Of a stretch of DNA of 42,634 nt, positions 1 through 42,634 are shown piece after piece. Positions within the stretch are counted from its first letter, which is position 1; each line of letters begins with the position of its first letter. The position numbers and the translations under genes were made by a program. The notes under the pieces were generated by a model. That model searched no databases. It was given only the letters and a program-made list of their open reading frames with translations, and was not told the origin of the DNA. Source of the DNA: Chitinophagaceae bacterium (GTDB lineage Bacteria; Bacteroidota; Bacteroidia; Chitinophagales; Chitinophagaceae); the NCBI GenBank assembly GCA_017882265.1, contig JADGPW010000144.1, positions 1-42,634 of the forward strand, written 5' to 3'.

Positions 1-383
<383 letters not shown>

Positions 384-385
384 TT

Positions 386-551
386 TTTTCTTATTTTCTA
401 AAAATAAGAATATCAGGTTCCTTCTAACATTTCCCAATATGATCTTATTATAGTGTTAAGTGCTAAGTGCTAAATGTTAAGTAAAGGCTGATGAAAATTC
501 ATCCTGTATTTAACTTAACACCCAACACCTAAAACTTAACACTTACTTTCT
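386..551. repeat. 23S-5S spacer with a large imperfect inverted repeat
   Basis: The spacer starts with an AT-rich hairpin (about 389-412). It then carries an arm built of GTTAAGTGCTAAGTGC-like words at 452-483 and the complementary arm (ACTTAACACCC... to ...CTTAACACTTA) at 513-545. A small GATGAA/TTCATC stem lies at 490-503 in the loop. A single-arm relative of the same word (TTAGGTGTTAAATGG) is at 22862-22890, so this is a dispersed family and not only an rRNA processing stem. No tRNA is present in the spacer. Confidence 0.8.
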
Positions 552-663
552 TATGGTGGTTTTGCCGAGGGTGTTCACCTCTTCCCATACCGAACAGAGA
601 AGTTAAGTCCCTCATGGCCGATGGTACTGCACAACAATGCGGGAGAGTAGGTAGCTGCCATAT
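552..663 (+). rRNA. rrf: 5S ribosomal RNA
   Basis: The sequence has the classic 5S layout: a TGGTGGTTTTGCCGAGGG start, the loop C region with CCATACCGAACAGAGAAG at about 586-603, and the GATGGTACTGC... and GGGAGAGTAGGTAGCTGCCA 3' part. The two ends pair to form helix I. Length is about 112 nt. It lies about 170 nt after the 23S gene, as in a normal rrn operon. Confidence 0.95.
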
Positions 664-670
664 TCATTTA

Positions 671-706
671 AAAAGCCTTTCAGCTTGTGCTGGGAGGCTT
701 TTTTGT
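671..706 (+). terminator. rRNA operon terminator
   Basis: AAAAGCCTTTCAGC pairs with GCTGGGAGGCTTTT across a short TTGT loop and runs into a T-rich tract. It begins 8 nt after the 5S gene and is a Rho-independent terminator for the rrn operon. The T-tract plus following bases (GGCTTTTTTGTTTTGAAT) is partly repeated at 762-779. Confidence 0.85.
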
Positions 707-709
707 TTT

Positions 710-873
710 GAATGTCGAACAGATACAGAATATTGAGGGGTTCGTCAGTTCAACATTTCTCGGGCTTTTTGTTTTGAATTCTTTCAAAAAAATATCGAAC
801 TCCGAACATATAATCGCATTGAATGAATGCACAACTTCGACATTCTTAAATCCTTGTTCGGCGTTCGACATTC
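710..873. repeat. Inverted repeat of the GAATGTCGAAC family
   Basis: GAATGTCGAAC at 710-720 is matched by GTTCGACATTC at 863-873, with further partial copies between (TCGAACTCCGAAC near 794, TTCGACATTC near 838). The first arm continues with AGATA, matching the CGAACAGATGA word found again near 37652 and 41532. The element fills the gap between the rRNA terminator and the MFS gene and contains no credible ORF. Confidence 0.7.
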
Positions 874-919
874 TTTTGTTTTTGTACCAATTTGAATGAA
901 TCTTTGTGTTTCGGCCATC

Positions 920-2161
920 ATGACCCACAAAGAAAGAATAATATTATTCCTGCTTGCCTCTCTCAATTTTACGCATATTCTTGATTTTATTATCATGATG
1001 CCGTTGAGTAATTACCTGATGCCTTATTTTAAGATCACGGCTTTTCAGTTCAGTATCCTAGTAGCCTCCTATTCCTTAAGCGCCTTTTTTTCAGGTCTGT
1101 TGATCGCAATGTTCATTGACCGGTTCGACAGGAAAAGATCCTTAGTACTGGCCTATATCGGCTTTTTACTGGGTACCCTGGCCTGTGGCTTTGCTCCTAG
1201 TTACGGATTATTACTGGCTTCCAGGATTCTGGCCGGTTTATTCGGAGGTATCATGGGCGCCCAGGTATTAGCTATTGTGGCCGATCTTTTTAGCTACGAA
1301 AGACGGGGGAGAGCAATGGCTGTAGTGATGAGCGCTTTTGCAGTCGCGACGATACTGGGGGTACCCATGTCATTGTACTTCACCAATCTCTTTAATTTTA
1401 ACTGGCATGTACCCTTCCTGATCATCGGGGGTATCGGTATTATTATTGTTCCGTTTATCATCAGGGTTATCCCCAAAATGAAAGACCATATTAAACCGGG
1501 AGAAAGATCGGTATTACCATTGCAGTCATTGCTGATCGTAATAAAAAACAGGGCCCAGCGAATGGCATTACTGTTTTCAGGACTGCTGATGCTGGGGCAT
1601 TTTCTTGTGATTCCTTTTATAAATCCCTATATAGAATTCAATAAAGGATTCTCCAAGAACCTGATACCAATGATCTACCTGGCCGGGGGACTCGCCTCAT
1701 TGATCGCTGCCTTTTTCCTGGGAAGGTTCGCTGACAGGATCGGAAAGCTCCCCGTTTTTCTTTATACCGTTTTCTTCTCCATATTTATGGTCGTCATCAT
1801 TACCCATCTCCCGGATATTCATTATATGCTGATGATCGCTTTCTTTTCTGTCTGGTTCATGCTCGCGACGGGTAGAGCCATCACGGCCCAGGCCATGATC
1901 AGCGAAGTGGTAAAACCCAGGCAAAGGGGAAGCTTTATGAGTATTAATGGCAGTGTGCAGCAACTAGGACAGGGAATAGCCGCCCTGATTGCCGGGGCCA
2001 TTGTGCTGACAGATCGTACAGGAAAGATCCTTCGTTATAATTGGGTCGGATACCTCAGCGCTCTTGTCTTGCTGGGTAGTTTTTTCATGGCACGATCTCT
2101 TTTTCGAAAACTGGATAAGAAACAAAGTTTGCAATCCGATCTGCTTGGTGAAAATTCTTGA
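920..2161 (+). CDS. MFS (major facilitator superfamily) efflux-type transporter
   Basis: This is a 413-residue polytopic membrane protein of the major facilitator superfamily. The sequence is almost entirely hydrophobic segments consistent with 12 helices. The MFS motif A is visible as DRFDRKR at residues 67-73, between helices 2 and 3. A glycine-rich stretch with GLFGGIMGAQ fits helix 4, and a second motif A-like FADRIGK follows in the C-terminal half. This layout is typical of drug/H+ antiporter or sugar-efflux (AraJ-like) members, but the substrate cannot be read from sequence. I prefer the ATG at 920 because MTHKERIILF places a short charged end before helix 1. An in-frame ATG 24 nt upstream is possible. 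The gene stands alone between repeat-filled gaps. Confidence 0.9.
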   Translation: MTHKERIILFLLASLNFTHILDFIIMMPLSNYLMPYFKITAFQFSILVASYSLSAFFSGLLIAMFIDRFDRKRSLVLAYIGFLLGTLACGFAPSYGLLLASRILAGLFGGIMGAQVLAIVADLFSYERRGRAMAVVMSAFAVATILGVPMSLYFTNLFNFNWHVPFLIIGGIGIIIVPFIIRVIPKMKDHIKPGERSVLPLQSLLIVIKNRAQRMALLFSGLLMLGHFLVIPFINPYIEFNKGFSKNLIPMIYLAGGLASLIAAFFLGRFADRIGKLPVFLYTVFFSIFMVVIITHLPDIHYMLMIAFFSVWFMLATGRAITAQAMISEVVKPRQRGSFMSINGSVQQLGQGIAALIAGAIVLTDRTGKILRYNWVGYLSALVLLGSFFMARSLFRKLDKKQSLQSDLLGENS

Positions 2162-2178
2162 TAAAAGTTTATCACGGA

Positions 2179-2433
2179 CCTGCCTGACGGTAGCTTATCC
2201 TTACCCAAAAATTTACCTTAAAGTCCCGGTTGTAGCTTTTGAACCACAGGACATAGAAAACATAGTGTTCACATAGCAATCTATGTGTGTATTTCCCCGC
2301 CTGAATGACGCAGTCGGGCAGGTATGTGCCTATCTTCCTATGTGGTTCAAATCTAAAAGTAAATTAAGGCTATAGTGCAAATAAGAAAAATCCGCTTTAA
2401 AATTTAGGTAAGGATAAGCTGACGGTAGGCAGG
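2179..2433. repeat. Nested palindromic repeat element with three word families
   Basis: The outer arms are 2179-2205 (CCTGCCT...AGCTTATCCTTACC) and 2405-2433 (its reverse complement with a few changes). Inside lies a second inverted pair: TTTGAACCACAGGACATAG at 2238-2256 against TCCTATGTGGTTCAAA at 2335-2351. A third, perfect hairpin (CACATAG-caat-CTATGTG) is at 2270-2288. In the centre, 2295-2322 is a 28-nt module starting CCCCGCCTGA and ending CGGGCAGG, which recurs with one mismatch at 37751-37778. The element occupies most of the 404-nt gap after the MFS gene. Confidence 0.8.
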
Positions 2434-2507
2434 TTACACAGATTCATATTTATGGATTACGCGGATTTCATTCTGCTGACTAATCTGGTTAACTGTGTAA
2501 TCTTTGG
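2433..2507. repeat. Inverted repeat of the TTACACAGATT family
   Basis: GGTTACACAGATT at 2432-2444 is opposed by AATCTGGTTAACTGTGTAATC at 2482-2502. Degenerate copies (GGATTACGCGGATT) lie between the arms. It directly abuts the preceding nested element, so two repeat families are stacked end to end downstream of the carboxypeptidase gene. Confidence 0.65.
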
Positions 2508-2565
2508 TTAAACCCTGAATCTCTTATATAACCCTAATTCTAAATTCAGAAACAATAATACCTGA

Positions 2566-4293
2566 TCATTTTATTACCTTGTAAACCGGGTACCTCGAAT
2601 AATTCGATTCAAAATAGGGTGAATTCTGGAACACAAAATTGAGCTGGGCATTTGCACTTTTGGCAAAACTTGTATCGGTAGCCTTTCGCTGAATGAGTTT
2701 CTGCTGAAGTGCCGGATCCGTTTTGAGATAACCGGCTGCAATATCTTCAAAGGAATAACCGGAAAATCCTTCCTTTTGCCCCAATACCGCATCAAAGAAA
2801 TTCCAGGCGAAATAAGAATCTTCGGCCTGGGGCTCCAGGGTTTCTATTAAAAAGCGATTGGCTTCCTGGTTCATAGGAATATAGTAATCCCCCTGGCGGA
2901 ACTTCATTTTTTGCAGGCTGGTGTTCAGTTTCACCTCGCTGTTCCCATGGTGCATCTCGTATTGCCGGGGAGCTGTTTTGTAGTCATCGATATGGTACAC
3001 CTCGACTTCAATAGTGGAGTCTTTTTTGAGTTGTTGCATGTTCACTTTATTCAGTTTCAGCAGGTCGATCACTTTCCACCATCCCTGCGGAATAATATAA
3101 GCTATTGGTTTTTGAACCGTCTTCTGTGTTTTGTAATAATTATAGAAAGGAACCTGTTTTTCAAAGGGCTTGCTGCGATCATAAAACAATCGCGGTAAAC
3201 CGGACACTTCGCTGGGTTTATGCCCCGAGGTGTAACCTTTAAAAGTTATCATGGTTGATTGTGACCTGTCCAGCGCCCAACTGATGGGGAATTCGGTCTC
3301 GGATTTCACTGATTGTTTGGTTTGATTACGCAGATTTTTTATTTCCTCACTATTCGTAGATGTAAAATCAATAAAGCATTGCATTAATGCATAGGTTGCT
3401 TTTACCCGCTGGTCATAAGGTTTCAGCATATGAGTTTCGGGGACAAAGGCGAATGTATGCCAGAGGGTAGCATAGCCGCTACTATATCGGGGGCTATCCC
3501 AATATTCTGACCAGCCGGTTTCAGGAGTATCCCCAAAGGCGTTTACATAAGGTACCAGGTCATATCCTTTTTTGTTCATTAATGAGAACAGGGCCGGCTC
3601 AAACTCTTTATTCATAAACTCACCCATCACCCCGCCCAGTTTATTATGCTGGGAAGTCAGCAGGGTCATGACGTGCTGGTAATCGGCGCCATCGCTTACA
3701 TGGTTATCGATAAAAACATCCGGATCCAGCAAGTGAAATATTTCGGCAAATGATCGTGCTTCTTTTGAATCCGATTTGATAAAATCCCGGTTGAGGTCAA
3801 GATTCTGGGAGTTCCCGCGAAATCCTTTTTCCGTAGGGCCATTCTGATCGATCCGGTTATTGGCGCTCCGGTTCAGGCAGCCCCCGATATTATAAACAGG
3901 AATGATCGCCAGTACGATATTATCGGGCAGTTTTATTTTATTGGTCACAATATCCCGGGCCAGTAACATCGAAGCATCAATACCATCCGGTTCCCCGGGG
4001 TGTATGCCATTATTAATAAGGATGATCCGTTTATTGTTTTTACGGATTTGTGTAAAATTGTAATCACCGTTATTAGACACTATTACAAGATGTAAAGGAA
4101 ATCCTGCATCACTGGGACCCATGGTCAGCATTTTCACTTTACCCGATCCCTGATCCAGTTTTTGCCACCAGTCAATGATCTCGGAATAGGCCGGGGATTC
4201 TTTACCACCGGATTGTTCGAATTTGGTGAGGAAAGACTGGCCCCAAAGAAAGTTATAACTGAGTACAAAGAGTAAGAAGAAATATTTTCTCAT
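2566..4293 (-). CDS. Secreted M14-family zinc carboxypeptidase
   Basis: This 575-residue protein has a Sec signal peptide (MRKYFFLLFVLSYNFLWGQS). The metallocarboxypeptidase core follows. Zinc ligands are visible as HPGEPDG (H98, E101) and DNH (H198). The substrate-carboxylate-binding arginine of this family fits NRD (R169), and the catalytic glutamate fits PETHML (E286). M14 enzymes remove C-terminal amino acids or act on peptidoglycan peptides. The long C-terminal third (from about residue 320) is typical of Bacteroidota members and has no motif I recognise. It probably acts in the periplasm or at the surface. The gene is monocistronic by appearance. The exact substrate is unknown. Confidence 0.9.
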   Translation of the reverse strand: MRKYFFLLFVLSYNFLWGQSFLTKFEQSGGKESPAYSEIIDWWQKLDQGSGKVKMLTMGPSDAGFPLHLVIVSNNGDYNFTQIRKNNKRIILINNGIHPGEPDGIDASMLLARDIVTNKIKLPDNIVLAIIPVYNIGGCLNRSANNRIDQNGPTEKGFRGNSQNLDLNRDFIKSDSKEARSFAEIFHLLDPDVFIDNHVSDGADYQHVMTLLTSQHNKLGGVMGEFMNKEFEPALFSLMNKKGYDLVPYVNAFGDTPETGWSEYWDSPRYSSGYATLWHTFAFVPETHMLKPYDQRVKATYALMQCFIDFTSTNSEEIKNLRNQTKQSVKSETEFPISWALDRSQSTMITFKGYTSGHKPSEVSGLPRLFYDRSKPFEKQVPFYNYYKTQKTVQKPIAYIIPQGWWKVIDLLKLNKVNMQQLKKDSTIEVEVYHIDDYKTAPRQYEMHHGNSEVKLNTSLQKMKFRQGDYYIPMNQEANRFLIETLEPQAEDSYFAWNFFDAVLGQKEGFSGYSFEDIAAGYLKTDPALQQKLIQRKATDTSFAKSANAQLNFVFQNSPYFESNYSRYPVYKVIK

Positions 4294-4420
4294 AATGTAG
4301 TATTAAAAATTTTGTTGATGCTTTCATACTAACAGGCGAGTAAAAGTACAAATTCGGTTATTTATGTTTCTATGGAAAAAACGGTGTCATAAGAAAAAAA
4401 TATTACCGGCAAATCGGGAT

Positions 4421-4756
4421 TTAGAATATTTCTAAAAAACCATAATCAGATGATAGATTCAAAGCATCCATATCTGCTTTATGCTTAATCAGTAATTCTT
4501 CGATATATGTGTTGCTTTGGTTGCCGGTTCTTAATAAAACCACTTTCGGCGGATAACCTTTTACATTGGCGAGGTTAAGAAAATCATCATCGTTGGTGAC
4601 GATTACAAGATCATTTGTCAGCGCATGGTTCCAAATTTCCATATCTTTTGAAGGAACAGCTAATCCTATGTGGTCAACATGAAAACAGTCGCTGAAATGA
4701 ACTTTTAGTTTGGCTGCTAACCGCCATGAGATATTGGCATCAAGCAGGAGTTTCAT
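4421..4756 (-). CDS. DUF5615 PIN-like toxin
   Basis: This 111-residue protein matches the DUF5615 PIN-like family, which are small Mg2+-dependent nuclease folds usually paired with a DUF433 partner. The acidic residues expected of a PIN fold are visible: D6 in LLLDANI, D38 and E40 in SKDMEIW, and the TNDDDF cluster at 54-59. The start codon lies 3 nt after the stop of the DUF433 gene, so the two are co-transcribed and probably translationally coupled. By family it is the toxin half of a VapBC-like module. RNase activity and target are inferred. Confidence 0.85.
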   Translation of the reverse strand: MKLLLDANISWRLAAKLKVHFSDCFHVDHIGLAVPSKDMEIWNHALTNDLVIVTNDDDFLNLANVKGYPPKVVLLRTGNQSNTYIEELLIKHKADMDALNLSSDYGFLEIF

Positions 4757-4759
4757 TGT

Positions 4760-4987
4760 TTAAGCAGCTATAATCCTGATAATAGATTCTCGGTTGGCAG
4801 CAAAAGCCAGTGCTGCCAGTATATGTTCTTCTTTTAGTGAAGGATAGTCTTCCAGTATCTGCGCATGAGACATGCCGGATGCTAACCATTGCAAAATATC
4901 AGATATGGTTATCCTTGTTCCAGTTATACAAGGTTTACCAAACCGTATTTCGGGGTTAATGGAGATGAGGGAGGAAAATTCTTTCAT
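4760..4987 (-). CDS. DUF433 antitoxin-like protein
   Basis: This 75-residue DUF433 protein has the family hallmark INPEIRFGKPCITGTRI (residues 10-26) followed by a helix-turn-helix-like stretch (ISDILQWLASGMS...ILEDYPSL). DUF433 proteins lie upstream of DUF5615/PIN genes and are regarded as their antitoxins and probable autoregulators. The gene is complete. On the minus strand, TAACTTTA just upstream resembles the -7 box (7 of 8 positions). The remnant of another gene begins directly upstream on the opposite strand. Confidence 0.85.
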   Translation of the reverse strand: MKEFSSLISINPEIRFGKPCITGTRITISDILQWLASGMSHAQILEDYPSLKEEHILAALAFAANRESIIRIIAA

Positions 4988-5003
4988 GGTTTAAAGTTAG
5001 GTC

Positions 5004-5150
5004 TTTTTTTGTTGGAGCGTAGCTGCTGAGTTTCTCAACGGGAATCGGCTTAGATACCGGGCAGGCGCTGATCTTCGCCAGGGCACTTATTATGCCGAAG
5101 TGCAGCAGGGAGCCAATCATCAAACGCTTAAGCTCCTGAAGATGGAATGA
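5004..5150 (+). pseudogene. Remnant of a T9SS-exported protein (C-terminal sorting domain only)
   Basis: Reading the frame that ends with TGA at 5148-5150 gives ...RYRAGADLRQGTYY, AEVQQGANHQTLKLLKME, stop. This is the last strand pair of a type A T9SS sorting domain (AG-x-L-x-x-G-x-Y-x-x-x-V...KLLK). Upstream the frame lacks a recognisable protein body and runs straight into the DUF433 gene region. A good terminator follows 18 nt after the stop, as expected if the 3' end of a former gene survived while the rest was deleted. It is too short and lacks a start, so it is called a pseudogene fragment. Confidence 0.65.
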
Positions 5151-5167
5151 TAGCTATGGCCTTATAT

Positions 5168-5201
5168 AAAAGGGTTGTCCGTAAAGGGCAGCCCTTTTTA
5201 T
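5168..5201 (+). terminator. Rho-independent terminator after the T9SS remnant
   Basis: AAAAGGGTTGTCC (5168-5180) pairs with GGGCAGCCCTTTT (5186-5198), followed by a T-rich tail. It now serves no intact upstream gene on the plus strand. It supports the view that 5004-5150 is the tail of a lost gene. Confidence 0.75.
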
Positions 5202-5306
5202 TTTGCCGAATATCAGTTACGAATCCGGGGAAAAGAACTCGTTAATTGCTGTAATAATGGTAGAATTATTACTACCTTTATTGAAAGAATAATAAACCTG
5301 TTCTTA

Positions 5307-5462
5307 ATGAAATCAAGCGAATTTCACCGAAGGATAAAAAAGAATGGGTGGCGGCATATTCGAACTGATGGGAGCCATTACATCTACGAAAAAAATGGCC
5401 GGACATACCCCGTTCCTTTTCACGGAACAAAAGAGATCGGGGAAGGATTGAGAAATAAATAA
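5307..5462 (+). CDS. hicA: HicA-family mRNA interferase toxin, apparently C-terminally frameshifted
   Basis: HicA toxins are small double-stranded-RNA-binding-fold RNases. The family core is clear: SSEFHRRIKKNGW, then DGSHYIYEKNGR with the catalytic histidine at H24, then YPVPFHGTKEIGEG. The start at 5307 gives this core with the usual short N-terminus. An upstream in-frame start at 5175 would add sequence unrelated to the family. The protein stops after GLRNK at 51 residues, shorter than usual. The next frame continues with IIKEMRLK to a stop at 5483-5485, which resembles the normal HicA end (LR-x-I-x-K-Q). This suggests a 1-nt deletion or 2-nt insertion near 5456. The truncated toxin may be weak or inactive. 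hicB follows 46 nt later. Confidence 0.8.
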   Translation: MKSSEFHRRIKKNGWRHIRTDGSHYIYEKNGRTYPVPFHGTKEIGEGLRNK

Positions 5463-5508
5463 TCAAAGAGATGCGGTTAAAATAGCCATCAATTTAAAAA
5501 AGAAGGAA

Positions 5509-5907
5509 ATGAAACAGGTAAAAATCATAATTGAGAAAAGTAAAGATCTCTACAGTTCATATGCTGAAAATGTAGAGGGTATTTATGGGGGAGGAGAAAC
5601 ACCGGAAAAGGCTAAACAGTCAGTTATTGAAGCAATAAGGCTTTTAAAAAGATACAACAAGCCGGAAAAAATACCTCCTATCCTGAAAGGGAATTATGAA
5701 TTGATTTTCCGGTTTGATACAGTCAGCCTGCTGAATTACTACAAAAAAATATTCACCAATGCTGCTTTGGAGAGAATGACCGGAATAAACCAAAAGCAGA
5801 TCCAACATTACTCATCCGGCCTGAAAAAACCAAGAGCTGCACAAGCTAAAAAAATTGAATTGGCCTTCCATCAATTAGGCAGCGAATTGATGGCGGTAGA
5901 GCTTTGA
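5509..5907 (+). CDS. hicB: HicB-family antitoxin
   Basis: This 132-residue HicB protein has an N-terminal degraded RNase H-like half (YSSYAENVEGIYGGGETPEKA near residues 17-37) that binds HicA. The C-terminal half is helical and resembles a helix-turn-helix (MTGINQKQIQHYSSGLKKP, about 90-108), typical of DNA-binding autoregulators. It lies directly after hicA in the usual toxin-antitoxin order. It is intact, whereas hicA looks frameshifted, a common state in decaying modules. Purine-rich sequence (AGAAGGAA) precedes the ATG. Confidence 0.88.
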   Translation: MKQVKIIIEKSKDLYSSYAENVEGIYGGGETPEKAKQSVIEAIRLLKRYNKPEKIPPILKGNYELIFRFDTVSLLNYYKKIFTNAALERMTGINQKQIQHYSSGLKKPRAAQAKKIELAFHQLGSELMAVEL

Positions 5908-5924
5908 TTTTTATTCCAGGGCTT

Positions 5925-6230
5925 ACATGTCATCATGTATTCCTGAACTTCAAACCTTGTCATCCGAACTGGAGTGAGGGTCTACCTCATTCAGATTCCC
6001 CCCATCTTGTCATCCCGCATTGCTGTTAGCGTCTTTCGTCATTCAGACTCCCCCGCTTATTGTCATCCCGCGACTCTGAAAGTAGTTACTTCACTAAAGT
6101 AGAACGGGATGACAAGGTCGGGGAGAGGTAGTTACTTCACTAAAGTAGAACGGGATGACAAGATCGGGGAAAGACCGTTACTTCACTAAAATAGTGCAGG
6201 ATAGCAAAGTTGCGGAGAGAATGTTAGTTC
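5925..6230. repeat. CGGGATGACAA-family region with a 46-bp tandem repeat
   Basis: The first half carries several TTGTCATCCCG words (for example near 6014 and 6059) separated by CATTCAGA-type segments. The second half carries the complementary CGGGATGACAA words. From 6082 a 46-bp unit containing GTTACTTCACTAAAGTAG and CGGGATGACAAG repeats three times (starts at 6085, 6131 and 6177 for the GTTACTTCAC word), the third copy degenerate. The whole is a large imperfect inverted repeat between hicB and rpsT. No ORF is supported in the 432-nt gap. There are no unique spacers, so it is not CRISPR. Confidence 0.8.
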
Positions 6231-6286
6231 ACGAATAAAGTTCAGGACGCATAGGTCGGCAGACAAGACCTGTTTTATTGTATGTA

Positions 6287-6318
6287 CAAAAAAAGCACCC
6301 CAAAACTTCGGGGTGCTT
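6287..6318 (-). terminator. rpsT terminator
   Basis: AGCACCCC and GGGGTGCT form a stem with an AAAACTTC-type loop. Read on the minus strand it ends in a run of T (the AAAAAAAG at 6288 on the plus strand). It lies 22 nt past the rpsT stop codon. Confidence 0.85.
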
Positions 6319-6339
6319 ATATAATAAATCAGTTATAGC

Positions 6340-6594
6340 TTATTTAGCAGCCGCATTGACTTTCTTAGCCAGTTTGCTTTTCAGGTTGGCCGCTTTGTTC
6401 TTGTGAATAACACCACGTTTTGCCAGTTTATCGATCATGCTTGCAATAGCCGGGAATTTTTCAACCTGTTCTTTTCCTTCGCCGGACCTCAGGTCACGGA
6501 TGGCATTACGCGTTGTTTTGCCATAGTACTTGTTTCTTACACGGCGGGTCTCAGACTGACGGGCATCTTTTTTTGTTGCTTTATGATTGGCCAT
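6340..6594 (-). CDS. rpsT: 30S ribosomal protein S20
   Basis: This 84-residue, highly basic, helical protein starts [18 protein letters not shown] and ends [13 protein letters not shown]. That is the full-length S20 layout of three long helices binding the 5' domain and helix 44 of 16S rRNA. The central segment ([11 protein letters not shown], then [25 protein letters not shown]) carries the family's conserved IDK-x-x-KRG-x-IHKN-x-A core. The gene has its own promoter, leader hairpin and terminator, so it is monocistronic. Confidence 0.97.
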
Positions 6595-6613
6595 TTCGAA
6601 TCAATTTTTAAGT

Positions 6614-6627
6614 CCCGAAAATTCGGG
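6614..6627 (-). promoter_or_regulatory. Palindromic hairpin in the rpsT leader
   Basis: CCCGAAAATTCGGG is a self-complementary 14-mer except at the AAAATT core, lying 20 nt upstream of the rpsT ATG and just after the predicted promoter. It could be a 5' stabilising or autoregulatory hairpin, or one more member of the short palindromes scattered in this genome. Only its position and symmetry are seen. Confidence 0.45.
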
Positions 6628-6630
6628 AGG

Positions 6631-6661
6631 CAAAGGTAAGACGGGGTGCTTTAACTACCAA
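6631..6661 (-). promoter_or_regulatory. rpsT promoter (Bacteroidota -33/-7 type)
   Basis: On the minus strand TTTG-GTAG... places TTG (complement of 6659-6661) 20 nt before TACCTTTG (complement of 6631-6638). This is a perfect TAnnTTTG box at the standard spacing for the Bacteroidota primary sigma factor. Transcription would begin about 30 nt upstream of the S20 start codon. Confidence 0.7.
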
Positions 6662-6845
6662 ATTTCCAGCAATTTAGTATTATCCCAAAGAATCGCAGAG
6701 GCACGAAATTTATTCAATGCTTCTATGACTCAGTGGCTATATTCTCTGGTTACCGGTAGCAGCCACCTAAATCCCTCAGGCTGAAGGGAAGTACACTTTT
6801 TTCAACGATATTTGGCTTTAATTTGCTCATCTCAACCCTCCTTTG

Positions 6846-9641
6846 ATGAAGGATTTTTCCTATATCACAAATTCCTCACCTGCATTTATTGAAAGCCTCT
6901 ACCGCGATTTTCTGAAGGACCCGGAGAGCGTGGACCCGGAAATAAGAAAATTCTTCGAGGGGTTTGATTTCGCTATTAGCGGAGAGACGACAAATGGAAA
7001 AAGCGTTTCAGCACCATCAGCTCTTGAAAATAAAGCGGTCAAACCTGTCCAAACCGAAGTCGAAAAGGTCCTTAGCGAGACTGATCCGGATGCGTGGATG
7101 CGAGAGATAAGAGTGTACAGGCTGATACTGGGTTATCGGCATAAGGGCCACCTGGTGGCAAAAACAAACCCGATCCGGCCACGGAAGGACCGGGGAGCCA
7201 ATATAGACCTGGCTTATTACGGACTTACTGAAGCAGATCTTCCCAACAATTTCCGGGCTGGTCAATTTGTAGGATTGGGCACTACCTCTCTTCAAAACAT
7301 CCTGGATCATTTAGAGAAATGTTATGCTGGTCATATTGGCATTGAATTCAAATACATCAGCGATCAGAAAAAAATTGACTGGCTTACTGATGAAGTGGAA
7401 AAGAAGATGCTGGAACCACTGCCTCTTTTAACAAAAAAACGCATTTTGGAAAAGCTGAACCAGGGAGTGATGTTTGAAAAATTCCTTCACACTAAATATG
7501 TGGGGCAAAAAAGATTTTCACTGGAAGGCGGTGAAACAACCATCGCGGCCCTGGATGCCATCATCAATACCGCCGCTGATAATGATGTGCACGAAGTTGT
7601 GATTGGCATGGCGCACCGGGGAAGATTGAATATCCTTGCCAATGTGATGGGCAAGACCTATGAGCAAATATTCAGTGAGTTTGAAGGCAATAGTAAAGTA
7701 GACCAGACCATGGGTAGTGGCGATGTAAAATATCACCTGGGATATGGAAGTGAAGTGCAAACAATGAATAATAAGAGCATTCATCTTAAGCTCATGCCAA
7801 ATCCTTCTCACCTGGAAGCGGTAGACCCGGTAGTGGTTGGTTTTGTCAGGGCCAAAGCTGATGTAATGTATAAAAGTGATTTTGACAGAATACTACCCAT
7901 ATTGATCCATGGCGATTCTTCGGTAGCCGGGCAGGGTGTAGTATACGAAGTATTACAGATGTGTAACCTGGAAGGATATTATACAGGCGGTACCCTGCAT
8001 TTTGTGATCAATAACCAGATCGGTTTCACCACGGATTTTGACGATGCCCGGAGTTCTGACTACTGTACTTCCCTGGCTGCTGCTGTGCAGGCGCCCGTTT
8101 TCCATGTCAATGGTGACGATCCGGAAGCTGTTGTTAAATGTGTGGAAGTAGCTACCCGGTACCGGCAGGAATTCAATGCGGACTTTTTCATTGATATGGT
8201 CTGTTACCGCCGGCATGGACATAACGAAGGTGATGATCCTAAATTTACCCAGCCTCATCTATATGAATTGATCGAAAAACATCCCAATCCCCGGGAAGTG
8301 TATATAAAATATTTGCTGGAGAACGGTGAGGAGGATGCACAGCTACTGGCCAGGGATATGGAGAAAAAATTCTGGGCTGATCTCCAGGAACGCCTGGATG
8401 AAATAAAACAAAACCCATTACCCTATCATTACCAGCCGCCTGAATTGGCATGGAAGCGTCTGCGCCGGGCAACCGTCACTGATTTTGACCATTCACCGGT
8501 AACTGCCATCAGCGTAGAAAGTTTCAATAAAGTATTTGGCGCTTTGATGAAATGGCCGGAGGGATTCAAACCATTGCGAAAAGTTGAAAAGATATTACAG
8601 GATAAAATAAAACTATTTGAGACCGAACAGAAAGTGGACTGGGCTACAGGCGAATTGCTGGCCTATGGTAGTTTATTGCTTGAGGGTAAAGATGTGCGCA
8701 TGAGCGGGCAGGATGTGAAAAGAGGAACTTTTTCTCACCGGCATGCAGTATTAAGGGATGAGAACACAGATGAACCTTATAACCGGCTTAGTGAAATACC
8801 AGGCGTCAGGGGACAATTCAGGATCTATAATTCCCTGCTGAGTGAATTCGGCGTGCTGGGATTTGAATATGGTTATGCTTTAGCCAGCCCGGATGCCCTG
8901 GTTCTCTGGGAAGCACAGTTCGGAGATTTTGCTAATGAAGCCCAGACGATGATCGATCAGTTCATAGCTGCCGGTGAACAAAAATGGAACCGGATGAATG
9001 GCATTACATTATTATTACCCCACGGGTATGAAGGGCAGGGTCCCGAGCATAGCAGCGCGAGGCTGGAGCGTTTCCTGCAACTTGGTGCCGAATTGAATAT
9101 GGTGATCACGAATATCACCACCGCCTCTAATTTTTTTCATGCCCTGAGAAGACAGCTGGCCTGGCCTTTCCGTAAACCATTGATCGATTTTTCTCCCAAG
9201 GCTAATCTACGTCATCCCGGCAGTTTTTCAAGAATGGAAGAATTTGTAAATGGCGGATTTAAAGAAGTGATCGATGATGATATTGCTGAAGCGGGCAAGG
9301 TCAAAAAAATATTATTCTGCAGCGGCAAGATCTATTTTGATCTGGCAGAACGCCGGCAAAAAGAAAATCGTACTGATATTGCAATTTTACGGCTGGAGCA
9401 GATCTACCCGTTGCCTTTTAAACAACTGGAGGAACTAAATAAGAAATACAATAAGGCTACCTGGTTCTGGGTGCAGGAAGAGCCTCTGAACATGGGCGCT
9501 GCTTCATTCCTGCAGACAAACCTGAAGAGTATTAATTACGGTCTGATAAGCAGGCAGCCGTCTGCTTCGACGGCTACCGGTTTTAATAAGATTCACCAGC
9601 AGGAGCAGTCAGAGATCATTGAAACGGCATTTAGTATTTAA
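6846..9641 (+). CDS. odhA: 2-oxoglutarate dehydrogenase E1 component
   Basis: This 931-residue thiamine-diphosphate enzyme decarboxylates 2-oxoglutarate in the TCA cycle and transfers the succinyl group to the E2 lipoyl arm. The N-terminal segment (FIESLYRDFLKDPESVDPEIRKFF, split here as two parts, residues about 14-37) is the E2-binding region of OdhA/SucA. HRGR at about 257-260 and the ThDP-binding GDD at 423-425 with a following RHGHNEGDD are visible. The C-terminal transketolase-like half has PHGYEGQGPEHSS near 725. The length matches the family. I use ATG 6846 and not the TTG one codon earlier. odhB follows 104 nt downstream and E3 is not in the window. Confidence 0.97.
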   Translation: MKDFSYITNSSPAFIESLYRDFLKDPESVDPEIRKFFEGFDFAISGETTNGKSVSAPSALENKAVKPVQTEVEKVLSETDPDAWMREIRVYRLILGYRHKGHLVAKTNPIRPRKDRGANIDLAYYGLTEADLPNNFRAGQFVGLGTTSLQNILDHLEKCYAGHIGIEFKYISDQKKIDWLTDEVEKKMLEPLPLLTKKRILEKLNQGVMFEKFLHTKYVGQKRFSLEGGETTIAALDAIINTAADNDVHEVVIGMAHRGRLNILANVMGKTYEQIFSEFEGNSKVDQTMGSGDVKYHLGYGSEVQTMNNKSIHLKLMPNPSHLEAVDPVVVGFVRAKADVMYKSDFDRILPILIHGDSSVAGQGVVYEVLQMCNLEGYYTGGTLHFVINNQIGFTTDFDDARSSDYCTSLAAAVQAPVFHVNGDDPEAVVKCVEVATRYRQEFNADFFIDMVCYRRHGHNEGDDPKFTQPHLYELIEKHPNPREVYIKYLLENGEEDAQLLARDMEKKFWADLQERLDEIKQNPLPYHYQPPELAWKRLRRATVTDFDHSPVTAISVESFNKVFGALMKWPEGFKPLRKVEKILQDKIKLFETEQKVDWATGELLAYGSLLLEGKDVRMSGQDVKRGTFSHRHAVLRDENTDEPYNRLSEIPGVRGQFRIYNSLLSEFGVLGFEYGYALASPDALVLWEAQFGDFANEAQTMIDQFIAAGEQKWNRMNGITLLLPHGYEGQGPEHSSARLERFLQLGAELNMVITNITTASNFFHALRRQLAWPFRKPLIDFSPKANLRHPGSFSRMEEFVNGGFKEVIDDDIAEAGKVKKILFCSGKIYFDLAERRQKENRTDIAILRLEQIYPLPFKQLEELNKKYNKATWFWVQEEPLNMGAASFLQTNLKSINYGLISRQPSASTATGFNKIHQQEQSEIIETAFSI

Positions 9642-9647
9642 ACCCTT

Positions 9648-9742
9648 AAACCCTAAAGGGGTATTAGGGAAATGCCATTACTTTTGAAAAGAAGTATTGA
9701 TTAAAATATGTTATTAAACTCTCCCTTTAGGGAGTTGGAGGC
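9648..9742. repeat. CCCTAAAGGG inverted repeat between odhA and odhB
   Basis: ACCCTAAAGGGG at 9650-9661 is opposed by CTCCCTTTAGGGAG at 9720-9733. The arms share the complementary ten-base core CCCTAAAGGG, and the second arm is itself a near-perfect palindrome. A TACTTTTG box lies between the arms at 9679-9686. The second arm also supplies the GGAGTTGGAGG sequence just ahead of the odhB start, so the repeat forms the odhB leader. Confidence 0.65.
9679..9686 (+). promoter_or_regulatory. Possible odhB -7 promoter box
   Basis: TACTTTTG is a perfect TAnnTTTG box 60 nt before the odhB ATG. No clear TTG is seen at the -33 position, so a separate odhB promoter is only possible. The gene may also be read through from odhA. 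Confidence 0.35.
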
Positions 9743-9745
9743 AAT

Positions 9746-11176
9746 ATGATCGAAATAAAAGTTCCAACAGTCGGCGAATCCATCAGCGAGGTCACGCTCC
9801 TGAAATGGACGAAAAAAGATGGCGAATATGTAGATCGCGATGAAGTGATCGCAGAACTGGAAAGTGAAAAAGCCACATTTGAAGTAAATGCCGAAAAAGC
9901 AGGCGTTCTGAAGATCGCTGCACAGGAAGGGGATACCCTGAAGATTGGCGACCTGCTGGCAACTATAGATGAAACCGCAGTAAAAGGGGAAGGGCATTCA
10001 GAGACAAAGCAAGCGGAGTTTGCATCGAATCACGAAACTGTAGAGACAAGGCATGCCTTGTCTCCGGAAATAAATCCCAACGGGGAAAAAGAGAATGGGA
10101 AACAGGAAAAAATTCAGGAAATAATTCCTGAAGAAAATGAGGAACCAAAGAAAACAGAGATTAAAAAAGCAGAAAAGAAGAAAACGACGGCGCCTGTAAT
10201 TCCCGTTGCCAATGTTTCCCAGGACCAGGGTGAACTGAAGTCCACGATAGACTTCTTTGGAGACCCCATTGAAACAGCCGGGACAAGTGTTAAAGCAAGC
10301 CCGGTCGCCTCAGCGATAATAGCAGATAAAAATGTAGAGCTTTCCACTATCTCTCCCTCCGGGATTGGGGGCAAAATATTAAAAGAGGATGTGCTGGCGG
10401 CAATCTCCAACCCGGGTAAGAAAGCCTTTGATGGGAAGGAATTATTCAGCCGGGATACCCGGACAGAAAAAATGAGCAATCTCCGGAAAACGATTTCGCG
10501 AAGATTGGTAGAAGCTAAAAATACAACGGCCATGTTGACCACTTTCAATGAAGTGGACATGGGTCCCATCATGGACATCCGGAATAAGTACAAGGATAAA
10601 TTTAAAGAAGTGCATGGCGTGGGTTTGGGCTTTATGAGCTTTTTTGCCAAAGCTTGCAGTATCGCCCTGGCAGAATGGCCGACCCTGAATGCTTACATGG
10701 ATGGAGAACAGTTAGTATACCATGATTATGTGGATATAAGTATAGCCGTCAGTACACCTCGGGGACTGACTGTTCCGGTTATACGAAACGTAGAAAGTCT
10801 GGGCATGGCAGAAATAGAAAAAAAAGTGATCGAACTCGCCAATAAAGCAAAGGATAGTAAATTGACAACCGAAGACCTGAGCGGCGGAACATTTACTATC
10901 ACCAATGGCGGGGTATTTGGTTCCCTGATGAGTACGCCGATTATTAACATCCCGCAGAGCGCCATCCTGGGCATGCATAAAATAGAAGAGCGGCCTATCG
11001 CGTTGAAGGGTCTGGTAGTAATCAGGCCGATGATGTATCTTGCATTGAGTTATGATCACCGGATCATTGACGGCCGCGAGTCGGTGAGTTTTTTAGTGAG
11101 AGTGAAAGAACTGCTGGAAAACCCGGTACTATTACTAATGCGGAAAGATCCTGTAATAACCTTACTTGAATTATAA
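9746..11176 (+). CDS. odhB: 2-oxoglutarate dehydrogenase E2 (dihydrolipoyl succinyltransferase)
   Basis: This 476-residue E2 component has an N-terminal lipoyl domain with the lipoylated lysine at K42 in [10 protein letters not shown] long charged linker (about 78-182) is followed by the E3-binding domain ([14 protein letters not shown]...[13 protein letters not shown], 184-220). The catalytic domain ends with the acyltransferase motif YDHRIIDG (436-443). The linker contains an in-frame perfect 22-nt palindrome at 10043-10064 translating as part of VETRHALSP, which looks like an inserted repeat. A GGAGG precedes the ATG by 5 nt. It works with odhA just upstream. Confidence 0.96.
10043..10064. 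repeat. Perfect 22-nt palindrome inside the odhB linker
   Basis: The half-site GAGACAAGGCA is followed directly by its exact reverse complement. It is in frame, encodes ETRHALS, and sits in the flexible linker where extra residues are tolerated. Confidence 0.8.
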
Positions 11177-11194
11177 ATGGTTAATAATGATATT

Positions 11195-12040
11195 ATGAAA
11201 AAGACAATAGTCAGCATTATTGTTTTTGGCGTAGTAGTATTGGTAGCCTGCCAGAAAGAAATTGACTGGGGTCTGGGTAGCAATGGAGCCGGAACTACAC
11301 TGGTTAAGATCTTTTCCAGGAGCGGGACCGATTCTGTGATCACGGTATATACCTACGATGGAAATAAAAAACTGATCAATGAAAAGATTACCGGGACTTC
11401 GCAGGGTACCAATGTGGGAAATGAGGTTCGCTATTACAGGACCGCCGGGGGCATTATTGATCATTTTGTACAGATCAATGCCCAGTTAGTATTGTTAGGA
11501 GTTGACAGCGTGACCTACCTGGTACATTATGACGCCGCGGCCTCAAGATATACTTCTTCTGTCTTTTCGCTTAGTTTGTTCGGGTTCACGGTTCTTGATA
11601 GTTCGGTGCTTGCCTATGACGTCACGGGAAAAGTGATCCGTTCTGATATATACCAAAGTATACCCTTGCTTGCCCCCGGGTATCAACTTTCAGCAAAAAC
11701 AAATTATACTTATGCGGCAAACGGGAATATGAACAAACAGACAAATTTCTCGCATGATCCCGTCTCAGGTACTGACTCGCTTGTTAATTCCATCAGCTAT
11801 ACTTTTGATTCGAAGACCAGCGCCATCAGCACCAATAACGAAGCATTTATCATCCTGCATCCCGATTGGGTGTCCCTAAATAACCCGATCGTAATGGATC
11901 TGCTGGACCCAGCCACTCCTGCGAATGACCAGACGGCAAATACTACGTATACTTATAATCTTTATAACAGACCCGCTACCGGTGTCAGAACCCGTACCCC
12001 GGGTCCTGTTGTCGACAGTCTCAAATTCTATTATCAATAA
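11195..12040 (+). CDS. Lipoprotein of unknown function
   Basis: From the ATG at 11195 the product is 281 residues. It has a lipoprotein signal peptide (MKKTIVSIIVFGVVVLVAC, lipobox VVLVAC) and a Cys anchor followed by QKEIDWGLG. The mature part is rich in Ser, Thr, Tyr and short beta-strand-like segments (YRTAGGIIDHFVQINAQLV, TYTYNLYNRPAT), as in many Bacteroidota surface lipoproteins that measure a 'key-value' style tail. I recognise no domain. An in-frame ATG at 11177 directly abuts the odhB stop but would add six residues before the signal peptide. The gene may ride on the odhB transcript and ends at a strong terminator. Confidence 0.75.
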   Translation: MKKTIVSIIVFGVVVLVACQKEIDWGLGSNGAGTTLVKIFSRSGTDSVITVYTYDGNKKLINEKITGTSQGTNVGNEVRYYRTAGGIIDHFVQINAQLVLLGVDSVTYLVHYDAAASRYTSSVFSLSLFGFTVLDSSVLAYDVTGKVIRSDIYQSIPLLAPGYQLSAKTNYTYAANGNMNKQTNFSHDPVSGTDSLVNSISYTFDSKTSAISTNNEAFIILHPDWVSLNNPIVMDLLDPATPANDQTANTTYTYNLYNRPATGVRTRTPGPVVDSLKFYYQ

Positions 12041-12057
12041 TATGGGTAAAATGAATG

Positions 12058-12097
12058 TAAAAAATGCGGCGGCCAACTTTATCCGCCGCATTTTTTA
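12058..12097 (+). terminator. Terminator after the lipoprotein gene
   Basis: AAAAAATGCGGCGG pairs with CCGCCGCATTTTTT around an 11-nt loop and ends in T residues. It lies 18 nt after the lipoprotein stop and 10 nt before the next start codon, closing the odhB-lipoprotein unit. Confidence 0.88.
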
Positions 12098-12106
12098 TCT
12101 TGTAGA

Positions 12107-13399
12107 ATGAGCCGCTGGCATTCCTATATAAATTCTACCCGTGCGATCCTGTCGTTATATAAAGGAGAAGAACCATTTGCCTCCTTTAGCAGAAAATATT
12201 TTGCACAACATAGGAAATTTGGTTCGACGGACAGGAAATGGATCAACCATTTATGTTATTGCTATTTCAGGCTCGGCAAAGCTTTGGGGGATTCACCGGC
12301 TGAGGAAAGGATCATGACGGGATTATTTTTATGTTCCGGGGAACCTAATGATTTATTGAATGCGCTTCGGCCGGAATGGAATGAAAAGACCGGCTTAGCT
12401 ATCCCGGAAAAAATAGCCATGATCGGATCCGGTCTTGCCATTGAAACCATTTTTCCATGGGCTCATGAACTGAGTACGGGTATTGATAAAAACGAATTCA
12501 TCCTTTCTCATTTCCGGCAGCCTGACCTGTTTTTACGCCTGCGACCCGGAAATGAAAAGAAGGTGCAACAAAAGCTGCAGGAGGCAGGTATCGGATTCAG
12601 GACCGTTTCTGGTACCTGCATAGCATTGTCCAATTCTTCCAAAGTTGATAAAGTGATAGAACTTGATAAAGAAGCGGTGGTGCAGGATTATAGTTCGCAA
12701 AGGGTAGGAGAGTTTATTCAGTTGGCAGTCGGCAGTCAGCAGTCGGCAGTCGGCAGTCAGCAGTCGGCAGTCGGCAGTCAGCAGTCGGCACGTCTCAATC
12801 CGCAGACATCATTAAAAGTTTGGGATTGTTGCTCAGGAAGCGGGGGAAAATCTTTGCTTTTGTATGATATCTATAAAGATATTGAACTAACTGTATCTGA
12901 CATGAGAGAATCCATCCTTATAAATCTCAAAAAAAGATTTAATAAAGCAGGAATAAATACATTTAATTTTTTTATCGCCGATCTCACTAATTCCCAATCC
13001 CTAAATCCTAATTCCCAATTCCCAATTCCTAATTCCCAATTCCTAATCCCAGGTTCCCCATTCCAACTGATCATCGCGGATGTTCCTTGCAGTGGCAGTG
13101 GTACCTGGGGTCGTAGCCCGGAGCAGCTGACTTATTTTGAACAAAAGAAGATAGGGGAGTATGCTGATTTGCAAAAAAAGATCGTTTCAAATATTATCCC
13201 TTTCCTGCAGCCGGGAGGTTGGCTGCTCTATATTACCTGTTCCGTCTTTCAAAAAGAGAATGAGCAGGTGGTGGATTTTGTAAAAGAAAAATTCCATTTT
13301 CAGAAATTGAAAATGGAATGGCTTACTGGTTATGACAAAAAAGCTGACACTATGTTTGCAGCGCTCCTGCAGCTTCCGGTTGATCAGGGGTTATTATAA
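12107..13399 (+). CDS. RsmB/NOL1-NOP2-Sun family rRNA cytosine-C5 methyltransferase with two repeat insertions
   Basis: This 430-residue SAM-dependent RNA m5C methyltransferase has the Sun-family catalytic features. The SAM-binding loop CCSGSGGKS follows the second strand, motif IV is [10 protein letters not shown] (C328), and motif VI is YITCSVF (C378, the expected nucleophile). The N-terminal 200 residues are helical and family-like. Two stretches look foreign. Residues about 206-227 are AVGSQQS three times, encoded by a 21-bp repeat at 12724-12786. The stretch before FQLIIADVP is [11 protein letters not shown]-like, encoded by AATTCCC repeats at 12990-13056. Both fall in surface loops between core elements, and the frame and all motifs remain intact. 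It converges with the protease gene, overlapping it by 6 nt. The exact target base is not determinable. Confidence 0.88.
12724..12786. repeat. 21-bp tandem repeat (3 copies) inside the methyltransferase gene
   Basis: Three exact copies of a 21-bp unit built from GGCAGTC, GGCAGTC and AGCAGTC run in frame, giving AVGSQQS per copy. The same CAGTCGGCAGTC word makes intergenic hairpins at 16388-16531. Confidence 0.92.
12990..13056. repeat. AATTCCC repeat inside the methyltransferase gene
   Basis: About five copies of ATTCCCAATTCC-like words in a row remain in frame and encode a run of Asn, Ser, Gln, Phe, Pro and Ile. The same word family lies between genes at 18651-18789 and 35998-36100 and inside the ABC ATPase gene. 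Confidence 0.85.
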
Positions 13400-15409
13400 C
13401 TTTAATAATTCTGCCGTACCGATCGTTTTCCGGTCATTCAATACTTTAATATAATACTTGCCTTTGGCTAGTTTGCCGATGGAAAGATCAAAGGTTTTTT
13501 TGCCTGAACCTTTTGCATATTGTAATTGCATCATCAATCTTCCTTTCCCGTCATACAAGGCAACCGGCATATTGTTTATTGCATAAGGTGTTTCTACAAC
13601 AAGGGTAACACTGTTACCGGAAACAGGGTTTGGTTGTACCGTTACCGAAACTTTATTAGGATCCACAGTGACCGTACCGGTTGCAAAACAACCCGAGCTA
13701 ATACTGATATTGGCGGTATCAATATAAACGGCCGTAAAACTGGCAGCAACAGTATCAATGATCTGGCGGATACGATAAGAAACTGTTCCGGGCGTGGAGC
13801 TGACAATAGTATTATTGAACTGGTAGCTATGGGTGGCAAGAAGCGATCCTGCTACCGGGTTCAATTCGCCTACTTTGGTATAAACAAGTTCTCCGGGTAC
13901 TTTTCTTTCAATTTCATATTTCATGACATCCACATCTTTACTGGTCCAGCTGATGGTGGCTGTACATACCGAAACCGTAGCGCTGGATGTTGCAAAATCA
14001 ACCAACAGGCTGGAGAAAGCCGTTTTCATATTCGGGATACCATAACCGATTCGGTTATTCGGCGCCGTGGCAATGCTTCCGGCCTGCTGCATCGCCCGTA
14101 TTATCTTCATATTATTAAATTCAGGGAAACCCTGCCATAAACAGGTACCCAGCCCGGCCATATTGGGGGTCGCAAAAGATGTTCCACTGGAAGTGCCCAC
14201 TGTATTCCCGGTTGTTTGTACCAATGCATTTACACCTACTGATGCCAGATCCGGTTTTATCTGGCCATCGGATGATGGGCCATAACTGGAAAAGCCGGCT
14301 ACATTACCAAGGGTATCCACTGCACCTACCGCTACTACACTATCACCATCAGCCGGGGTGCCAAGATAATGCCATGAAAGGCCGCCATCATTTCCATTGG
14401 CGGCAAAAACCATCATCCCCTTTTTGGCAGCAAGATCAGCCGCTATGGCGGCTATTGTTGTATTACCATTCATATCAGCATAGGTATGATCGAGAACGGC
14501 ATTATCAAATTGGGTATATCCTAAAGAAGTGGTAATTACATCGGCCCCTGAACTATCAGATCTTTCTGCACCACAGGCCCAGTTAAGTTCTTCAATAGGA
14601 TATTCACTGGAATTATCTTCTGTTTGGTATAACCAGAAATTTGCTTTGGGAGCTTTGCCCATAAACTGGCCGGGAATATTTGCCGCGATAGTCGAAAAGC
14701 AATTCATGCCATGGCTTCCGTCATTGGTCACATTTTGCTCCCTGGCAACAAAATCCCAGGTCCCCAATACCTGTGCGTTGGCATTTACACTATCAAAGGC
14801 TTTGAGTACAGTGTAATTATTAAACCCATTGTCAAGGATTGCGATCTGCATACCCTGCCCCCGGAGACCGACATTATGCAGGAATTCTCCCTTGTGTAAA
14901 TGGATTTCCCTGAAAGAGTTGACTCCGTAATTAAAATAATCAGCAATACCTTCTGTACCCTCCATTCTTTGCTGAACGGGCAATGCTGTGATCGTTCTCT
15001 CTTGTTCAAATTTATCCGGTTGATTCCGTCCTGTTTGGATACCTTTCGCAGCAATTCCATTTAGGCTTTGAACAAAAGAAAAACCATTGATCGTAGTAAT
15101 GGCATTCGCATCACTGGTTTGTATAGTAACAGCATTCATCCATTTGGAAACATTCAGAATGGTGACATTGGGTACATTTTTTATTTGAGTAATATAAGAA
15201 GGAGTGACCGGCAGGTCCGTACTGTCTAAAGCGATCGCATACCTCGTTCTCCTGTCAATAGACCGTTGTGATAAATAAGCAAGGGGAGAAGAAAGCGTAT
15301 AAGGCGAACCGCCTTTATTCTTTAGTTTGACGAGATAACGGGTGAATTGCGCCTGTGAATCACTCACTACGGTTAACAGCACGATAAGTAAGGGTAAATA
15401 TCTTTTCAT
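13394..15409 (-). CDS. Subtilisin-like (S8) serine protease with T9SS sorting domain
   Basis: This 671-residue exported protease has a signal peptide (MKRYLPLLIVLLTVVSDSQA). A propeptide-like region with RSIDRRTRYAI follows, then the S8 domain with D193 (AILDNGFN), H233 (NDGSHGM) and S411 (SGTSFATP). After a fibronectin-like stretch (about 470-570) comes a type A T9SS C-terminal domain (VQPNPVSGN ... LAKGKYYIKV ... ELLKL), so it is predicted to be secreted or surface-anchored through the Por machinery. I chose ATG 15409 over the GTG two codons upstream. Its 3' end overlaps the convergent methyltransferase gene by 6 nt. Substrate unknown. Confidence 0.93.
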   Translation of the reverse strand: MKRYLPLLIVLLTVVSDSQAQFTRYLVKLKNKGGSPYTLSSPLAYLSQRSIDRRTRYAIALDSTDLPVTPSYITQIKNVPNVTILNVSKWMNAVTIQTSDANAITTINGFSFVQSLNGIAAKGIQTGRNQPDKFEQERTITALPVQQRMEGTEGIADYFNYGVNSFREIHLHKGEFLHNVGLRGQGMQIAILDNGFNNYTVLKAFDSVNANAQVLGTWDFVAREQNVTNDGSHGMNCFSTIAANIPGQFMGKAPKANFWLYQTEDNSSEYPIEELNWACGAERSDSSGADVITTSLGYTQFDNAVLDHTYADMNGNTTIAAIAADLAAKKGMMVFAANGNDGGLSWHYLGTPADGDSVVAVGAVDTLGNVAGFSSYGPSSDGQIKPDLASVGVNALVQTTGNTVGTSSGTSFATPNMAGLGTCLWQGFPEFNNMKIIRAMQQAGSIATAPNNRIGYGIPNMKTAFSSLLVDFATSSATVSVCTATISWTSKDVDVMKYEIERKVPGELVYTKVGELNPVAGSLLATHSYQFNNTIVSSTPGTVSYRIRQIIDTVAASFTAVYIDTANISISSGCFATGTVTVDPNKVSVTVQPNPVSGNSVTLVVETPYAINNMPVALYDGKGRLMMQLQYAKGSGKKTFDLSIGKLAKGKYYIKVLNDRKTIGTAELLKL

Positions 15410-15432
15410 TGACACAGGCTATTTTGCATCCT

Positions 15433-15440
15433 CAAATTTA
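15433..15440 (-). promoter_or_regulatory. Possible -7 box for the S8 protease gene
   Basis: On the minus strand TAAATTTG matches TAnnTTTG perfectly, 23 nt before the protease ATG and after the stop of the upstream lipoprotein gene. The -33 element is weak. Confidence 0.4.
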
Positions 15441-15455
15441 TGATATAAACGGAAC

Positions 15456-16244
15456 TTAATTGTGATCGATCATCCACTCCGTTATGCCAAAGCCTGTATA
15501 ATAAGGGCCGCCGGCGCCGCCGGGGTTGGGCTGGTATTCCCATAAAGTATATTCCCGGTACACCAGTCCGATGGTTTTAGAATATCTTTCTACCGATCTT
15601 GATTTAGCCGCATAGGCGGTTGGGATCGTGATAGGTACATTAAACGATTCATCGGCTTCTTCGATACTATGTACATTGGAATACGTGTAGCCACGATAAC
15701 TAAAGCTGGTAGCTGCATTATCGAAATAGAAATCCCAGTCTTCCATATTATCATCGTTGCTGAAATTGTATAATGAACTATAGGGGTCCGGGGGTAAATA
15801 CTTATTTCCTTTCCAGCTAAAACCATCTGTTATTGGTAAGTGCATTTTGATGAAGCGAAGGTTGTCTTCCACAACTTCCACCTGGTCAGTTAATGGCGTA
15901 ATAAAGTAACTGCCTGAGGGGATCCAGGGTTGAGCGGGTGTCCATGATGTGGCATTTACAGAATCCCTAGTGTACCGGTAAACACGGTAACTGGGTCGCC
16001 CCAGATTATCAGGAATGGAGGCATCAATAACATGCTTTACCTGGTATTTATGCGTTTCGATCGTTCTTCCAAAATTGGTGAAGACCATCGAATCAAGTCG
16101 GTAGGTGATATATTTGCCAGCCGTCAATGGAATATAATCAGCCAGCGCTTCACTGGTAAATGTTTCAGTTTTCTTTGTGCAGGAAAAAAGGGTGATAGTG
16201 GCTATAGCCAGCAGACTAAAGCGCGCAGTTGACAGGAATTTCAT
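15456..16244 (-). CDS. Lipoprotein of unknown function
   Basis: This 262-residue protein has a lipoprotein signal (MKFLSTARFSLLAIATITLFSC, Cys 22) followed by TKKTETFTSE. The mature part has alternating aromatic strands (YITYRLDSMVF, YRVYRYTRDS, FSYRGYTYSNV) and ends YTGFGITEWMIDHN. The repeated 'plain-text output' style strands resemble other Chitinophagaceae outer-membrane lipoproteins, but I cannot name a domain. It lies 46 nt upstream of the protease gene on the same strand and could be part of the same envelope unit, although a -7 box separates them. Confidence 0.78.
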   Translation of the reverse strand: MKFLSTARFSLLAIATITLFSCTKKTETFTSEALADYIPLTAGKYITYRLDSMVFTNFGRTIETHKYQVKHVIDASIPDNLGRPSYRVYRYTRDSVNATSWTPAQPWIPSGSYFITPLTDQVEVVEDNLRFIKMHLPITDGFSWKGNKYLPPDPYSSLYNFSNDDNMEDWDFYFDNAATSFSYRGYTYSNVHSIEEADESFNVPITIPTAYAAKSRSVERYSKTIGLVYREYTLWEYQPNPGGAGGPYYTGFGITEWMIDHN

Positions 16245-16381
16245 AAGTGGTCTTTCTTGTTTTCGGATACAAAGTTTCTCTGGTCATCTTGTTGACTCAC
16301 AGGGACTAAAGCTACAAACAAAAATTGGGAATTTATAGTTCCCCGGTCTATAACGTTATTTGAAAATTGTTATTGCCCGTT

Positions 16382-16531
16382 TTTTCAGTCTGGCAGCCTT
16401 GCAGTCGGCAATCTTTCAGTCGGCTGTCTTGCAGTCGGCAGTCACTGATCAGTCAGATCATTCACTACTGAAGATCTCTGACTGCCGACTGTCGACTGCC
16501 CGACTGCCCGGCTGCCCGGCTGCCCGACTGA
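16382..16531. repeat. CAGTCGGCAGTC-family inverted repeat overlapping the mnmA 3' end
   Basis: The left arm has three CAGTCGGC words (from 16399). The right arm is CTGACTGCCGACTGTCGAC onward (16480-16498), continuing in CTGCCCGACTGCCCGGC repeats to about 16531. The right arm runs through the end of mnmA and supplies its last 20 codons and stop at 16465. Confidence 0.85.
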
Positions 16532-17619
16532 ATTATCCCTCCGCCGATCACATCGTCTCCTTCATAAAATACAGCGCTTTGACCTGGGGCAATGCCTTTT
16601 ACATTTTCGTAAAATCGTACCTGTACAGACCCTGTCTCCGCATCGGGGTAAATATTTGACAGGCAACCCTTGTCTTTGTACCTGATCTTGGTGACCGCCT
16701 CCATTCCTGAAGTGATCGAATCATATTTCACCAGGTTTAATTTGCCAACGATCATTTCGTTCTGATCAAGATCATCTTCATCTCCCAGCATCACGGTGTT
16801 CGTATTAGCGTCGATCTTTGTTACAAAGACTGGTTTGCCAAAAGCAATATCCAGGCCTTTTCGCTGGCCAATGGTATAAAATGGATAGCCTTTATGCTGG
16901 CCAAGTATCTTACCGTTCTTATCAACAAAATTGCCACCATTGACTTTTTCTTCCAATCCGGCCACCCGGCGTTTTAGAAAACCGCGGTAATCATTATCGG
17001 GTACAAAACAGATCTCGTAGCTCTCACTTTTTGTAGCTAGTTCAGGATACCCATAGTCCATTGCCATTTGACGGATCTCCTTTTTGCGATAAGATGCCAA
17101 TGGAAATAAGGTCCTGCTTAACAAGTCCTGTTGCAATCCCCATAATACATAGCTCTGGTCTTTTGTTTCATCAATGGCTTTACTCACAACGAAACGTCCG
17201 TTTTCCTGTTGCCGGATCTTTGCATAATGACCCGTGGCAATAAAGGCGCAATCAAGTGCATCGGCCTTTTTTAGTAATGCCCGCCATTTGATATGCGTAT
17301 TACAAAGCACGCAGGGGTTAGGGGTCCTTCCCGCCAGGTATTCATCTACAAAATTTTCAATGACAAACCCGCCGAACTCCTCCCGTATATCGAGTATATA
17401 ATGGACAAAACCATGTTCTACCGCGGCCTGCCTTGCATCGTTAAAGCTATCCACATTACAACAGCCGGTTTCTTTTTTACCACCGCCACTGCTGCTATAA
17501 TCCCATGTTTTCATAGTAATACCCACCACTTCATAACCTTCATCATGAAGCATAAGGGCCGTCACGGTACTATCAATACCGCCGCTCATGGCTACCAGCA
17601 CTTTTCCTTTCCGACTCAT
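16465..17619 (-). CDS. mnmA: tRNA-specific 2-thiouridylase MnmA with repeat-encoded tail
   Basis: MnmA activates U34 of tRNA Lys, Glu and Gln with ATP and inserts sulfur. The PP-loop is AMSGGIDS (residues 10-17). The two catalytic cysteines are C103 in NPCVLC and C204 in YEICFVPD. The start at 17619 (MSRKGKVLVAMSGGIDS) matches the family. The longer frame to 17733 would add an unrelated hydrophobic extension. The natural fold ends around GGGIIQ. The final 20 residues (SGSRAAGQ, then SGSRQSAVRDLQ) are translated from the CAGTCGGCAGTC repeat and are not part of the enzyme family. Confidence 0.95.
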   Translation of the reverse strand: MSRKGKVLVAMSGGIDSTVTALMLHDEGYEVVGITMKTWDYSSSGGGKKETGCCNVDSFNDARQAAVEHGFVHYILDIREEFGGFVIENFVDEYLAGRTPNPCVLCNTHIKWRALLKKADALDCAFIATGHYAKIRQQENGRFVVSKAIDETKDQSYVLWGLQQDLLSRTLFPLASYRKKEIRQMAMDYGYPELATKSESYEICFVPDNDYRGFLKRRVAGLEEKVNGGNFVDKNGKILGQHKGYPFYTIGQRKGLDIAFGKPVFVTKIDANTNTVMLGDEDDLDQNEMIVGKLNLVKYDSITSGMEAVTKIRYKDKGCLSNIYPDAETGSVQVRFYENVKGIAPGQSAVFYEGDDVIGGGIIQSGSRAAGQSGSRQSAVRDLQ

Positions 17620-17663
17620 TTCCGTGTCCCTGTTGGGATTTTTAATATAAAAAAATGAAGCCG

Positions 17664-17671
17664 CAAATGTA
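17664..17671 (-). promoter_or_regulatory. Possible mnmA -7 box
   Basis: The minus strand reads TACATTTG, a perfect TAnnTTTG, 44 nt before the mnmA ATG. The -33 region is only T-rich. Confidence 0.4.
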
Positions 17672-17764
17672 CGAAAGATCAGCCATAAAAGGCGGATACT
17701 CAGTACCTGGTAGTCCATTAATTCGAATGGCATCCCTCATTTTACCTGACAAAGTACCCATACG

Positions 17765-17906
17765 TTTGATAATCAAAGTGTATTCCCTGCCTGCTGTGCC
17801 TTAGCGTAGCTTCGGCGAAGCAAGGCCGGTCTCCGGCGGCCAAAGCCTTTGGCGACGGCACGCAGGCAGGTCTTTATTCTCTGCGTGCTCTCTGCGATAC
17901 TTTTCA
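17765..17906. repeat. Dispersed 'GATAATCAAAG...CAGGTCTTTA' module, copy 1
   Basis: The module starts with the palindromic TTTGATAATCAAAG (17765-17778). It continues TTCCCTGCCTGC, carries an internal GC-rich nest (GCTTCGGCGAAGC and a CCGG-centred stem) and ends CAGGCAGGTCTTTATTCTCTG...CTTTTCAAAC. A second copy with the same start, order and end lies at 29938-30043. The rest of the gap up to ssb (17907-18211) has no convincing gene. Confidence 0.75.
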
Positions 17907-18211
17907 AACCCGATCCTTCAATGCCTCAGGACTATCGGGTGAGAGACTACCCTAAAACTCTCTGGATGACTCTGGCGTTTAAAAAACGAATCTCTTCCGT
18001 AGAAAAAACATTTAAAAATGAGGTTTTACCCTTGGAATCAATCTCCATTTTGGCCCATATTGCAACTCCATCAGCGTGAAGCGGCAGGAAAGCAAAAGTT
18101 ATTCACAAACCTGTAACAGTAGCAGTCAGATCTATTCAGTTCATATTTATAGGCGAAAGAATAATGCTAACTTGCCGCTTCTTATTTTACTTAATTTAAA
18201 ATTTCATCAAT

Positions 18212-18646
18212 ATGCTCAAAATGCAAATCATCGGCAACCTTGGCAAAGACTGCGTGGTGAATACCGTCAACGGTAAGAATGTGATCAACTTTACAGTAGC
18301 TCATACGGAGAAATTCAAGGACAGCCAGGGTGTTCAGCAGGAAAGGACCACCTGGGTAGATTGTGCTTATTGGACGGATCGTACGGCTGTGGCTCAGTAT
18401 TTAATGAAAGGCAAACAAATATACGCGGAGGGAACTCCGGAAGTAAAATCATTTCAGCGTAACGATGGCACGCCCGGTGCTACATTATCTCTTCGCGTAA
18501 GAGACGTGCAGTTATTGGGTGGCCGTGGCGATAGCGGAACCGGCGCATCATCCTTTACAGGAAATACGGCGGCGGCCCCCACTTCCCATAGCGATATTCC
18601 TTCTCCAAGTGATATAACGGAACCGATCGATGATCTTCCGTTCTAG
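18212..18646 (+). CDS. ssb: Single-stranded DNA-binding protein
   Basis: This 144-residue SSB has an N-terminal OB fold beginning MLKMQIIGNLGKD with NFTVAHTEKF and TTWVDCAYW. A flexible Gly/Ser/Ala/Pro-rich linker follows from about residue 105, and the tail is acidic (EPIDDLPF). The DDLPF end is the protein-interaction tip that recruits replication and repair partners. Size and layout are normal for the phylum. The gene is followed 4 nt after its stop by a strong inverted repeat that may shape its 3' end. Confidence 0.96.
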   Translation: MLKMQIIGNLGKDCVVNTVNGKNVINFTVAHTEKFKDSQGVQQERTTWVDCAYWTDRTAVAQYLMKGKQIYAEGTPEVKSFQRNDGTPGATLSLRVRDVQLLGGRGDSGTGASSFTGNTAAAPTSHSDIPSPSDITEPIDDLPF

Positions 18647-18650
18647 GATC

Positions 18651-18789
18651 ATTGGGAAAAGTGTAATTGGGATCCCGATAGCTATCGGGAGGGAAATTTT
18701 CCTAAAGTTGAATTGTCTTTACAGGTATGTACATTTCTTAAATTAAGTTTACTTCCTGAATGCAATTTCCCAATTCCACTTTTCCCAAT
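18651..18789. repeat. AATTGGGA inverted repeat with CCCGATAGCTATCGGG palindrome
   Basis: The 22-nt arm at 18651-18672 (ATTGGGAAAAGTGTAATTGG...) is matched by its reverse complement at 18768-18789 with one mismatch. Immediately inside lies TCCCGATAGCTATCGGGA (18673-18690), a perfect 18-nt palindrome. The loop also contains GGTATGTACATTTCTTAAAT, which resembles the GGTATGTACGCATTTC segment near 37722. The element fills the gap between ssb and the next gene. Confidence 0.88.
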
Positions 18790-18837
18790 TCCTCATTTGA
18801 CCTGTGTCAAACGCAATAATTACCCTTTCTTTGCTTC

Positions 18838-19917
18838 ATGCCCGATCAATTATTCCCGTATCAAAAATTATTTGAATTTACAAAAGCCATATTTCAAAAA
18901 ATAGGCTGTAGTAATGAACACGCCGAAACGGCTGCACGGTCATTGGTATCGGCCGATTGCAGAGGTATCGATTCACACGGGGTGGCAAGGTTAACAGGTT
19001 ATATCAGGCTATGGGAAGTAAAACGGGTTAATGCAACGCCGGAAATAAAGATCATTCATGAAACGCCCTCGACGGCGGTCGTAGATGGCGATAGTGGGTT
19101 AGGGTTGGTGGTTGCTCCTTATGCAATGCGGGTAGCTATTAATAAAGCCAAACAGGTGGGTACGGGATGGGTAAGTGTGCAGAATAGTAACCATTTTGGG
19201 ATTGCCGCCCAGCACGCCATGTTGGCTCTTGATCATGATATGATCGGTATAGCCATGACAAATGCAAGTTCCCTGGTAGCTCCCACCTTTTCAATTGATA
19301 AAATGCTTGGCACTAATCCTATTTGCGTAGCCGCCCCGGCCGGTAAGGAACCACCCTTTGTAGCCGACCTGGCTACCACTACTGCTGCCAATGGTAAACT
19401 GGAGATTTTACAAAGAAAAAATAGTCCGGCGCCAAATGGATGGATACAGGATAAAGACGGAAACCCTTCCAACGATCCGCATGAATTAAAAAAGGGTGGA
19501 GCTTTATTACCATTGGGCGGAGACCGGGAACACGGTAGTCATAAAGGCTATGCACTCGGTGCCATCGTGGATATTTTCTCTGCTTTATTAAGCGGCGCTA
19601 ACTATGCGCCCTGGGTGCCGCCATTTCCCGCTTATGTACCGATACCTTCACAACAACCGGGAAAAGGTATCGGCCATTTTTTCGGGGCCATGAGAATAGA
19701 TGCTTTTCGTCCTACGGATGAGTTCAAAAATCATATGGATCATTGGATACAGGGATTCCGAAATGCGAAAACCATTCCCGGGGAAGAAAGAGTATTGGTT
19801 CCCGGTGACCCGGAAAGGGAGGTGGAGATCGAAAGGATGAGAATGGGGATTCCGATAGGGGATGTAGTGGCAAAAGACCTTAAAAAGTTGGCTGAAAAAT
19901 TTGAAATATTATTTTAG
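18838..19917 (+). CDS. Malate/L-lactate/sulfolactate dehydrogenase family oxidoreductase
   Basis: This 359-residue NAD(P)-dependent oxidoreductase belongs to the Ldh_2 (malate/ureidoglycolate/sulfolactate dehydrogenase) family, which is unrelated to the Rossmann lactate dehydrogenases. Family blocks are clear: DSHGVARLTGY near residue 43, VQNSNHFGIAAQHA near 118, MTNASSLVAP near 140, LGTNPICVAAP, and GSHKGYALGAIVDIF near 235. These hold the substrate histidine (in NHFG) and the NAD-binding loops. The substrate cannot be assigned from sequence. The gene stands alone with no obvious partner. Confidence 0.9.
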   Translation: MPDQLFPYQKLFEFTKAIFQKIGCSNEHAETAARSLVSADCRGIDSHGVARLTGYIRLWEVKRVNATPEIKIIHETPSTAVVDGDSGLGLVVAPYAMRVAINKAKQVGTGWVSVQNSNHFGIAAQHAMLALDHDMIGIAMTNASSLVAPTFSIDKMLGTNPICVAAPAGKEPPFVADLATTTAANGKLEILQRKNSPAPNGWIQDKDGNPSNDPHELKKGGALLPLGGDREHGSHKGYALGAIVDIFSALLSGANYAPWVPPFPAYVPIPSQQPGKGIGHFFGAMRIDAFRPTDEFKNHMDHWIQGFRNAKTIPGEERVLVPGDPEREVEIERMRMGIPIGDVVAKDLKKLAEKFEILF

Positions 19918-20095
19918 AAGGCAGCATATTCCGGGGTATCCTGCTCTATTTAAAAATGGCTATCCGCATGGTTCAATGATGCCTTGTTCTGACTGGCGCT
20001 GTGAAACTAAAATAATGAACCATCTGGTTCCAGTCGTAATAATCCAGTATGGTGGATTCACCAGGATGGTCATTTAAAAAAATAATTAACCGTTT

Positions 20096-20644
20096 ATGCA
20101 TTTAAAAAGAATTATTTTATTAATAGCTCCTGTTGTGCTGTTATTATCCTGTTGGAAGATTAAAGAAAAGAATAACAGCAGTGCAAAAGTGTGGGGTTAC
20201 AAACCAGTGTATGGAACGGAGACTTTTGCCAAGAATATATTATATACACCTGTTGCCCAACCGGTAATAAGCGGGGGCAATATATACGCTTATCAAAACT
20301 ATATTTTTCAGATAGAGCCGGGTTTCGGTATTCATGTTATCGATAACCATATACCATCGGCAGCCACCCGGATTGGATTTATTACGGTAAAAGGTTGCTC
20401 CCAGGTCTCTATTAAAGATGATAAAATATATACGAATAGTTATGATGACCTGGTAGTCCTTGACTTTTCAAACCTCAATAACCTTCGGGAATACAGCCGG
20501 CTGAAAGGTGTATTTACTGAATACAGGTTTGGCTCTCCTATCTCACAACCACCACTCCGGGGTTACTTTGAGTGTCCTGATTATAGCAAATTTGTAGTCG
20601 GGTGGGTAAAGGATTCTGTGTATCAAACCTGCTTTAAAAATTAA
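20096..20644 (+). CDS. Lipoprotein with LVIVD-type repeats (first of a tandem pair)
   Basis: This 182-residue lipoprotein has signal MHLKRIILLIAPVVLLLSC (Cys 19). The mature part carries short beta-repeat units of the LVIVD type (GIHVIDNHIPSAATRIGFI, DLVVLDFSNLNNLREYSRL). In this family each unit reads as 'state a value, then a phrase about it' and stacks into a propeller-like fold. Only about two units are seen, so this looks like a short or truncated member. It ends 7 nt before its relative, so the pair is co-transcribed. Confidence 0.75.
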   Translation: MHLKRIILLIAPVVLLLSCWKIKEKNNSSAKVWGYKPVYGTETFAKNILYTPVAQPVISGGNIYAYQNYIFQIEPGFGIHVIDNHIPSAATRIGFITVKGCSQVSIKDDKIYTNSYDDLVVLDFSNLNNLREYSRLKGVFTEYRFGSPISQPPLRGYFECPDYSKFVVGWVKDSVYQTCFKN

Positions 20645-20651
20645 TTGCAAT

Positions 20652-21398
20652 ATGAAAGTCTCCGGATATTTATTGTTTGTTACGCTTACCATTTTGCTGT
20701 TTGGCTGTGAAAAAAGCGATAATGCTGCGCCTTTTTCAAACTCTTCAACAGGGGTCGGTGGATCATTGGCAAAATTTACTATCGTGGGAAATTATATTTA
20801 TGCAGTAAGCAGCCATTATTTGTATACGGTTGATATCTCCGATCCCGCGCATCCTGTAACCACCGGGCAGCATCTTCTCAATTTTGATATGGAAACGATT
20901 TACCCATACAAAAACCGGCTCTTCATTGGCTCCCGGACAGGATTATACATTTATTCTATCGATACAGCTTCTGCCCCCAGGCTGATAGGAGAGGCAAAAC
21001 ACGGACGGAGCTGTGATCCTGTTGTGGCGAATGATTCCGTTTCTTATTCTACTTTAAAAGGCAGCAGTGTGTGTGGCCCGGCTACCAGTGGTTTATATAT
21101 ATATGATGTAAAAGATCTTAATAATCCCGTACTTAAAAAGACGATCCCAATCAATGAACCTATAGGACTTGGTATGGCCGATTCAGCCCTTTATGTTTGT
21201 TGTGCCGGTGAAGGACTGAAAGTGTATTGCATTTCAAATGCCTATGACCCTGTAGAACGACCCTCTCTGCCAGGTGCCGATTTCATTGATGTAATTCCAT
21301 ATAACAACATACTGATTGGCTGGGTCAGTGACGGAATTATTTTGTATGATATTTCTAACCGCCTGCACCCGATTTTTATAAAGAAAATAGCTAATTGA
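20652..21398 (+). CDS. Lipoprotein with LVIVD repeats (second of a tandem pair)
   Basis: This 248-residue lipoprotein has signal MKVSGYLLFVTLTILLFGC (Cys 19). It contains about five LVIVD-type units: HYLYTVDISDPAHPVTTG, TGLYIYSIDTASAPRLIG, SGLYIYDVKDLNNPVLKK, EGLKVYCISNAYDPVERP and DGIILYDISNRLHPIFIK. The repeated [LI]-x-[VIY]-x-D[IV]-x-[DN]-x-x-P pattern is the family signature. Its mature part resembles the preceding gene, which suggests tandem duplication followed by shortening of the first copy. Likely outer-membrane or surface, function unknown. Confidence 0.8.
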   Translation: MKVSGYLLFVTLTILLFGCEKSDNAAPFSNSSTGVGGSLAKFTIVGNYIYAVSSHYLYTVDISDPAHPVTTGQHLLNFDMETIYPYKNRLFIGSRTGLYIYSIDTASAPRLIGEAKHGRSCDPVVANDSVSYSTLKGSSVCGPATSGLYIYDVKDLNNPVLKKTIPINEPIGLGMADSALYVCCAGEGLKVYCISNAYDPVERPSLPGADFIDVIPYNNILIGWVSDGIILYDISNRLHPIFIKKIAN

Positions 21399-21457
21399 AC
21401 TTCTTTTGATAATATCTTCTTCCGGGGGTTCGTTTAATATTTCCTTTTCTCTAATGA

Positions 21458-21484
21458 TTGCTATCGCCTCCGCGGTTATCTTTG
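21458..21484 (+). promoter_or_regulatory. Promoter of the aspartate kinase gene
   Basis: TATCTTTG (21477-21484) is a perfect TAnnTTTG box 53 nt before the ATG, and a TTG at 21458-21460 lies 16 nt before it. The spacing is slightly short for a -33 element, so the -7 box is the stronger part. Confidence 0.55.
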
Positions 21485-21536
21485 CACCTCAAAATAATAG
21501 TAACATCAAAATTTCCGCCCCAGGCGGATCAACAGT

Positions 21537-22859
21537 ATGAAAGTAATGAAGTTTGGAGGTACCAGTGTAGGCAAACCGGAACGGATGCATCATATTACGA
21601 AGCTGGTGACCAAAGAAACGGAACCCACTATTGTTGTTCTTTCCGCATTGGCCGGTACTACCAATGCATTGGTAGAAATCGGCGAAAAGATCTCAAAAGG
21701 TGACCGGGCAGCCGCTAAACAATCTATTGATAAACTCGAAGCCCATTACCAGTCATTTATTAACGACCTGGTAAAAAAGGATACTGCAGTTAAGAAGGCT
21801 ACAACCATCATTGGCGAACACTTTGAATTTCTCAATATCATCCTGAAAATATCTTTTAGTGAAGCGCTGAATAAAGATATCCTGGCACAGGGTGAATTGC
21901 TTTCAACCAAATTATTTTCAACCTACCTGGAAGAACAGGGTATTGATCATGTCCTGCTCCCGGCGTTGGAATTCATGACGATCGATAACCATGACGAACC
22001 CCATATCGGGAGCATCAAGGTCCGGTTATCCCAATTAGTTCAACAACACCCCGGCGCAAAATTATTTGTGACTCAGGGATACATTTGCCGGAATGCAAGA
22101 GGTGAGGTTGATAACCTGAAAAGGGGCGGGGGTGATTACAGCGCTTCACTTATTGCCGCGGCCATTAATGCATCTGTTTGTGAAATATGGACAGATATTG
22201 ACGGTATGCACAATAATGATCCCCGTATAGTGAAAAGAACGGTTCCCGTGGAACAAATGAGTTTTGAAGAAGCAGCCGAGCTGGCCTATTTCGGCGCCAA
22301 GATCCTTCACCCTGCATCTATATGGCCGGCCCAGCAATATAATATCCCGGTAAAGCTGCTGAATACCCTGCAGCCCGATGCCAAGGGTACCCGGATTGAC
22401 GAAAAAGCAGGGAGCGTCGGTGTGAAAGCGGTGGCGGCAAAAGATAATATCATCGCCATCCGTATCAAGAGCAGCCGGATGTTACTGGCATATGGTTTCC
22501 TGAGAAAGATATTTGAAGTATTTGAGAAATACCGTACTCCCATTGATATGATCACTACCTCGGAAGTAGCCGTATCGGTAACGATCGATAATGCTGTTTA
22601 CCTCAAAGAGATTTTAAAAGAGCTGGAACCGTTTGGCAATATAGAGGTGGATGAAAATCAAACGATCATTTCGGTGGTAGGTTATGAAATAGCCAAGACA
22701 GAGGACATGGTAAAAAAACTGTTTGGCTCTATAATGAATATTCCTGTCCGAATGGTCAGTTATGGCGGCAGCCCTCACAATATTTCATTGCTCGTTCCAG
22801 CGGAATACAAAACACAGATCCTGCAACAGTTGAATAAGGGAATGTTTGGGCTGGAATAA
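21537..22859 (+). CDS. lysC: Aspartate kinase
   Basis: This 440-residue monofunctional aspartokinase phosphorylates aspartate at the entry to the lysine/threonine/methionine pathway. The N-terminus MKVMKFGGTSVG holds the nucleotide-binding signature. GGGDYSASLIAAA and EIWTDIDGMHNNDPRIV form the kinase active site. Two ACT domains occupy the C-terminal 150 residues and would give feedback control by an amino acid such as lysine or threonine. No homoserine dehydrogenase domain is fused. A short orphan arm of the GTTAAGTG repeat family lies directly after the stop (22862-22890). Confidence 0.95.
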   Translation: MKVMKFGGTSVGKPERMHHITKLVTKETEPTIVVLSALAGTTNALVEIGEKISKGDRAAAKQSIDKLEAHYQSFINDLVKKDTAVKKATTIIGEHFEFLNIILKISFSEALNKDILAQGELLSTKLFSTYLEEQGIDHVLLPALEFMTIDNHDEPHIGSIKVRLSQLVQQHPGAKLFVTQGYICRNARGEVDNLKRGGGDYSASLIAAAINASVCEIWTDIDGMHNNDPRIVKRTVPVEQMSFEEAAELAYFGAKILHPASIWPAQQYNIPVKLLNTLQPDAKGTRIDEKAGSVGVKAVAAKDNIIAIRIKSSRMLLAYGFLRKIFEVFEKYRTPIDMITTSEVAVSVTIDNAVYLKEILKELEPFGNIEVDENQTIISVVGYEIAKTEDMVKKLFGSIMNIPVRMVSYGGSPHNISLLVPAEYKTQILQQLNKGMFGLE

Positions 22860-22938
22860 TGTTAGGTGTTAAATGGTAAGTGCTAAATGATAACTTTCAT
22901 TATCAGATCAGTCAGGCAATATTCAGGGGAGTTTACTT

Positions 22939-23391
22939 TTACCTGGTTCCTTCATCGTCTGCGCCTAATGTATAGATAGCAATTGCGCTCCCGCTTCCGT
23001 TAAAACCACCCATAAACGAGGATTTGATCACTTTGATCATGGCAATATCACTCGCAGAAAGTGAATTCAGGTAGGAAGGGGTCACCTGTATCTCATCTAC
23101 ATAAATAGCGGCCTGCTGGCCGCGGATAACAGGTATACTGTTACCATTTCTTAATGTATATATACGCAAACCAGCCACCCTGCCATCCAGCCAATTTAAT
23201 ATATTAAAATAGGAAGATGAAGTGGAACTGTTCGACAGATCCAATATGGTTCCCTCTGCTGATTTGAAAAGGCCGGTGCAATATTGATCATTCAGTTTTT
23301 CTTCCGGCGTTTGGGCATGGATAACCCGGTTTTGCGCATGCACTGTGAAACTGCTTAAAGCAACAATGGCGGATAATAAGATCTTTTTCAT
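22939..23391 (-). CDS. Stand-alone TonB-receptor plug-domain protein
   Basis: From the ATG at 23391 the product has 150 residues with a Sec signal (MKKILLSAIVALSSFTVHA). The mature region has the look of a TonB plug domain (LNWLDGRVAGLRIY, PVIRGQQAAIYVDEI, YLNSLSASDIAMIKVIK, GSGSAIAIYTLG), but no beta-barrel follows. A clear Shine-Dalgarno-like AGAGGAGG lies 7 nt before the ATG, which is rare in this phylum. An upstream in-frame start at 23424 would add a non-signal-like leader. Isolated plug proteins may be relics or regulatory partners of TonB-dependent receptors. No receptor gene is nearby. Confidence 0.75.
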   Translation of the reverse strand: MKKILLSAIVALSSFTVHAQNRVIHAQTPEEKLNDQYCTGLFKSAEGTILDLSNSSTSSSYFNILNWLDGRVAGLRIYTLRNGNSIPVIRGQQAAIYVDEIQVTPSYLNSLSASDIAMIKVIKSSFMGGFNGSGSAIAIYTLGADDEGTR

Positions 23392-23490
23392 GGTTTTTCC
23401 TCCTCTAATTAAAGTTACGATCAAACAGAGTTAGCGAAGCGTTAAGAATATCCGGAGTAGTATAAGAAAAAAATGTGCCGGAATGATATT

Positions 23491-23520
23491 AAAACAGCCC
23501 CGCAAAATGCGGGGCTGTTT
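23491..23520. terminator. Bidirectional-type terminator hairpin
   Basis: AAACAGCCCCGC and GCGGGGCTGTTT form a long perfect stem with an AAAAT loop, flanked by A and T runs. It lies 33 nt past the stop of the OmpA-family gene on the minus strand and most likely terminates it. Confidence 0.85.
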
Positions 23521-23552
23521 AACTTTTGACTCTTAAATTTCAGGGTACCAGC

Positions 23553-24389
23553 TTATAATTTCACAATTTCCACCCGGCGGTTCTTTGCCTTACCATCATC
23601 GGAGCTGTTATCTGCAATGGGTTTTGATTGACCCCAGCCTTTTGATGAAAGGCGTGTTTTGTCAATATCTTTTGCTATTAACGCGTTCATAACTGTTTTA
23701 GCCCTGCTTTCTGACAATGTTTGATTGCCTGCCACTGTACCCGTATTGTCGGTATGTCCTTCTACACTGATCTTTAAACCGGGGCTTTCTTTAAGCATCT
23801 GGCTAACCTGGTCAACAATGGATTGTGATTCAGGTTTGATAGCTGATTTGCCTGTTTCGAAATTAATGTACAGCGCTACGGAGCCATTTTTATTGATAGC
23901 CTCGAGCATTTCATTCGCACTAATATCCTGCTTCATGCCTTCGATCTCCAGGATATTAATTTCAAAATTCCCTTGTTTGGTACCGCCAAAATCATTTAGC
24001 ACCACCCAAATTTCCTTACCCCCTGATTTTGTATACAAGGTGGCGACACCCGCTTCTTTACTATAATAGATCCTTTTGCCACCTGTTTTCAGGACCGCAT
24101 TTTCATAATTCTTAACAATCTGGAAAAAGGAGGGAGCGGTGGCCTCTTCCTGGGTATAACCATATTGAATGGAAGTTTTGGTTCCTTCCTTCTTATCTGT
24201 ATTGTCAGCAGTCATGGGAATATCCATCTCATCAAAATTGGACGTACATACTGAAATAATGGTATTGGGCATCCGGTTAAATAAGGGGCTGTCTTTACAG
24301 CCGGGTGCGTCTACTGCTGCTTCATCCTGAGCGAAAGCCGTAATAGACAGTACGATGGCAGTTGCAAAAATGCTGATCGTTTTTTTCAT
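23553..24389 (-). CDS. OmpA-family outer-membrane protein
   Basis: This 278-residue protein has a signal peptide (MKKTISIFATAIVLSITAFA). A 140-residue N-terminal region follows that has no barrel I can recognise but contains a conserved-looking motif near DSPLFNRMPNTII. The C-terminal OmpA domain (about 165-278) has INFETGKSAIKPES, the peptidoglycan-binding GHTDNTGTVAGNQTLSESRA (211-230) and RLSSKGWGQSKPIADN. The OmpA domain would anchor it to peptidoglycan. It resembles the 'DUF4892-like plus OmpA' proteins of Bacteroidota, but the N-terminal assignment is uncertain. Confidence 0.9.
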   Translation of the reverse strand: MKKTISIFATAIVLSITAFAQDEAAVDAPGCKDSPLFNRMPNTIISVCTSNFDEMDIPMTADNTDKKEGTKTSIQYGYTQEEATAPSFFQIVKNYENAVLKTGGKRIYYSKEAGVATLYTKSGGKEIWVVLNDFGGTKQGNFEINILEIEGMKQDISANEMLEAINKNGSVALYINFETGKSAIKPESQSIVDQVSQMLKESPGLKISVEGHTDNTGTVAGNQTLSESRAKTVMNALIAKDIDKTRLSSKGWGQSKPIADNSSDDGKAKNRRVEIVKL

Positions 24390-24647
24390 ATTTTACATTT
24401 TTAATTATTCTTGTATAAGATTAAAGTGTAATATATGCTTTCGGTTGAGTATTTCCCGGATAAATATCATGTTTAAGTTAATTTGAACAACTGTTCTTTC
24501 ACGCAGCTTCAATTTAATCATAGGGGTCAGCTTTTTTAGATCCTGCCCGGATTTTACAGTTTTTTATAGATGGCTGCTGTTTATTATTTGTTATACATCA
24601 CTATTTTTAAGGATCGCATCAACCTCCAGGTCAAATCATAATTTTTT

Positions 24648-25292
24648 ATGCCGAAAACAATTTATTGTATCAGCGGATTAGGCGCCGATGAAAAAATATT
24701 TACAAACCTTCAGGTAAGCGGGTATGAATTCAAATATATTCCCTGGCTGCAGCCGGCGCCAAAAGAAAACATCCGGGATTATGCCAAACGCATGGCTGCA
24801 CCTATTATACCGGAAGCTCCCATCCTGTTGGGCGTTTCCTTTGGTGGAATGATGGGTATTGAAATAGCTAAACAATTACCATTGCAGAAACTGATTATCG
24901 TCTCCAGTATTAAATCAACGGCAGAGTTACCGGGCTGGATGAAAGTTGCGGGCTCATTGAAACTGAATAAGATTTTTCCCATCCGTCCCTATAAACTCCT
25001 GGAAAAAATTGATAATAACCGCCTCGGGATCTCCAGCCCCGAAGAAAAAGAAATGGTAAGGGCCTACCGTAAAAAAGTGGACCCGGTCTATTTCCACTGG
25101 GCTATTCACGAGATACTGAACTGGAAGAACGACTGGCAACCGGAAAATCTCCTGCATATTCATGGTGATAAAGATAAAATTTTCCCCATTAAGAGGATTA
25201 ATCACACCTGTGTCATTAAGAATGGGACACATATGATGATCTACAACCGCGCGAAAGAGATTGGCAGGTATATTGAACAGGAATTGAGTTAG
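24648..25292 (+). CDS. Alpha/beta hydrolase
   Basis: This 214-residue cytoplasmic hydrolase has the catalytic triad in place. The nucleophile elbow is GVSFGGM with S64, the acid is likely D174 or D176 in HGDKDKIFP, and H195 lies in GTHMM. The first strand YCISGLGADEKIF carries the oxyanion-forming GLGAD. The lid region is short. This architecture is typical of small esterases or thioesterase-like enzymes. Substrate unknown. It has no signal peptide and no operon partner (gaps of about 258 and 235 nt on either side hold nothing I can support). Confidence 0.85.
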   Translation: MPKTIYCISGLGADEKIFTNLQVSGYEFKYIPWLQPAPKENIRDYAKRMAAPIIPEAPILLGVSFGGMMGIEIAKQLPLQKLIIVSSIKSTAELPGWMKVAGSLKLNKIFPIRPYKLLEKIDNNRLGISSPEEKEMVRAYRKKVDPVYFHWAIHEILNWKNDWQPENLLHIHGDKDKIFPIKRINHTCVIKNGTHMMIYNRAKEIGRYIEQELS

Positions 25293-25505
25293 TATTTCAT
25301 TGATTGTGATGAGGAATGAATAGGGATACTCCTCTCAAATATTTTGATGGACAAAAATTACTCCTTTCATTCCCTGGGTTCTCTGCAGGGGTTCTTCAAT
25401 CTATATTGGAATTACTATGAACAGCAAACATTCAAAGACCGGATTGATTAGAACTAATTTAATGTTAATATGATAATTCTCATACTTATTTCGATTTAGT
25501 CACGT

Positions 25506-25513
25506 TAGTTTTG
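25506..25513 (+). promoter_or_regulatory. -7 box of the thioredoxin-ApbE operon
   Basis: TAGTTTTG is a perfect TAnnTTTG match, 14 nt before the first ATG of the four-gene operon, giving a very short leader. A TTG at the -33 position is not obvious. Confidence 0.45.
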
Positions 25514-25527
25514 AAAAAATACACTGT

Positions 25528-25968
25528 ATGCGGTTTTTCTCGGTATTACTGACCGGCTTTTATTTGTTTTCTATTACAGGGTGGGAAACAGATTTCGAAA
25601 GTGCCAAAAAAAAGGCTGACACAGAGCATAAGTTTATACTCCTGAACTTTTCCGGCTCCGATTGGTGCGGACCCTGTATCCGGCTTCATGATGAAATATT
25701 CGGAAGCCCTTCCTTTAAAGATTTTGCAGATAAGAAGCTGGTGCTTGTCAACGCTGATTTCCCCCGGCTCAATAAGAATCAATTATCTAAGGACCAGCAA
25801 AAGAAAAATGAAAAACTGGCTGATAAATATAACCCGGAAGGCAGTTTTCCCCTCACATTATTATTGGATGCCCAGGGGAAAGTCATCAAGACCTGGGATG
25901 GATATCCCAACACCTCGCCCGAACAATTCACGGCGCAAATAAAAGAGCTGGTAAATGCCCGGAACTGA
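25528..25968 (+). CDS. Exported thioredoxin-like protein
   Basis: This 146-residue protein has a signal sequence (MRFFSVLLTGFYLFSITG) and a thioredoxin fold with SDWCGPC (C47, C50) and the cis-proline region FPLTLLLDAQGKVIK. It probably acts as a periplasmic or surface disulfide reductant or isomerase. It is the first gene of an operon with an ApbE flavin transferase, a DUF4266 lipoprotein and a DUF3570 protein. It overlaps the next gene by 14 nt, a sign of translational coupling. The WCGPC-containing domain covers almost the whole mature protein. Confidence 0.9.
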   Translation: MRFFSVLLTGFYLFSITGWETDFESAKKKADTEHKFILLNFSGSDWCGPCIRLHDEIFGSPSFKDFADKKLVLVNADFPRLNKNQLSKDQQKKNEKLADKYNPEGSFPLTLLLDAQGKVIKTWDGYPNTSPEQFTAQIKELVNARN

Positions 25969-26908
25969 AATATTGACCATAATACCAACTCTATACAAGA
26001 AAGGGCTAAAACTTATGGGTAACCACTTTGAGATCACGGTGGTGGCCAATAATAAAAAGGAAGGATTTGAAAGAATCGATGATGCCGTAGCTGAGATCAG
26101 CCGGATCGAGAAACTCCTGACCACATTCAATGAGGGCAGCCAGACCAGCCTGATTAACCGAAACGCCGGGATACAACCGGTAAAAGTTGACCAGGAAGTT
26201 TTTGATATTATTCAACGGTCAAAAAGGATTTCTGATATCACTCAGGGGGCCTTTGATATAACTTATGGTTCGGTCGATAAGAAACTTTGGAATTTTGATA
26301 GCACCATGACGGCCCTGCCCGATGCGGAAACAGCCAGGCAATCTGTTCACCTGATCAATTATAAGAATGTGATCCTTGACGAAAAAAAAAGAACAGTATT
26401 TTTAAAAAATAAGGGCATGAGAATTGGTTTTGGGGGAATTGGCAAAGGCTATGCGGCGGAAAGAGCGAAGGATGTTCTTCAGCAAAAAGGGATCAGCAGC
26501 GGTATTGTAAATGCTTCAGGCGATCTGACAGCCTGGGGACTTCAACCCAATGGGAAAGAATGGACGATTGGAATTGCTGACCCCCATTCGGCTCATCATC
26601 CCTTTTCTTACCTGAACATCACCAATATGGCAATTGCCACCTCCGGCAATTATGAAAAATTCGTCATCATCAATGGGAAAAAATATTCGCATACGATCGA
26701 TCCTAAAACCGGGTTGCCCGTTCGGGGAATTAAAAGCGTGACGATCATCAGCCCCCATGCGGAAATTGCTGACGCGATGGCCACCCCGGTAATGATCATG
26801 GGAATAAAAGTGGGATTGGATATGATCAACCAGGTAAAAGGCCTGGCCTGTATTATTATTGATGACAACGACAAAATCTACACATCAAAAAACATAAACC
26901 TGAAATGA
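25955..26908 (+). CDS. ApbE-family FAD:protein FMN transferase
   Basis: This 317-residue enzyme attaches FMN from FAD to Thr/Ser of target proteins. Family blocks are LMGNHFEITVVA (20-31), FDITYGSVDKKLW, GFGGIGKGYAAERA (158-171), NASGDLTAWG, SHTIDPKTGLPV (245-256), and the Mg-binding end ISPHAEIADAMATPVMI. No signal peptide or lipobox is visible in the first 20 residues, and no upstream in-frame start exists, which is unusual because most ApbE proteins act outside the cytoplasm. Either export is by a different route or the enzyme flavinylates its target before export. The start overlaps the thioredoxin gene and its stop overlaps the DUF4266 start by 4 nt. Confidence 0.9.
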   Translation: MPGTEILTIIPTLYKKGLKLMGNHFEITVVANNKKEGFERIDDAVAEISRIEKLLTTFNEGSQTSLINRNAGIQPVKVDQEVFDIIQRSKRISDITQGAFDITYGSVDKKLWNFDSTMTALPDAETARQSVHLINYKNVILDEKKRTVFLKNKGMRIGFGGIGKGYAAERAKDVLQQKGISSGIVNASGDLTAWGLQPNGKEWTIGIADPHSAHHPFSYLNITNMAIATSGNYEKFVIINGKKYSHTIDPKTGLPVRGIKSVTIISPHAEIADAMATPVMIMGIKVGLDMINQVKGLACIIIDDNDKIYTSKNINLK

Positions 26909-27141
26909 GAAACACAAACAAATGGAGATGGCTGGGATGGATAGTAACAGTGACTGTCATTACCGGATCTTTCACTTCCTGTACTACCGTAAAGGAATAC
27001 CAGAAAAACAAATTGAACGATGGGGAGATGATCCTGGGCGCCCGGAAAATTGAAAAAGGTGAAAACAGTTTTCAAACCTACCGGGAAGGCGCGTCCGGCG
27101 CCAATGGAGGAAAAACCGGCGGGGGCTGCGGCTGTAATTAA
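26905..27141 (+). CDS. DUF4266 lipoprotein
   Basis: This 78-residue lipoprotein has lipobox GSFTSC with the anchor Cys at 26. The mature peptide is TTVKEYQKNKLNDGEMILGA then RKIEKGENSFQTYREGASGA and NGGKTGGGCGCN. It matches DUF4266, which carries the NKLND motif and the Gly-rich end with a CxC pair. It starts 4 nt inside the ApbE gene (ATGA overlap). The conserved C-terminal cysteines could be a substrate for the thioredoxin, and the SGAN-GGKT stretch loosely recalls flavinylation motifs, although that is inference. No function is known. Confidence 0.85.
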   Translation: MRNTNKWRWLGWIVTVTVITGSFTSCTTVKEYQKNKLNDGEMILGARKIEKGENSFQTYREGASGANGGKTGGGCGCN

Positions 27142-27165
27142 TCTATTTATTCCAAAATCATTTTA

Positions 27166-28386
27166 ATGAAAAAAATCTGCTTATCAGTCGTAGGACTATT
27201 TTTGATATTATTCTCCTCCTTTGCTCAATCGTCGTCAAATGATTCTTCGGCCTATAAAAGCCGGAAACTAACTTTTGAAGAAGCCAATCTCGTCTCCAGT
27301 TATTACAGGCAGGATGGAAATAATTCGGCGGTTACCGGTGGTATCGGCACGGAGAAGCTTACCGATATTGCCAATGTAATAGATGTTACGTTTAATAAAT
27401 GGGATCGTCAAAACCGTAAACATAGTTTTGATGTGGAAATAGGCATTGATCATTACACATCGGCTTCTTCTGACAGAATTGATCCCCGGCATCTTTCATC
27501 TCCTTCATCCCGGGATACCAGGGAATATCCCTCTGTGAACTGGTCTGTTGAAAACGGGAAGAAAGGATCCACTTTCGGTGCTGGTCTTTCTTTTTCCAAT
27601 GAGTTTGATTATGTTTCCACTGGAGCCAATGTGATGTTTGCACAAAAGACAAAGAACAGGAATGGCGAATTCACTGCAAAAGCACAGGCCTTCCTCGACC
27701 GGGTATACCTGATCCTTCCGGTAGAATTACAACCCGGTTATCCCAATATCAGGGGACATGATGGGGAAAGGAGTAAAGGCGATTTTTCTTCCTCGCCCCG
27801 GAATTCATTTAGCGGTTCATTGTCATGGTCACAGGTTATAAATAAAAGGTTGCAACTGGAATTCTTACTGGACATGATCTACCAGACTGGTTACCTGGGT
27901 CTTCCTTTTCACCGGGTATATTTTGCCGATAACACACTGCACGTGGAAAATCTGCCGGATACCCGGTTAAAGATCCCCGTGGGTTTCAGGGCCAATTATT
28001 TCCTCGGCGATAAATTCATTATCCGGACTTATTATCGGTATTACCATGATAGCTGGGGGCTGAGTGCGCATACCGTTAATTTGGAAACATCCTATAAGAT
28101 CAATCCATTTTTATCAGTCACTCCATTTTTCCGGTATAACACCCAATCTGCTATTGATTATTTTGCCCCTTATAAAATGCACACCGCGGCGGACCAGTAT
28201 TATACAAGCAATTACGACCTGTCAAAGTTCAGCAGTAATTTTTATGGAGCAGGTTTTCGAATAGCACCGCCAAAAGGGGTTTTTGGAATGCAGCATGTGA
28301 GTATGATGGAATTAAGATACGGGCACTATACCAGGACCAATGGTATGAAATCTGATATTATTTCACTGAATTTGAAGTTTAAGTAG
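27166..28386 (+). CDS. DUF3570 outer-membrane-type protein
   Basis: This 406-residue protein has a signal peptide (MKKICLSVVGLFLILFSSFA). A beta-rich mature sequence follows with long strands separated by short loops, consistent with a porin-like barrel. It matches DUF3570, a family found with DUF4266 lipoproteins. Early in the mature part are KLTFEEANLVSSYYRQDGN and KHSFDVEIGIDHYTSASSD. The last strand ends SLNLKFK, a typical barrel terminus. It closes the four-gene operon 25 nt after DUF4266. Possible role: outer-membrane partner for the exported redox/flavin proteins. Confidence 0.85.
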   Translation: MKKICLSVVGLFLILFSSFAQSSSNDSSAYKSRKLTFEEANLVSSYYRQDGNNSAVTGGIGTEKLTDIANVIDVTFNKWDRQNRKHSFDVEIGIDHYTSASSDRIDPRHLSSPSSRDTREYPSVNWSVENGKKGSTFGAGLSFSNEFDYVSTGANVMFAQKTKNRNGEFTAKAQAFLDRVYLILPVELQPGYPNIRGHDGERSKGDFSSSPRNSFSGSLSWSQVINKRLQLEFLLDMIYQTGYLGLPFHRVYFADNTLHVENLPDTRLKIPVGFRANYFLGDKFIIRTYYRYYHDSWGLSAHTVNLETSYKINPFLSVTPFFRYNTQSAIDYFAPYKMHTAADQYYTSNYDLSKFSSNFYGAGFRIAPPKGVFGMQHVSMMELRYGHYTRTNGMKSDIISLNLKFK

Positions 28387-28399
28387 TTCGTTTGAGAGA

Positions 28400-28543
28400 A
28401 TAACCGCAGAGACACAGAGGCGCAGAGACGCAGAGAGTGATAAGCAATAGACAATTTGTAATAGGCAATGGTCCAGTTGTTATTCTCTTTTGTCTATTGC
28501 TAATTGTCTATTGTCCTCAGCGTCTCCGCGCCTCCGCGGTTAT
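28400..28543. repeat. CGCAGAG...AATAGACAA element, copy 1
   Basis: The outer arms are ATAACCGCAGAGACACAGAG and CAGCGTCTCCGCGCCTCCGC..., complementary with mismatches. Inner arms of AATAGACAA and TTGTCTATTG flank the loop. It lies between DUF3570 and queA. Two relatives follow at 34073-34206 and 42400-42521. Confidence 0.85.
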
Positions 28544-28593
28544 AATTGGTCTATCTTAATGAAATCCCGAACAGTCCATTGAATTCTATAAAT

Positions 28594-28624
28594 GAAAAAT
28601 GCCCCTGAATCCGGGGCATTTTTA
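28594..28624 (-). terminator. queA terminator
   Basis: AAAAATGCCCC and GGGGCATTTTT form a perfect stem around a short TGAATCC loop. It lies 20 nt past the queA stop codon and has T runs in both directions, so it may also stop the DUF3570 transcript. Confidence 0.85.
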
Positions 28625-28643
28625 AAAAATATAATAGATCAGT

Positions 28644-29693
28644 TTAAATGATCAGCAATGCATCGCCATAACTAAAGAACCTGTACTTGTCTTTAATGGC
28701 TTTCTTATAGGCTTCCATCGTCAGTTCATAACCGGCAAAGGCACAGGTCATGATCAGCAAACTAGTTTTGGGCAGGTGAAAATTAGTGACCAGTGAATCC
28801 GCGATATTGAAATCATAAGGCGGGTGAATAAAAGTATTGGTCCAGCCTTCGGACGGTTTTAATAATTTCTGCGCAGTAAAAGATGATTCCATGGCCCGCA
28901 TGGTAGTAGTGCCGATGGAACAGATCCTATGGCCGTATTCCTTGGCGCGGTTCACGATCTTGCAGGCGGTGTCATCAATATGGTAGTATTCGGCATCCAT
29001 TTTATGTTTACTCAGGTCCTCCACTTCAATCGGGCGGAATGTACCGAGACCGGTATGCAAGGTCACTTCCGCAAAACGGATCCCTTTTATTTCCAGGCGC
29101 TTGATCAGTTCACGGCTAAAGTGTAAGCCTGCAGTGGGAGCTGCTACTGCGCCTTCATGTTTTGCATAAACAGTCTGGTAACGCTCCTTATCCTCTTCAT
29201 CAGGTTTGCGTTTAATGTATTTGGGCAAGGGCGTTTCCCCTAATCTTTCCAGGACAGCGCGGAATTCCTCTTCACTACCTTCCCATAAAAAACGGATGGT
29301 ACGGCCACGACTCGTTGTATTATCAATTACTTCAGCCACCAGGTCTTCCTGTTCGCCGAAATATAATTTATTACCTACCCTGATCTTTCTCGCGGGATCA
29401 ACGATCACATCCCAGAGACGGTTCGGTTTATTCAGTTCGCGCAACAGGAATACTTCAATTTTGGCCCCCGTCTTTTCCTTGCGCCCATACATGCGGGCGG
29501 GAAAAACTTTGGTATTATTCACAACGAACACATCTTTGTCATCGAAATACTCCATGATATCACGGAAATATTTATTCTCAATTTCACCCGTGTGGCGGTG
29601 TACTACCATCATGCGGGCATCTTCACGTCTTTTAGCAGGATTTTGGGCAATAAGATTTAGAGGGAGGTCGAAACGGAATTGTGAAAGCTTCAT
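28644..29693 (-). CDS. queA: S-adenosylmethionine:tRNA ribosyltransferase-isomerase
   Basis: This 349-residue QueA transfers and isomerises the ribosyl moiety of SAM onto preQ1-modified G34 of tRNA to make epoxyqueuosine. It begins [20 protein letters not shown], as in the family. The conserved blocks [35 protein letters not shown] and [12 protein letters not shown] are present (each in order, near residues 58, 189 and 218), as is the end block [19 protein letters not shown]. Full-length and intact. Confidence 0.97.
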
Positions 29694-29813
29694 GAGTAAA
29701 GGGGTTTATGTAATAGTCTGATGACACAAACCAGGCAGGATGCCAGGAAGAGGTGAGTCAAATCCGGCCTTACGGCGCCGGGTTTGGTCAAGAACGACTT
29801 CGTTTTAAGCGGG

Positions 29814-29821
29814 CAAAGGTA
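29814..29821 (-). promoter_or_regulatory. Possible queA -7 box
   Basis: The minus strand reads TACCTTTG, a perfect TAnnTTTG, about 120 nt upstream of queA. The -33 region is T-rich without a clean TTG. The long leader makes it a moderate candidate. Confidence 0.4.
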
Positions 29822-29906
29822 TACTATTTATGACTAAAATCGCGTTTAATTATTCACAGCTTATACCTTGCCTGTCAATAGGTAGTGTTTAAGCTGGAGT
29901 TTGTAA

Positions 29907-30043
29907 CCCGCATTTTGCGGGACTGGGTACGCAGAATTTTGATAATCAAAGAATTTTCCCTGCCTGCCGGCCTTGCTTCGTCAAAGTTACACGAAGACGA
30001 AAAGCTGGCAGGTCTTTAATCTCTGGGCGAACCCTTTTCAAAC
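29907..30043. repeat. CCCGCATTTTGCGGG hairpin and dispersed module, copy 2
   Basis: CCCGCATTTTGCGGG at 29907-29921 is a perfect small hairpin. From 29938 the second copy of the GATAATCAAAG module begins: TTTTGATAATCAAAG, TTTTCCCTGCCTGCC, a central segment with CTTCGTC..GACGAAG, then GGCAGGTCTTTAATCTCTG and CTTTTCAAAC to 30043. The whole gap from queA to the next gene (532 nt) holds no gene I can support. Confidence 0.72.
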
Positions 30044-30125
30044 AAAGAAATTCTCGGACCACTGAGCAAAGCCAAGCTATTGGTTCTCAAAATAATTTTA
30101 TGCTTTTTATAGCGATATAGCATCT

Positions 30126-30133
30126 TACTTTTG
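30126..30133 (+). promoter_or_regulatory. Possible -7 box of the TraB/GumN-domain gene
   Basis: TACTTTTG is a perfect TAnnTTTG 92 nt before the chosen start at 30226. The stretch between carries a CTGAGCTTGTCGAAGAGTCG-type repeat near 30173-30192, so the leader is repeat-derived. Confidence 0.4.
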
Positions 30134-30225
30134 TTATCAATAAAACCCTCCCGTTCATCCCACGGCTCTGAGCTCTGAGCTTGTCGAAGAGTCGAAGAGT
30201 GGAAATGATCGGGATACCAACCTTT

Positions 30226-33200
30226 ATGAAGCGATCCCTTGTATTTCTTTTTGCAGGCTTATCCTTTATCTCAGCACAGGCACAGCCTGCGATCAAGGAC
30301 AAAAAATACCCCAGCCTGTTATGGGAAATTACCGGTAACGGGTTAAAGAAACCTTCTTACCTCATCGGTACCATGCATGTGAGCAGCAAGCTGGCATTTC
30401 ATCTGCCCGATTCTTTTTATATCGCATTAAGGAATGCGCAGATGGTGGCCCTGGAAACAAACCCGGAAACCTGGCAGGAAGATATGAGCAAATATGATCT
30501 CAGCAATAATGATTACAGCTCCAGTAGTCTTTATAGCGCTTATGCGTCCATGCCCAACGATTACCTGACCATAAATACCCTCAAATTCTTTAAGTACGAT
30601 AATAAGATCCAGCGATCCCTTTATAGTAACCCGTCTACTATTAATAATTTATTGTACCGCAGTTATGGAAATGAGACCAGTGATTTTGAAGAAGACACTT
30701 ACCTGGACATGTACATTTACCAATGTGGTAAAAAATGGGGCAAGCAGGTAGCCGGTGTGGAAAATTATGGCGAAAGCATGAAACTGATGGCGGAAGCCTA
30801 CAAAGATGAGGCTAAGGATAAGACCAAAAAAGAAAGAAGCTCCGGTGATGGTAATGATGAATATTCATCCGACAAACTCCAGGAAGCTTATCGTAGCGGG
30901 AACCTTGACCTGCTGGATTCTATCAATAAATTCAACAGCGTCTCCGATGCCTTTGATGAAAAATTCCTGTATAAAAGAAACGAGATCCAGGCGCACTCGA
31001 TGGACTCTATCATACGCTCAGGATCGATCTTATTTGTTGGTGTTGGTGCCGCCCATTTACCTGGCACCCGTGGCGTGATTGAATTGCTCCGCAAAAAAGG
31101 ATACAAACTGCGCCCGGTCAAAATGGGAGAACGGGATAATAAGGATAAGGACCTGTTAGAAAAGATGAGGGTGCCGGTCACGTTCAGAACGGAAACAGCC
31201 AATGATGGGATGTTTAAAGTGGACATTCCCGGAAAATTCTACAAGTTTGGGGATGATGCCGCCCTTGACCAAAAACAATACGCTGACATGGCTAATGGCA
31301 GTTATTACATGGTGACCCGCATCATGACCAACGCCTGGATGTGGACAAATTCGACTGAGGATGTATATAAAACTATAGATAGCCTGCTGTATGAGAATAT
31401 ACCGGGAAAAATAGTTTCCAAAACAGCCATCAGCAAAAACGGTTATAAGGGTTTTGATATCACTAACCGTACCCGGCGGGGCGACCTGCAACGGTATAAT
31501 ATCTTTATTACTCCTTTTGAGATCATTTTTTTTAAAATGAGCGGGAACGGGGATTATGTAAAAGAAGGCGACGAAGCCAGACGTTTTTTTGGAAGTATAC
31601 AATTAAAAGAATATAATAATGCTACAGATCCCGCCAATGCGGAATGGAAAAAATATTCTCCTTCCTGGGGTGGGTTTTCGGTGGACCTTCCCCATGAGCC
31701 GTATATCGGCAATGACGGCTCCTGGATTTTCGATGCCGAAGACAGATCAGCCGGTACGCAGTATCGCATTGTGAGATCGGATATTCACAACTACCATTTT
31801 GTGGAAGAGGACAGGTTTGACCTTGGTCTGATGAACGAAAGTTTTATGGCCTCTGCGTTTATTGACACACAACTCGCCAGCCGGCCAATCAGCTTACATG
31901 GGTACCCGGCCCTGGAAGGCAAATACAGGGACAAAAAAGGATTTATTTACCTGGCCCGGTTTATCATACAGGGACCACATTATTATACTTTGATAGCCCA
32001 TGGCAAACAGGAGACGGCCGCCATGCATAATTTCCTGAACTCTTTCGAGATTAAACCATTTGAGTATAACGCAGCCAGGCCCGAAAAAGATACTTCACTT
32101 TATTTCGCAGTGACCACACCGGTATACCCTATAGAGAAAAAGATAAAACTGAATATACCCGGGTCCAATTTATTAGAAACCGATGAAGAGGATGCCGATC
32201 AATCTGAGGATGACCAGCTGGATGCGGGCGCTTACCGTAATAAAACGATCAGCAACGATACCACGGGTGAAAAAATATTTATAGCTTTTTTCCGTTCCTC
32301 CCGTTACCGTTATGTGAAAGACAGCCTGACCCTTCAAAAAGACAATGAAAATACGATCTTGGGAGATACGACCTGGATCATCAGGACCCGGAAAAAATCA
32401 GAATTACCCGGTCATATGAAAGTAGAGGAGATGGTGATCACGGATACCGGTAGCAGCCGGGCCCTCTGGACAAAAACCTTCTATAAAGATGGAATTGGTT
32501 TTTCGTTGGTCACAGAAATGGATACAATTACAGCGCCTAGTGGGTTTATAAAAAAATTCTATGAGACCTTTACCCCGGCTGACACCCTGAAAGGGATTAA
32601 TCCTTTCACCAAAAAATCAAATCTCTTCTTCGCGGATTTTACAGGGCGCGACAGCGTGCTTCACCAGCGGGCGGTCAAACATATTGAGGATATTGATATG
32701 GATTCCTCCGATCTCCCCCAATTAAAAAAAGTCATTGCCGGGTTGAACTGGAATGAGAAAAAATACCTGGAAACAAAAAAATCACTGATCGGTAAATTTG
32801 GGGATATTAAAACCAATGCCTCGGCGAATTACCTGAAGGAATTGTATTATGCACTGGACGATACTGTACAATTGCAATATACCGTGTTGGAAAACCTGCT
32901 CCAACAGAAAACATTATATGCCTATGACCTGTTCCGGGATATTGTAAGCCTGGAACCACCCGTCATTGATGCGGATGCCGGTGGTAACACGGTATACAGT
33001 TCGCTCCGTCTTCCTGATCTTTACCGGAGAATATACAGTAGTGAAAACGGGAATTTTTTAGATGAGTTATCGGATTCATTGCAGCTGGCACGAAGCATCC
33101 TGCCCGACCTGCTGCCCCTGCTGAACCTGGAAGATTATAAAACCAGTATCATGAAACTGCTGGGAAAATTGGTTGAAAATAACCTGGTGAAGCCGAAGGA

Positions 33201-34065
33201 CTATGAAATGTATTTCAGCAAATTTCTCCTGGAAGCAAAACAGGAATTAAAGAGGCAATCGATTGCGGAGAAGAAAAAGGCCATTGAAAAAGCGGAAGAA
33301 AGCAAAGGGGGAAAAAAGGCATCTACTTATCTGGATGATGATGAAAAGAAAGATTCCGGGAATGATGACCTCGGTTTGTATGCCACTTTGTTACTACCAT
33401 TTTGGGAAACGAATGTGGCTGTGCAACCCCTGGTATTGCAAATGTTGCGATCAAATGACAAACAGGTAAAGTACAATACCCTGCTATTGTTGCTTACCAA
33501 TAACCGGCCTTACCCGGATACCCTGTTAAAATACTTTGCCAGCCTTGATAATTACAGGTATAAATTGTATACCGACCTGAAAGAGAAAAAGCAAGGGGAT
33601 AAATTTCCTGCTCTTTATAATAATCACCTTGATCTGGGTAAAAGCGCTTTACTGGATAAAAAAGAATCCAGCAAACCGGATTCGGTGGAATATGTGGACA
33701 GGCTGAGAACCGAATACAAGGGAAAGAAAGGATATATCTATTTCTATAAATACAAGAATAAAAAAGATGACCTGGTCTGGAAACTGGCTACCGTAGGCCT
33801 GGTGCCTGAAGATCCCAGGCAATTTGAATTTGAAGACAGTACCAGAAGTAATGCCGTTTTACTTAATGCACTGTTCTTAAGTACCGCCCATTACAACCTG
33901 TATGATTTTACCGGGTTTACGGAAACAAAGATCAAAGACGATGAACCGCTTGCCGGCCAGTTGAAAAAGGCCCTCCAGAAAATGATCTACTCCCGCCGGA
34001 AAAGCGCCAAAGAGTTTTACGGGGATGAAACGGATGCGACGACGTTGACGGATTATGTGGATTGA
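30226..34065 (+). CDS. Very large secreted TraB/GumN-domain protein
   Basis: This 1279-residue protein has a signal peptide (MKRSLVFLFAGLSFISAQAQ). Residues about 27-300 form a TraB/PrgY/GumN domain: YLIGTMHVSSK (H51 region), MVALETNPETW, and near the end LFVGVGAAHLPGTRGVIELL. That family is known from GumN and from peptide-pheromone TraB and is proposed to be a metalloprotease-like fold. After it come at least two copies of a beta-rich unit with similar 'W-x-F-S-V-D-L-P' and FFGSIQLKEY/FLNSFEIKPF ends (about 310-460 and 465-620), then helical, charged sequence to the end. It is far longer than ordinary TraB proteins (about 300 residues). The frame runs back to a TTG at 30181, but 30226 fits the signal peptide. 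Function unknown. Confidence 0.82.
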   Translation: MKRSLVFLFAGLSFISAQAQPAIKDKKYPSLLWEITGNGLKKPSYLIGTMHVSSKLAFHLPDSFYIALRNAQMVALETNPETWQEDMSKYDLSNNDYSSSSLYSAYASMPNDYLTINTLKFFKYDNKIQRSLYSNPSTINNLLYRSYGNETSDFEEDTYLDMYIYQCGKKWGKQVAGVENYGESMKLMAEAYKDEAKDKTKKERSSGDGNDEYSSDKLQEAYRSGNLDLLDSINKFNSVSDAFDEKFLYKRNEIQAHSMDSIIRSGSILFVGVGAAHLPGTRGVIELLRKKGYKLRPVKMGERDNKDKDLLEKMRVPVTFRTETANDGMFKVDIPGKFYKFGDDAALDQKQYADMANGSYYMVTRIMTNAWMWTNSTEDVYKTIDSLLYENIPGKIVSKTAISKNGYKGFDITNRTRRGDLQRYNIFITPFEIIFFKMSGNGDYVKEGDEARRFFGSIQLKEYNNATDPANAEWKKYSPSWGGFSVDLPHEPYIGNDGSWIFDAEDRSAGTQYRIVRSDIHNYHFVEEDRFDLGLMNESFMASAFIDTQLASRPISLHGYPALEGKYRDKKGFIYLARFIIQGPHYYTLIAHGKQETAAMHNFLNSFEIKPFEYNAARPEKDTSLYFAVTTPVYPIEKKIKLNIPGSNLLETDEEDADQSEDDQLDAGAYRNKTISNDTTGEKIFIAFFRSSRYRYVKDSLTLQKDNENTILGDTTWIIRTRKKSELPGHMKVEEMVITDTGSSRALWTKTFYKDGIGFSLVTEMDTITAPSGFIKKFYETFTPADTLKGINPFTKKSNLFFADFTGRDSVLHQRAVKHIEDIDMDSSDLPQLKKVIAGLNWNEKKYLETKKSLIGKFGDIKTNASANYLKELYYALDDTVQLQYTVLENLLQQKTLYAYDLFRDIVSLEPPVIDADAGGNTVYSSLRLPDLYRRIYSSENGNFLDELSDSLQLARSILPDLLPLLNLEDYKTSIMKLLGKLVENNLVKPKDYEMYFSKFLLEAKQELKRQSIAEKKKAIEKAEESKGGKKASTYLDDDEKKDSGNDDLGLYATLLLPFWETNVAVQPLVLQMLRSNDKQVKYNTLLLLLTNNRPYPDTLLKYFASLDNYRYKLYTDLKEKKQGDKFPALYNNHLDLGKSALLDKKESSKPDSVEYVDRLRTEYKGKKGYIYFYKYKNKKDDLVWKLATVGLVPEDPRQFEFEDSTRSNAVLLNALFLSTAHYNLYDFTGFTETKIKDDEPLAGQLKKALQKMIYSRRKSAKEFYGDETDATTLTDYVD

Positions 34066-34072
34066 GTGAGAG

Positions 34073-34206
34073 ATAACCGCAGAGACGCTGAAACGCAGAG
34101 CCGCAGAGGAGTTGAGGTCAATTGGCAATAGACAAAAGGACAAAGCAGCAGGTCTGTTATTTATTGTCTATTGTTCTCTGCGCCTCTGCATCTCAGCGCC
34201 TACGAT
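34073..34206. repeat. CGCAGAG...AATAGACAA element, copy 2
   Basis: The left arm is ATAACCGCAGAGACGC... and the right arm is CTGCGCCTCTGC...CAGCGCC. The core CAATTGGCAATAGACAAAA ... GGTCTGTT ... ATTGTCTATTGTTCTC (34129-34187) is nearly identical to copy 3 at 42400-42521. It lies between the convergent TraB-domain and ABC genes. Confidence 0.9.
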
Positions 34207-34230
34207 TAAATCTGACTTGATGAAATTGGG

Positions 34231-35988
34231 CTATATAACAGGCTTGCCTTTGGGAATTGACGAAATCAATTTCTTTGTATAATCGGATTGAGGTTTAAAA
34301 TAAATATCATCGGCATTACCGCTTTCTTCTATCTTTCCATTATTCATGACCATGATACGATCGCTGATGTAACGGACCACAGAAAGATCATGAGAAATAA
34401 AAATGACGGTAAAACCAAATTCTTTCTTCAGGTCATTCAGCAAATTCAATACCTGTGCCTGCACGCTGACATCCAGGGCGGAGACGGATTCATCACAAAC
34501 GATAAAAGAAGGATGAAGCGCCAATGCCCTGGCAATAACAATGCGCTGGCGCTGCCCGCCTGAAAATTCATGGGGGTAACGGTTAAAGTGTTCGGCTTTC
34601 AGGTCCACTTTTTCCAATAGCTCCGTCACCTTATCTTTTCGTTGTTTGTCGCTGGATAAAATGCCATGCACTTTCATCGGTTCGGAAATAGCCGAACCGA
34701 TCGTCAATCGTGGATTCAAAGAGGAATAGGGGTCCTGGAAAACAATCTGTACTTCTTTACGCAATGATTTCAGTTCCTCTCTTTTTTTAGAAGTAAGATC
34801 AATTCCATTATACATGATCTTCCCAGCCGTAGGCTCAATCAACCGGAGCAATGTTCTTCCCAATGTAGTTTTGCCACAACCACTTTCGCCCACCAGCCCC
34901 AGCGTTTCCCCTTTATAAACTTCAAAACTTATATCGTCAACTGCTTTGGTAAAGGCAAGGGCTCTGCCGAATAGTGTTTTCCTGGAAGGGAACCAGACCG
35001 AAAGGTTTGTTACCTCAATTAGTTTTTCTGTGGAATTAGGGATTAGGAATTGGGAATTCGGTTCTTCCACCTTTAAAATGACTGATGGACTAATTCCTAA
35101 TTCCAAACCTTGCCTGCCGGCAGGCAGGTCCCCAATTCCTTGTCCCAAAAAATCACTCACCACCGGCAACCGTTCCCCCCTCGGATGATTCACCGGCCGG
35201 CAGGCCAGCAGGGCTTTGGTATAGGGATGTTGCGGATGGGAAAAGAGTTCCTTTACGGTATTTTGTTCTACGATTTCACCCTTTTGCATCACGGCGGCGC
35301 GGCCCGCTATTTCGGCAACAACGCCCAGGTCATGGGTAATAAAGATGACACCCATATTCGATTGTTGCTGCAGGTCTTTGATCAATTGAAGAATCGTTTT
35401 CTGTACCGTTACATCCAGCGCCGTAGTAGGTTCATCACAAATGAGTAAGGAAGGTTCACAGCACACCGCCATGGCGATCATCACCCGCTGTTTCTGCCCG
35501 CCGCTGAGCTGGTGAGGATAACGGTGAAACGCCAGCGCCGGATCGGGCAGTTTTACTTTCTCAAACCATTCAATGGTTCGCTGCTTCGCGGCAGCCCGTG
35601 TTATTTTGTTGTGTTGTAGGATAGCTTCCATCACCTGGTTACCGCAGGTGAGAACAGGATTAAGGGATGTCATTGGTTCCTGGAAGATCATCGCGATCTT
35701 ATTACCACGGATGTCTTGCAATTCATACCGGTTTCTTTTCAACAGGTCCGTGGTCTCCCTTCCATTTTCAGAAAAGAAGATCTCTCCCGATGCATAGTTT
35801 GCGGGGGGCGAGGGAAGTAATTGCAGGATGGAAAGTGAAGTAACCGACTTACCTGATCCCGATTCTCCCACCAGTGCCATGATCTCGCCCCGGTTCACGG
35901 TGAGTGAGATATTCTTTAACGCAGGAGTGGTTCCCGATTCGGAAACAAAATCAACAGATAAATTCTTTATTTCTAATAGGGGAGACAT
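34231..35988 (-). CDS. Fused OppD-OppF-type ABC transporter ATPase
   Basis: This 585-residue protein carries two ATP-binding cassettes in tandem, like fused peptide/nickel transporter ATPases (DppD plus DppF). The first has Walker A GESGSGKS (41-48), signature LSGGQKQRV (about 160) and Walker [13 protein letters not shown]. The second has GESGCGKT (about 367-374), FSGGQRQRI (about 476) and [12 protein letters not shown]. Each cassette is followed by the peptide-transporter motif CXPXN-like tail region, with [20 protein letters not shown] after the first. The linker contains a repeat insertion (35032-35145). No permease or binding-protein gene is in the window. Confidence 0.93.
35032..35145. 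repeat. AATTGGGAATT / CCTGCCGGCAGG repeat inside the ABC ATPase linker
   Basis: GGAATTAGG...GAATTGGGAATT (35032-35058) is opposed by CTAATTCCTAATTCC (35090-35104), and a perfect CCTGCCGGCAGG palindrome lies at 35113-35124, followed by CCCCAATTCC. On the coding strand this yields [12 protein letters not shown] and [11 protein letters not shown], in frame and between the two cassettes. Confidence 0.85.
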
Positions 35989-35997
35989 AATTAGATG

Positions 35998-36100
35998 GAA
36001 TTGGTTATTGGGAATTTGGAATTGGGAATTTGGCCTGCGTGGGAATGATCCTCGACAGGGAAGCTACCCCCAATTCCCAATAACTAATTCCTAATTCCTT
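35998..36100. repeat. AATTGGGAATT-family inverted repeat
   Basis: GGAATTGGTTATTGGGAATT (35998 onward) is opposed by CCCCAATTCCCAATAACTAA (36068 onward), with only a few mismatches. It lies upstream of the ABC gene and downstream of the AMP nucleosidase gene. Confidence 0.85.
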
Positions 36101-36124
36101 CCAACCTTTCATCAACCAAAGTGT

Positions 36125-36895
36125 TCAAAATCGCAGATGCCGAACCGTCATCCCGTCATTGATCAGTTCTTTCAATGAATCAATGCCGATCTTTAAATGT
36201 CGCAGCACAAATTCTTCAGTTACTTTCCTGTCGCTTTCCTCTGTTTTTACACCATCGGGTATCATTGGCTGATCGCTCACCAGCAATAAAGCGCCGGTAG
36301 GGATCTTATTATAAAAACCAACGATAAAAACGGTGGCCGTTTCCATATCAATGGCATAAGCCCTTATTTTCTGAAGGTATTCTTTGAAGGGTTCATCATG
36401 TTCCCAAACCCTGCGGTTAGTCGTGTACACGGTGCCTGTCCAATAATCCACCCCATAATCACGGATGGTGGTGGATACGGCTTTCTGCAATGCAAACGCG
36501 GGCAGGGCCGGTACTTCGGCAGGGAAATAATCATTAGAAGTTCCTTCACCTCTTATCGCAGCGATGGGGAGTATCAGGTCGCCCAGCTTGTTACGTTTTT
36601 TTAATCCGCCACATTTACCTAAAAATAAAACCGCTTTGGGATGGATGGCGGTCAGCAGATCCATGACCGTAGCGGCTGTCGGGCTTCCCATGCCAAAATT
36701 GATGATGCTGATATTATTAGCAGTAGCACATTGCATAGGTTTGCCCTCACCTATCACGGGTACCTTATTTAATTCAGCGAACATATGGACATAGTTGCTG
36801 AAATTGGTCAACAGGATATATTCGCCAAAATTTTCCAGCAATTCACCGGTATAGCGGGGCAACCAGTTATGTACAATTTCCTCTTTCGTCTTCAT
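36125..36895 (-). CDS. amn: AMP nucleosidase
   Basis: This 256-residue phosphorylase-superfamily enzyme hydrolyses AMP to adenine and ribose 5-phosphate. The start MKTKEEIVHNWLPRYTG, NFGMGSPTAATVMDLL with the substrate loop, LFLGKCGGLKKR, and AIDMETATVFIVGF (the purine-binding ME motif) are all visible. The length and start match the short Bacteroidota type. Two in-frame ATGs upstream (36913 and 36988) would add residues unlike the family. A tandem hairpin array lies just upstream. Confidence 0.93.
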   Translation of the reverse strand: MKTKEEIVHNWLPRYTGELLENFGEYILLTNFSNYVHMFAELNKVPVIGEGKPMQCATANNISIINFGMGSPTAATVMDLLTAIHPKAVLFLGKCGGLKKRNKLGDLILPIAAIRGEGTSNDYFPAEVPALPAFALQKAVSTTIRDYGVDYWTGTVYTTNRRVWEHDEPFKEYLQKIRAYAIDMETATVFIVGFYNKIPTGALLLVSDQPMIPDGVKTEESDRKVTEEFVLRHLKIGIDSLKELINDGMTVRHLRF

Positions 36896-36987
36896 GTTCG
36901 AAGAGTTTATCATGTAAGCCAAATCGCACGGGTTCGATGAGTAGGCCTCGCACTGAGGAAAAGGAGAATAAGGAGAAAAAAATATCA

Positions 36988-37133
36988 CTCTTTTTTCCTC
37001 TGTGCGATGTGTATTTGTCGCACAAAGAAAAAAGAGGAAAAGAAATTGCTCTTTTTTCCTCTGTGCGAGGTGTATTTGTCGCGCATAGAAAAAAGAGGGA
37101 AAGAAATTACTCTTTTTCCTCTGCGCGAGGCTC
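36988..37133. repeat. 61-bp tandem repeat, each unit a hairpin
   Basis: Three copies of a 61-bp unit begin with CTCTTTTTTCCTCTGTGCGA at 36988, 37049 and 37110 (the third is cut short). Within a unit the left part pairs with TCGCACA/TCGCGCA...AAAAAAGAGG, so each copy folds into a long stem. A partial copy (CGCACTGAGGAAAAGGAG) precedes the array from about 36949. An ORF of 92 codons can be drawn through it but is low-complexity and not credible. Confidence 0.88.
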
Positions 37134-37149
37134 CGCTAATTTAAAACTT

Positions 37150-37157
37150 TATTTTTG
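37150..37157 (+). promoter_or_regulatory. Possible -7 box immediately before the HsdR-N gene
   Basis: TATTTTTG is a perfect TAnnTTTG match ending only 5 nt before the ATG. If used, the mRNA would be almost leaderless. Confidence 0.3.
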
Positions 37158-37162
37158 GATGG

Positions 37163-37600
37163 ATGATTATAATAAACTACCCCGAACCTGCTTTCCGCAT
37201 GAAAAAGGAGAATGACAAAGAATTCATCTTTGATGTCTTGCGAAAAAAATGGATCGGGCTTACTCCGGAAGAATGGGTGCGGCAGAATTTTGTGCAATAC
37301 CTGTTGCAGGAGAAAAGATATCCGGCTACCCTGGTGGCCATTGAAAAAGAGATCCGTTTAGGGGAATTAAAAAAAAGATTTGATGTACTGGTTTACAATG
37401 GCCGGCATGAACCCTGGATGATGATCGAATGCAAGGCTGCGGACATACCCTTAGATGATTCTGTGCTTCAACAAATACTCCGCTATAATATCAGTGTTCC
37501 GGTTCCATTTACAATTATCACGAATGGAAATCTTACCTATGGCTGGCAAAGAAAGGAAAATAATCTTGAGCTCATTGATGAATTGCCTGATTGGAAATAA
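37163..37600 (+). CDS. HsdR N-terminal-like (HSDR_N_2) nuclease-fold protein
   Basis: This 145-residue protein matches the type I restriction HsdR N-terminal domain family. It carries PD-(D/E)xK elements with D74 (KKRFDVLVY) and E89-x-K91 (WMMIECKAADI). The family start INYPEPAFRMKKENDKEFIF and LTPEEWVRQNFVQYLL are present. No methylase, specificity or helicase subunit lies nearby, so this is a stand-alone member, common in Chitinophagaceae, and probably not an active restriction system. Function unknown. Confidence 0.85.
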   Translation: MIIINYPEPAFRMKKENDKEFIFDVLRKKWIGLTPEEWVRQNFVQYLLQEKRYPATLVAIEKEIRLGELKKRFDVLVYNGRHEPWMMIECKAADIPLDDSVLQQILRYNISVPVPFTIITNGNLTYGWQRKENNLELIDELPDWK

Positions 37601-37624
37601 AGGATCTAAAAAGAGAATGATGCC

Positions 37625-37816
37625 GGGAAGGGCGGTAAGACGGGAAGCATATCGAACAGATGAGCAAGGATTTAAGAACAGACGAAGTAATTCCCGAAAG
37701 TATAAGAAATCTGGAATTTTAGGTATGTACGCATTTCGACATTCTAAATTCCCCGCCTGAATAACGCAGTCGGGCAGGCTTGTTCATCTGTTCGCCATTC
37801 TTTTCTTCCCGCCTTC
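37625..37816. repeat. CGAACAGATGA inverted element with nested CCCCGCCTGA module
   Basis: The left arm GGAAGGGCGGTAAGA...CGAACAGATGA (37625-37662) is opposed by TTCATCTGTTCG...TTCTTCCCGCCTTCC (37782-37816). The loop holds ATTTAAGAACAGACGAAG, AGGTATGTACGCATTTCGAC (37721-37740), and the 28-nt module at 37751-37778 that also occurs at 2295-2322. It relates to the 41532-41683 element by the GAACAGATGA and GATTTAAGAAC words. Confidence 0.85.
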
Positions 37817-37843
37817 CTCGCAGAGTCCTGCGGACCGGCCAAA

Positions 37844-38557
37844 TTATTTCGGCATCGCGAATATCTTCTCATCGATCGGAACATTCAGCTCTATCTTATC
37901 AAATTTGATCAGCTGGAAATCCTGGCCCCCTATTTTTTTTGTTCTGGTCATGCTGAATTTAAGACCGTTCACATCCTTGATATCCGTGTAATAGGTTTCC
38001 ACTTCAGCTTCCTGTCCCATCATATCCTGTTTGGCAATGGATTTGTTCAGCATATAATCCGTGGTATTGATAAAGAAAGTAGTGATCTTACCATCGTCTT
38101 TACTGGTCAGGTTTATCTTAAAGGTCTTAATACCATCCACGTCTTCCTGTCCAAGCAGCTCCACTTTATGACCCCTTGCCTTATAATCCATCAGGTGATT
38201 AACCAGGCTTGCCTGAGCTTTAAAATCGTTGAGTTCCGCACCGGTTACTTCCGTAGCGGTGGTAGCTCCGGCAAATGGATTGATCTTCCAGCCTTTTCCA
38301 TTATAATATACATTGGTAATGGATTGCCCCATTACATCCACATCGGTCCGCATGGCTTTCCCGTTGATGATCTGGGTAGTTAAGGGCAGATCATTACCCT
38401 GAACTGTAACCGTTGCGGTCATTTTAGCGCTGGTTACTTTATTAAAAGCATCCAGACCGCCCATAGCAGATGTATATTTCTGGATCACATCATCAACCGT
38501 CTGTGCCTGCGCGGTAACAACAGCCAGGCTGAAAAAGGCAAAAAGCAATTTCTTCAT
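37844..38557 (-). CDS. LolA-like periplasmic (outer-membrane lipoprotein-sorting-type) protein
   Basis: This 237-residue exported protein (signal MKKLLFAFFSLAVVTAQA) has the fold pattern of the LolA/LolB-like superfamily. Early come VDDVIQKYTSAMGGLDAFNK and then alternating strands such as VTVQGNDLPLTTQIINGKAM, VYYNGKGWKINPF and FFINTTDYMLNKSIAKQ. Such proteins carry a lipid in a half-open barrel. Bacteroidota encode many of them in addition to the true lipoprotein carrier. It stands alone, and the repeats on its 3' side and the nearly empty gap on its 5' side give no context. Confidence 0.82.
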   Translation of the reverse strand: MKKLLFAFFSLAVVTAQAQTVDDVIQKYTSAMGGLDAFNKVTSAKMTATVTVQGNDLPLTTQIINGKAMRTDVDVMGQSITNVYYNGKGWKINPFAGATTATEVTGAELNDFKAQASLVNHLMDYKARGHKVELLGQEDVDGIKTFKINLTSKDDGKITTFFINTTDYMLNKSIAKQDMMGQEAEVETYYTDIKDVNGLKFSMTRTKKIGGQDFQLIKFDKIELNVPIDEKIFAMPK

Positions 38558-38982
38558 GAGTTGTGTTTTTGAAGTTCATCCGCCATAGCTTTAGCGAAGG
38601 CGGGGGTGAAGGTAGGATTTTCAGGTTAATGCGGAAATTGGTTGGATAGACGGTGAACGTGAGGGAGGGGTTGTATGGAGTAGGTGGGTAATGCTGCTTC
38701 ATTTAACTTATTCATTAATGAACCAGGATCCGGTATAAAATACCTGTGAACAATTGTTGGCAATTATTCTTGTTGATTTTAACCAATAACCTTTATGACC
38801 CTTCAAGGAAGAAACAACAATTACCGTATCCGGATGGCCCCGAAAAATTTTCATATCTTTTTTCCACCGGAAGAACGGGGGGAAAGAAGAACTTTGACAC
38901 AGTTTACTTTACACTCCCGAAAGGGAATGTTCGCAATTATTAGTTCACTTTTATCTATTATCTATTCACTGTTCAACATTCT
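38558..38982. other. Intergenic gap without a supported gene
   Basis: This 425-nt gap lies between the LolA-like gene and glutamate dehydrogenase. It carries a CCGCC-atagctttagcga-aGGCGG hairpin near 38580-38604 (a relative of the AGCTTCGGCGAAGC nests near 17800). A short word repeat (TTTATCTATTATCTATTCAC) lies near 38950. Small frames across the middle are low-complexity and lack support. Confidence 0.6.
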
Positions 38983-40401
38983 TTACGGGAATATTCCCAA
39001 TTCCGCATAACTGGTCCCTACCTTATTGATCGCAACCACATAAGCCGCCGTCCGCATATCCGGAATAGCCGGATTATTCTTCCAGGTATTCATGATCTCG
39101 TGGGTGGCCGCGATCATGGTTTCTTCCAAACCACTATATACCAGGTCTACCTCATCAGGTCCGTGCATAATGAATTCTCTTTCGTTCTCTTTTACCCGTT
39201 TGCCGCTGAGTTCTTCCATCTGTCCGAGGATATGGGTATTGAGGTTTTCCGCAAAACGTTTTTCCAACCGGCCATAACGCACATGACTCAGGTTCTTCAA
39301 CCATTCAAAATAAGAGACGGTAACGCCCCCGGCATTCAGGTACATATCCGGGACTACCAGGGTACCCTTTTTACCAAATACATCATCAGCATCGGGAGTT
39401 AAGGGACCATTGGCCGCTTCACCGATGATCTTTGCTTTTACACGGGGTGCATTTTCACCATTAATGACATTTTCCAAAGCAGCCGGAATCAGGATATCGC
39501 AATCCATTTCCAACGCATCGCCATTCTTTTCAAAATTGTTAGCGCCGGGAAAATCCAGAATCGATCCTGTCTTTTTACGGTGGTTAAAGACCTCATCCAC
39601 ATCCAATCCTTTATCACTCCAGATGGCGCCTTCGTATTCCGCCAGGCCAACGATCTTCGCGCCGGCATCCTGGAAAAATTTGGCGCTGTGATAACCTACA
39701 TTACCCAGGCCCTGCACAACCACTCTTTTGCCTTCAACCCCGGTTGTTAACCCGAGCTTCTTCATAATATCAGGCATATTGCATACTTCCCTCAAACCAA
39801 AGAAAACACCCAAACCCGTGGCTTCCCTGCGTCCACGAACGCCTCCTTGCGTTACCGGCTTACCGGTTACGCAACCTGCCGCATCGATCTCGCCGGGATG
39901 CATCGCGGAATAAGTATCCAGTATCCAGGCCATTTCTCTTTCACCTGTTCCATAATCGGGTGCGGGAACATCTGTACCCGGACCTATAAAATTTTTCTTG
40001 ATCAGTTCTGCCGTATACCGACGGGTGATCTTTTCCAGTTCATAAGGAGAATATTTTTTGGGATTGATCCTGATGCCGCCTTTTCCCCCGCCAAAAGGAA
40101 CATTTACAATGGCACACTTGTAGGTCATCAATGCAGCCAGGGCCATTACTTCATCCTGGTTCACTTCCGCCGCAAAACGAATACCTCCTTTGCAGGGCGC
40201 TTTGTGATGGGAATGTTGTACACGGTAAGCTTCTATCACTTCAATATTGCCATCATCTCTTTTTAGGGGGAACCGCATCTGGAAGACCGCGTTACATTCT
40301 TTGATCTGTTCCAGTATCCCTTTTTCCCATTTGGTAAATTTGGCGGCTTTGTCAAAACTTTTTTCCACCGCGCCGAAAAAGCTGTAATGTTTGTCTGGCA
40401 T
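38983..40401 (-). CDS. gdhA: Glutamate dehydrogenase (Glu/Leu/Phe/Val dehydrogenase family)
   Basis: This 472-residue NAD(P)-dependent dehydrogenase interconverts glutamate with 2-oxoglutarate and ammonia. The substrate site is APCKGGIRF (K71) and VPFGGGKGGIR (K107, catalytic), with the PAPDYGTG block holding D149. The dinucleotide fold carries VVVQGLGNVGYHSAKFF. The length is between the usual hexameric types and matches other Bacteroidota enzymes. Specificity for glutamate is inferred from the family and not read from single residues. Confidence 0.9.
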   Translation of the reverse strand: MPDKHYSFFGAVEKSFDKAAKFTKWEKGILEQIKECNAVFQMRFPLKRDDGNIEVIEAYRVQHSHHKAPCKGGIRFAAEVNQDEVMALAALMTYKCAIVNVPFGGGKGGIRINPKKYSPYELEKITRRYTAELIKKNFIGPGTDVPAPDYGTGEREMAWILDTYSAMHPGEIDAAGCVTGKPVTQGGVRGRREATGLGVFFGLREVCNMPDIMKKLGLTTGVEGKRVVVQGLGNVGYHSAKFFQDAGAKIVGLAEYEGAIWSDKGLDVDEVFNHRKKTGSILDFPGANNFEKNGDALEMDCDILIPAALENVINGENAPRVKAKIIGEAANGPLTPDADDVFGKKGTLVVPDMYLNAGGVTVSYFEWLKNLSHVRYGRLEKRFAENLNTHILGQMEELSGKRVKENEREFIMHGPDEVDLVYSGLEETMIAATHEIMNTWKNNPAIPDMRTAAYVVAINKVGTSYAELGIFP

Positions 40402-40493
40402 GAGTTGAGATTTATGTTGTGAATGGTGAGTTGTGAATGGTGAATGGTTTACGAACCTAAAAGAACTTTTCCGATTGGCGACTGAGCGACTGC
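40402..40493. repeat. GTGAATGG word repeat upstream of gdhA
   Basis: TTGTGAATGGTGAGTTGTGAATGGTGAATGG (three near-copies of GTGAATGG) lies at 40418-40448, right before the gdhA start on the other side. It is followed toward the ccmD-like gene by the GACTGAGCGACTGCCTACTGCC words that run into that gene's 3' end. On the minus strand TAGGTTCG (40452-40459) is a 7-of-8 match to the -7 box. Confidence 0.6.
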
Positions 40494-40733
40494 CTACTGC
40501 CTACTGCCCGACTGACCCTCCCTCTCCATCTTACCAATCCTTCTCCCAAGCCGAACAAGGTACAATACAATACCTGCGAGTATGGTGAGAATGACGGCTA
40601 TTACCACATAGCTCCGCTGGTCACTACGCATGAATTCCCCGACAGTTGATTCCTTGCTTCCATCCTGTGCGTTCATTATTCCGGAAATGAATAATAATAA
40701 CAGCATTAATAAGAGAGGCTTTAATTTTCTCAT
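40494..40733 (-). CDS. CcmD-like small membrane protein with repeat-encoded tail
   Basis: This 79-residue protein has a signal or first hydrophobic segment (MRKLKPLLLMLLLLFISGIM) and one clear transmembrane helix at about 41-61 (SYVVIAVILTILAGIVLYLV), followed by the basic RLGRRIGKMER. It starts inside the ccmC stop (TCAT overlap, 40730-40733), exactly where a ccmD-type gene is expected in the cytochrome c maturation cluster. The last residues, GQSGSRQ, come from a CTGCCTACTGCCCGACTG repeat like the one ending mnmA. CcmD-like function is by position and size only. Confidence 0.75.
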   Translation of the reverse strand: MRKLKPLLLMLLLLFISGIMNAQDGSKESTVGEFMRSDQRSYVVIAVILTILAGIVLYLVRLGRRIGKMEREGQSGSRQ

Positions 40734-41422
40734 TGCATCAACTTTCGTTCTTTTAATATTGATAAACGTATTTTCAAGGTAGTTATCCATACGCCTAGTA
40801 AGGACCATCCCAGGAAAGCCGGCCACTCCACCATACGCATGAGCTGGCTTACATCCTTAAAATCAAGAGCCGGGTTTCCTTCCTGCCCGGGGTGCAGGCT
40901 CGGTAATATCCTGGGTACGATCCAGATAGCGGGGAACAGCATCGCGTAAGCAAAAATATTATACACCGCACTGATCCGGGCTCTTTTGTCCATATCATTA
41001 ATGGAATCACGTAAAACCATATAAGCGAAATAGATAAGTAAAGCGATGGCAGCCCCGATCAGTTTGGGCTCCCTGGCAATAGCGCTAAAAGAGTCAAACA
41101 GGGGATTATTGGGATCGGCCCAGGTATAACTCATCCAGATAGCGCCCGTTGTATATCCTAAAATGCCGAATAATATTCCACTGGTGGCATACTGCCGGGC
41201 ATAGATATCATACTTGAGATTATAGGTGTGCAGGTAACGAATGGCATTGACGGCAGAAATAGTAAACAGGGTCATCATACACATCCACATTCCTACATGA
41301 AAGAACAGGTTGCGGCTGGTTTGTCCCAGGGCGGGAAGGTTGGGAACCTTAATGAGTAAGCCTGCCACAATTGTATAAACCAGTAAAACAACACAGACGA
41401 TCTTCCACCATGACTTACTCAT
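40730..41422 (-). CDS. ccmC: CcmC heme-handling protein of cytochrome c maturation
   Basis: This 230-residue polytopic membrane protein of the CcmC/CcsA heme-handling family would deliver heme to the periplasmic chaperone. Six helices are visible, with LFFHVGMWM (H42) providing a likely heme histidine. The region that normally contains the Trp-rich WGxWW-DP stretch reads YTWADPNNPLFDSFSAI-AREPK here, so the usual motif is altered or expanded. The C-terminal part (IYNIFAYAML..., DVSQLMRMVEWPAFLGW) fits the family. It overlaps the ccmD-like gene and lies 269 nt from ccmB because a long inverted repeat separates them. Confidence 0.9.
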   Translation of the reverse strand: MSKSWWKIVCVVLLVYTIVAGLLIKVPNLPALGQTSRNLFFHVGMWMCMMTLFTISAVNAIRYLHTYNLKYDIYARQYATSGILFGILGYTTGAIWMSYTWADPNNPLFDSFSAIAREPKLIGAAIALLIYFAYMVLRDSINDMDKRARISAVYNIFAYAMLFPAIWIVPRILPSLHPGQEGNPALDFKDVSQLMRMVEWPAFLGWSLLGVWITTLKIRLSILKERKLMQ

Positions 41423-41508
41423 ATCGTTTATTATTAGCCATTGGATAGATCCAGAAGATCCCAGCGGCGAAGAGAATTAGTTTGCAAAAATAAGGGGAAA
41501 ATGAATAT

Positions 41509-41691
41509 CCCCGCCTGACCGGACGGGCAGGGAACAGATGAACCCCGCATGAAGCGGGGCAGGCAGATTTAAGAACGCCGAAGTCCGTACATACATTATG
41601 CCCGTGAATTTCATATGTGATCGTAAACTACTTCTTCTGTTCTTAATTCTGCCTGTCCCGCGCCATGCGGGATTCATCTGTTCGACATTCG
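41509..41691. repeat. GAACAGATGAA inverted element between ccmC and ccmB
   Basis: A 45-nt arm (41532-41576, GAACAGATGAACCCCGC ... ATTTAAGAAC) is opposed by its reverse complement at 41639-41683 with 40 of 45 bases matching. Each arm contains its own small CCCCGC/GCGGGG hairpin. A shortened CCCCGCCTGA...CGGGCAGG module precedes it at 41509-41532. The right arm ends 8 nt before the ccmB stop codon. Confidence 0.9.
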
Positions 41692-42369
41692 CTAGTCTTT
41701 CCAAAGAAAGGGAAATAGGATAACCGCCAGCATAATGATCATCAGGTCTAAGGCGACAAGGAGTAATATGGTGTTGAGCGGAATGGTCAATGCAGGATTA
41801 AAAGCGGCATTGGAAAGTCGCATAAGTAATAATAGTTGCGGGATTATAAGAGGAAAACCGAGCACAGCCATGATAGCCGCGTTTTGCTGGGCCCTGGCTG
41901 CGATAGCCGCTAAAAAAGTAAAAACAAGACTAAGGCTCCAGCCTCCCAATAATACAAGCCCGATAAATGGCCCTGCTTTTTGAATAGGATTGCCAAGGAA
42001 AAGACTAAAAAGTAAAAGGCTCAGGAGGCTCATCACGAGCATCAGCAGGGAATTAAAAAGCAGCTTGGCCAGGACAAAATCGGCCGGCGAAGCGATAGAA
42101 TAGTAATACAACATTCTTCCCTTGCTTTCCTGTAAAAAACTTTTGGCGACGGCATTGATACAAATGAATAACTGGATCACCCAGAACAACCCGTTCCATA
42201 CTTTACTTTCCGGCTCCTCAATGGCCATGAATAAAACGAAGATGGTGGAACCGATATATAGAAGAATACCATAGAAGCTATATTGCTGCCGCACTTCCAA
42301 CAGCAGGTCTTTTTTAAAAAGGGTGAATATGTGTCGGGTTGAAGGAATAGTAATTGGGTTTAAGAACAA
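41692..42369 (-). CDS. ccmB: CcmB heme exporter subunit
   Basis: This 225-residue membrane protein has six hydrophobic helices and the CcmB family start FTLFKKDLLLEVRQQYSFYG. It forms the membrane part of the heme-export ABC complex of cytochrome c maturation. No ATG lies before the conserved start. The only start in frame is a TTG at 42367-42369, and the next ATG (M48) is inside the conserved core. A repeat element lies just upstream, which may have replaced the original start. ccmA is not in the window. Confidence 0.88.
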   Translation of the reverse strand: MFLNPITIPSTRHIFTLFKKDLLLEVRQQYSFYGILLYIGSTIFVLFMAIEEPESKVWNGLFWVIQLFICINAVAKSFLQESKGRMLYYYSIASPADFVLAKLLFNSLLMLVMSLLSLLLFSLFLGNPIQKAGPFIGLVLLGGWSLSLVFTFLAAIAARAQQNAAIMAVLGFPLIIPQLLLLMRLSNAAFNPALTIPLNTILLLVALDLMIIMLAVILFPFLWKD

Positions 42370-42399
42370 AAATACTATTTAATACAGGATTAAGTTTAA

Positions 42400-42521
42400 A
42401 TCGCAGAGGCAGCGGAGGTGCGGAGGCGCGGAGAAGTTGAAGGCAATTAACAATTGGCAATAGACAAAAAGACAAAGCATCGGGTCTGTTGTTCTTATTG
42501 CCTATTGTTCTCCGCGTCTTC
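42400..42521. repeat. CGCAGAG...AATAGACAA element, copy 3
   Basis: The core CAATTGGCAATAGACAAAA ... GTCTGTTGTTC ... TTGCCTATTGTTCTC (42451-42511) aligns closely with copy 2. The outer arms are TCGCAGAGGCAGCGGAGG and TCCGCGTCTTC-like. It lies about 30 nt upstream of the ccmB start. Confidence 0.88.
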
Positions 42522-42594
42522 AATGATGAGAGTCTGCTGCATCCGTTGAACATATTTTCTGTTTTAATCAGCTTAATTGTATAAAAAGCACACT

Positions 42595-42634
42595 TCAATC
42601 AACGGTCATCTTCTTTTCTTTAAAAAAGAGCCGC
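42595..42634 (-). CDS. Possible C-terminal end of a gene running off the window
   Basis: Reading in from the right edge on the minus strand gives RLFFKEKKMTVD followed by a TGA stop at 42595-42597. Twelve codons are too few to identify a family, so only an open frame with plausible composition is seen. Confidence 0.2.
   Translation of the reverse strand, partial: RLFFKEKKMTVD

Follow-up and report, generated by a model that had tools for sequence, protein, structure and literature searches.

What is an exact triple repeat doing in frame within a conserved rRNA methyltransferase gene, and where did the repeated DNA come from? The question is raised by a contig of a Chitinophagaceae bacterium (GenBank assembly GCA_017882265.1, contig JADGPW010000144.1), of which we analyzed a stretch of 42,634 nucleotides, referred to here as the window. 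An earlier note on this DNA, made from the sequence alone, described three identical 21-bp units in the gene and regarded them as a stray intergenic repeat that had entered a gene without killing it. We consider that the triple repeat is probably an in-gene copy of a dispersed, selfish-like heptamer repeat which is tolerated in disordered loops of the proteins that carry it.

The Host Enzyme and Its Two Heptamer Arrays

The host gene (12107–13399, + strand) encodes an RsmB/Fmu-type m5C methyltransferase of 430 residues, in agreement with the earlier assignment to the Sun/RsmB family. Its open reading frame holds a Methyltr_RsmB-F domain (Pfam PF01189, E 2.5e-20), the top Foldseek match for its model is E. 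coli Fmu/RsmB (1sqg), followed by 2yxl and 1sqf, and the cysteines of the PCSGSG and ITCS motifs (C328 and C378) show no variation across 47 aligned sequences, so that domain, motif cysteines and RsmB-like fold all place it among the RsmB/Fmu methyltransferases. The enzyme looks intact, as had been suggested for both motifs and for the remainder of the fold: the AlphaFold model has a mean pLDDT of 91.4, and its only segments below 50 (residues 217–226 and 306–311) both fall within peptides encoded by the arrays described below.

The three units at 12724–12744, 12745–12765 and 12766–12786 are identical, each being GGCAGTCGGCAGTCAGCAGTC, and 12724–12786 reads in the RsmB frame as AVGSQQS three times over, placed in what we term loop 1. 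Each unit is made up of CAGTCGG, CAGTCAG and CAGTCGG and lies within a longer array of about ten heptamers (12717–12792, + strand; family A, CAGTCGG/CAGTCAG), which includes the low-confidence residues 217–226. The tandem triplet is thus borne out by the sequence and by TRF, which reports for 12719–12790 both a period of 7 (10.3 copies, 89% matches) and a period of 21 (3.4 copies, 98% matches). A second array, absent from the earlier note, occupies loop 2 (12987–13064, + strand; low-confidence residues 306–311) with about ten heptamers of the AATTCCC/AATTCCT type (family B), a word unrelated to that of the first array. Its peptide is located immediately ahead of the PCSGSG strand. For the first array, the note's placement of an in-frame repeat in a loop directly before the SAM-binding strand is supported. 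Measured between chosen anchors, loop 1 of the window protein has 50 residues against a median of 29 (21 more, or 9 heptamers) and loop 2 has 57 against a median of 43 (14 more, or 6 heptamers). An insert of some 21 residues in loop 1 and some 14 in loop 2 would be close to neutral for the enzyme.

Abundance and Heptamer Families in the Genome

The genome to which the window belongs is represented by one metagenome-assembled genome (MAG) of 90% completeness, and genes were called with our own simple caller. Further genomic copies of the unit, for which the earlier note had asked, are many: the 19-base family A pattern CAGTCGGCAGTCNGCAGTC, with up to 2 mismatches, gave 391 matches, many of them overlapping inside one array, against 2 for the reversed control, and the family B pattern AATTCCCAATTCCTAATTCCC, with up to 3 mismatches, gave 154 matches against 2 for its control. 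Period-7 arrays were then counted in a base sample of 427,634 b, comprising the window and 20 stretches which are not a strictly random sample because they were drawn from contigs named by the pattern lists. A threshold of 19 matches of 21 gave 10 arrays; it was then relaxed to 17 of 21, checked by a Markov control. At this threshold the sample holds 48 arrays, where a single order-2 Markov simulation of these stretches yields none, and its period spectrum peaks at 7, 14, and 21. The heptamer arrays of this genome are therefore not a product of chance, and they show the head-to-tail 7-nt units that characterize heptamer direct repeats of the TAACTGA, STRR, and LSSR kind.

A further 51 loci, mostly picked for family A or B, brought the sample to 635,628 b, a total that includes some overlap, with each array counted once. 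This extended sample contains 135 period-7 arrays, which were sorted by nearest word into nine heptamer families (A–I); family A accounts for 59. As many as 42 of the 135 lie inside called genes, 29 in number, and the view of the earlier note that entry of such a repeat into a gene is unusual finds no support in this genome.

Genes That Carry Arrays

The hosts, identified by Pfam or by reading of the protein, include RsmB, a double ABC transporter, saccharopine dehydrogenase, MetG, BirA, PdxJ, ArgS, ValS (with two arrays), a DUF7033 protein, an NrdJ-type ribonucleotide reductase, a rhodanese protein taken for MnmH, LipA (in the C-terminal tail), two acyltransferase E2s, an MqnD-like protein, and MazG. 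Also among them are GuaA, a TrpG-like amidotransferase, IspG, a ferredoxin reductase, LpxB, a Kdo transferase, an ORF6N protein, methylmalonyl-CoA mutase, PGK, a metal ATPase, an E1 fusion, and DnaX, and the remaining host is a protein without a Pfam match which carries its array at the N terminus. By hand count, the array lies inside one Pfam domain or splits it into two stretches in 14 of the 29 hosts, the domain table printing just the better stretch for GuaA, LpxB, and PGK. Repeat peptides of other kinds were seen in the same material. A TPSVAEGQ-like in-frame repeat peptide occurs in many copies in E2 acyltransferase linkers (L112, 2279–4309) and was noted also with L101 and with DnaX in L112. 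The loci read also have 11 occurrences of a second palindrome, CCCGATAGCTATCGGG, of which 4 adjoin heptamer arrays, and its APDSYRDG-like peptide is present in several host proteins (L088, L093, L111, L074).

That the family also lives between genes, as the note had held, is confirmed by 27 intergenic family A arrays beside 32 in genes, in loci partly chosen for family A; for the window and the 20 stretches, which were taken by contig, the numbers are 3 and 6. The families differ in this respect. Families A and B together have 9 arrays in genes and 10 between them in the window and stretches, whereas C–I have 0 and 27 (p 8e-5), and over all loci the counts are 36 and 46 for A and B against 3 and 40 for C–I (p 1.2e-5). 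Put differently, 36 of the 39 word-assigned in-gene arrays are A or B, the other three being one E and two I. Pure arrays of the main A and B words contain no stop on either strand, those of C, F, G, and H bring one on each strand, and those of D, E, and I are stop-free on a single strand only, with D and E reading as hydrophobic peptides; the variants CAGTCAG (A) and AATTCCT (B) do introduce stops. Within genes, 29 of the 32 family A arrays are read in the sense direction, giving AVGSQQS-like peptides, as against 56.7% expected from stops alone (p 4.6e-5), and the antisense reading gives PTADCRL. Counted per gene, 22 are sense, 2 antisense, and 1 both, and all four in-gene family B arrays are sense. 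Being open in all three frames on one strand fails to separate in-gene from intergenic arrays (p 0.14). Since the sense bias exceeds what stops predict and the open-frame test does not discriminate, the in-gene copies appear to be filtered by the peptide they would encode as well as by stops. Arrays of period 22 number 13 between genes and none within them. A higher-order period of 21 bp was considered as a mark of coding arrays and set aside: among arrays of at least 42 nt, 21 was the best lag for 6 of the 18 in genes and for 4 of the 29 between them, which is not a clear difference.

Palindromic Forms Between Genes

Family A arrays are accompanied by an inverted partner in 15 of 27 intergenic cases but in 5 of 32 in-gene cases (p 0.002), so the arrays within genes look like single arms without a core. 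A fixed-size unit with terminal inverted repeats, which marks the palindromic elements of Rickettsia, is not what the genes contain, as 27 of the 32 in-gene family A arrays lack a partner and array lengths vary; GuaA is an exception and carries a palindrome. In the window, a hairpin at 16382–16531 had been described as non-coding, which holds for its left arm of CAGTCGG-like family A units (16383–16443, + strand, TRF), an intergenic sequence, and fails for its right arm (16480–16531, − strand, TRF and ORF), which lies inside the 3′ end of mnmA (16465–17733, − strand, Pfam) and supplies its last codons, encoding the tail SGSRAAGQSGSRQSAVRDLQ. The last Pfam domain of mnmA stops at residue 401 of 422, before this tail, and 16383–16531 has a folding energy of −88.1 kcal/mol (z −9.6).

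Family D is a palindromic element of about 140 bp with GATAATA-type arms, an imperfect hairpin core near GAAAAGACCTTACAGCTTTGATACTTTCTCAAAGCTGTAAGGTCTTTTC, and inverted arms. In the loci read, 17 copies align across the conserved core, several of them without the heptamer arm on one side, and two copies fold at z −13.5 and −14.4. It is short and multi-copy with mostly inverted terminal arms, as is a MITE. The search of the genome for family D scored 14 of 146 first-look candidates, and the 58 relatives gave one weak partial match. Compared with known RNA families, the core matched only miRNA models, far below gathering scores. A core is common to about 4 of 17 aligned family A elements (L108, L090, L005, L014). 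Inverted copying of one arm into its partner was also considered as a source of the palindromes and was rejected, because a hairpin's own arms resemble each other no more closely than arms taken from different hairpins of the family (median scores 8.0 over 16 pairs and 12.5, respectively).

Other families are represented in the window as well. A family B array (35031–35062, − strand) stands in frame in a fused ABC transporter gene (34231–35988, − strand; Pfam and protein reading), where it separates the two ABC domains, and an intergenic family B element (36000–36099) combines an array at 36000–36034 with an nhmmer match at 36010–36099 to another family B hairpin (E 9.5e-07). Two oppositely oriented family C arrays (449–482 and 517–545, together 449–545) are flanked by the 23S rRNA gene, which ends at 386, and the 5S rRNA gene, which starts at 552. 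The period-7 scan also found an intergenic array resembling family D (ATTATCT-like, 38948–38975, + strand) and an intergenic family I array (GTGAATG, 40419–40448, + strand). Longer tandem repeats lie at 36965–37130 (61 bp, 2.7 copies) and 6078–6194 (46 bp, 2.6 copies), and the ABC gene contains the peptide LPAGRQGL, the palindrome word for which has 9 occurrences in the loci read.

Relatives, Homologs, and Recurrent Loop Occupation

Outside its own genome, the family A vocabulary is scarce. The family A pattern has a match in 11 of 58 relatives, with at most 12 matches each, and the family A words, allowing 1 mismatch, occur in 13 of 295 other genomes of a phylum sample, none of them with more than 13 matches, as compared with 245 for the own genome. 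Sampling ten relatives at 20–60 kb each gave 25 arrays per 100 kb in G021, 8 in G007, and none in the other eight. The words of G021 are different ones (GATGTTG, GATGACA, CGTGAGA) and by eye also occur in inverted pairs. The CAGTCGG array word is found exactly in 19 stretches of viral contigs (L252–L270), in several of which an inverted, PTADCRL-like partner is visible within the same open frame. In another genome, G232, the reversed family A control pattern gave 226 matches, and the heptamer in reverse order seems abundant there.

PGK has 36–37 extra residues in the own genome, and the insert is present in 0 of 29 aligned relatives (PGK was found in 31 of 32 relatives searched, and 29 loci were aligned). 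GuaA carries a coding palindrome with arms AVGSQQS... and ...PTADCLLPTE (fold z −11.8); the loop is short in 27 of 29 aligned relatives, and at 16 of 21 matches other heptamer arrays occupy it in G012, whose GuaA is 83% identical, and in G004, which makes three genera with an array in this loop. Inserts of the PGK and GuaA type were either gained here or lost elsewhere.

For RsmB we assembled 110 sequences, namely the window, 29 loci from a genome search, and 80 named sequences whose titles are mostly Chitinophagaceae or other Bacteroidota, with one Williamsia sp.; removal of 4 duplicates left 106, three of which lack an anchor. At 17 of 21 matches and with the window counted, arrays occur in loop 1 of 11 sequences and loop 2 of 13, six having both. 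The loops amount to 13,227 nt, and across the other 112,659 nt arrays were found in 6 sequences, five times at nt 297–399 of the open frame, which is perhaps a third array-bearing loop. Counts for loop 1, loop 2, and elsewhere are 15, 16, and 6 at 16 of 21 and 8, 11, and 5 at 18 of 21. No AVGSQQS-like loop was seen by eye in other genera among the 109 other RsmB sequences; AVGSQQS is found in the window alone, and 17 of 104 homologs have other heptamers in these loops, with peptides such as HSPLTTHHSPL, KSKIENQKSKI, and NSKFKIQNSNF. The picture of a lone intergenic element straying into a gene does not survive this comparison, as other genera have different heptamers in the same loops. The closest RsmB in the genome search (G027, 57%, L032) is array-free in both loops, and in the closest named homolog (L121) both loops are of usual length and contain other heptamers. 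Many array-bearing homolog loops are likewise of usual length, so some arrays have replaced residues rather than lengthened the loop. In one homolog (L134, 1801–2353) a single RsmB gene has four period-7 arrays, each built on a different heptamer, and a fifth array lies immediately upstream. Non-heptamer inserts that resemble other dispersed repeats (FAKASEG-, PSTTLGARGSAPSTSP-, and LPAGQA-like) are present in the RsmB loops of four others (L133, L139, L132, and L157), which come from Niastella, Longitalea, and another Chitinophagaceae MAG.

On a tree of 105 RsmB rows, built without the loops by a quick method and with half of its forks weak, the 18 array-bearing rows (window included) require at least 11 changes, 7 of them forced by supported branches, and these counts do not distinguish gain from loss. 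Shuffled labels require 16.9 changes against the 11 observed, so the trait is clustered and the array occurrences are not all independent.

Origin and Persistence of the Arrays

The same words stand at unrelated sites, take palindromic forms between genes and appear as in-frame single arms within them, and the same loops are occupied repeatedly. We propose that the arrays spread as selfish-like, non-autonomous repeats, either through transposition of the palindrome or through template-switch copying of one arm, and that array length would then change through slippage. To persist in a gene, an array would need a total length divisible by 3, a stop-free reading in the frame used, and a polar, disordered peptide; under such filters the host enzyme would still work, and from the material above we infer copying between sites, slippage, and survival through near-neutrality. 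As to what might move the arrays, searches of the own genome for Y1 transposases and reverse transcriptases revealed no mobilizer gene. A spreader based on reverse transcriptase (retron, DGR, or group II intron) was rejected, with no RVT_1 match in the 90% complete genome, as was a RAYT/Y1 transposase, for which just 2 Y1_Tnp matches are too slight a basis. A bolder extension, which we put forward tentatively and regard as somewhat doubtful, is that Bacteroidota harbor a new class of palindromic mobile DNA whose terminal arms are the heptamer arrays. Such arms might move or be copied alone, with a vocabulary specific to the lineage and the period of 7 kept, and might supply loop sequence that re-colonizes the RsmB and GuaA loops in genus after genus.

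The dispersed-copy reading has to be weighed against others. The arrays may have grown in place, by replication slippage in 7-nt steps from chance seeds and with no movement, and growth of this kind would agree with the higher-order periods of 14 and 21 and with the arrays of G021, which by eye drift gradually from heptamer to heptamer. Heptamers are also the commonest repeat class in most repeat-rich genomes, going by the accessible part of PMC4679880, and slippage has been proposed for them in that of PMC4692102. We nevertheless judge local origin unlikely: one heptamer recurs at dozens of unrelated sites, the 59 family A arrays, and is rare or absent in 58 relatives; PGK has 36–37 extra residues of this unit that are missing from all 29 aligned relatives; and family D copies have a common core besides their arms. 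It is the recurrent heptamer, the PGK insert, and the family D core that indicate copying between sites.

The two remaining accounts give the arrays a function. If the repeat peptides served their proteins as linkers or loops and were maintained by selection on that role, one would not expect homologs to have a different sequence or nothing at the same site, nor one peptide to serve unrelated enzymes without a common role while the same DNA lies between genes; hence we find this account very improbable, even though the peptides are polar and flexible, natural linkers contain several of them (E2 lipoyl linkers, MetG, ABC-ABC), and several genera use the same loops. Lower still we place phase variation, whereby changes in heptamer number would frameshift host genes on and off and rsmB would be a contingency locus. 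Phase variation through longer repeat units is established elsewhere, and a heptamer is indeed not a multiple of 3, but surface genes are not the usual hosts, most of which are housekeeping enzymes that carry the array in an internal loop or a linker, and the exact 21-bp unit suggests frame-neutral steps. It should be noted that all 29 host genes are in frame by design of the search, which off copies would escape.

Implications

If the arrays are dispersed copies, selfish-like repeat DNA would reside inside many core enzymes of an uncultured Bacteroidota lineage, a situation best known from Rickettsia, and genomes could carry short repeat clutter in genes that look intact. The inserts would amount to a natural, repeatable assay of which protein loops tolerate insertion. 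For annotation, a stretch resembling AVGSQQS or HSPLTTH in a Chitinophagaceae protein is probably derived from a repeat and not a functional motif. It also becomes a testable question by what means heptamer arrays are copied to new sites and why their unit is 7.

Comparison With Known Systems

The Rickettsia palindromic elements (RPEs), which were reportedly described by Ogata et al. in 2000 and 2002, share with the present arrays a dispersed repeat that occupies intergenic DNA and also lies in frame in unrelated genes (here 42 of 135 arrays, in 29 genes). Within the portions of the sources at hand, RPEs are dispersed palindromes found between genes and in frame in many unrelated conserved genes (PMC2229807, PMC10969869), occur as several families per genome, encode a conserved peptide, are thought to be tolerated, and measure 105–146 bp (PMC2229807) or about 150 bp (PMC10969869). 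The in-gene part here differs in being a heptamer array of variable length, in most cases one arm alone, and it occurs in a Chitinophagaceae-like bacterium.

Cyanobacterial STRR heptanucleotides have also been reported inside the RNase P RNA gene. They resemble our arrays as tandem heptamers in intergenic DNA and in functional genes and differ in phylum and words. Direct repeats of TAACTGA are reported from Beggiatoaceae, Cyanobacteria, and five Bacteroidetes (MacGregor 2015, PMC4679880); the available portion of that paper describes genome-wide tandem arrays with a patchy taxonomic spread, some lying in ORFs as LSVISYQ, and in its main genome the copies are mostly just ahead of start codons, with the few in known proteins mainly peripheral. 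Arrays of TAACTGA in Bacteroidetes, and arrays within ORFs, are already known on this evidence (PMC4679880, partial text). The first array of the window is CAGTCGG within a gene rather than TAACTGA close upstream of a start codon, and the present genome differs further in its other heptamers, its many families, its use of internal loops of core enzymes, and its palindromic arms with a core. The GGGNATC heptamers of Xanthomonas and Nostoc are dispersed, mostly non-coding, under-represented in coding sequence, and discussed as G-quadruplexes in the accessible text of PMC4692102, which also mentions three heptanucleotides of Calothrix. GGGAATC is one letter from GGGAATT, the complement of family B. 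In-frame colonization of loops was not found in that portion of PMC4692102.

The literature searched, outside which many subscription papers lie, contained no in-frame heptamer arrays across Chitinophagaceae core genes and no palindromes with heptamer arms plus a core; it held nothing on in-frame tandem repeats or palindromes in Chitinophagaceae or Bacteroidetes, nothing on RPEs in Bacteroidetes and, on heptamers in that group, PMC4679880 alone. Overall, among the known systems compared here, RPEs are the closest in behavior, and the TAACTGA, GGGNATC, and STRR heptamers the closest in form.
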